This document shows, one piece after another, positions 1 to 41,372 of a stretch of 41,372 bases of DNA. Every line of letters begins with the position of its first letter. Within the stretch, counting starts at the first letter, position 1. Source of the stretch: Rhodovibrio sp. GTDB taxonomy: Bacteria; Pseudomonadota; Alphaproteobacteria; Kiloniellales; Rhodovibrionaceae. The position numbers were made by a program, and so were the translations under genes. The DNA lies in NCBI GenBank assembly GCA_007127165.1, contig SKZV01000011.1, forward strand, positions 1 to 41,372. Reading direction: 5' to 3'. The notes beneath the pieces are model-generated. The model did no database searches. It was not told the DNA's origin and saw nothing but the letters and a program-made list of their open reading frames with translations.

Positions 1-2
1 CT

Positions 3-641
3 TCTGCGGACCGTGAGTTGACGGACGATGCGGCGGTGGGGGAAGCGGCGGGCTTATCGGTTGCGGTGGTAAAGGGTTCGGCGGAGAACATGAAGGTGAC
101 GACACAGGAGAATCTCGCGCGTGGCGAGCGCTGGCTTGCCGAATCAACGGAGCTTCGGATCGGCCAGGGCTTTGACGTCCACCGCTTTGCCGACACCCCC
201 GGCCCGGTCATGCTCTGCGGCGTTCCGGTGGCGCACGACCAGGGGCTTGCCGGTCATTCCGATGCGGACGTCGCGCTTCACGTGGTGGTGGACGCGATAC
301 TCGGCGCTATGGCGCTCGGCGACATCGGCAGTCACTTTCCCCCAAACGAGGCGCAATGGAAGGGAGCAAATTCGGCAATCTTCGTCGAACATGCCCGCGA
401 GCTGGTCGCCCGCCGCAACGGCCGCATCGTGCATATCGACGTCACGATCATTTGCGAGCGGCCAAAGATCGGCCCGAACCGCCCGGCGATGACCGCGCGC
501 CTCGCCGAGTTGCTCGCTATCCCGGAATCCCGGATCAGCGTCAAGGGAACCACCACCGAGGGCCTTGGCTTCACCGGACGTGGCGAGGGAATCGCCGCTC
601 AAGCCGTTGCCACGTTGCGCCTGCCATGCGAGGTCCCGTGA
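3..641 (+). CDS. ispDF: Bifunctional IspD/IspF, 3' part (MEP isoprenoid pathway)
   Basis: The 5' end lies outside the window; the frame is open from position 3. The first ~45 residues are the end of an IspD (CDP-methylerythritol synthase) domain, recognisable by ELTDDAAVGEAAG and ENMKVTTQENL. From about nt 156 a complete IspF (MECDP synthase) domain follows, with the metal-binding GFDVH motif, GHSDADV, and the C-terminal TTTEGLGFTGRGEGI. The two enzymes catalyse non-consecutive steps of the non-mevalonate isoprenoid pathway. Fusion into one polypeptide is common in alphaproteobacteria. A TTG at 18 is not the start, because the IspD homology continues upstream of it. The stop abuts the pgpA start, so the four plus-strand genes to 2373 are probably one transcript. 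Confidence 0.95.
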   Translation, partial: SADRELTDDAAVGEAAGLSVAVVKGSAENMKVTTQENLARGERWLAESTELRIGQGFDVHRFADTPGPVMLCGVPVAHDQGLAGHSDADVALHVVVDAILGAMALGDIGSHFPPNEAQWKGANSAIFVEHARELVARRNGRIVHIDVTIICERPKIGPNRPAMTARLAELLAIPESRISVKGTTTEGLGFTGRGEGIAAQAVATLRLPCEVP

Positions 642-1124
642 ATGAGTAGTGCTCCAGTCTCACCCCGGTACAGTGCGTTGTCTCTTGCGGCAACGTGGTT
701 CGGCAGTGGGCTGCTCCCTAAAATGCCCGGCACCTGGGGATCGCTCGCGGCGCTCCCCTTTGCAGCGGTGATACACTGGGCGTTCGGCGGTATCGGCCTT
801 CTAATAGCCGGTGTCGCGTTGACCGCGGTCGGCGTGTGGATCTGCGATGTCTACGCGCGGCGAAGCGGCGATAGCGATCCGCAAGAGGTCGTAATCGACG
901 AGGTCGCCGCACAGTGGCTCACCCTTGCGCCACTCTCGTTGGACCCTCTTAGCTACCTGCTGGGGTTCGTGGCCTTCCGCTTCTTCGATACGCTGAAGCC
1001 ATGGCCGATCCGCGCGACAGAGCGGTTGCCCGGCGGTTGGGGGATCATGGCGGACGACACTGCTGCAGCCTTGGTGGCCAGCTTGACCATATACCTGCTG
1101 ACAATGCTCGTGGGATATCTATAA
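642..1124 (+). CDS. pgpA: Phosphatidylglycerophosphatase A
   Basis: The 160-residue membrane protein dephosphorylates phosphatidylglycerol phosphate in the inner membrane to make phosphatidylglycerol. Family marks are KMPGTWGSLAALP near the N-terminus, VIDEVAAQWLTL in the middle and FRFFDTLKPWPI before the last helix. Hydrophobic segments lie near residues 30-75, 95-115 and 140-158. The length is normal for PgpA. The ATG directly follows the ispDF stop and the TAA stop overlaps the next ATG by one base (TAATG), indicating translational coupling. PgpA next to CinA and IspDF is a common alphaproteobacterial arrangement. Confidence 0.93.
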   Translation: MSSAPVSPRYSALSLAATWFGSGLLPKMPGTWGSLAALPFAAVIHWAFGGIGLLIAGVALTAVGVWICDVYARRSGDSDPQEVVIDEVAAQWLTLAPLSLDPLSYLLGFVAFRFFDTLKPWPIRATERLPGGWGIMADDTAAALVASLTIYLLTMLVGYL

Positions 1125-1627
1125 TGTTTTCCAATGAATTACGGAATCGGGCTCAGTCGGTGCTGGAAGCCTACCGTCGGCGGGGCTGGATGCTGGCGAC
1201 AGCCGAGAGTTGCACCGGCGGACTGGTCGCCGCATGCCTGACGGAGATCTCCGGCTCTTCCGATGTCGTGGAGCGTGGTTTCGTCACCTATACGAACGCG
1301 GCGAAGTCCGGCCTTCTCGGCGTGCCCCAGGCGACGCTGCACCGCTATGGAGCGGTCAGCGAGCGGGTCGCGGAACTGATGGCGGCAGGCGCGCTTGCCC
1401 GGACGCCCACCCAGGTTGCGGTGGCGATCACCGGTGTTGCCGGGCCCGGCGGCGGCAGTGCCGAAAAGCCGGTCGGCATGGTGTGTTTCGGCCTTGCCAG
1501 CATCGCCGCCTCGCCCCGCCATGTAATACACCGGTTTGGCGGCGATCGCGCCGCAGTGCGGGAGGCAAGTGTGGCGGTGGCGCTGGACCTCCTGCTGGCG
1601 GCGGCCCAGGAGGATCAATCGCAATGA
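1124..1627 (+). CDS. cinA: CinA-family nicotinamide-nucleotide amidohydrolase (PncC type)
   Basis: The 167-residue protein consists only of the C-terminal CinA domain (PncC), without the N-terminal molybdopterin-binding-like domain of full-length CinA. It carries ATAESCTGG near residues 24-32 and ITGVAGPGGGSAEKPVG, both typical of the family. The family deamidates nicotinamide mononucleotide to nicotinate mononucleotide in NAD salvage. I chose the ATG at 1124 because it overlaps the pgpA stop and begins right at the conserved domain; an upstream start at 1001 would read through pgpA in another frame. The stop overlaps the next gene as ATGA. Stand-alone PncC forms are common in alphaproteobacteria; the activity here is inferred. 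Confidence 0.9.
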   Translation: MFSNELRNRAQSVLEAYRRRGWMLATAESCTGGLVAACLTEISGSSDVVERGFVTYTNAAKSGLLGVPQATLHRYGAVSERVAELMAAGALARTPTQVAVAITGVAGPGGGSAEKPVGMVCFGLASIAASPRHVIHRFGGDRAAVREASVAVALDLLLAAAQEDQSQ

Positions 1628-2373
1628 GCGGACCCCACGGGCCGCTCGACAGTCCATATCGGCTGCCGCTCAACGTGGCGGATATGTTGCTCCTGGTGAT
1701 CTTGGCACTCGGCTCGGCCCGCGTTTTGCTGCCGGTCGTTGCCGGAGCGCTTGGCCTCGGGAATGGCATCGAAGGGGTGCCGATCGAGAAGATCCTTATC
1801 CTTCTCGGCGTGCAGACAGGTCTACTGCTACTGGCGGTCTACCTTGTCGTGGTGCTTTGGCGAGGCGTTTCATGGCGCGATCTCGGCTTCGTTCCCTTGC
1901 CCGAAAAATGGGGTGCCAGAGCCGTCGCAATTGCCCTGCTCAGCTTCCCTCTGGTCGGCTTCATCATTTGGGTGCAGCAGCAAATTACGGGCCGGGAATT
2001 CGAGAACCCGCAGATGGAGTTGATTGCGCCGGCGGAGTTCTCGCTGAGCGCCTACCTCACCACGCTCATCGTGGTGGCGGTGATCGCACCGCTGGCCGAG
2101 GAGGTGCTGTTCCGTGGCGTCCTCTATCGCTGGCTTCGTGAGCGTATCGGAATTGGCTTTGCGCTGGTGCTGAGTTCCCTGGCGTTCTCAGTGGTCCACG
2201 GCGTGGTCGCGCTGATTCCGGCAATCGCCGTGCTCGGCCTTATCCTGGGCTGGGTTTACGAGCGCACGCAGTCGATCTGGACTCCAATCCTCGTCCACGC
2301 AATCTACAACGCCATCGTCACCACGATCCTTTACGCGGCGCTGGCACAGGATATGGCGCCGCCCGGCACGTAG
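1624..2373 (+). CDS. CPBP-family intramembrane glutamic endopeptidase (Abi/CaaX protease-like)
   Basis: The 249-residue polytopic membrane protein has about six or seven hydrophobic helices. It contains the three CPBP (Rce1-like) motifs: EEVLFRG (motif 1, catalytic glutamates), FSVVHG (motif 2) and HAIYN (motif 3). Members are membrane-embedded glutamate proteases or protein scaffolds, and in bacteria the substrate is usually unknown. The ATG overlaps the cinA stop (ATGA). The gene is last in the ispDF-pgpA-cinA run and converges with the RatA-like gene across a palindromic repeat. Nothing shows a bacteriocin-immunity role, the other known context for the family. Confidence 0.85.
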   Translation: MSGPHGPLDSPYRLPLNVADMLLLVILALGSARVLLPVVAGALGLGNGIEGVPIEKILILLGVQTGLLLLAVYLVVVLWRGVSWRDLGFVPLPEKWGARAVAIALLSFPLVGFIIWVQQQITGREFENPQMELIAPAEFSLSAYLTTLIVVAVIAPLAEEVLFRGVLYRWLRERIGIGFALVLSSLAFSVVHGVVALIPAIAVLGLILGWVYERTQSIWTPILVHAIYNAIVTTILYAALAQDMAPPGT

Positions 2374-2406
2374 AGTGGAATGAGTTATCTCCGAATCGCC
2401 ATCCCG

Positions 2407-2475
2407 CTCTAGAGCTTTGTTTTCCGCGGCGATTCAGATCTCAAGCCGAAGTGGCTTGAGATCATCGCGCTCTAG
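2407..2475 (-). repeat. Palindromic dispersed repeat, copy 1, with terminator-like hairpin
   Basis: The element lies between convergent genes. A perfect 11-bp stem (2437-2447 with 2453-2463, core ATCTCAAGCC / GGCTTGAGAT) closes on a 5-nt loop. CTCTAGAG at 2407-2414 and GCTCTAG at 2469-2475 bracket it. Its reverse complement aligns along its whole length with 32133-32207, with the same order of CTAGAG-like edge, stem, ATCGCC and CTCTAGAG. It may act as a bidirectional terminator. The repeat-family assignment is inferred from two copies only. Confidence 0.75.
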
Positions 2476-2488
2476 GGCGCACCGCCCC

Positions 2489-2956
2489 TCAGACCGAGCG
2501 CTGCGCAGCGGAGGAGCGATCGAGGGGGCCATAAAGCTCTGCCGCCCGCGTTTCGAACGCGCGCACCATGCGCTTCACCGCCTCGTTGAACAGCGGTTCT
2601 ATCAATCGCTGCAAAAGCCGCGTGCGGAACTCGAAATCGATAAAAAAATCGATCTTGCAGCCATTTTCGTGTTCGTGAAAGATCCAGTGGTTGTTGAGGT
2701 AGCGGAACGGTCCGTCGAGGTATTGAACGTCGATGCGGCGATTTGCATGGTCGAGCGTCACCTGACTGGTGAAACGCTCGCGGATCATCTTAAAGCCAAT
2801 CACGAGATCGGCGATGATCGTGTTGCCGCGCCGACGCCGGATACGGCAGGCAATACACCATGGCAAGAATTCGGGATACTTCTCCACGTCCGCGACCAGA
2901 TCGAACAATTGATCTGGACGGTGTGGGAGAATTCGCTGCTCAGCGTGTGTGGGCAT
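2489..2956 (-). CDS. RatA/COQ10-family START-domain protein
   Basis: The 155-residue protein is a single START/polyketide-cyclase-like domain. The opening (RILPHRPDQLFDLVADVEKY then PEFLPWC) is the standard COQ10/RatA N-terminus, followed by VIGFKMIRERFTSQV and the FFIDFEFRTRLLQ strand. Mitochondrial COQ10 binds ubiquinone. E. coli RatA was described as an inhibitor of ribosome subunit joining, which is why pipelines call this a toxin. No antitoxin gene is next to it. In alphaproteobacteria the gene sits after lipA, as here (43 bp downstream), in a central-metabolism operon, so a quinone-related role is more likely than a toxin. That functional preference is inference. Confidence 0.88.
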   Translation of the reverse strand: MPTHAEQRILPHRPDQLFDLVADVEKYPEFLPWCIACRIRRRRGNTIIADLVIGFKMIRERFTSQVTLDHANRRIDVQYLDGPFRYLNNHWIFHEHENGCKIDFFIDFEFRTRLLQRLIEPLFNEAVKRMVRAFETRAAELYGPLDRSSAAQRSV

Positions 2957-2999
2957 GATGCGCCGTTGCCTCTCGCGGCCCTAAAACGGGATGGCCTCT

Positions 3000-3968
3000 T
3001 TAAGGTGCAGTCGCCTGCTGTGCTTCCCGCGCCTTCCGTAATCGCTGGAAATCGTCCCCCGCATGGTAAGATGAGCGGGTGAGCGGTGAGGCGGAAACCA
3101 TCAGAAAGCCCTTGTTGAACGCCCGCATTTCGTACTGCTCGAACTCCTGCGGTGTCACGAAACGGTCCACCGGATGATGCTTTCGGGTGGGCTGAAGGTA
3201 TTGGCCGATGGTCAGAAAATCCACGCGGGCGGCGCGCATATCATCCATCACCTGCAGCACTTCCTCCTTCCCCTCACCCAGCCCGGCCATCATCCCCGAT
3301 TTCGTGAACATCGTCGGGTCCATGTCCTTCACCCGATCCAAGAGCCGCAGCGAGGCGAAGTAGCGCGCACCGGGACGCACCTCGCCATAGAGGCGCGGAA
3401 CTGTCTCCAGGTTATGGTTGAAAACATCGGGCTTCGCTTCGACGACAACCTCAAGAGCGTGGTCCTTGCGCCGGAAATCCGGCGTCAAAATCTCGATGGT
3501 GGTTTGCGGGGACGCGTTCCGGATCGCCCGGATCGTCTGGGCAAAGTGCGCCGCCCCACCATCCTCGAGATCGTCGCGATCCACCGAAGTAATGACGACG
3601 TGCTCAAGACCGAGTGTCGCCACGGCATCGGCCACACGCTTCGGCTCGAACACATCCAACGCGTCGGGCTTGCCGGTCGCGATGTTGCAGAAGGAGCACG
3701 CCCGGGTGCACGTGTCGCCCATGATCATCATGGTTGCGTGCTTCTTGGCCCAGCATTCGCCGATGTTCGGGCAGGCTGCTTCCTCGCACACCGTGACGAG
3801 GCCATTATCCCGCATGATGCGCCGGGTTTCGTGGTAATCCTTCGAAACCGGCGCCTTTACCCTTATCCAATCAGGCTTGCGTGCGATCGGGCTATCCGGC
3901 TTATTCGCCTTCTCCGGATGGCGCACGCGCGGCCTCGTCTGTTGCGGTTCGCTGGTATCGACAGTCAT
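3000..3968 (-). CDS. lipA: Lipoyl synthase
   Basis: This radical-SAM enzyme of 322 residues inserts two sulfurs into protein-bound octanoyl groups to form lipoate on the E2 (and here also E1 beta) lipoyl domains. The auxiliary 4Fe-4S cluster cysteines are C61, C66 and C72 ([12 protein letters not shown]). The radical-SAM cluster is CTRACSFC at 87-94. The conserved C-terminal [10 protein letters not shown] supplies the serine ligand of the auxiliary cluster. All key residues are present and the length is normal. It lies 24 bp after lpd, so the lipoate-making enzyme is co-transcribed with the lipoate-using complex. Confidence 0.97.
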
Positions 3969-3992
3969 GAGCGCCCTTACCTTGCCTTAAGC

Positions 3993-5396
3993 TTAGAAGT
4001 GGATGGCGCGACCGTAAGCGTCAAGCACAGACTCATGCATCATCTCACTCAGCGTCGGGTGCGGGAAGATGGTGTGCATAAGCTCTTTTTCCGTCGTCTC
4101 CAGCGTCTGCGCCACTGCATAGCCCTGGATCAACTCGGTCACTTCCGCTCCGATCATATGCGCGCCCAGCAACTCGCCGGTCTTCTCGTCAAAGACTGTC
4201 TTGACCATGCCTTCGGCGGCGCCCATCGCAAGTGCCTTCCCGTTTCCCTGGAACGGGAATCGGCCGACCTTGACGGTATGGCCCTTTTCCTTTGCCTCGC
4301 GCTCCGTCAATCCGACGCTGGCCACCTGCGGCCGGGTATAAGTGCAGCCGGGCACGCGGTTCGTATCCAGCGGGTGCAGGTCCGGCAGGCCCGCGATCTG
4401 TTCTGCACAGAGCACACCTTCATGGCTGGCTTTGTGCGCAAGCCAGGGCGGACCGACCAGATCGCCGATGGCGTAAACGCCCGACTCACCGGTTCTCAGC
4501 CACTCGTCCACGACCACGTGGGTCTTCTCGACCTTCGCTTTCGTACCTTCCAGGCCGATGTTCTCGACGTTGCCGACGATCCCAACCGCGAGCACGACAT
4601 TGTCGACCTTGATCTCCTCGGTCTTTCCCTTGGCGGTTTCGACCGTCACCGTCGCGCTCGTCTTATCCGTGTTGACCTCGCCAACCTTTGCGCCGGTGTG
4701 GATCGTCATGCCCTTCTTCTGGAAGCTCTTGAGGGCGAACTGAGAGATTTCTTCGTCTTCCGCCGGAAGAATACGATCCATGACCTCAACAACCGTCACC
4801 TCCGTACCCATGTCGTGGTAGAACGACGCGAACTCCATCCCGATCGCGCCGGAGCCGATGACCAGCAGCTTCTTCGGCATCTTTTTCGGGACCATGGCTT
4901 CGCGGTAGGTCCATACGACCTCGCCGTCTACCTCGATGTTCGGAAGCGTTCGGGCTCTGGCACCAGTCGCAAGCACGATATGCTTGGCGGTAAGGTCGCC
5001 AACGCTTTTGCCGTCCTTTTCGACCGCGACTTTGCCCTGCCCGGCCAATTTGCCATGGCCGTCGATCACGTCGACCTTGTTCTTTTTCAACAGGTGCTTC
5101 ACGCCGTTCGATAACTGATTCGCGGTATCGCGGCTGTACTTCACGACCTTCGCGACGTCGAAGTGAACTTCCTTGGCCGAGAAACCGAATTTATCCAGTT
5201 CCGAAAGAATATGACTGATTTCGGAGACTCGAAGCAGCGCCTTCGTCGGGATACACCCCCAGTTGAGGCAAATGCCGCCCAGGTGCTCGCGCTCGACCAG
5301 GGCCGTCTTCATCCCCAGTTGGCTTGCCCGGATGGCGCAAACATAGCCACCCGGCCCACCCCCCACGACGACGAGGTCGTAGTTCTTTTCCGCCAT
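3993..5396 (-). CDS. lpd: Dihydrolipoyl dehydrogenase (E3)
   Basis: This FAD-dependent disulfide oxidoreductase of 467 residues reoxidises dihydrolipoamide and passes electrons to NAD. It shows the FAD-binding GGGPGGYVCA (residues 12-21), the redox-active pair C43/C48 in GGICLNWGCIPTKALL, an NAD-binding GSGAIGMEFASF, and the C-terminal His-Glu motif FPHPTLSEM (H446, E451) that completes the partner subunit active site. Its place directly behind pdhC (40 bp) argues that it serves pyruvate dehydrogenase first; it could also serve other 2-oxoacid complexes encoded elsewhere. Confidence 0.97.
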   Translation of the reverse strand: MAEKNYDLVVVGGGPGGYVCAIRASQLGMKTALVEREHLGGICLNWGCIPTKALLRVSEISHILSELDKFGFSAKEVHFDVAKVVKYSRDTANQLSNGVKHLLKKNKVDVIDGHGKLAGQGKVAVEKDGKSVGDLTAKHIVLATGARARTLPNIEVDGEVVWTYREAMVPKKMPKKLLVIGSGAIGMEFASFYHDMGTEVTVVEVMDRILPAEDEEISQFALKSFQKKGMTIHTGAKVGEVNTDKTSATVTVETAKGKTEEIKVDNVVLAVGIVGNVENIGLEGTKAKVEKTHVVVDEWLRTGESGVYAIGDLVGPPWLAHKASHEGVLCAEQIAGLPDLHPLDTNRVPGCTYTRPQVASVGLTEREAKEKGHTVKVGRFPFQGNGKALAMGAAEGMVKTVFDEKTGELLGAHMIGAEVTELIQGYAVAQTLETTEKELMHTIFPHPTLSEMMHESVLDAYGRAIHF

Positions 5397-5436
5397 AATC
5401 CCCTCTCAGTCTTCTGGCAAGCCTCAATGGCCGGCG

Positions 5437-6819
5437 TTACAGCATCATCGTCAGCGGGTCCTCCAGGAGCTTCTTCAGCGCTCCCATAAACTCTGCGCCC
5501 ATCGCGCCGTCGGCCACGCGATGATCGAAAGTTCCGGTGACGGACATCATCGTCGCGACAGCAAGTGCGCCGTCCTTGACCACCGGACGTTGCTCGCTCT
5601 GTCCCACAGCAACAATGCAGCCTTGCGGCGGATTGATGATCGCGCCAAACTCCTTGATACCCATCATGCCCAGGTTCGACAGCGAGAAGGTGCCGCCCTG
5701 GTAGTCCTCCGGCTTCAGCTTGCCGTCGCGCGCTCGCTTGGCCAGAACCTTCATTTCCCTGCTGATCTGAGCCAAGCCCTTCGTATCGGCCTTTTTCACG
5801 ATTGGCGTAATCAGACCGCCCTCGATCGCGACCGCAACGGAGATATCGGCGTGATCGTACATCAACAGTGTGGTGCCGTTGTACGAGGCATTGACGCCCG
5901 GCACCTGCATGAGCGCCAAAGCGCAGGCTCGAACTATGAAATCGTTGACGGACAGTTTGTAGTCGGCACCGCTCTTCTCGGCACGCGCATTCAATTCTTT
6001 GCGGACCCGAAGAAGCTCGTCGATCTCAACATCCACCGTCAGCGGATAATCGGGGATGCTCTGCTTGGCCTCGACCATCCGCTTGGCGATCGTCCTGCGC
6101 ATGGACGAAAGAGGAACTTCCTCATACGCGAGGCCGTAGCTGTCCGCCAAGTCCTTGGCGCGAGGGGCTGCCGGCGCCTCAGCGGCGGGCGCAGCCGCAG
6201 CCGCGGGCGCAGCTTCTTTCTTGGCAGGCGCAGCTTCTGCGGGTGCCGAAACGCCCCGCTCGATAGCCTGCTCCACATCGGCGCGCACGATCCGGCTATT
6301 GGGACCGCTACCCTTGATCTGCGTCAGATCGATCCCGGCCTGCTTCGCCATTCGTCGTGCCAGCGGCGAAGCGAAGATCCGTTCGCCGCCGGAAGACTTC
6401 GGCGCAGGCGGTGCCGGTGGCGCATCCTTGAGCATCTCTTGCGTTCCCGGCGCTCCGCCTTTGGCCGGGGCTTCCGGAGCCTTCGAGGCCTTTTCACCGC
6501 TTGGCGCGCTGGCGGGAGTGTCTTCTGCCGGGGGGGGTGGCGCGGAGGTCGCTTGGCCCAAATCGCTTTCGCTCTCGCCTTCCTGGAGCAGGACTGCAAT
6601 CGGCTGGTTCACCGGCACGCTCTCCGTTCCTTCCGGAACGAGGATCTCGCCCAGATGGCCCTCGTCGACGGCTTCGACTTCCATCGTCGCCTTGTCGGTT
6701 TCGATCTCGGCGATCACGTCACCGGCGTTGACTTCATCGCCTTCCTTGACGTGCCACTTGGCCAGCGTCCCTTCCGTCATCGTCGGCGAAAGCGCCGGCA
6801 TCAGGATATTCACGGGCAT
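5437..6819 (-). CDS. pdhC: Pyruvate dehydrogenase E2, dihydrolipoyllysine acetyltransferase
   Basis: The 460-residue core subunit has three parts. A single lipoyl domain covers residues 1-80, with lipoyl-lysine K43 in ETDKATME. An Ala/Pro/Glu-rich linker leads to a peripheral-subunit-binding domain at about 147-185 ([14 protein letters not shown] ... [11 protein letters not shown]). After a second Ala-rich linker comes the acetyltransferase domain (about 230-460), ending with the catalytic HRVADG motif (H433, D437). It transfers the acetyl group to CoA and organises the complex. The single lipoyl domain is about 83% identical by eye to the one on PdhB over the first 87 residues (72 matches), pointing to a past domain copy. 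Confidence 0.97.
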
Positions 6820-6844
6820 GGATTAGGCTCCCCCTGCGCGCTCT

Positions 6845-8266
6845 TCAGGCGCGGTAGCACACCTGTTTGGCAGCCGCGACGACATCGTCGGACTGCGGCA
6901 CAGCCAGCTTTTCGAGATTGGCGGCGTAAGGCTGCGGAACATCCTTGGCGCAGACCCGCAAGACAGGCGCGTCCAGATAGTCGAAGGCGTGCTCCATACA
7001 CAGCGCGGCGATCTCCGAGCCGATCCCGGCAAATGGCCAGCCCTCTTCGCAAGAGACCAACCGGTTCGTCTTTTTCACCGAGGCGACGACGGTATCCACA
7101 TCGAAGGGCCGTAGCGAACGCAGGTCGATCACTTCCGCTTCGATCCCTTCTTCCTGGGACAGCCGCTCGGCAGCTTCCAGCGCCCGCTTCACCATCATCG
7201 AATGGGCTACGAGGGTCACGTCGGTCCCTTTGCGGCACACCTTCGCCTTGCCAATCGGCACCGTCCAGTCGTCGGTATCCGGAATTTCAAAGCTTTGGCC
7301 GTAAAGCAGTTCATTTTCCAGGAAGATCACTGGGTTCGGGTCGCGGATCGCGGACTTCAAAAGCCCTTTGTAATCGGCCCCGTCGTAAGGCGAAACGACC
7401 TTCAATCCCGGTACGTGGGCGTACCAACTGCCATACTCCTGGCTGTGCTGAGCCGCCACGCGCGATGCTGGACCGTTCGGGCCGCGAAACACGATGGGGC
7501 AGTTGATTTGCCCACCCGACATATAGAGCTTCTTGCCAGCGGAGTTGATGATCTGATCGATCGCCTGCATGGCGAAGTTGAAGGTCATGAACTCAACAAT
7601 TGGACGCAGGCCGAAAAATGCCGCACCGATGCCGACACCGGCAAAACCCTGTTCGGTGATCGGCGTATCGACCACGCGGCGGCGGCCGAACTCCTTCAAC
7701 ATGCCGACAGTGACCTTATAAGCGCCCTCGTAGTCGGCAACCTCTTCGCCCATGAGGTAGACGCGATCGTCATTGCGCATCTCCTCGGCCATTGCGTCGC
7801 GAAGCGAATCGCGCAAGGCCTCGGTTTTCCATGCGCCGGTCCACTCCGGCTCGGGCTGAGAGGAGTCGCCGAAAGACGTGCGCGGCTCCTCGGCGGCTGT
7901 CGCGGGGATTTTTACGCTGGTCGAGGCCTCGGCTCCCGAAGCGGCCGCCGCCTCGCCGTGTGCCGCGGCCGGTTCTGCGGCGGGCTCCTTCTCAGCGGCG
8001 GAGGTGAGATCGCTCTCGCTTTCCCCTTCGCCAAGCAGGAGCGCAATTGCTTTGTTCACCGGCACGTTTTCCGTACCCTCGGGCACCAGAATCTTGCCAA
8101 GCGTGCCTTCATCGACGGCCTCGACCTCCATGGTCGCCTTGTCCGTCTCGATTTCCGCGATAACATCGCCGGCGGCAACAGTGTCGCCTTCGTTCTTGTG
8201 CCACTTCGCGAGGTTTCCCTCGGTCATGGTCGGTGACAGCGCCGGCATCAATACTTCGATGGGCAT
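6845..8266 (-). CDS. pdhB: Pyruvate dehydrogenase E1 beta subunit with N-terminal lipoyl domain
   Basis: The 473-residue protein begins with a complete lipoyl domain (residues 1-85, lysine K43 in [11 protein letters not shown]). An Ala/Glu-rich linker (~90-140) follows, then the E1 beta transketolase-type domain ([45 protein letters not shown]) and the C-terminal transketolase domain. Together with PdhA it decarboxylates pyruvate using thiamine diphosphate. A lipoyl domain on E1 beta is known from alphaproteobacteria such as rhizobia and Zymomonas. The gene is 25 bp ahead of pdhC and 129 bp behind pdhA; that wider spacer contains two palindromes. Confidence 0.97.
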
Positions 8267-8304
8267 CCACCCCTCCCCAGAGCAGAGTGGCCAAGCCCTG
8301 ATAG

Positions 8305-8333
8305 ACTGGCCAGTTACCCGGCATCTTGCCGGG
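8305..8333 (-). promoter_or_regulatory. Paired palindromes in the pdhA-pdhB spacer
   Basis: A perfect 10-bp palindrome, ACTGGCCAGT (8305-8314), is followed 2 bp later by a hairpin with 7-bp arms, CCCGGCA (8317-8323) and TGCCGGG (8327-8333), with a 3-nt loop. They lie in the only long spacer inside the pdhABC-lpd run. No U-tract follows, so intrinsic termination is unlikely. An RNA-processing, stabilising or protein-binding site is possible; this is inference from symmetry alone. Confidence 0.4.
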
Positions 8334-8395
8334 CCCGTTGGTAATCCGATAGCTTGGCTTTAAACGCGGCTTCGCGCTGGCGCGGAACCGTCCGT

Positions 8396-9472
8396 TCAAG
8401 CAGCTATCGTAACGTCCGTATAAAGCTCGCTCGGATCGGGTTCCGGGCTGTTTTGCGCAAACTCGGCGGCATCGGAAACGATATCTTTGATTTCCCGGTC
8501 GAGTTGCTTCAGCTCGTCTTCCGTGACCCCGGCATGCTTTTCCATCACGTCGCGAAGGCGCAGCAGTGGGTCCTTTTCGGTCCGCATCTTCTGCACTTCT
8601 TCCTTCGAACGGTACTTCGCGGGGTCCGACATCGAGTGACCGCGGTAACGGTAGGTCAGCATTTCCAGAATGTACGGCCCCTTGCCGGACCGTACATGTT
8701 CGGCAGCGCGCTCCGCCGCCTCCATGACGTCCAGAACGTGCATCCCGTCCACCTGCTCGCCTGGGATGTCGTACGCCTGTCCGCGCTGGTAGAGTTCGAC
8801 ATTGGCGGAGGCCCGCTCGACGCTCGTCCCCATGCCGTACTTGTTGTTCTCGATCACATAGAGAACCGGCAGATCCCAAAGCGCCGCCATATTGAAGGAT
8901 TCATACACCTGCCCCTGATTGACAGCGCCATCCCCCATGTAGGTCGCGCAAAGCAATTCCTGACGGTTGTACTTAATCGCGAAGGCTATGCCCGTGCCGA
9001 TGGGCACCTGCGCGCCGACAATGCCGTGTCCACCATAAAAGGCCTTGTCGACGCTGAACATATGCATCGAGCCACCCTTGCCCTTGGAGTAGCCGCCACG
9101 CCGCCCCGTCAATTCGGCCATTACGCCACGCGCTTCCATTCCGCTCGCAAGCATATGGCCGTGACAACGGTAAGAGGCGACCACGGGATCGTCCGACTGC
9201 ATAACAGCCTTCATGCCGACGACAACCGCCTCCTGGCCAATGTACAAATGGCAAAAGCCGCCGATCAGCCCCATGCCGTAAAGTTGTCCTGCCTTTTCCT
9301 CGAATCGGCGGATCAACAGCATGTCGCGGTACAGATTTAGCAAGCGTTCTTTCGCAAATCCGTGCGTGGGGTCGTCCTGCTTGCCGCGCGCTGGCCTCCG
9401 GCCCGAGGTCGACTTCATGGAAACGCTATCTTTGCTGGAAGCGGCGCCGGAGCTACTTTTTTTACTTACCAT
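8396..9472 (-). CDS. pdhA: Pyruvate dehydrogenase E1 alpha subunit
   Basis: The 358-residue protein binds thiamine diphosphate. It shows MLLIRRFEEKAGQLYGMG, GFCHLYIGQEAV, the SYRCHGHMLA segment, the ThDP/Mg motif GDGAVNQGQVYESFN ending in IENN, and the regulated-loop region YRYRGHSMSDPAKYR. The ATG at 9472 gives MVSKKSSSG and a Ser/Lys-rich 35-residue lead before the domain, matching the usual family length. A further in-frame ATG at 9631 would add 53 residues with no resemblance to PDH and is not used here. PdhA heads the pdhABC-lpd-lipA-ratA part of the operon and has its own candidate promoter upstream. Confidence 0.96.
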   Translation of the reverse strand: MVSKKSSSGAASSKDSVSMKSTSGRRPARGKQDDPTHGFAKERLLNLYRDMLLIRRFEEKAGQLYGMGLIGGFCHLYIGQEAVVVGMKAVMQSDDPVVASYRCHGHMLASGMEARGVMAELTGRRGGYSKGKGGSMHMFSVDKAFYGGHGIVGAQVPIGTGIAFAIKYNRQELLCATYMGDGAVNQGQVYESFNMAALWDLPVLYVIENNKYGMGTSVERASANVELYQRGQAYDIPGEQVDGMHVLDVMEAAERAAEHVRSGKGPYILEMLTYRYRGHSMSDPAKYRSKEEVQKMRTEKDPLLRLRDVMEKHAGVTEDELKQLDREIKDIVSDAAEFAQNSPEPDPSELYTDVTIAA

Positions 9473-9662
9473 GCCATCCCTGTCCGCGATAAACCGCGCT
9501 CTCCTGTGGTGGGCTGTCGCGCCGGAGCAATCTGCACTTGGACCGGCATCCGGCTGATCTGACCTCAAGGGTATGGGCAAACGCACCTGATTGCAAGCCG
9601 CCTCGTCGTCTCTGTGAAGAGGTATAGGCATCTGAAAATGCTCAATTTTTCGTACTTAACTC

Positions 9663-9691
9663 ATAATTAGTTACGTACCGCCATCTGACAA
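9663..9691 (-). promoter_or_regulatory. Candidate sigma70-type promoter for pdhA
   Basis: Read on the minus strand there is a -35-like TTGTCA (9691-9686), a 17-bp spacer and a -10-like AATTAT (9668-9663). It stands in an AT-rich patch of a 279-bp spacer between ftsB and pdhA. It would give a leader of roughly 180 nt. The -35 matches 5 of 6 consensus bases and the -10 matches 4 of 6. I saw no better candidate in this spacer, which otherwise holds no gene. Confidence 0.4.
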
Positions 9692-9751
9692 TGCGAGAGC
9701 ATGGCGGGAGGGTGCGGTGCAGCATTCCAGTCCGGAGGGTGTAAATAAAAA

Positions 9752-10075
9752 TTACGGGCTTTCGGTTTCTAGAAACACCACCGCTTCGTTCTCGCGGGTG
9801 AAGTTCAAGACTTGCCGTGCGCGCTCTTCGAGCATATCCGGATCAAGACTGTCCGGGCGCAGAAGCGCTACGCGCCGTTCCATGGCATGACGCTCCGCTG
9901 CGAGGTCGTGCGCAATGGCCTCGGCCTGCTCCAGATCCTTCTGAAGCTGCACACGCGCATGCAAACCGCGCTCTCCCTGCACAGCGTGATAGGCAAAGTA
10001 CCCGACGAGGCAAGCCGCAATAACCTGCGGAGCGATTTTGCGGGCACGCCGGTGTATTTCACGAAGCATGGTCAT
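9752..10075 (-). CDS. ftsB: Septum formation initiator FtsB/DivIC-family protein
   Basis: The small bitopic membrane protein (107 residues) has a basic N-terminus (REIHRRARKIAP) that should be cytoplasmic, one transmembrane helix at about 17-34, and a periplasmic coiled coil at about 40-75. It ends with the family's PDSLDPDMLEERARQVLNF segment. FtsB forms a complex with FtsL and FtsQ that activates septal peptidoglycan synthesis. It lies 87 bp behind eno, the standard location for ftsB in proteobacteria. Identity is based on topology, the C-terminal motif and the neighbourhood. Confidence 0.9.
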   Translation of the reverse strand: MTMLREIHRRARKIAPQVIAACLVGYFAYHAVQGERGLHARVQLQKDLEQAEAIAHDLAAERHAMERRVALLRPDSLDPDMLEERARQVLNFTRENEAVVFLETESP

Positions 10076-10162
10076 CTATCGAGCGAATCACGGCGCGTCC
10101 CTCTCGTCAACTGGAATATGGGGTCGCAGTTAACGAAGCGAACGCCGCTCACATTTCGCATG

Positions 10163-11524
<1,362 letters not shown>

Positions 11525-12388
11525 TCAAGGCAGGTGGATCGGCAGGCGCTTCGCGAGCGCATCGAACGCCATCAACGTTTCCAGGATCTCCGGCATTGCC
11601 GCTAGAGGCACCATGTTCGGCCCATCCGACGGCGCCCGGTCAGGATCCTGATGGGTCTCCATGAATACAGCCGCCACCCCGACGGCCACCGCCGCGCGCG
11701 CCAGCACCGGCACGAACTCGCGCTGACCACCGGAGGTTGCGCCCTGCCCCCCCGGCTGCTGCACCGAATGTGTTGCATCGAACACCACCGGCGCGCCGGT
11801 CTGTTGCGCCATAATCGGCAGGCCGCGCATGTCGGAGATCAGGGTATTGTAGCCGAAGGACGCCCCGCGCTCGCAAATCAACGTGTTCTCGTTGCCCGTG
11901 CTGTCGATTTTCGCCACGACGTGTTTCATATCCCAGGGTGCTAAAAACTGCCCCTTCTTCACGTTGATTGCGCGCCCTGTGCGTCCGGCCGCGAGCAAAA
12001 GATCGGTCTGACGACAGAGGAACGCCGGAATTTGTAGAACGTCCACTGCTTCCGCCGCCGGCGCGCACTGATCGGGCGCATGCACGTCGGTCAGGACTGG
12101 ACAGCCCACGCGTTCGCGCACCTCGGCCAGAATCGAGAGGCCTTCGGCCAGACCCAGGCCGCGCGGGCTGTCGACACTGCTACGGTTGGCCTTGTCGAAT
12201 GAGCTTTTATAGATCAGTCCGAGTCCCAGCGCTCGGCATAGCTCCATCAGCGCCTGGCTCGTCTCCAGCGCATGAGCGCGACTTTCAAGAGCGCAGGGCC
12301 CGGAAACCAGGACCAGCGGCAAGTCATTGCTCAGTGTCAACGCGCCGACGCTGACGTGACGCGGAGAGGTTAAGCGCGGGTCGGTCAT
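11525..12388 (-). CDS. kdsA: 3-deoxy-8-phosphooctulonate synthase
   Basis: The 287-residue TIM-barrel enzyme condenses phosphoenolpyruvate with arabinose 5-phosphate to make Kdo 8-phosphate for the lipopolysaccharide core. Motifs are [22 protein letters not shown], the [11 protein letters not shown] segment, [14 protein letters not shown] and [11 protein letters not shown]. The cysteine in GPCALES is at the position that binds metal in metal-dependent enzymes such as that of Aquifex, where E. coli has asparagine. The ATG at 12388 was preferred to one at 12535, which adds 49 non-homologous residues overlapping pyrG. The gene is 35 bp behind pyrG, so CTP supply and Kdo synthesis are linked. Confidence 0.95.
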
Positions 12389-12423
12389 GGCACCTCGCAA
12401 AAGGGGGCAGAGCTTCGGCTTGG

Positions 12424-14052
12424 CTACATCAGCCGCGACTGCTCGACCGCCGCCTGAATGAAGGACGTAAACAAAGGATGCGGATCGTAGGGTTTCGATT
12501 TCAGTTCCGGGTGGAACTGCACGCCTATATACCAAGGGTGCGACGTGCTCTCTACAATCTCCGGCAACTCCCCATCCGGCGACATGCCGGAGAAATGCAT
12601 TCCCGACCGCTCGAGCACCTCCCTGTAGTTCACGTTCACTTCATAGCGATGGCGATGACGCTCGCTGATTTCGGTCGTTCCGTAAATGCGGGAGACTTTG
12701 CTGGAGGCGCTCAACACGGCGGGATAGGCGCCAAGGCGCATGGTCCCGCCCTTCTCCGAATCCAGGTTCCGGCGCTCCACTCCACCGGCGCGGGTCCACT
12801 CCGTTAGAAGCCCCACGATGGGATCGTCGGAGGGACCGAACTCGGTGGACCCCGCATCTTCCAACCCGGCCAAGGTCCGCGCGGCTTCGATAACCGCCAT
12901 CTGCATGCCGAAGCAGATTCCGAAATAGGGAACCGTGTGCTCCCGCGCGAAGCGGGCGGCGGCAATCTTGCCCTCGGCACCGCGCTCCCCAAATCCACCA
13001 GGGATCAAAATGCCGTGCACGTCTTCCAGGTAGGTCGCTGCGTCGTCGCGTTCGAAGATCTCCGCATCTAGCCAGTTCACCTTGACCCGGACATTATTGG
13101 CGATGCCGCCGTGGATCAGCGCTTCCGCCAGCGACTTGTAGCTGTCGAGCAAGCTGGTGTACTTGCCTACCACGCCAATCGTCACCTCGCCGTCGGGCTG
13201 GCGCACCCGGGACACCACCCGGTCCCAGGTGGAGAGGTCCGGATCAGGCGCGTCGTTCAGGGCAAAGTGCCGGCAAACCTCACCGTCGAGGCCCTCCTCG
13301 TGGTAGCTGCGCGGCACGGCGTAGATCGTATCCACGTCCAGCGCCTGAATCACCGCCTGCTCGCGGATGTTGCAGAACTGCGCGATCTTGCGGCGCGCGT
13401 CGAGCCCAATCGGCTGTTCCGAGCGGCAAACCAGCATGTCCGGCTGAATTCCGACGCTCAGCAGCTCCTTTACGGAGTGCTGCGTCGGCTTGGTCTTCAA
13501 CTCGCCCGCCGAGGCGATGTAGGGAACCAGCGTGAGATGTATAAAGAGGCTGCGTTCCCGTCCCAATTCGTTCCCAAGCTGGCGGATCGCCTCAAGAAAC
13601 GGCAGACCTTCGATGTCGCCCACCGTCCCGCCGATCTCGCAGATCACGAAGTCCTCATCGCCGATGTCGTCGCGAACGAACTCCTTGATCGCCTCGGTGA
13701 CGTGCGGGATGACCTGCACCGTCGCGCCCAGATAATCGCCCCGCCGCTCCCGCGTCAGCACCTTCCAATAGATCTGGCCAGTGGTGACGCTGTCGGTTTT
13801 GCGTGAAGGAACGCCGGTAAAGCGCTCGTAGTGCCCTAGATCCAGATCCGTCTCCGCGCCGTCGTCGGTCACGTAGACTTCACCGTGCTGGTAGGGGCTC
13901 ATCGTGCCTGGGTCGATGTTCAAATAGGGATCGAGCTTGCGCAACCGAACCGTGAACCCGCGAGCCTGAAGCAGCGCGCCAAGGGCGGCGGAAGCCAAAC
14001 CCTTCCCCAAGGACGAGACAACGCCGCCAGTGATAAAGATAAATCGCGCCAT
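12424..14052 (-). CDS. pyrG: CTP synthase
   Basis: The 542-residue enzyme aminates UTP to CTP using glutamine. It starts with the invariant [20 protein letters not shown] synthetase P-loop, continues with [20 protein letters not shown] and [17 protein letters not shown], and ends in a class-I glutamine amidotransferase domain with the nucleophile cysteine in [11 protein letters not shown] and the His/Glu pair in [16 protein letters not shown]. Length and motifs are standard. A 158-bp spacer separates it from secG upstream; it contains a TTGACG but only a poor -10 at short spacing. Confidence 0.98.
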
Positions 14053-14210
14053 GGACCGATTCTATTGACCAAAAAGCTGCCGTATCTGGGCAAGCGGTTT
14101 ACCTGCGCCCAGACACAAGCCATTGCGATGCACTTTCGCGCACCGCCCGAACTTCGCGCATCCTACCCGTTTTCGCGGACCGTCAACGGGGAAAACGAAC
14201 GCCACTGGAC

Positions 14211-14561
14211 CTACTGAACAGGGACCTCCGGTGAGACCGGCTCATCCGTCGGCTGGAAATCCTGCTCGCCCGCCGGGATCTGTTCGAAGTCGTCCAAAAT
14301 CGATCGCGGTGCACGATCGCCATCCGCGAGGATGGTCAGGAAAATCGATGTTGCCATGAAGCAGGCCGCGAGAACCGCCGTGGTCCGGGTGAGCACGTTT
14401 GCAGTGCCGCGCCCGGAGAGGAAGCCGCTGAGTCCCGCTCCGCTGCCTCCGCCGCCGGCGCTGCCCAGGCCCAGTCCGCCACCCTCACTGGGCTGCAGAA
14501 GGACAATCACCACGAGGGAAATTGCGATCAGCAGATGGATGACAAGAATAACCGTAATCAT
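14211..14561 (-). CDS. secG: Preprotein translocase subunit SecG
   Basis: The 116-residue membrane protein has two transmembrane helices (about residues 2-22 and 60-80). They flank a Gly/Ser-rich loop (EGGGLGLGSAGGGGSGAG) and the conserved SGRGTANVLTRTTAVLA segment that marks SecG. It assists SecYEG-mediated protein export. The C-terminal ~35 residues form an acidic, Pro-rich tail (EQIPAGEQDFQPTDEPVSPE) longer than in E. coli SecG but usual for alphaproteobacteria. It lies between tpiA and pyrG, the expected position. Confidence 0.93.
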   Translation of the reverse strand: MITVILVIHLLIAISLVVIVLLQPSEGGGLGLGSAGGGGSGAGLSGFLSGRGTANVLTRTTAVLAACFMATSIFLTILADGDRAPRSILDDFEQIPAGEQDFQPTDEPVSPEVPVQ

Positions 14562-14686
14562 GCTTTGCGTCGTCTTTCCAAGAACTTCGTGCCGTTTCGC
14601 GCAGGCGTTGAGCGCCCGCAGCTTGCGGCACCGGTATGTGTCATGCTGCGCTCTGGCGTGGTTTTAATCCCTTACGCCACGGATTT

Positions 14687-15433
14687 CTAGGGGCAGGCTT
14701 TGCCGATTGCCCAGAAATCGTCCAGCTTCAGGCTCGCCCCGCCCACGAGCGCGCCGTCGACGTCGGGCACGCTCAGCAATTCCGCGGCATTCGAGGGCTT
14801 CACCGAGCCGCCGTAGAGCAAGCGAACCTGCTCCCCCGCCGCATCGCCAAGCCGCACTTTCAGGAGTCCGCGCAGATGAGCGTGAGCCTCTTCGACATCC
14901 CCGGCCATGGCCGTGCGCCCCGTGCCGATCGCCCACACGGGCTCGTAGGCAACGACCAGGTCGCTGCCGCCGTGCGGGAGCGAATCGCTAAGCTGCTCCT
15001 CAATGACCGCGAGCGTCTTCCCCGCATCCCGTTGGCTTTCGCTCTCGCCCACGCAGATGATCGGCGTTAGCCCCGCCTGGACCGCAATTTCAGCCTTTGC
15101 ACGTACGAGCGCACTCGTTTCACCGTGGTTTTCCCGGCGCTCCGAATGGCCAAGAATGACGTAGCCGCATCCCAGGTCCGCCAGCATGACCGCGGAAATA
15201 TCCCCGGTATGCGGGCCTGCCGAGGCAGTGTGGCAATCCTGCCCGCCCAGCGCCACTGAGCTGTCCCGCACCGCCTCCGCGACCGGCGCAAGCAACGTGA
15301 ATGGCGGACAGATGACCCAATCGCAATCCGGGCCACCATCGGCAGCACGCTGCGCCAGTCCCTCCGCCAAGCTGACGCCCTCGTTGCGCAGCCCGTGCAT
15401 CTTCCAATTCCCTGCGATAAGCTTGCGTCGCAC
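14687..15433 (-). CDS. tpiA: Triosephosphate isomerase
   Basis: The 248-residue TIM barrel interconverts dihydroxyacetone phosphate and glyceraldehyde 3-phosphate. Catalytic residues are visible: Lys in LIAGNWKM, His in VILGHSERR and Glu in [13 protein letters not shown], plus the phosphate loop LYGGSVKP. I chose a GTG start at 15433 because it places [11 protein letters not shown] at the expected N-terminus and has GGGGAG seven bases upstream. An in-frame ATG at 15472 would add 13 residues. It is the first gene of the long minus-strand block. Confidence 0.96.
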
Positions 15434-15745
15434 GTTCCCGCTCCCCAATTCTTTGCCAGCGGAATAGCACATAGATCATCGCAGTGCTACCGGCGCGCGC
15501 TCGGATGACGGTTCTTTCGATTGCATGAAGGCCCCGCACGCGCTACCAAGAAAACGCTGCCGGTCCAAGGACTGGCAATGGCTTGATGACCGGCAACGGC
15601 TTTTCGGCATTGCGTGTTGCCGGGAAGATGACCACTACCTAATATGCACCGGTCCGTCGAGGCCACTTCCGCCTCGAGCTCAGGAATGCGCCGTCGCACC
15701 CGGCGGCTGCAAGGGACCATAGAACCGCGGAGCCTCAATCCCACG
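15434..15745. other. Divergent intergenic region tpiA / ppiD
   Basis: This 312-bp stretch separates the divergent genes tpiA (-) and ppiD (+). I see no tRNA fold, conserved small gene or repeat in it. It contains a good promoter candidate for ppiD (15617-15645) and the tpiA ribosome-binding site next to 15433. No convincing tpiA promoter could be picked by eye. Confidence 0.7.
15617..15645 (+). promoter_or_regulatory. Candidate sigma70-type promoter for ppiD-trpE
   Basis: TTGCCG (15617-15622), a 17-bp spacer and TAATAT (15640-15645) resemble the -35 and -10 elements. The start codon of ppiD is at 15746, leaving a leader of roughly 90 nt. The spacing is ideal and the -10 is an AT-rich island in GC-rich sequence. 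No experimental support. Confidence 0.5.
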
Positions 15746-17635
15746 ATGACGCCTGTTTTTCGCAACTTTGTCGTTAAGCCCCTCACTATCCTGCTTTTCG
15801 TGCTCTTGATCGCGAGCTTTGCACTGTGGGGAATCGGCGACATTTTCCGCGGCGACACCGGCCCCGGAACTGTCATTGCGGTCGGCGAGGAGGAGATCAC
15901 TGAAGAAGAATTCTCGCGAAATTTCCGCCGCGAATTCTCCCGGATGAGCGAAATGTTCGACAACGACCTAGACATGCAGACGGCACGGGAGATCGGCATC
16001 GTCGATCAGATCGTCAATCAGATGGTCACACGCGCCCTCTTTAAGCAGCAGGCGCGCGATCTTGGACTGATGGTTGGGGATTCCGATGTTGTGCGTGAGA
16101 TCAGGCAAGAGGCGATGTTCGAGGGGCCGTCCGGCCAGTTCGACCGCTTTCGTTTCGAACAGGCGCTGCGTCAGGCGGGTTTGAGCGAGGCTGCTTACGT
16201 CAACATGTTCCGCGAAGAGATCGAGCGCGAGCACCTGTTCAATGCCGTGACCGGCGGTGTGAGGCCGCCGCAAGCGATGGCGGAGACGATCTTCCGCTAT
16301 GAGAACGAGCGGCGCATCGCCGATTATCTCGTTCTCGATTCCGAAAGTTTTGAAGTGGACGAGCCGTCGGAGCAGGACCTGCGGGAATTCCATGCCGACA
16401 ATCCGGATGAGTTCATGGCTCCCGAATATCGTGAGGTGACTTATATCCACCTCAGCGTCGAGGAGATGATCGCCGAACTCGACGTTCCGGAAGAGGAGCT
16501 GCGCGCGGAGTTCGAAGACCGTGGCAACGCCCTTGGGGAGCCCGCCCGCCGCGCCCTGCGGCAGATCGTGCTGGACAGCGAGGAAGACGCCGAGGCGGCT
16601 GCCGAGCAGCTGCGCACCGGCGCGGATTTCGAAGAAGTCGCCCGCGAATTTACCGGCGGCAGCCCGGCGGACCTTGGCATGAACACGCGCGACGACCTGC
16701 TCCCGGAACTGGCCGAAGCCGCCTTTGAGACGGAAGAAGAAGGCGTCCGCGAAACGCCGGTAGAAACGGCGTTAGGTTGGCACATTATCGCGGTTGACGA
16801 GGTCGAGGAAGGATTTACCCCGGAGTTCGAGGACGTTCGGGAGGACATTCGCCGCGAGGTGGCGCGCGATCGGGCAATCGACGAGCTTGTGACGATGGCC
16901 AACCGCCTCGACGACGAGCTTGCGACCGGCGCTACCCTGGAGCAAGCAGCCGAGTTTATCGGACTTGAGACACGCCACGTTCCCGCCCTCGATTCGCAAG
17001 CGCGGGATGCCGATGGCGAGCGAGTCGAGGATATCCCTGAGCCGGAAGACTTCGTAGATGTCGCCTTCCGCACAAACGCCGGTGAACAGAGCATGCTGCG
17101 GGAGACTCCGGATGGCGGCTACTATGTGCTGCGGGTCGATGGTGTGCGGTCGCCGGAGGTGCGTCCTTTCGAGGAGGTGCGAGACTCCGTCCACGATGCT
17201 TTCATGGCCGAGCAGCGCGAACAAGTAGCGGTGAGCATCGGTGAGGACCTGCTGGAGGACATGGAGCGGGGCACGCCTCTTGCCGAGATCGGCGAGCGCC
17301 ACGGCGTGGATGTCCGCACCAGTCAGCCCCTGAGACGCGGCAACAACCCGCAAGCGCCGGAGGCGGAACGGGCCATGGCAAGCGCCGTTTTCACCGCGAG
17401 TGAGGGCGAAGCGACGATGACGAGCTTCCGTGATGGGGTCATTCTTGCCGTGCCGACGGAGATCCAGCACGCCGATCCTCAGGAGGCTTCGGATGAACTG
17501 GTGCAGGTCCGCGGCCGCCTTGGCCAGTCGTTGCGAAGCGATCTGCTGGAACAGTTTTCCAGCGCCATGCGAGAGCAATACCCTGTGCGAGTGAACGAGG
17601 CTCGTATGGAACGCGTTCTCGACCGCTTCCAATAG
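15746..17635 (+). CDS. ppiD: PpiD/SurA-type membrane-anchored peptidyl-prolyl isomerase
   Basis: The 629-residue protein has one N-terminal transmembrane helix (about 13-32, LLFVLLIASFALWGIG). It continues as a SurA_N-like chaperone region (about 40-200) and a parvulin-type rotamase domain (about 260-380; SPADLGMNTRDDLLPELAEA then ALGWHIIAVDEV). A long C-terminal region follows. It is a periplasmic folding chaperone attached to the inner membrane. The periplasmic part is visibly rich in Asp and Glu. The ATG at 15746 places the helix at the right distance; an in-frame ATG at 15644 would add 34 basic residues and overlaps the -10 candidate. trpE begins 20 bp downstream, an association frequent in Rhodospirillales. 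Confidence 0.9.
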   Translation: MTPVFRNFVVKPLTILLFVLLIASFALWGIGDIFRGDTGPGTVIAVGEEEITEEEFSRNFRREFSRMSEMFDNDLDMQTAREIGIVDQIVNQMVTRALFKQQARDLGLMVGDSDVVREIRQEAMFEGPSGQFDRFRFEQALRQAGLSEAAYVNMFREEIEREHLFNAVTGGVRPPQAMAETIFRYENERRIADYLVLDSESFEVDEPSEQDLREFHADNPDEFMAPEYREVTYIHLSVEEMIAELDVPEEELRAEFEDRGNALGEPARRALRQIVLDSEEDAEAAAEQLRTGADFEEVAREFTGGSPADLGMNTRDDLLPELAEAAFETEEEGVRETPVETALGWHIIAVDEVEEGFTPEFEDVREDIRREVARDRAIDELVTMANRLDDELATGATLEQAAEFIGLETRHVPALDSQARDADGERVEDIPEPEDFVDVAFRTNAGEQSMLRETPDGGYYVLRVDGVRSPEVRPFEEVRDSVHDAFMAEQREQVAVSIGEDLLEDMERGTPLAEIGERHGVDVRTSQPLRRGNNPQAPEAERAMASAVFTASEGEATMTSFRDGVILAVPTEIQHADPQEASDELVQVRGRLGQSLRSDLLEQFSSAMREQYPVRVNEARMERVLDRFQ

Positions 17636-17655
17636 ACCGGGGTAGCGTAGCGCAG

Positions 17656-19161
17656 ATGGACATTGCTCCGGGATTCGAGGCCTTCGCCGAGGCTTACCGT
17701 GCAAAACGAGCCCAGGTCGCGCACACCACGCTGGTTGCGGATCTTGAGACGCCCGTTTCCGCCTTTCTAAAATTGGCGGAGGGCCAGACCAATGCGTTCC
17801 TCTTCGAATCGGTAGAGGGTGGCGCACGGATCGGCCGCTACTCCTTCATTGCAATGAAGCCGGATGTCGTCTGGCGATGCCGAGGGCACGCGGCGGAGAT
17901 TAACCGCCGCGCCCGCTACGACACCGACGGCTTCGAAGCGCTTCCAGGTCATCCGCTCGATACCCTGCGGGCCCTTCAGTACGAGTCGCGAATCGATCTT
18001 CCTGCCACGGCACCACCGATGGCTGCCTCCCTGATCGGCTATATCGGCTACGATGGCGTCCGGCTGATGGAACGCATTCCAGACACCAATCCGGATGTAC
18101 TGGGCGTTCCGGACGGGCTTTTCGTTCGGCCGACCATTACTGCCGTCTTCGACCGGCTGGAAGACCAGGTGACCGTGTTTACGCCAGTCTATCCCGCCGA
18201 AGGGATGAGTGCGGAGGATGCCTGGGCGCTGGCCTGCGAGCGCATTGCCGCCAGCGTTCAGGACTTCGAACGCTCCCTGCCCTATCGCCGGGAACGGGCG
18301 AGCGTAACCGAGCACCTGCCGGAACCGGATTCCAATATTTCGCGCGAAGCGTTCCACGACATGGTCCGGCGCGGAAAAGAGTACATCTATGCGGGCGATA
18401 TCTTTCAGGTGGTGCTCTCGCAGCGTTTCTCGCTGCCGTTCAAGCTTCCGCCTTTCGCGTTGTACCGGGCGTTGCGGCGACTAAACCCGTCTCCGTTCCT
18501 TTTCTTCGCCCAACTCGACGGCTTCGCGATCGTGGGCTCCAGCCCGGAAATCCTGGTGCGCCTGCGCGACGAGACTGTGACGATCCGCCCTATCGCGGGC
18601 ACGCGTAAGCGCGGCGCGTCGGCCGAAGAAGACAGGATGCTCGCGGAAGACCTCCTATCCGACCCAAAGGAACTGGCCGAGCATTTGATGCTGCTGGACC
18701 TTGGCCGCAACGACGTCGGCAGAGTGGCGGAGATCGGCAGCGTGCGCGTCACTGAAAAGATGGTGATCGAGAACTACAGCCACGTGATGCACATCGTCTC
18801 GAACGTCGAGGGACGCATGAACCCGCGCTTCGATGCGATGGACGCCTTAATGGCGGGCTTTCCTGCCGGTACGGTCTCTGGCGCGCCGAAGGTCCGGGCC
18901 ATGGAAATCATCGATGAACTGGAGCCGGAACGCCGGGGCATTTATGCCGGAGCGGTCGGATACTTCGGCGCTGGCGGAGCCATGGATACCTGCATCGCGC
19001 TGCGGACCTCGATCGTCAAGGACGGTGTCATGTACGTCCAGGCGGGCGGCGGCGTCGTGGCCGACAGCGACCCCGAGGCCGAGTACCAGGAAAGTCGCAA
19101 CAAGGCCCGCGCGTTGATCCGCGCGGCCGAGGAAGCGATGCGCTTCGCTGCCGGACGGTAA
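17656..19161 (+). CDS. trpE: Anthranilate synthase component I
   Basis: The 501-residue protein uses chorismate and ammonia (from TrpG) to make anthranilate, the first step of tryptophan synthesis. It shows the chorismate-binding signatures IYAGDIFQVVLSQRF, RPIAGTRKRG, DLGRNDVGRV and AGFPAGTVSGAPKVRAMEII, ending with YVQAGGGVVADSDPEAEY. The tryptophan feedback site that usually reads LLES is FLFES here, near residue 48; the Ser is retained. The gene is 20 bp behind ppiD but is not followed by trpG, trpD and trpC: the next gene, era, converges on it. No leader peptide or attenuator fits in the 20-bp spacer. Confidence 0.95.
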   Translation: MDIAPGFEAFAEAYRAKRAQVAHTTLVADLETPVSAFLKLAEGQTNAFLFESVEGGARIGRYSFIAMKPDVVWRCRGHAAEINRRARYDTDGFEALPGHPLDTLRALQYESRIDLPATAPPMAASLIGYIGYDGVRLMERIPDTNPDVLGVPDGLFVRPTITAVFDRLEDQVTVFTPVYPAEGMSAEDAWALACERIAASVQDFERSLPYRRERASVTEHLPEPDSNISREAFHDMVRRGKEYIYAGDIFQVVLSQRFSLPFKLPPFALYRALRRLNPSPFLFFAQLDGFAIVGSSPEILVRLRDETVTIRPIAGTRKRGASAEEDRMLAEDLLSDPKELAEHLMLLDLGRNDVGRVAEIGSVRVTEKMVIENYSHVMHIVSNVEGRMNPRFDAMDALMAGFPAGTVSGAPKVRAMEIIDELEPERRGIYAGAVGYFGAGGAMDTCIALRTSIVKDGVMYVQAGGGVVADSDPEAEYQESRNKARALIRAAEEAMRFAAGR

Positions 19162-19239
19162 GGCGGAGCTCCAGGGCGGTTTAAGTCGTTATACCAACGC
19201 CATGACTTCATGCCGTCTCAACCTGAACCCGCCCGCCAT

Positions 19240-20208
19240 CTACACGTTGAAGTCCAGACCCCACTGAAGATAGCGCTCCGGATCGTCGGTCCAGCGCTCG
19301 CGGACTTTCACGAAGAGAAACAGGTGGACCTTGCGCTCGAGTTCCGCCTCAAGCTCCTGCTGTGCCAGCTCCCGAACCTTGCGGATCGCTTCACCCTGGC
19401 GACCCAGGACGATCTTTCGTTGCTGCGGGCGTTCGACATAGATGGTCTGTTCAATGCGCAGGCTGCCGTCGCGGAAGTCTTCCCAGTTCTCGGTTTCCAC
19501 GGTCAGCGCGTAGGGCAACTCCTCGTGCAAACGCAGGAAAAGCTTCTCCCGCGTCACCTCTGCCGCAAGAAGGCGCATCGGCAGATCGCTCAACTGATCT
19601 TCCGGGTAAAGCCAGGGACCTTCCGGCATGCGCTCCGCCAAAAAGCTCTTGAGGTGGTCCACCCCGTCCCCGGTTTCCGCCGACACCATGAAGATCTGTT
19701 CGAAAAGGCCTTCCGCATCGAAACGCGCAGCCAATTCCAGCAGCTTGTCGCGGCGAATGCGGTCGATCTTGTTGAGCAAGAGAACGCAAGGACGCCCGAT
19801 GTCCTTCAGCCGTTCGATGATCTTCAGTGTTTCGTCGTCGATCGACTTGCGAGCCGCATCGTAAAGCAGCACCACCAGATCGCAATCTTCCGCGCCCGCC
19901 CATGCGGCCTGCACCATCGAGCGTTCGAGCCGTCGTTTGGGTGTTGAGAAAATGCCGGGCGTGTCCACGAGGATGATCTGGCTGTCACCTTCCAGCGCCA
20001 CACCGCGAACCCGCGCGCGGGTGGTCTGCACCTTGTGCGTCACGATCGAGAGCTTGGCCCCCACCAGACGGTTCAGCAGAGTCGACTTTCCTGCGTTCGG
20101 CGCACCGATCAGCGCGACGACGCCGCATTGCCCCGCACGCGTTCCTTTTCCGTCGTCGCCGGAACATGCTTCAGGTCCTGTCATCGCGTCGCTCAACTTT
20201 TTCTCCAT
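19240..20208 (-). CDS. era: GTPase Era
   Basis: This 30S-subunit assembly GTPase of 322 residues has an N-terminal G domain with P-loop GAPNAGKS (about 35-42), switch II DTPG and LLNKIDRI. A C-terminal KH RNA-binding domain (RKIVLGRQGEAIRKVRELA) binds 16S rRNA. It is slightly longer than E. coli Era because of a ~28-residue N-terminal lead. The ATG at 20208 overlaps the end of rnc by 38 bp; an in-frame ATG at 20184 would still overlap it. Coupling of rnc and era is near universal in proteobacteria. Confidence 0.96.
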   Translation of the reverse strand: MEKKLSDAMTGPEACSGDDGKGTRAGQCGVVALIGAPNAGKSTLLNRLVGAKLSIVTHKVQTTRARVRGVALEGDSQIILVDTPGIFSTPKRRLERSMVQAAWAGAEDCDLVVLLYDAARKSIDDETLKIIERLKDIGRPCVLLLNKIDRIRRDKLLELAARFDAEGLFEQIFMVSAETGDGVDHLKSFLAERMPEGPWLYPEDQLSDLPMRLLAAEVTREKLFLRLHEELPYALTVETENWEDFRDGSLRIEQTIYVERPQQRKIVLGRQGEAIRKVRELAQQELEAELERKVHLFLFVKVRERWTDDPERYLQWGLDFNV

Positions 20209-20917
20209 TGATCAGTCGCTCCAGAAGCCGGGCGGCGGCCTCCTGCTCGGCGAGGCGCTTTGAGCGGCCTTCGCCGCGCTGCGGTTGCGCTCCCCTCACC
20301 TCCACGGTGACGGTGAAACGCGGTTCGTGCGCCGGTCCCTCTCGGGACACCTCCCGATACAGCGGCAACGGCAGGCCACGTCCCTGCGCCCACTCCTGAA
20401 GAGCCGTCTTCGCGTCTTGTGGCGGGGCGTGGTCCTGGTCGAGAAGCGGGCGCCAATGCGGCTCCACGAACGCCCGCGCCGCCTCCAGGCCTCCGTCACT
20501 GTAGAGCGCGCCGATCGCCGCCTCGCAGACATCCGCCAGCAGCCCGGGATTGGCCCGGCCGCCACCTTCCGCCTCGCCGCGCGAGATCACCAGATAGGCG
20601 CCGAGCCCCAGTGTGCGCGCGACCTCGGCCAGGGCTTCCCGGCTCACCAGATAGGCATGACGGCGCGCAAGATCGCCCTCCGGCTCCGCCGGAAAAGCCT
20701 TGAGCAGCATATCGGCCACGATCAGGCCCAACACTCTGTCGCCAAGGAATTCCAGACGTTCGTAACTTCCGCCCTCGGTGTTGCGTCCGGCGGTGGTACT
20801 GGAATGCGTCAGGGCTTCGCGAAGCAGGCCGATGTCGTCGAACGCGTGCCCCAGCCTCGCGGCGAGCTGTTCAGCCGCGAACCGCGGACTCGCCGTTCCG
20901 GACTCATCCAATGCCAT
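20171..20917 (-). CDS. rnc: Ribonuclease III
   Basis: This 248-residue double-strand-specific endoribonuclease processes rRNA precursors and other structured RNAs. The catalytic domain contains ERLEFLGDRVLGL with its Glu and Asp, and ADVCEAAIGALYSDGG with the second Asp/Glu pair. A C-terminal dsRNA-binding domain (about 175-240) ends with SKRLAEQEAAARLL. I chose the ATG at 20917, which gives the usual length and overlaps the lepB stop by 14 bp. An ATG at 20983 would add 22 residues inside lepB. Confidence 0.95.
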   Translation of the reverse strand: MALDESGTASPRFAAEQLAARLGHAFDDIGLLREALTHSSTTAGRNTEGGSYERLEFLGDRVLGLIVADMLLKAFPAEPEGDLARRHAYLVSREALAEVARTLGLGAYLVISRGEAEGGGRANPGLLADVCEAAIGALYSDGGLEAARAFVEPHWRPLLDQDHAPPQDAKTALQEWAQGRGLPLPLYREVSREGPAHEPRFTVTVEVRGAQPQRGEGRSKRLAEQEAAARLLERLINGEKVERRDDRT

Positions 20918-21662
20918 CGAAAATCCGCCCGTACCGGATCGACTGCGGCCAGAGCCAGAACTCCCACATCCTTGCGGAGCCATCGTGCGAGAAGAAGAGG
21001 AACTGGGCCTGACCGATCAGATGGTCGTGAGGAATGTACCCCACGCGCGACGACCGGCTGTCCTGGCTGGCGTCCCTGTTGTCACCCATCATGAAGTAGT
21101 GCCCTTCGGGGACGTTGAACACCTGGGTGTTGTCGTAGAATCCTGTATGGCCGCGCTCATGGATAATGTGCGTACTTCCGTCGGGGAGAGTCTCGCGAAC
21201 CACGCTCACGCTCTGGCCAGAGACGCCAAGTTGGCCGACTTCCTCCCGTTCGACAGCATCCCCGTTGATGTGGAGAATGCCGTTGAGCATCTGAACGCGA
21301 TCCCCAGGCAGCCCCACAACGCGCTTGATGTAGTCCGTCGCTCCATCGCTGGGCAACTTGAAGACGACCACATCGCCGCGTTCCGGCTCACCGTTGAACA
21401 CCCGGCCTTCGAAAAGCGGCGGGCTGAACGGCAGCGAGTAGCGGCTATAGCCGTAAGAGAACTTCGATACGAACAGGTAGTCCCCGACCAACAGTGTGGG
21501 GATCATGGAGCCCGACGGGATGCTGAAGGGCTCGTAGGCAAAGGTTCGGATGAACAACGCGATGACGACCGCGTAAAAAACGGTCCTTATCGTCTCGCCA
21601 AATCCGCCCTTTTGCTTGGTTGCTTGCTGTGCCATATGACTCGATTGTTTTCGGGGCGTCAT
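20904..21662 (-). CDS. lepB: Signal peptidase I
   Basis: The membrane-bound protease cleaves signal peptides from exported proteins. From the start used here it has 252 residues. It has one transmembrane helix (about 25-42), the nucleophile Ser52 in [14 protein letters not shown], the general base Lys113 in [12 protein letters not shown], and the box-E motif [11 protein letters not shown]. The ATG at 21662 overlaps the acpS stop as ATGA. An in-frame ATG at 21635 gives a 243-residue form closer to typical alphaproteobacterial LepB N-termini. Neither has a strong Shine-Dalgarno, so the start is uncertain by nine codons. Confidence 0.95.
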
Positions 21663-22075
21663 GCTGCGCCATTGGCCTCGGGATCTGCCGAGATAATGAC
21701 AATGACCTGTGCCTGGGGATATTCGTCGGTGATCGTGACGTCGATGCGCGCCGTCATGCCCGGCGGCGTCATCTCCGCGAGACGCGCCGCCGCGCCGCCG
21801 GACAATTCCATCGTGGGTTGGCCGCTGAGGCGGTTCACCACGCCCATATGGCGCCAGTGGACCCCGCAACGCGGCACGCCGGTTCCCAGCGCCTTTGCGC
21901 AGGCTTCTTTCGCCGCGAACCGCTTGGCATAGCTGGCCGCCCGCTGTGCCCTGCGTTCCGACTTCGCCTGCTCCGTCTCGGTGAACACGCGCTCTATGAA
22001 CCGCTGTCCGAAGCGCTCCAGCGTGGCTTCGATCCTGCGGATGTCGACGATGTCATTACCTATGCCGAGAATCAT
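21659..22075 (-). CDS. acpS: Holo-[acyl-carrier-protein] synthase
   Basis: This 138-residue phosphopantetheinyl transferase attaches the 4'-phosphopantetheine arm of CoA to acyl carrier protein. Mg-binding residues are in GIGNDIVDI (Asp) and [14 protein letters not shown] (Glu). The ATG at 22075 gives MILGIGNDI, the standard N-terminus, and starts 5 bp after the pdxJ stop. A TTG at 22084 is also in frame but unnecessary. It sits between pdxJ and lepB, as in most proteobacterial versions of this operon. Confidence 0.95.
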
Positions 22076-22080
22076 TGAGT

Positions 22081-22839
22081 TCAAGCTGTCCTTGCCGCAC
22101 GGGCTTCGTTCATCATCGCACGCATCCGCTGTACTGCGCTGTCCAGCCCGGAGAAGATCGCCTCGCCGATCAGGAAATGCCCGATGTTCAGTTCCCTGAC
22201 CTCGCGAATGGCGGCCACCGGCTGTACGGTGTCAAAGGTCAGCCCGTGCCCGGCGTGGCATTCCAGACCAAGCTCCTCCGCCAGTGCGGCCGCGGCACGC
22301 AATCGATCCAGCTCCATTTGCCATTGCGCGCCTCCCGGCGATACCAGCCATGCCTCGCAGCAGGCGCCGGTATGCAGCTCGACCACTGGGGCCTCAAGGC
22401 GCTTCGCCGCCTCGATTTGCGCGCGTTCCGGTGCAATGAAAAGTGAAACGCGAATCCCGGCGTCCCTTAAAGCCGCGACGGTCGGCTGTAGCACCGACTC
22501 CTGCGCCGCGACGTCCAGCCCGCCTTCGGTCGTGCGCTCTTCACGCCGCTCCGGCACAAGGCAGGCCGCGTGGGGACGATGGCGCAATGCGATCGCGAGC
22601 ATCTCCTGCGTTGCCGCCATCTCCAGATTGAGCGGAAGGTCGATCTCGTGGATTAAACGCTCGATATCCTCGTCGCCAATATGCCGGCGATCCTCGCGCA
22701 GATGGGCGGTAATTCCGTCGGCCCCCGCCTGCGCGGCAAGTTGCGCGGCGCGTAGCGGATCGGGATGCAGACCGCCCCGCGCATTGCGGATCGTCGCAAC
22801 ATGATCGATATTCACTCCAAGACGCAGATTTTGCGTCAT
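22081..22839 (-). CDS. pdxJ: Pyridoxine 5'-phosphate synthase
   Basis: This 252-residue TIM barrel condenses 1-deoxyxylulose 5-phosphate with 3-amino-2-oxopropyl phosphate to form pyridoxine 5'-phosphate. Signature segments are [50 protein letters not shown] and [12 protein letters not shown], and the C-terminal [12 protein letters not shown]. The length is normal. Its ATG overlaps the stop of the DUF2062 gene by 4 bp (ATGA). The pdxJ-acpS pair is one of the most conserved gene neighbourhoods in proteobacteria. Confidence 0.97.
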
Positions 22840-23456
22840 TGGTGGTCTCCTTTGTCCTTATCCGCCGCCGCAGCCTCGTCCATCGCCTGCACGACCGCGC
22901 CTGCTGAAGCCGGTTTGCGGCGAAAACGGCCGCCGCGCTCCCGCCGCCGCCGGCGGGCCTCCTGAAACCGAACGACGGCCTTATAGCACGGCACGAACAC
23001 AAGAACCCATACTACAATGCCGCTCGGAATGCTGCCGAGCGCCATCGGATACAATATCTCCGCGGGCCTTTCGATGATGTAGGCCATGGAAAGCGTGTCC
23101 GGTAGATCGCCATCCGGGCCTTCACCCTGGATCCATCGCCCGAGGGTGAATATCCAGGACCAGATAAAGGGGAAGGTCCACGGATTTCCGACCACCGTGC
23201 CAAGCGCCATAGCGATGAGATTGCCCCGGATCAGCCAGGCAATCATCGCTCCTAGCAGGAAGTGAAAGCCGATGAACGGCGAAAAGGAGACGGCTGCGCC
23301 ACAGGCCAGCCCCGCTGAAATGCTATACGCACTGCCCGGCAGCCGTCCGACTCTGTAGGCAATGTACTTACCGGCGCGGGCCAATCCGGCCCGGGGCCAG
23401 ATATAGCCCCAGATGCGGCGCAGCAATGAGATTCGCTCTCGCCGTCCGAATATCAT
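22836..23456 (-). CDS. DUF2062 membrane protein
   Basis: The 206-residue protein matches the DUF2062 pattern: a basic N-terminus ([18 protein letters not shown]), then [19 protein letters not shown] and [15 protein letters not shown], with two to four membrane segments (about 45-95 and 140-165). The C-terminal ~40 residues form a basic, then acidic tail that is probably cytoplasmic. Function is unknown. In alphaproteobacteria the gene regularly sits between the rsh gene and pdxJ, as here, 39 bp behind rsh and overlapping pdxJ. Confidence 0.85.
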
Positions 23457-23495
23457 GAACGATCGCGCCTCAAGCCCTGCGTCGTATATTCATGC

Positions 23496-25640
23496 TTACC
23501 CGCGCGCTCGTTCGACCGATGAAATCACCGGCGTTGCGCGCAGGGCCGCCATGACATTGGTCAGGTGCTTGACATCGTCCACTTCGATATCCAGGAGCAT
23601 TTCGAAGAAATCGACCGAGCGGTTGGTGACCTTCAGGTTGCTGATGTTCGCCCGGCTTTTGCCGATCACCGTCGACACCGACCCGAGGCTTCCCGGCTCG
23701 TTCGCGACAACGATGTGCAGCCGCCCGGTATAGGGGTCGCTACTCTCATCGACGTTCCAGGCAAGATCAACCCAGCGTTCCGGAGAATCCTGGAAGTTCG
23801 CCAACGTTTCGCAATCGATGGTGTGGACGGTGACGCCCTTGCCGGTGGTGACGATGCCCACGATGCGCTCTCCCGGCAAGGGGTGGCAACAGTGCGCGAA
23901 GTGGACCGCCATGCCGGGTATCAGCCCCTTAATCGGTACCGCCGAGTCGCGCTTGCCCTGCTTCGTCCGCGCGCGTCCGATCGGGACGACCTTATTCTCC
24001 TTGCCCTCGGGCTTGCTGCTCGGGAAGACGGCGTGAAGGATTTCCCGCGCAGTGAAGTCACCACGCGCGACCGCAACGTAAAGATCGGAAACCTGATCGA
24101 CCTTGCACCGCTTGAGGACGCCTTCGAGACCTTTCTCGGTCAGGTCGTAGCCTTCCTGGCGGAAGACTCTCTGGAGCATCTGTTGCCCCAGTTCCTGATA
24201 CTGATCACGTTCGCGCATCCGGATAAAGCGGCGGATTCGCGCCTTCGCCTTACCGGTGACGACGAACTTCTCCCAATCAGGCGACGGGGTTTGCGCCTTC
24301 GATGCCACGATCTCCACCTGATCGCCGTTCCGAAGCTCGGATTTCAGGGGCACCATGCGCCCGTTGACCTTGCTGCCGACACAGGTGTCCCCGACCTCGG
24401 AGTGCACCGCGTAAGCGAAGTCAACCGGCGTCGCCCCGCGCGGCAGGGCGATCAGGTCGCCCTTGGGGGTGAAGCAGAACACCTGATCCTGGAACATTTC
24501 CAGTTTCGTGTGCTCCAGGAACTCTTCGGGATTGGAGGCATGGTCGAGAATGTCCAGAAGTTCGCGAACCCAGCGATATTGCCGCCCGTCCACCGAGTGC
24601 GCGCCCGGTTCCTTGTAAATCCAGTGTGCGGCGACCCCGTACTCCGCTACCTCATGCATCTCGCGGGTGCGAATCTGCACCTCGACGCGCTGGCGCTGGG
24701 GGCCGATGAGGCCGGTATGGAGGGACCGGTACCCGTTCGGCTTCGGCGTCGAAATATAGTCCTTGAAACGGCCGGGCACGACGGGGTAGTGGGAATGCAG
24801 TACGCCGAGCGCATGGTAACAGTCGGCGATATTCGGGAGGGTCACCCGGAAAGCCATGATGTCGGAGAGTTGCTCGAACCCGACATTGTTATGCTGCATT
24901 TTGCGCCAGATGGAGAAGGCCGTCTTCATCCGGCCGGTAACGTTAGCGTCGAGCCCTTCCTGTTTAAGCAGTTTCTGAAGTTCCGCGACGATACCCTGTT
25001 TCAGGTCATCGCCACGGTTTTCGAGGAACTCCAGACGCTTGACGATGGACTGTCTGGCGTCGGGATGGATCACCTCGAACGCTAAATCCTCAAGCTCGTC
25101 ACGGAAGCGCTGCATGCCGATCCGCTCGGCCAACGGCGCGTAGATTTCCATCGTTTCCCGCGCGACCCGGCGGCGCTTCTCGTCCGAAGCGACATGATGC
25201 AACGTCTGCATGTTATGAAGTCGGTCGGCCAGCTTCACCAGCAGTACGCGAATATCTTCCGACAACGCGAGCACCAGCTTACGGAAATTCTCCGCATGTT
25301 TGCTCTGCTCCGACTGCAACTCGATCCGGGAGAGTTTGGTGACGCCATCGACGAGCCGGGCGACATCCTTGCCGAACAGATCCTCGATCTCCTCCACCGT
25401 CGTCGTGGTGTCTTCGACGGTGTCGTGCAGCAGCGCGGTCACGATCGAGGCCGTATCAAGCCTCAGGCGCGTGAGGATTCCCGCCACTTCCAGCGGGTGG
25501 GAGAAGTAGGGGTCTCCAGAAGCGCGCGTCTGGGTTCCGTGTGCCTTCATCGCGAAAACATAGGCGCGATTCAGCAAGTCCTCATCGGCGTGAGGATCGT
25601 ACGCCTTGACCTTTTCAACCAGTTCGAATTGGCGAATCAT
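23496..25640 (-). CDS. rsh: Bifunctional (p)ppGpp synthetase/hydrolase
   Basis: This 714-residue long RelA/SpoT homologue makes and degrades (p)ppGpp, the stringent-response alarmone. The N-terminal HD hydrolase domain is intact (H48 in SHPLEV, H72-D73 in LHDTVEDT). So is the synthetase domain (about 235-345, with KDYISTPKPNGYRSLHT and EVQIRTREMHEVAEYG). A TGS domain lies at about 385-445 and an ACT domain at the C-terminus (about 635-710). Intact hydrolase and synthetase motifs predict a bifunctional enzyme, as is usual for the single Rsh of alphaproteobacteria. A 129-bp spacer with a strong hairpin separates it from rpoZ. Confidence 0.96.
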   Translation of the reverse strand: MIRQFELVEKVKAYDPHADEDLLNRAYVFAMKAHGTQTRASGDPYFSHPLEVAGILTRLRLDTASIVTALLHDTVEDTTTTVEEIEDLFGKDVARLVDGVTKLSRIELQSEQSKHAENFRKLVLALSEDIRVLLVKLADRLHNMQTLHHVASDEKRRRVARETMEIYAPLAERIGMQRFRDELEDLAFEVIHPDARQSIVKRLEFLENRGDDLKQGIVAELQKLLKQEGLDANVTGRMKTAFSIWRKMQHNNVGFEQLSDIMAFRVTLPNIADCYHALGVLHSHYPVVPGRFKDYISTPKPNGYRSLHTGLIGPQRQRVEVQIRTREMHEVAEYGVAAHWIYKEPGAHSVDGRQYRWVRELLDILDHASNPEEFLEHTKLEMFQDQVFCFTPKGDLIALPRGATPVDFAYAVHSEVGDTCVGSKVNGRMVPLKSELRNGDQVEIVASKAQTPSPDWEKFVVTGKAKARIRRFIRMRERDQYQELGQQMLQRVFRQEGYDLTEKGLEGVLKRCKVDQVSDLYVAVARGDFTAREILHAVFPSSKPEGKENKVVPIGRARTKQGKRDSAVPIKGLIPGMAVHFAHCCHPLPGERIVGIVTTGKGVTVHTIDCETLANFQDSPERWVDLAWNVDESSDPYTGRLHIVVANEPGSLGSVSTVIGKSRANISNLKVTNRSVDFFEMLLDIEVDDVKHLTNVMAALRATPVISSVERARG

Positions 25641-25660
25641 CCAGCCGTCCCGTTCAGGTG

Positions 25661-25698
25661 GGCGAGGGGAATCGGCGATTCCCCCTTACCCTCTCGCC
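25661..25698 (-). promoter_or_regulatory. Strong hairpin in the rpoZ-rsh spacer (rsh leader)
   Basis: An inner stem with 8-bp arms, GGGGAATC (25666-25673) and GATTCCCC (25677-25684), has a 3-nt loop. Outside it GGCGAG (25661-25666) can pair with CTCGCC (25693-25698), although one base is shared between the arms. The structure ends about 20 nt before the rsh start codon. No U-tract follows it. It may be a processing or partial termination site between rpoZ and rsh, or a translational control element. Confidence 0.45.
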
Positions 25699-25769
25699 TA
25701 ATGTACGGTGTGGTAGCGCCAACGCCAAGGCGCGCACTTACCCGAAGAGCGGTGCGGTGGAACTTCGCC

Positions 25770-26225
25770 TCAGCTTTCCTCGTCGGATTCCGATTCCTGG
25801 GTCGCCTCTTCGACTTCGGCCTCACGCTCGGCAAGCTCGTCGAGCGAAGCGTAGCCCGACTCCTCCGTCCCCTCTTCACCGGCCGCTGCGTCGGGTGCGT
25901 CGGATAGCCCGAACCCGCCGGAGGCCATGCGTGCGCTGGCCTCCAACTCGCCTTCGAGCGCGTCGAACTCAGGCTTGTCTTCTTCAGCTTCTTCGCGGAT
26001 GAAGTACTTCTGCTGCGAACGGATCAACTCGTCCTCGAGAAAATCGAAATCGACAGTGCGCTCGGCAATCTCCCGCAACGCGATGACGGGGTTCTTGTCT
26101 CGGTCCCGCTCGATCGTGAGCGGCGCGCCGGAGGACACGTCGCGCGCACGCTGAGCGGCGATCATGACCAACTCAAACCGGTTGGGAATCTGCAGGATGC
26201 AATCTTCGACTGTGACGCGCGCCAT
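25770..26225 (-). CDS. rpoZ: RNA polymerase omega subunit
   Basis: Omega assists folding and assembly of the beta' subunit of RNA polymerase. The 151-residue protein begins with the conserved domain ([46 protein letters not shown], residues 1-60). Its second half is a low-complexity, strongly acidic tail ending [11 protein letters not shown]. Omega is 80-130 residues in most proteobacteria, so this tail is long. The ATG at 26225 is preceded by AAGGAGAG about ten bases upstream and by a good promoter candidate; an ATG at 26303 would add 26 unrelated residues. Confidence 0.95.
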
Positions 26226-26253
26226 GGGCTGGCTACTCTCCTTGGGAAACAAT

Positions 26254-26267
26254 GCATTCTTGAATGC
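26254..26267 (-). promoter_or_regulatory. Inverted repeat just downstream of the rpoZ promoter
   Basis: GCATTC (26254-26259) and GAATGC (26262-26267) form a perfect 6-bp inverted repeat with a TT centre. It lies at the predicted transcription start, about 7 bp downstream of the -10 and just before the Shine-Dalgarno. The position suits an operator for a dimeric repressor, or a small 5' hairpin; no known regulator is matched. Confidence 0.35.
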
Positions 26268-26274
26268 TGGCGGA

Positions 26275-26303
26275 GTTATAAGGACCCACGGCTGCACTTT
26301 CAA
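26275..26303 (-). promoter_or_regulatory. Sigma70-type promoter for rpoZ-rsh operon
   Basis: On the minus strand TTGAAA (26303-26298), a 17-bp spacer and TATAAC (26280-26275) match the consensus at 5 of 6 positions each. The predicted start lies near 26268, giving a leader of about 45 nt before the rpoZ ATG. This is the best promoter match I found in the window. Confidence 0.65.
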
Positions 26304-26366
26304 GGGCCGCGGGCCCTACCGCAACTTCGGGAGCCTCGATTCCACCGCTTGCGGCGGGGACCGGCA

Positions 26367-26894
26367 TCATGCGGACAAGCGGTAACACTCCTGCTCACCC
26401 TCGAGCCGTTCGAGCATCGCCTCGGCCGTGAGCCCGTAAACAGGATGGCGCCACTCCGGCGCGATCTCCGCCAGGGGAAGCAGCACGAACGCGCGCTCGT
26501 GCATCCGGGGATGCGGGAGCCGCGGCCAGTCGCGCTCTCCGGTGATCAGCCCGTGGTCGTCGAGCAGGTCCAGATCGGCCGCCCGGGGCGCATTTACTGC
26601 GGTCCCCTCCCGCACTCGGCCGAGCCCGGCTTCGATTTCGTGCAGCGCCCGCAGGACCGCGCCCGGCGGGAGCGTGCTTTCAGCCTTGAGCACGCCATTC
26701 ACAAACCACGGCTGATCGTCCCTCGGCACAGGTGCGCTTTCATACCAGGACGAGCAGGCGACGACCTGGATTTGCCGCTCCGGCAGCATTTCCAACGCCG
26801 CTTCCAGAGTGGGACGGGGCGGACCGAAACGCGCCGAAGGGAGATTCGCGCCAAGCGCGATAAGAATCCCGCGTTTTTCATAGCCAGAGCACAT
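26367..26894 (-). CDS. folK: 2-amino-4-hydroxy-6-hydroxymethyldihydropteridine diphosphokinase
   Basis: This 175-residue enzyme (HPPK) transfers pyrophosphate from ATP to the pterin precursor in folate synthesis. It shows the start ILIALGANLPS, SSWYESAPV, QPWFVNGVL, the metal-binding AADLDLLDDHG (DxD) and LPHPRMHERAFVLLPL. It lies upstream of rpoZ with a 141-bp spacer that contains a separate rpoZ promoter. The gene is divergent from the NYN-domain gene; the 146-bp spacer between them is AT-rich in part but offered no clear promoter by eye. Confidence 0.95.
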   Translation of the reverse strand: MCSGYEKRGILIALGANLPSARFGPPRPTLEAALEMLPERQIQVVACSSWYESAPVPRDDQPWFVNGVLKAESTLPPGAVLRALHEIEAGLGRVREGTAVNAPRAADLDLLDDHGLITGERDWPRLPHPRMHERAFVLLPLAEIAPEWRHPVYGLTAEAMLERLEGEQECYRLSA

Positions 26895-27040
26895 TCCAAA
26901 CCCGCGCTTTCGTTGCTTGCGTGGCTAGACGTTTGGGTTTATTGACGGCTTATCTTTATGCTGCCTGAAAGGTGGCACCCTCGCCTGTCCCTGTATAGGC
27001 AGAGACGGCGATTTTATAAACGTATTCGAAGAGGCACACG

Positions 27041-27682
27041 ATGCATTTCTACCCGCAAGAACGCTGCGCACTTTTTATTGATGGCGCCAACCTTTACGCA
27101 ACCTCAAGGTCTTTAGGGTTCGACATCGACTACAAGCGACTGCTCGACCTCTTTGCGAGGGAGTGCCGTCTTGTCCGTGCATTCTACTATACGGCGTTGG
27201 TCGAGGACCAGGAGTATTCGCCTATACGGCCGCTGATCGACTGGCTCGATTACAATGGCTACTCAATGGTAACGAAGCCGACCAAGCAGTTCCACGACGC
27301 TGAAACGGGACGGCGCAAGATCAAGGGGAATATGGATATCGAACTGGCCATCGATATGCTGGAGATGTCCAACAACCTGGATCATGTCATCCTGTTTTCG
27401 GGTGATGGCGACTTTCGGCGGCTGGTCGAGGCGGTGCAGCGCAAGGCCGTACGCACCACGGTGATCTCGACGATCCGCACCTCCCCGCCGATGATCGCCG
27501 ACGAACTACGGCGCGCGGCAGACTCCTTCGTGGATCTGGAAACACTGCGGAAGGACATCGACCGGGTCCATTCCACACCCCAACACGAAGAGCGCCGCCG
27601 GCGGCCGGAACGCTTTGAGACGGAAGAAATCAACGGTGAGGAAGACGGCGTCGATTTCTTCGAGGACGAAGAGAAAGCGTAG
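27041..27682 (+). CDS. NYN-domain (LabA/DUF88-type) putative ribonuclease
   Basis: The 213-residue protein is mostly one NYN (PIN-like) domain. Its acidic active-site residues are visible: D14 in ALFIDGANLYA, D99 in KGNMDIELAIDML, and D122/D124 in LFSGDGDFRRLV. It retains the typical RTTVISTIRTSPPMIADELR segment. After about residue 170 comes a short tail with an Arg run (EERRRRPERF) and then many acidic residues; the OST-HTH/LOTUS domain of longer LabA proteins is absent. NYN proteins are usually metal-dependent ribonucleases; the substrate is unknown. GAGG stands seven bases before the ATG. It is followed after 8 bp by a uracil-DNA glycosylase gene. Confidence 0.88.
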   Translation: MHFYPQERCALFIDGANLYATSRSLGFDIDYKRLLDLFARECRLVRAFYYTALVEDQEYSPIRPLIDWLDYNGYSMVTKPTKQFHDAETGRRKIKGNMDIELAIDMLEMSNNLDHVILFSGDGDFRRLVEAVQRKAVRTTVISTIRTSPPMIADELRRAADSFVDLETLRKDIDRVHSTPQHEERRRRPERFETEEINGEEDGVDFFEDEEKA

Positions 27683-27690
27683 AACAGGCG

Positions 27691-28350
27691 GTGTCAAACG
27701 GAGCGGAAGTGCCTCCAGAGCCCACGGCGGACTGCGCTTTTTGTCCGCGCCTGGCCGACTTCCGCTCCCGGAACCGGCGGCTTTATCCTGATTTCCATAA
27801 CGCGCCCGTCCCCTCGTTCGGCGACTTTGAGGCGCGGCTGCTCATTGTCGGTCTCGCGCCCGGACTCAAGGGTGCGAACCGTACCGGCCGCCCCTTCACC
27901 GGCGACTTTGCCGGCGACCTGCTATACCCGACATTAATTGAGCTTGGGCTGGCGCGCGGCTGCTATAATGCGGAACCGGACGATGGCCTCAGGCTTGTCG
28001 GCTGCCGGATCACAAATGCCGTCCGCTGCGTCCCTCCGGAGAACAAGCCCACGAGCGAAGAAATCCGTAGCTGTCGCGACAACTTCCTCGCATTCGAACT
28101 GGAAAGTTTGTCGAACCTCCGGGGGGTCCTCGCCCTAGGCCGCGTGGCGCACGCAAGCGTTCTGACTGCGCGCGGTCTCGTCCGCACCCGATACAGCTTC
28201 GCGCATGGCCTGACGCATACCCTCCCCAACGGGTTAGCCCTGACGGACAGTTATCACTGTTCGCGCTACAACACGTCGACGCGAAGGTTGACGCCCGCGA
28301 TGTTCGTCGATGCCGTCCGCCTTGCCGCGACGCAAGCCGGTTTAGTGTGA
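27691..28350 (+). CDS. Family 5 uracil-DNA glycosylase (UdgB-like, Fe-S)
   Basis: The 219-residue protein removes deaminated bases from DNA. Motif 1 is GLAPGLKGANRTGRPFTGD (about 54-72), in the family 5 style where the usual catalytic Asp/Asn of other families is absent. Motif 2 is YHCSRYNTSTRRLT. Four cysteines (C15, C18, C113, C128) fit a 4Fe-4S cluster. Family 5 enzymes act on uracil and often on hypoxanthine or other deaminated purines. The start is GTG at 27691 with AGG just upstream. The 8-bp gap to the NYN gene suggests one transcript. It converges with smpB. Confidence 0.9.
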   Translation: MSNGAEVPPEPTADCAFCPRLADFRSRNRRLYPDFHNAPVPSFGDFEARLLIVGLAPGLKGANRTGRPFTGDFAGDLLYPTLIELGLARGCYNAEPDDGLRLVGCRITNAVRCVPPENKPTSEEIRSCRDNFLAFELESLSNLRGVLALGRVAHASVLTARGLVRTRYSFAHGLTHTLPNGLALTDSYHCSRYNTSTRRLTPAMFVDAVRLAATQAGLV

Positions 28351-28391
28351 GAGGTTGGACGATCGGCTGGAAGACGAGAGTAAAACTGGCG

Positions 28392-28871
28392 TTATTTGTT
28401 CTCACGCAGAATCTGCGCTTTCCGGCGTTCCCAGTCGCGTTTCTTCTCGGTTTCCCGCTTGTCGAACTTCTTTTTGCCGATGGCGACGCCCAGGTTCAGC
28501 TTCGCTATTCCGCGTCTGTTGAAATGAACATCGAGCGGGACCAGCGTGTAACCCTTCTGCTGAATCATGCTGAGCAAGCGCGCCTTCTCACGCCGATGGA
28601 CGAGGAGTTTGCGCGGCCTGCGCGGTTCGTGATTCTCGATCGCCGGAGAGTACTCGGAAATGTGCGCGTTGAAGAGCCATAGCTCGCCTTCCATCTCGCC
28701 AGCGTAGGACTCCTTGATCGAGCACTTGCCCTCTCGCAGGGCCTTGACCTCGCTGCCCCACAACTGCAAGCCCGCTTCCAGTTCTTCTTCAATGGAGAAA
28801 TCATGACGCGCGCGGCGGTTCACCGCCACGGTGCCAAACTCCTTGAAGGGCTTGGCGCCCTTTTGCGCCAT
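28392..28871 (-). CDS. smpB: SsrA-binding protein SmpB
   Basis: This 159-residue OB-fold protein binds tmRNA and delivers it to stalled ribosomes for trans-translation. It has VAVNRRARHDFSIEEELEAG, LWGSEVKALREGKCSIKESY, LFNAHISEYSP and the basic C-terminal tail KKKFDKRETEKKRDWERRKA that enters the decoding centre. Length and motifs are standard. The tmRNA gene (ssrA) is not in this window. It is 53 bp behind dapA on the same strand, a frequent alphaproteobacterial order. Confidence 0.97.
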   Translation of the reverse strand: MAQKGAKPFKEFGTVAVNRRARHDFSIEEELEAGLQLWGSEVKALREGKCSIKESYAGEMEGELWLFNAHISEYSPAIENHEPRRPRKLLVHRREKARLLSMIQQKGYTLVPLDVHFNRRGIAKLNLGVAIGKKKFDKRETEKKRDWERRKAQILRENK

Positions 28872-28924
28872 GGCCGCCGTTACTCCCGATTATCCGTGTG
28901 TTGACGGTGCGAAGATGCGAGGTC

Positions 28925-29812
28925 TCAGTTCAACAACCCAGCGTGGGTCATCGCCTCGCGAACTTGCCGCTTCGCCGCATCGCTCAACGGAACCACCGGC
29001 AGTCTCACCGCCTCGCCTATCAGCCCGAGCAGGTTCAGGCCGTACTTCGCAGGGGCGGGATTGGGTTCGCAGAACATCGCGGCGTGCAAGGGCATCAACC
29101 GCTCGTTGATCGACTGCGCTGTCGCTAGGTCGCCGCGCATCCATGCCTCGTGCATCTGCGACAACAGGGCCGGGGCGACATTCGCAGTCACCGATATGCA
29201 GCCGTGCCCGCCCATCGCCAGAAACGGCAACACGGCCGCATCCTCGCCGGACATCTGAGAAAAGTCCGCACCCATCGCCCGGCGCGTCTCGAACGGACGA
29301 ACCACGTCCCCCGTGGAATCCTTGACGCCTACGATGCGCGGCAACTCCGCAAGACGCGCCATCGTCTCCACACTCATATCGACGATGCAGCGCCCAGGGA
29401 TATTGTAGATGACGATCGGAATCTCGGCGGCATCGTGAATGGCCCTATAGTGCTGGTACAGCCCTTCCTGGCTCGGCTTATTGTAATAGGGCGTGACCAC
29501 CAGCGCCGCGTCCGCTCCCGCCTGCGCCGCGTGGCGGGTGAGGTCGATGGCTTCTTCGGTATTGTTCGAGCCGGTTCCCGCCAGCACCGGAATGCGGCCG
29601 TTGCAAACCTCGATGGCCAGTTCCGTCACACGCCTGTTCTCGGCATGGCTCACGGTGGGGGACTCACCCGTCGTGCCGCAGGAGATCACGCCGTGCGTGC
29701 CCTGCTCGACCTGCCACTGCACGAACCCCTGAAACGCTTTTTCATCGACGCCGCCTTCTGCAAACGGTGTTACCAGCGCGCAATAGGAGCCCTTGAACAT
29801 CGGCCCAGCCAT
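28925..29812 (-). CDS. dapA: 4-hydroxy-tetrahydrodipicolinate synthase
   Basis: The 295-residue TIM-barrel aldolase condenses pyruvate with aspartate semialdehyde in lysine and diaminopimelate synthesis. Marks are MFKGSYCALVTPF, ISCGTTGESPTVSHAE, VVTPYYNKPSQEG, IVIYNIPGRC and the Schiff-base lysine in VGVKDSTGD. I chose the ATG at 29812 (MAGPMFKGS) because TGGAG lies six bases upstream; an in-frame ATG at 29824 adds four residues and has a weak ribosome site. It is divergent from slt; diaminopimelate feeds peptidoglycan, which slt trims. Confidence 0.95.
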   Translation of the reverse strand: MAGPMFKGSYCALVTPFAEGGVDEKAFQGFVQWQVEQGTHGVISCGTTGESPTVSHAENRRVTELAIEVCNGRIPVLAGTGSNNTEEAIDLTRHAAQAGADAALVVTPYYNKPSQEGLYQHYRAIHDAAEIPIVIYNIPGRCIVDMSVETMARLAELPRIVGVKDSTGDVVRPFETRRAMGADFSQMSGEDAAVLPFLAMGGHGCISVTANVAPALLSQMHEAWMRGDLATAQSINERLMPLHAAMFCEPNPAPAKYGLNLLGLIGEAVRLPVVPLSDAAKRQVREAMTHAGLLN

Positions 29813-29995
29813 AATAGTCTCCATTCTCGGAAGCGGTTTCTTACCAACATGGTCCTATAACCGCATTACAGTCCTGCAAGGACCCAGCAAAGACTGAAAA
29901 TTACGGCCAATGGATGGCGGACCATATCCCCTTCCGGACGCGGCAGCAAGCCCGGCGGCCGCGCCACCCGATGCTCCTCGGCGATTATTTGCATA

Positions 29996-30024
29996 TTGTT
30001 AAGGGTTCGGCTCTACCCTAGCCT
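29996..30024 (+). promoter_or_regulatory. Weak promoter candidate for slt
   Basis: TTGTTA (29996-30001), a 17-bp spacer and TAGCCT (30019-30024) stand about 50 bp before the slt start. The -10 matches the consensus at only three positions. The 260-bp spacer between dapA and slt otherwise shows only a small GTCCT/AGGAC inverted repeat near 29870 and no gene. Confidence 0.25.
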
Positions 30025-30072
30025 GAAACAAGGCTTCTGTTGCAGCGGCGTTAGAATCGGGAGCGTGTTCCT

Positions 30073-32136
30073 TTGAGTGCCATGGTCGAACCTTCGTCCC
30101 GCTGTTGGCGCGACAGCAGGCGCGTGGGAATTTGTGCGCGTGCGGGGCAGCGTTTCCTCGCCCTGGTTGCCATATTGGTGCTCGGATTTTCGGCGGCATG
30201 CAAGGCTGCGCCAGCACCACCGGAACAACCGGAACAAAGCCTTCTCGCCTCCGCCTTCTCAGCGATCGATGCCGAGGAGTTCGAGCGCGCGCACCGTATC
30301 GCCGAAGAGATGGAAGAACCCTTGGCTGCCCGAACCGTGCGCTGGTTCGCACTCACCGGGCAGCGGCGGGGCGGCGATTTCGTGAAGTACCTCCGATTTA
30401 TCGAGGAAAACCCGGACTGGCCCTGGCCACGGACGCTGCAATACCGCGCCGAGGGCGCCATGCCGTCGGAACTGCCTGCCGCCGCCGTACGGGCCTTCTT
30501 TGCCGAGCGGGAGCCGGTCAGTAGCTATGGCGCCGAACGATTGGCGGATGCGTTGCTGGCCGAGGAAGGGATGCGCGACACCGCCCGCGACCTGCTCCGC
30601 CGGACTTGGGTCGAAGGCGACTTTACGGTGAGCGACGAGCGGCAATTCCATGGACGCTACGGCCATCTTCTCGATGAAGGGTTGCACCGGGCGCGGCTGG
30701 AGCGCCTGCTCTGGGAAGGTCGGAACGCAAACGCCGAGCGGCAGATTCTCAGGGTGGACGCCGATTATCAGGCGCTGGCACGAGCCCGCCTGCGCCTTGC
30801 GGCGATGCAATCCGGCGTCGATGGGGCCATAAACAGTGTTCCTTCCGCACTGCGCGACGATCCGGGGCTGACGTTCGAGCGGGCGCGCTGGCGTCAGCGC
30901 AAGGGCCGCTATGAGGATGTCGTCGCAATGCTCGACCCGCCTAGCCCGGATGCGCCATACCCGGAGGCTTGGTGGCCGGTCCGGAACTGGACCGCCCGGC
31001 TCGCGTTGGATCGCGGCGACGTTTCCGTCGCCTATCGCGTGGCGGCGAATCATGGGCTCGAAGGCGGCGTGGGCTTTGCGCAAGGCGAATGGATGGCCGG
31101 ATGGGCTGCGCTTCGTTTCCTGCGCGAGCCGGAGCAGGCCTATCGCCATTTCGTGCGTCTTTTTGAAGGTGTCAGCACACCGGTAAGTCTCTCGCGCGGC
31201 GCCTACTGGGCGGGACGGGCGGCGGAAGAAATGGACGACGTGGAGGGCGCCGATATCTGGTATCGCAAGGCAGCGGCGCATGGAACGACCTTCTACGGCC
31301 AGTTGGCAATTGCAAGACTTGACGAGGAGGCGAGCCCCTTCATCGGCGGCATCGTCCAGCCAGGGCCAGAAGAGCGCTCCCAGTTTGACTCCGATGAAAT
31401 CGTGCAGGCCGTGCGGCTCTTGATCGAGCGCGGCTTCTCCGAGCGTATCGACAACCTGATCGTCCACCTGGCGGCTGGGGAGCAAAGCCCCGCCAGCGCA
31501 TACCTCATCGCGGAGCTTGCCGAGAAGGCCGACCGCCAGGACCTCGCCGTACGCATGGCGCGGCAGTTCCGGCGCTCCGGCATCATTTTGGCGGAGCATC
31601 TTTATCCGGTTGTATCGTTGCCTGGGGAGAACTTTATGGTCACGGACGAGGCACGGGCGGCATTGGTGCTGGCCATCGTCCGGCAAGAAAGCAGCTTCGA
31701 CACGAGCGCCGTGAGCCGGGCGGGTGCACGCGGCCTGATGCAGCTCATGCCCCCCACCGCGAGGGCGGTGGCCGGTCAACTCGACCTGCCGTTCAGCTCG
31801 CAGCGGCTTCTAAGCGATCCCGAGTACAATATCCGCCTGGGAGAAACCTATCTGCAAAACTTGGTGGAGCGATTCGACGGCTCGCTGCTCCTTGCCGTGG
31901 CGGCCTATAACGCCGGTCCCGCGCGCGTGTCGAGCTGGCTGAACCGTTACGGCGATCCGAGGACGGACTTCGTCGACGCCATCGACTGGATCGAGAACTT
32001 GCCCTTCTCTGAAACCCGAAACTATATTCAGCGCGTGTTCGAGGGAATGATGGTGTACCGGCAGCGAATGGTATCGGCGCAGTTCGCGTCGGGACTGGAC
32101 CCCGAGGCCATGTTCCACTCGGTGCCGCTGAATTAG
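30073..32136 (+). CDS. slt: Soluble lytic murein transglycosylase
   Basis: The protein has 687 residues. A hydrophobic export signal lies at about 27-45 (FLALVAILVLGFSAAC), where the Cys could be a weak lipobox. A long alpha-helical superhelix (about 60-510) follows, then the catalytic SLT domain: E539 in IVRQESSFDTSAVSRAGARG, LMQLMPPTA, LGETYLQNL and AVAAYNAGPARV. It cleaves peptidoglycan glycan strands with formation of 1,6-anhydro ends. A TTG at 30073 has GGGAG nine bases upstream; an ATG at 30082 has only a weak site, so the start is uncertain by three codons. The stop codon is inside the second copy of the dispersed repeat. Confidence 0.93.
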   Translation: MSAMVEPSSRCWRDSRRVGICARAGQRFLALVAILVLGFSAACKAAPAPPEQPEQSLLASAFSAIDAEEFERAHRIAEEMEEPLAARTVRWFALTGQRRGGDFVKYLRFIEENPDWPWPRTLQYRAEGAMPSELPAAAVRAFFAEREPVSSYGAERLADALLAEEGMRDTARDLLRRTWVEGDFTVSDERQFHGRYGHLLDEGLHRARLERLLWEGRNANAERQILRVDADYQALARARLRLAAMQSGVDGAINSVPSALRDDPGLTFERARWRQRKGRYEDVVAMLDPPSPDAPYPEAWWPVRNWTARLALDRGDVSVAYRVAANHGLEGGVGFAQGEWMAGWAALRFLREPEQAYRHFVRLFEGVSTPVSLSRGAYWAGRAAEEMDDVEGADIWYRKAAAHGTTFYGQLAIARLDEEASPFIGGIVQPGPEERSQFDSDEIVQAVRLLIERGFSERIDNLIVHLAAGEQSPASAYLIAELAEKADRQDLAVRMARQFRRSGIILAEHLYPVVSLPGENFMVTDEARAALVLAIVRQESSFDTSAVSRAGARGLMQLMPPTARAVAGQLDLPFSSQRLLSDPEYNIRLGETYLQNLVERFDGSLLLAVAAYNAGPARVSSWLNRYGDPRTDFVDAIDWIENLPFSETRNYIQRVFEGMMVYRQRMVSAQFASGLDPEAMFHSVPLN

Positions 32137-32207
32137 AGTGCGATGATTTTGAGCCTGCTTGGCTTAAAATCTAAATCGCCTAGCCAAGTGAGAGTCAGGC
32201 TCTAGAG
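32133..32207 (+). repeat. Palindromic dispersed repeat, copy 2, at the end of slt
   Basis: The copy starts on the slt stop codon. Its stem GATTTTGAGCC (32145-32155) and GGCTTAAAATC (32161-32171) has a 5-nt loop and one G-T mismatch that still pairs in RNA. ATCGCC and CTCTAGAG (32200-32207) follow as in copy 1, which is in the opposite orientation at 2407-2475. The changes between copies are mostly compensatory or wobble within the stem. It could terminate slt transcription. Confidence 0.75.
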
Positions 32208-32278
32208 GCTTACCAGTACCGCAAACCCGTGAAGCCCTGCGCCGCAGTATCCCTGCTTCGTGTTTTGGAGATCGCGCC

Positions 32279-32965
32279 ATGCCGGATTCCCGTTTTCCCG
32301 ATATCGAAGCATGTCTTTTCGACGCTTACGGCACGCTGTTCGACGTGGGATCGGCCGTGGCAAAGGAAGCCGGAGCTCTGGGGGAGATTGCGCCGGCGGT
32401 TTCCGCAACGTGGCGGCAGAAGCAGCTCGAGTACACCTGGCTGCGCAGCTTGATGCGTGCGCACGAAGACTTTTGGCAGGTTACCGGCGACGCGCTGGAT
32501 TACGCTCTGAGTGCAAATGGCGTGGACGATCCGGCGTTGCGCGAGAGGCTGATGGAGCTTTACCTTCGCCTCGACGCCTATCCAGAAGTTCCGGGCACGC
32601 TGCAGCGCCTGCGGGCCACTGGACGAAAGACCGCCATCCTGTCGAACGGCGCGCCGGGAATGCTGAATGCGGCGATCGAGGCTGCCGGGCTTTCGGAGCT
32701 TCTCGACGACACGATCACGGTCGAGCCCGTGGGCGTCTACAAGCCCGCGCCCGAGGTCTACCGCTTGGGCGTGACTCGCAGCGGCGCTGCGGCGGAGCGT
32801 ATTTGCTTTGTCTCCGCGAATGCCTGGGATGTGGCCGGTGCGGCTCACTTCGGGTTCAAGGTGGCATGGCTGAACCGGTTCGGGCAGCCTGCGGAAAATT
32901 TGCCGGGAAAGCCGCTTGCGGAGATCACCAAACTGGATGAAGTTGCCGATCTCCTGGACGCTTGA
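32279..32965 (+). CDS. Haloacid dehalogenase, type II (HAD superfamily)
   Basis: The 228-residue HAD hydrolase carries D15 in LFDAYGTLFD (motif I nucleophile), TAILSNGAPGML (motif II Ser/Asn), the motif III lysine in VGVYKPAPEVYRLG and FVSANAWDVAGA (motif IV). The SANAWD form and the helical cap (LRSLMRAHEDFWQVT) are those of (S)-2-haloacid dehalogenases. Such proteins hydrolyse 2-haloalkanoates, but many annotated members have other substrates. GGAG lies eight bases before the ATG. It is followed 50 bp later by the dehydratase gene on the same strand. Confidence 0.88.
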   Translation: MPDSRFPDIEACLFDAYGTLFDVGSAVAKEAGALGEIAPAVSATWRQKQLEYTWLRSLMRAHEDFWQVTGDALDYALSANGVDDPALRERLMELYLRLDAYPEVPGTLQRLRATGRKTAILSNGAPGMLNAAIEAAGLSELLDDTITVEPVGVYKPAPEVYRLGVTRSGAAAERICFVSANAWDVAGAAHFGFKVAWLNRFGQPAENLPGKPLAEITKLDEVADLLDA

Positions 32966-33015
32966 CTCCACTTTTGAACGCAAACTCCCGCTGCTTAAAT
33001 CAAGGACCCACCACG

Positions 33016-34020
33016 ATGGCTCTTACGGCTGAAGGCTCCGGCCCGCCTGCCCTTCCAGACTTCGCTGCGGTCGAAGCGGCGGCTGAGCGGCTGCGTGGCA
33101 TCGCCGTCCGCACTCCGCTGCTGAACAGCGCGGCGCTCGACGCGGAGGTCGGCGGCCGAATATTGCTGAAGGCGGAGACGCTGCAACGGACCGGCTCGTT
33201 CAAATTTCGCGGGGCTTACAACAAGCTGTCGCAGCTCGAAGCCTCCGCGCGCAAGGGTGGCGTGGTGGCTTATTCTTCCGGCAATCATGCCCAAGGGGTT
33301 GCGCAGGCGGCGCAGTTGCTGGGGATACCTGCCGTGATTGTCATGCCCGCCGACGCACCGGAGATGAAGGTAGTAAATACTCGAAGTTACGGTGCCGAGG
33401 TGCAGCTTTACGACCGCTACTTCGACAACAGGGAAGAGGTCGCCTCTGCCCTGGTGGCGGAGCGCGGAGCGACGCTCGTCAAGCCATACGACGACGCGGA
33501 AATCATCGCTGGTCAAGGCACCTGCGGGCTGGAAATCGTGGAGGACTGCACGGTGCGCGGCGAGCGTCTGGATGCGGTGCTGGCGTGCTGCAGCGGCGGC
33601 GGACTGTCCGCTGGGATCGCCCTAGCGCTCCGCGCTCGGGTCCCCGATTGCGAGATCTACAGTGTGGAGCCGGAGGACTTCGACGACCACCGGCGCTCCC
33701 TTGCGGCAGGCGAGCGCGTCGCGAACGACACTGGCGGACATTCCTTCTGCGATGCGCTACTGGCACCCATTCCGGGAGAGGTGACCTTCGCCATTAACGG
33801 CCGGCTTTTGAACGGCGGCTTGAGCGTCAGCGATGCGGAGGTTGCCGACGCGATGCGCTACGCATATCGGACCTTAAAGCTGGTCGTGGAGCCGGGTGGC
33901 GCAGTGTGCCTCGCGGCTATCCTGGCAGGGAAGCTCCCGGTTGCTGGCCGCACCGTTGCGATCACGCTTTCCGGCGGCAACGTGGACCCCGCCACCTTTG
34001 CGGACGTTTTGACGGCATAA
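33016..34020 (+). CDS. Threonine/serine dehydratase (PLP fold type II)
   Basis: The 334-residue enzyme shows the PLP lysine K63 in RTGSFKFRGAYNKL, the SSGNHAQGVA loop, the glycine-rich phosphate loop ACCSGGGLSAGI and ITLSGGNVDP near the end. The C-terminal ACT regulatory domain of biosynthetic IlvA is absent, so a catabolic threonine or serine dehydratase, or a serine racemase-like activity, is likely. I chose the ATG at 33016 (AAGGA nine bases upstream); a TTG at 32962 overlapping the previous stop would add 18 residues. It converges on the bactofilin gene with only 27 bp between the stops. Confidence 0.9.
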   Translation: MALTAEGSGPPALPDFAAVEAAAERLRGIAVRTPLLNSAALDAEVGGRILLKAETLQRTGSFKFRGAYNKLSQLEASARKGGVVAYSSGNHAQGVAQAAQLLGIPAVIVMPADAPEMKVVNTRSYGAEVQLYDRYFDNREEVASALVAERGATLVKPYDDAEIIAGQGTCGLEIVEDCTVRGERLDAVLACCSGGGLSAGIALALRARVPDCEIYSVEPEDFDDHRRSLAAGERVANDTGGHSFCDALLAPIPGEVTFAINGRLLNGGLSVSDAEVADAMRYAYRTLKLVVEPGGAVCLAAILAGKLPVAGRTVAITLSGGNVDPATFADVLTA

Positions 34021-34047
34021 GGCCAGGTCGGGAGTCGGCCTCGCCGT

Positions 34048-34617
34048 TTATCCAGGCCGCTTCGGCTCGCTTCCCGTGATCTGCTCAAAACCACCTGCCG
34101 TGCCCGGGCCGTTGGGCCCGCCTTTTTCCGTCGATCGCTCCTCAAGAGCAGTTTTGGTTTTTTTCGACGCGGCGATTGCCTTTACGGACGCGGCTGGAGC
34201 AGGGGTGGCTGGAACGGCGGTGGCAGGCGAGAGGGCGGCTTGCTCGGGATCGCGGCGGCGGCAGTGACCTTCCAGATGCGCCCCGGCCTCAATCGCCAGA
34301 CTCTCGTGCACAATATCGCCCATCATGCGGGCACTCGCCGCGAGCGTGACCGTGCCGCCATGAATTTCCCCGTGGACCGAGCCGCAGAGCCGCACGGTCT
34401 TCGCGCTCACCTTGCCATGGACGGCGCCGCTCTCGCCGATCGTCAGGTTGGCAGCTTCCACATCGCCTTCGACATGGCCATCCACCTGAATATCGCCTCG
34501 GCTCATAAGGTTGCCCGTCACCTTCAGATCAGGGCTGACGATGGAGGGGACGCCGCTGATACGCTCCCCCTCCGGCTCAGCCGGGGCTGCGCTCGGCGCT
34601 TTACTCCTTGAAAACAT
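34048..34617 (-). CDS. Bactofilin (polymer-forming cytoskeletal protein)
   Basis: The 189-residue protein has a bactofilin (DUF583) core of regularly spaced beta-helix turns at about 25-120 (VSPDLKVTGNLMSRGDIQV, VEGDVEAANLTIGESGAV, GSVHGEIHGGTVTLAA, SLAIEAGAHLEG). Disordered termini flank it, the C-terminal one rich in Ala, Pro and Lys. Bactofilins form nucleotide-free filaments at the membrane that place cell-wall enzymes. The gene overlaps the upstream M23 peptidase gene by 17 bp. This pair matches the known bactofilin-LmdC module of alphaproteobacteria (described in Hyphomonas), in which the peptidase contacts the bactofilin. Confidence 0.92.
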   Translation of the reverse strand: MFSRSKAPSAAPAEPEGERISGVPSIVSPDLKVTGNLMSRGDIQVDGHVEGDVEAANLTIGESGAVHGKVSAKTVRLCGSVHGEIHGGTVTLAASARMMGDIVHESLAIEAGAHLEGHCRRRDPEQAALSPATAVPATPAPAASVKAIAASKKTKTALEERSTEKGGPNGPGTAGGFEQITGSEPKRPG

Positions 34618-36277
34618 ACTGACCTGCCTTCAGAAAATTCATGGGATCAATGGGCTCCCCGTCCCACAAGACCTCGAAATGGACATGCGGTCCGGTGCTG
34701 CGCCCGGACGTACCGAGTTCGCCCACCACTTCGCGATGCCCGACGGTCTGGCCCTTTTCGACCGCAATGGAGCGCATGTGAGCGTAGCGAGAGCGCACGC
34801 CGAATCCGTGGTCGATCTCAACCATTCGTCCGTAAGCGCCCTTCCATCCAGCCAAAGTGACCGTACCCGGAGCGCTCGCGTAAACCGGCGACCCCTTCTC
34901 GGCCGCAAGGTCCAGGCCCTGATGTTGAGCCAAGCGGTTGTTTACCGGGTCCCGGCGGCGGCCGAAGGTACTGCTGATCCAATAGGCGTCCAACGGCGCT
35001 GTGATCGGCAGGGAAGCAAGCGCGATTTGCAAAGCCGCAAGCCGCTGCATCTCGTGGTCAAGAACGCGCACGCCATCGCCGAGCGACGCGTCGTCCCCGG
35101 TCGAAGCGGGAATGTAAGGGCCGCCACGGGCCTGCGAGTCATCGATGATCCGCTCGACCAGGACATCGAGATCGAGCCCGGTGAGATGCAGAGTGCGCTC
35201 CATCCGTTGCACACCTTCGCGTGTCCGCTCCGCAAAGTGTTCGAACACGCCCGAATGTTGTTCCTCAACCGAATCGATGTGCGCGCGCAGTTGGTCGATC
35301 TGGGTCTGCTGACGCTTTCGCTCCGAGATAAGGAGGTCGCTTCGGCGCTCCGCCGCCAGCAGCAACTCCCGCAACCTCGCAATGCGCTCGCCAAGATCGC
35401 CTTGCGCCACCACTCCGCCGGACTGGCCAACCGAGTCTTCAAGGTGGGCAAGACGCTGCGCCAGTTCTTGGCGTTCCAGCAAAAGGGCCGCTTCGCCCGC
35501 ACGGCTTTCCGTTAGCCGCGCTTCCAACGCTTCACGCTCGGCGTTCAGGCTGCTTTCATTCAGGCGCGCTGCGGCAAGCACCTTTTCCAGCTCTTCCGCC
35601 CGCGATTGCGCGCTCAAGCGGCCATTCGCCTCTGCCTGCCGTGCAAGGCGGGCGGCGCGGAGATCGGCTTTCACGTCGTCGAGTTGTGCATGAACTTCTT
35701 CTCGGCGCTGTCCCGCGTCGTGCAAGGCGGCCATCGTGTCTGCAAGTTGCGCGTTGAGCCGCTCGCGCTCTTCTCCAAGTGCGGCCAAGCGGCGTTCCGC
35801 CTCGCGCCATTCCTTGCGTGCCGTGAGAACTTCCTCCGTCAAACGCAAGTTTTCGTGGGCTAAAGAGGTCAGGTCGCCACGAAGACGCTCAAGGGCCAGA
35901 GGAAAGCCGCCCGCCTCTATCGCGAGAAGATCGCCAGCCCCCTCACCGCCTGCCTCCAGTCTGGCAGCCAGACGATCCGCCTGAGCGCCAACATCCTCAA
36001 TGCGGGTGAGCAAACCATGATACTCGGCACGCGACTGGGCTAGCTCACGGCTCCGCTCATCCAGGCGCTCCTGTTGCAACCATAGGCCAACGCCGCTGAT
36101 CGTCACCCACACACAGCCAATGAGGAGGGCGGCGGCAGCAGCCTTTTGGGCGCGGGGGCCGAGAGTGAGACAGCGTACGCGATCCTTGCTACGAACCAGG
36201 ATTTGACGCTCGCGGAAAATACGCCGGGAAAACCGGCGCAACGCCTTTATGCCACCGTCAACGGCCTGTGATCGCAT
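34601..36277 (-). CDS. M23-family cell-wall endopeptidase with coiled coil (LmdC-like)
   Basis: The 558-residue protein has a basic cytoplasmic N-terminus, one transmembrane helix at about 45-68, a very long periplasmic coiled coil (about 70-360, rich in Glu, Arg, Leu) and a C-terminal LytM/M23 domain. Zinc ligands are H452 and D456 (HQGLDLA) and H533 in GPHVHFEV (H531 is the neighbouring catalytic His); H500 is in SRYAHM. The ligands are intact, so it should be an active DD- or LD-peptide hydrolase. The ATG at 36277 is preferred to a TTG at 36307. It overlaps the bactofilin gene, suggesting coupled synthesis of enzyme and scaffold. Confidence 0.92.
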   Translation of the reverse strand: MRSQAVDGGIKALRRFSRRIFRERQILVRSKDRVRCLTLGPRAQKAAAAALLIGCVWVTISGVGLWLQQERLDERSRELAQSRAEYHGLLTRIEDVGAQADRLAARLEAGGEGAGDLLAIEAGGFPLALERLRGDLTSLAHENLRLTEEVLTARKEWREAERRLAALGEERERLNAQLADTMAALHDAGQRREEVHAQLDDVKADLRAARLARQAEANGRLSAQSRAEELEKVLAAARLNESSLNAEREALEARLTESRAGEAALLLERQELAQRLAHLEDSVGQSGGVVAQGDLGERIARLRELLLAAERRSDLLISERKRQQTQIDQLRAHIDSVEEQHSGVFEHFAERTREGVQRMERTLHLTGLDLDVLVERIIDDSQARGGPYIPASTGDDASLGDGVRVLDHEMQRLAALQIALASLPITAPLDAYWISSTFGRRRDPVNNRLAQHQGLDLAAEKGSPVYASAPGTVTLAGWKGAYGRMVEIDHGFGVRSRYAHMRSIAVEKGQTVGHREVVGELGTSGRSTGPHVHFEVLWDGEPIDPMNFLKAGQYVFKE

Positions 36278-36343
36278 CGATCTCAACCCGGCGCACTCCA
36301 ATTCCAACAGTGCTGCGCCGGATTACCGAAACCCGGCAGTTTC

Positions 36344-36397
36344 TATGCAAAGACCGCTCCTGGACATCAGGAGCGGTCCTCTTGATGGACTGCATAG
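36344..36397 (-). terminator. Nested hairpin upstream of the M23 gene, possible terminator of cysDNC
   Basis: A perfect 11-bp stem (36352-36362 with 36368-36378, arms GACCGCTCCTG / CAGGAGCGGTC) has a 5-nt loop. An outer pair TATGCA (36344-36349) with TGCATA (36391-36396) encloses it. On the minus strand only TTTG follows the stem, so a U-tract is weak. It lies in the 245-bp gap between cysNC and the M23 gene; the gap holds no gene. Confidence 0.45.
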
Positions 36398-36484
36398 CCT
36401 AACCGGCCTGCTTTAACTCAGCAAGGCCAATCGCATATTTGCAGAATAACGAATTCGATCTGCATTTGTCGTTGCCACTCGAAT

Positions 36485-36498
36485 TAAACCGCGCGGTT
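36485..36498. terminator. Palindrome with T-run 25 bp after cysNC
   Basis: AAACCGCGCGGTTT is a perfect 14-bp palindrome. On the plus strand it continues into TTCG after five T; on the minus strand, the direction of cysNC, it continues into AATT. The stem is short if a loop is allowed. It may contribute to ending cysDNC transcripts. Confidence 0.3.
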
Positions 36499-36522
36499 TT
36501 TCGTTACTGTTTAATCTTTGCT

Positions 36523-38478
36523 TTATACAGGCTCGGCAACTTTGCCCAGTTGCATTGAAAACCGCCGTTCCACGTAATCCAGGATGTCCCGGGTGCACTC
36601 TTCGACAGGACTTTTCGACGTATCCACAACGAGTTCGGCGGAAACCGGCGGCTCGTAAGGCGCCGAAATTCCGGTGAAGTCCTGGATCTCGCCTGAACGC
36701 GCCTTCTTGTACAATCCCTTCGGATCGCGCTGCTCGCAGACTGCGAGGTCGGCCTCGACGTAAATCTCATGGAACCGCTCCGGAGCCGCATTCCTGGCCC
36801 GATCCCGGTCGGTGCGATAGGGAGAGATAAACGCGGTGATCACGATGAACCCGGCGTCCGCAAAGAGAGCCGCCGCCTCGCCGACCCGGCGGATGTTCTC
36901 CGCACGATCGTCGGGCGAAAAGCCGAGGTTGGAATTGAGCCCGCGCCGCACGTTGTCGCCGTCGAGCACATAGACCTGATACCCTTTGGCGAAAAGCCGC
37001 TGCTCGACCTCCATCGCCAGCGTCGACTTGCCCGCACCGGACAGGCCCGTAAACCAGAGGATTCCCCCCGCGTGGCCGTTGCGGTGCGCGCGCGCTTCCG
37101 CCGGTACGCGGTGCTCGACCGCATGGATGTTCGTGGACTTGATCGTCAGCGATTGCCGCTGGTCGGGATAGCCCTCCATCGACAACACACCACCGGCAAC
37201 TGCATCGTATTCGTCGATCAGGACGAATCGGCCGGTGCGGGAAATGGTGCGGAACTCGTCTACGGCCAGCACCTCTCTCGAGCGCAGAACCACTTCCGCG
37301 ACCTCATTGCGCTCCACGGCGTCGGCCGGCTTGCCGCCTAGGTCGTCGGTGCTGATCACGCTTTCGATGGCCTGCACCGTGACCCGCGCTTCACGGGTGG
37401 CCAACTTCATCTTCATGCTCTGACCGGCGACCAAGGGCGTGTGTCCGAACCAGAAAATGCGGCCACGGAACACCGTCGTGAGCGCGGGAGGCTCATCCGT
37501 ATGGCTCGCGATTTCGCCACGCTCAACGAAGATCTGATCTTCCAGGGTGACCGTCACGGACTCCCCGGCGCGCGCCTCCACTGGCTGCGGATCGACGCTC
37601 CATGCCTCGATAGAACGCACCTTGGAAGACTTGTTCGACGGCGAGAACAGGAGCCTGTCGCCCACCCGCAGTATTCCCGATTCGACGCGGCCGACAATCA
37701 ACCGGCGCTGATCGAACTTGTAAACATCTTGTACCGGAAAGCGCAAAGGTTGGGCGATCGGTACGGTGACGACCCGGAACTGGTCCAGGGCATCGAGCAG
37801 CGTCGCGCCCTCGTACCAGGGCGAACGCTCCGAGCGCCGGGCGATGTTGTCGCCTTCGCGCGCGGAAATCGGCACGATGAAGGTCGGCTCCACCCCGATA
37901 TCCGAAAGGTACTGCGTGACCTCCCGCGCGACGGCGTTGAAGCGCGCCTCGTCGAAGCCCACGAGGTCCATCTTGTTGACGACCACCGCCACCTGACGGA
38001 GCCCGAGAATATGCAGAAGATAACCGTGGCGGCGCGTTTGCTCGCGCACCCCCTCGTCAGCGTCAACCACCAACAACGCCGCGTCGGCGCTGGCCGCGCC
38101 GGTCACCATATTCTTCAGGAATTCCTTGTGGCCCGGCGCATCAATGATGACGTAATCGCGGCGATCGGTCTTGAACCAGATCTGCGTCGTGTCGATCGTC
38201 ACCGCCTGATCGCGCTCAGCCTGGAACGCATCGAGCACGAAGGACCACTCCAGCGGCATGCCGCGCCGCTCGCAGATCGCCTGCAGCTCTTCGAACTTCC
38301 CGGTGGGCAGGCTGTCGGTATCATAGAGCAGGCGGCCGATCAGGGTCGACTTCCCATGGTCGACGTGCCCCACGACCACCAGTTTCAAAAGCTCCCGCGC
38401 TAGCTGCGCACGCTGGTGTTCTCCGCGCGCCGCAGCGACGCTCTGTGCTTGCTGCTTCTCAGTCATATGATGAGCCAT
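36523..38478 (-). CDS. cysNC: Fused sulfate adenylyltransferase large subunit / adenylylsulfate kinase
   Basis: The 651-residue fusion protein has an N-terminal EF-Tu-like GTPase, CysN (about 30-450: GHVDHGKST at 37-45, [12 protein letters not shown]). A C-terminal APS kinase, CysC, follows (about 470-640: P-loop GLSGAGKST at 478, [23 protein letters not shown]). CysN with CysD makes adenylylsulfate from ATP and sulfate, driven by GTP; CysC phosphorylates it to PAPS. The fusion is well known in rhizobia (NodQ) and other proteobacteria. The ATG at 38478 is 3 bp after the cysD stop; an in-frame ATG at 38466 is also possible. Confidence 0.97.
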
Positions 38479-38481
38479 CCC

Positions 38482-39276
38482 CTACATGTAGCCGGCGGAG
38501 CGCAGGCGCTCAAAGGCGTCTTCGCTCTCGTGGTCCATGGCGCGCCCGGCGCGTTCCGGCGCACGTGTGCTCTCCAGCTCCTCGATGATCTCCTCGATCG
38601 TCGCAGCGTTGGAGTCAACTGGATTGGTGATATCCGCATCCCCCAGCGAGCGGTAGCGCTTGCCGTCACGAGCGTAGTACAGCTGCACGATAGGGATGCG
38701 CTCACGCTGGATATAGCGCCAGATATCGACTTCCGTCCAATGCAGCAGGGGATGGATGCGCACATGCGTTTCAGGCGGAAAGTCGGTCTTGAACTGATCC
38801 CAGAATTCCATCGGCTGGTCGCGGAAGTCCCACTTGCCGGTGGTGTCGCGCGGCGAGAACACACGCTCCTTCGCGCGGGTCGCCTGCTCGTCGCGGCGGA
38901 TACCGGCAATAACCCCCTGAAAGCCGAACTCCTCCACGACGTTCTTCAGGCCAGCCGTCTTGCGTGCCGCCGAGCGTGCCGAACCCGGCAGCGAGGGGTC
39001 GATCTCCTCGATCGGCGGGCAGTCGCGCACGACCAGCTTCAGATTCCAACTCGCCGCGTACTCCTCGCGAAAGGCGTACATCTCCTTGAACTTCTTGCCG
39101 GTGTCGACGTGAACCACAGGGAAAGGCACATGGCCGCCGAACGCCTTGCGCGCCAGCCAGACCATGACGTTCGAATCCTTGCCCAGCGACCACAACATCG
39201 CCAGCGGCGTGATTGCCGCGTAAGCCTCCCGGAGAATGTAAACCGACTGCGCTTCCAGTTGATCGAGTCTCTGCAT
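38482..39276 (-). CDS. cysD: Sulfate adenylyltransferase small subunit
   Basis: This 264-residue PP-loop ATP pyrophosphatase makes adenylylsulfate together with CysN. The PP-loop is SLGKDSNVMVWLA (about residues 30-42), followed by FPVVHVDTGKKFKEMY, GIRRDEQATRAKERVFS and HPLLHWTEVDIWRYI. The ATG at 39276 (MQRLDQLEAQS) matches the usual N-terminus and has AAGG eight bases upstream; an upstream start at 39378 is not homologous. It is slightly shorter than E. coli CysD. It is directly coupled to cysNC, while cysH and cysIJ are not in the window. Confidence 0.95.
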   Translation of the reverse strand: MQRLDQLEAQSVYILREAYAAITPLAMLWSLGKDSNVMVWLARKAFGGHVPFPVVHVDTGKKFKEMYAFREEYAASWNLKLVVRDCPPIEEIDPSLPGSARSAARKTAGLKNVVEEFGFQGVIAGIRRDEQATRAKERVFSPRDTTGKWDFRDQPMEFWDQFKTDFPPETHVRIHPLLHWTEVDIWRYIQRERIPIVQLYYARDGKRYRSLGDADITNPVDSNAATIEEIIEELESTRAPERAGRAMDHESEDAFERLRSAGYM

Positions 39277-39410
39277 CGTCACTGCCTTGTACCCTGAGCC
39301 TCGTTTCGAGGGACATGGGAGCGCACACGACGCGCCGCTCCGTGTCGTCTGCCACGAGGGATAAAACCTAACCCCCAATTACGCAAGAACTTTGTGCGAA
39401 TTTCCTTAAT

Positions 39411-39429
39411 CAACATAACCCTTATGTTG
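39411..39429. promoter_or_regulatory. AT-rich inverted repeat upstream of cysD
   Basis: CAACATAA (39411-39418) and TTATGTTG (39422-39429) form a perfect 8-bp inverted repeat with a 3-bp centre. It lies about 135 bp upstream of the cysD start in the only AT-rich part of the 219-bp thi-cys spacer. It could be the operator of a sulfur-responsive regulator, for example of LysR type, or a hairpin after the thi operon. The spacer contains no gene. Confidence 0.4.
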
Positions 39430-39495
39430 TTTGCAGTCTACAAAGTTAACCTGCGCCTTACGGAGCTAAAGGATGCCGTTGGCCTCGCAGGGGAA

Positions 39496-40913
<1,418 letters not shown>

Positions 40914-40923
40914 TTAAGTCCTT

Positions 40924-41142
40924 TCAGCCCCCGGAGAAGGGCTTGACGATTTCGATGACATCCCCGGCCTGAAGAGCGCGGCTGTCCCAGTCGCGGCGCG
41001 GAACGACCATTCCGTTGATCGCAACCGCGAGACCTGGGCGCGCTGGGTCAAAGCCTTCGCTTGCGATCAGCGCGCTCACGCTTTGGGGATCGAGGCGACG
41101 GCCTTCGCCGTTGACGGTGACCTCAAGGGCTTTACGGCTCAT
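40924..41142 (-). CDS. thiS: Sulfur carrier protein ThiS
   Basis: The 72-residue ubiquitin-fold protein ends in the essential Gly-Gly (KPFSGG), which is adenylated and converted to a thiocarboxylate. It has VTVNGEGRRL, VAINGMVVPRRDWD and LQAGDVIEIVKPF, all typical. Its start overlaps the end of thiO by 11 bp. It donates sulfur to the thiazole ring in ThiG. Confidence 0.95.
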   Translation of the reverse strand: MSRKALEVTVNGEGRRLDPQSVSALIASEGFDPARPGLAVAINGMVVPRRDWDSRALQAGDVIEIVKPFSGG

Positions 41143-41372
41143 CGGCTTCGGCCTCCGGCGATACGTTTGGCTCCGCCGCCCCTGCCTTGACGAGCGAACG
41201 GGGGCCTTGGAGTGCGAAGCGGGATAGGGCGAACGGCACGATCTCCTCGATCCGCTCGCCGCTGAGAATTTCGGCGGCGATCGCCTCCGCCGTCAGCGGG
41301 GCCAGCAGAATGCCGTTGCGATGGTGCCCGGTTGCCAGCCAAAGCCCCTCCAGCGCCGCTTGACCGAGGATC
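41132..41372 (-). CDS. thiO: Glycine oxidase ThiO, C-terminal part
   Basis: The frame is open to the right edge, so the N-terminus lies outside the window. The 79 visible residues include LWLATGHHRNGILLAPLTAE, the C-terminal FAD-binding signature of ThiO/DAO-family oxidases, then EIVPFALSRFALQ and a short acidic tail, ending in TAA at 41134-41132. ThiO oxidises glycine to iminoglycine (dehydroglycine) for ThiG. It is the upstream gene of the visible thi operon. Any thiamine riboswitch or promoter would be beyond the window. Confidence 0.9.
   Translation of the reverse strand, partial: ILGQAALEGLWLATGHHRNGILLAPLTAEAIAAEILSGERIEEIVPFALSRFALQGPRSLVKAGAAEPNVSPEAEADEP

Follow-up and report, generated by a model that had tools for sequence, protein, structure and literature searches.

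Two short palindromic repeats lie in opposite orientation at gene ends in the window, a stretch of 41,372 nucleotides from a Rhodovibrio genome. What kind of element are they, and why does the edge of each fall on a stop codon? An initial annotation likened them to REP- or RIME-type palindromes and suggested a terminator-like repeat spread through the genome. Our analysis places them in a genome-wide family of short hairpins that are probably mobile and insert at TA, often exactly inside a stop codon that stays functional.

Two hairpin elements in the window

The two copies are related, as had been noticed from the letters: the reverse complement of 2409-2476 and the sequence 32132-32199 agree in 48 of 71 alignment columns (score 20.5; best of 2000 shuffles, 6.5). 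A search with a covariance model had been suggested. Our model, R1, was trained on 30 copies of the source genome assembly (G000), including copy 1 and excluding copy 2, and scores 91.8 bits at 2409-2476 on the minus strand and 54.0 bits at 32132-32199 on the plus strand (E = 1.5e-15 for copy 2 within the window). The stems were described correctly, with GATCTCAAGCC-ACTTC-GGCTTGAGATC in one copy and GATTTTGAGCC-TGCTT-GGCTTAAAATC in the other, and the substitutions in them are real: at two positions C-G gives way to T-A, with both partners altered, and at a third A-T becomes G-T. RNA folding of the A strand gives z-scores of -4.3 and -3.0 for the two copies. No Rfam 15 family matches the window at its gathering score.

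The extent of copy 1 needed correction. The repeat noted at 2407-2475 is only a portion of a 104-bp unit extending to 2371, as found by a match of 95% to a 105-nt consensus over 2371-2474. Copy 1 is a double hairpin made of modules A and B, and copy 2 is hairpin A alone, again running from TA to TA (Table 1). Module A has a stem of 5 + 11 bp with a TGA bulge that holds a GAATC site, a 5-nt loop, an A-rich linker and the end CTCTA. The inserted sequence of copy 1 is read as the 100 bp between two TAs, 2373-2472. The slt copy does lie on the stop codon of its gene, as reported, and a stop-codon edge is not peculiar to it; copy 1 has one as well, at its B edge. The C-terminus of the protein that ends there differs by 0 and +2 amino acids from those of two relatives of the same family. 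The gene that converges on copy 1 from the right stops at a TGA that lies away from the element edge. In genome G016 (locus L252), the orthologue of the Rce1-like gene of the window ends in TAGAGCATGATATTCTAG, which may be the remnant of a further element at the corresponding stop.

Table 1. Coordinates of the elements, their edges and the neighboring genes in the window
Feature	Positions	Strand	Basis and remarks
Copy 1, full A+B element, TA to TA	2371..2474	-	A+B consensus match 95%; edges read
Copy 1, module A	2410..2474	-	R1, 91.8 bits
Copy 1, module B (second palindrome)	2371..2411	-	A+B consensus; TA 2410-2411 common with module A
TAG stop of ORF 1624-2373	2371..2373	+	ORF reading; read as host TA + element G
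Rce1-like gene (PF02517)	1624..2373	+	Pfam; ends on copy 1 (B edge)
Polyketide cyclase/lipid transport domain gene (PF03364)	2489..2908	-	Pfam; convergent, beyond module A of copy 1
Copy 2, module A alone, TA to TA	32134..32204	+	R1, 54.0 bits; right edge CTCTAG 32200-32205
TAG stop of ORF 30124-32136	32134..32136	+	ORF reading; left edge of copy 2
SLT transglycosylase domain gene (PF01464)	30124..32136	+	Pfam; end at copy 2

A repeat family in the source genome and its relatives

The proposal of a palindromic repeat at gene ends, present throughout the genome in this lineage, is supported, and the window copies are far from the only two. R1 finds 57 matches at E<=1e-3 in G000; because two of them are the second hairpin of a copy already counted, we report at least 55 copies of hairpin A. 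This number is a lower bound: scoring covered 150 of the 1839 candidates from a first look, in an assembly (3.37 Mb in 353 contigs) that is 92% complete. The 105-nt consensus has 24 matches in the same genome, 20 of which cover at least 100 nt. Modules also occur in other arrangements. A solo module B runs from TA to TA without module A at L307:2702-2742 (contig C37), and other palindromes bounded by CTAGAGC are chained to module A. In six such chains (L084, L098, L099, L096, L107 and L102) the outer TAG is the stop codon of a gene. One chained module starts TAGAGCATTTTC, followed by an A-rich linker and a symmetric palindrome.

Variation in the abundance of the family was observed across the order. 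With 84 candidates scored per genome, 10 of 61 genomes had matches at E<=1e-4: G003 (70), G000 itself (53), G038 (32), G017 (19), G031 (9), G010 (7), G044 (3), G028 (2), G025 (1) and G035 (1). Two genomes of the same family as G000, G001 and G002, had no R1 match at this threshold. The 24 loci from relatives share a common plan, namely a lower stem, a TGA bulge, an upper stem and, in most, a second palindrome, and they differ in the sequence of the upper stem. In G003, R1 matches the second hairpin too, on the opposite strand. One element in G003 (L341:1586-2479, contig C2) is located at the stop codon of a 298-codon ORF of transposase type with an integrase core (rve).

The view that the fold is kept proved half right. 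Within G000, pairing in 30 copies is barely above that of shuffles (93.7% compared to 93.4%), with 98 of 500 shuffles reaching as many paired cells and 22 of 500 as high a covariation score; with little or no excess of covariation in these copies, we rejected the idea that selection keeps the structure within this genome. Between genomes the stems do change on both sides: among 103 matches from relatives, two-sided changes occur in 13 of 16 pairs and in 385 cells, whereas shuffles give 133.5 and slid controls no more than 45. Because the matches were aligned by fitting them to the model and come from a few families with many copies each, they indicate that each family is palindromic, and not how many changes were independent.

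GANTC sites are a further common feature, and the sites GAATC and GATTC recur across copies. They are present in the A region of 34 of the 55 G000 copies (31 at one position) and in the B half of 21 of 55, relative to a background of 2.95 per kb. The site lies at the bulge in 22 of 24 loci from relatives (24 of 26 loci were looked at), although R1 itself selects for this A-side region. GANTC is the motif of CcrM, according to a passage in PMC2229807.

Element edges at TA and within stop codons

Elements are found in the pattern Y-TA-GAGC...GCTC-TA-R. The base before the TA of the A edge in G000 (n=44) is C in 28, T in 13, A in 2 and G in 1, and the base after the TA of the B edge (n=24) is G in 18, A in 4, C in 1 and T in 1. 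At A edges that form stop codons, a Y precedes the TA in 19 of 20, compared to 54 of 139 other TAA or TAG stops.

We examined how the edges relate to stop codons, as had been proposed, and found that an edge often falls exactly within the stop of a gene. Coding frames, defined as at least 40 open codons with a hexamer score of at least 6 (a threshold set after a first look at the data), reach the A edge in 24 of the 55 G000 copies, and 20 of these are in frame with it, compared to 2 and 2 in the other frames (P = 6.6e-7 against one third). The in-frame stops are TAG in 19 and TAA in 1; one of the 20 copies (C5:1720) may be an antisense shadow. By the calls of our gene finder alone, a home-made hexamer scorer that missed atpD by calling the opposite strand, the stop is exactly at the A edge in 19 of 55 copies. 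The B edge, located in 30 copies, has frames of 6 in, 1 and 1 (6 of 8). Similar proportions were obtained for 69 elements from relatives, where 24 of 27 coding frames that reach the A edge are in frame with the edge codon (1 and 2 otherwise); two of the 24 have since mutated and are stops no more, reading TGG (L146) and TCG (L360). Their B edges, placed by a simple motif and doubtful in at least one case (L148), were located in 42 and are in frame in 12 of 15 (one ambiguous; 2 and 1 otherwise). Across the fetched G000 sequence, 41 YTAGAGC edges are in frame and 9 out (n=160), compared to 123 in and 154 out for other YTAG sites (n=933).

These coincidences could have arisen by truncation of genes through random insertion. 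We rejected this, given the scarcity of out-of-frame cases and the native end that most conserved genes keep. The C-terminus of the protein that we take to be AtpD is at the same residue in all 24 relatives that matched well, out of 27 searched, and that of a response regulator is at the same residue in 4 of 4. The ends agree within 2 amino acids in 6 of 6 for a presumed NuoB-like protein and in 4 of 4 for a CBS protein. Among the named matches listed for the NuoB-like protein, the best are an Alphaproteobacteria MAG (85%) and a Rhodospirillaceae MAG (84%), with beta- and gamma-proteobacteria at up to 83%, so that an alpha-proteobacterial source is likely on this evidence. A pyrophosphatase with an element at its stop is 3-4 amino acids longer than its counterparts in 5 of 5 relatives, and the ends of what is presumably a Dxs-like protein scatter from -3 to +8 amino acids over 7 loci. 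Slt C-termini are too variable for judging the native end. AtpD, NuoB and Dxs are names we have assumed; the others are from Pfam where given. The conserved genes show that the stop at the element edge is the native one, with the pyrophosphatase and the Dxs-like gene speaking against it. On the atpD stop, G000, G003 (L196) and G017 (L195) carry different elements, those of G003 and G017 being two-palindrome forms.

Sites that lack the element were found by comparing eight G003 genes whose stop carries an element to congeners G010 and G017, so that all empty sites come from one genus, different from that of the window, which G000 alone represents among the searched genomes. For four of the eight (genes 5, 8, 10 and 13), G010 has a bare TAG at the same codon, and the DNA downstream is similar to what follows the element in G003. 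The clearest case is gene 10, with TAG-GGCGAA in G010 and TAG[element]TAG-GGCGAA in G003. Gene 2 ends in TAA in G010 and TAG in G017. For genes 7 and 12, the congeners shown have TGA, not TAR. Gene 1 has a different kind of element in G010, which gives no bare-TAG comparison beside a conserved flank, and gene 5 has a different element in G017.

We consider it probable that the best explanation as a whole is a MITE-like, non-autonomous element of ~65-105 bp with one or two hairpins, mobilized by a DDE transposase acting in trans. It would insert at TA in a YTAR context and duplicate the TA, giving Y-TA-[GAGC...GCTC]-TA-R. The outer bases vary as host-like Y and R, and this argues that the element proper is GAGC...GCTC and the duplication TA. 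The edges and the four empty sites agree on a TA duplication, from which we infer its exact length; a duplication of TAG or CTAG may apply at individual copies. Where the TA lies within a TAG or TAA stop, the first G of the element would rebuild TAG. The frame counts, the constant AtpD ends and the bare TAG of a congener together argue that the element enters a native stop and that its first G restores TAG. With TAG rebuilt, the gene would lose nothing, and this would be why copies are tolerated even between genes of an operon. Each insertion would also recreate YTAR at its edges, so that further modules could stack into chains. The ends shared by the modules are GAGC, extended to GAGCGSGATG in A+B copies, and the enzyme that acts on the hairpin ends would most likely be TA-specific, of the IS630/Tc1-mariner kind. 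A transposase with matching ends was not found among isolated element edges in G000 (100 of 101 places listed, 20 regions fetched), which proved to be solo, broken or unrelated sites.

Other explanations and known repeat classes

One interpretation of hairpins at gene ends is that they are RNA elements, selected as terminators or mRNA stabilizers after stop codons, so that the overlap with the stop reflects function and not insertion. Many copies directly follow a stop, the folds of the window copies are stable, stems change on both sides between genomes, and E. coli REPs within 15 nt of stops are described in passages of PMC5082802 and PMC12306157 as affecting translation. The terminator-like character proposed for the window copies was not borne out: in the 12 nt that follow hairpin A, 0 of 55 G000 copies have 6 or more T on the A strand and 1 of 55 on the other, and one copy is located between the ATP synthase alpha/beta-family gene (atpD) and the ATP synthase delta/epsilon-chain gene (Pfam). 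On these two grounds we rejected an intrinsic terminator. The near absence of excess pairing within G000 and the model-fitted alignment of a few families also weaken the case from structure, and the finding that a congener has a bare TAG for some of these genes shows gain or loss of the whole unit. We therefore regard selection as an RNA element as unlikely. A transcribed hairpin just after a stop may still tune mRNA decay or termination, although nothing here shows it.

Given insertion at TA, the excess at stop codons could have arisen without any targeting of stops, through purging of copies that land within genes and the frequent use of YTAR as stops in a GC-rich genome. This reading could equally well prove right or wrong. 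Outside the elements, stops account for 15 of 92 non-coding CTAG sites and 27 of 221 TTAG or CTAA sites in the fetched G000 sequence, for 4 of 16 CTAG sites in G003 and for 0 of 4 in G038, and intergenic sites that are not stops are used by the elements too. These background shares suggest that target preference and loss of harmful copies explain part of the excess. The observed share in G000 is higher, at 20 of 55 A edges and 6 of 30 B edges, to which the outer TAG of the six chains is added. In addition, the atpD stop carries different elements in three genomes, and two G003 stops are occupied by other elements in its congeners, one in G010 and one in G017. Stop codons might be a real target for a broad class of two-hairpin elements of diverse sequence in one bacterial order, with insertion steered to TAG and TAA at gene ends beyond a TA preference and purifying selection; we hold this view only tentatively and think it rather doubtful. 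If it is correct, separate element families would have reached one stop independently, atpD in three genomes being an example, with the first base of the element rebuilding it, and the stop codon would be a built-in safe harbor.

A different enzyme is implied if the elements are REPs or BIMEs of the RAYT kind, with YTAG in the place of GTAG and a single-strand HUH transposase inserting after the tetranucleotide. Inverted hairpin pairs with a bulge, chains and a tag at the hairpin foot fit this reading, and Y1 matches were obtained in four relatives that bear elements (G044, G010, G017 and G003). As described in passages of PMC3733652, GTAG REPs and BIMEs are likewise short hairpins with a foot tag and inverted pairs downstream of genes, and their GTAG termini often give flanking ORFs a TAG stop; the stop-codon coincidence therefore has a precedent in another family. 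Unlike them, the elements here have YTAG, with G before the TA in 1 of 44, and both ends are alike, with TA at both edges and a variable outer base; the empty sites have TAG once. G031, G038, G028, G025 and G035 have elements and no Y1 match. In G000 (92% complete), no RAYT flanked by repeats was found, and the one Y1_Tnp found (L133, 3.1 kb, contig C324) adjoins an IS605 OrfB/TnpB gene; this locus, an IS605-type pair, lacks an element, and its single GCTCTA hexamer lies within an ORF. The initial comparison to REPs with a RAYT is thus not borne out, and we judge this origin improbable compared to the TA insertion of a MITE-like element.

Palindromic repeats of alpha-proteobacteria include Bru-RS of Brucella and RIME of Rhizobium. 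CIR repeats are reportedly Caulobacter CcrM-associated intergenic repeats of alpha-proteobacteria, with CIR1-CIR4 said to come from Chen and Shapiro in 2003. Among known classes CIR repeats fit best by description: in passages of PMC2229807, they are ~110 bp, with two arms and a linker, GANTC and TA termini, intergenic and of several kinds per genome. The A+B form here has the same two-arm plan at 104 bp, with GANTC and TA termini, and the A-only copies are shorter. The GANTC of CIRs is placed by that source at the terminal loop of one arm, compared to the A-stem bulge and the B half here, and its descriptions of CIRs, in those passages, are without stop-codon insertion or empty sites.

Other classes share individual features. 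RUP, an IS630-associated MITE of Streptococcus pneumoniae, is described in parts of PMC2229807 and PMC3049150 as a 107-bp non-autonomous element with TA-containing targets and ~110 copies. Unlike the elements here, RUP is AT-rich and has been assigned a putative IS630 partner that shares its terminal repeats, for which we found no equivalent; the element described here is a double hairpin whose base composition is mixed. Br-REP1 of Bradyrhizobium (passages of PMC5082802) consists of palindromes in overlapping 3' UTRs of convergent genes, three of them side by side, and its abundance also differs strongly between related species; its sequence is different, and TA edges and stop-codon sites are absent from its description in those passages. 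Bru-RS, as described in part of PMC2267715, likewise lie between the genes of an alpha-proteobacterium and measure 103-105 bp. In titles, abstract openings and passages of open-licence papers, we met no description of empty stop-codon sites for elements of this type.

In passages of PMC2229807, a review, the mechanism of CIR mobility is said to need more information. If the family described here belongs to the CIR class, its edges, shared stops and empty sites would provide that mechanism, namely TA-targeted insertion that keeps the stop codon, as well as a test for the missing transposase. Such a mechanism, if true, would show how a mobile element can multiply within operons at little cost. 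It also cautions that hairpins directly after stop codons need not be terminators.

The window holds another repeat, a 258-nt direct repeat (6562-6819 and 8009-8266, 74% identity). It corresponds to a lipoyl domain at the N-termini of two neighboring proteins, a 2-oxoacid dehydrogenase acyltransferase and a transketolase-type subunit (Pfam).
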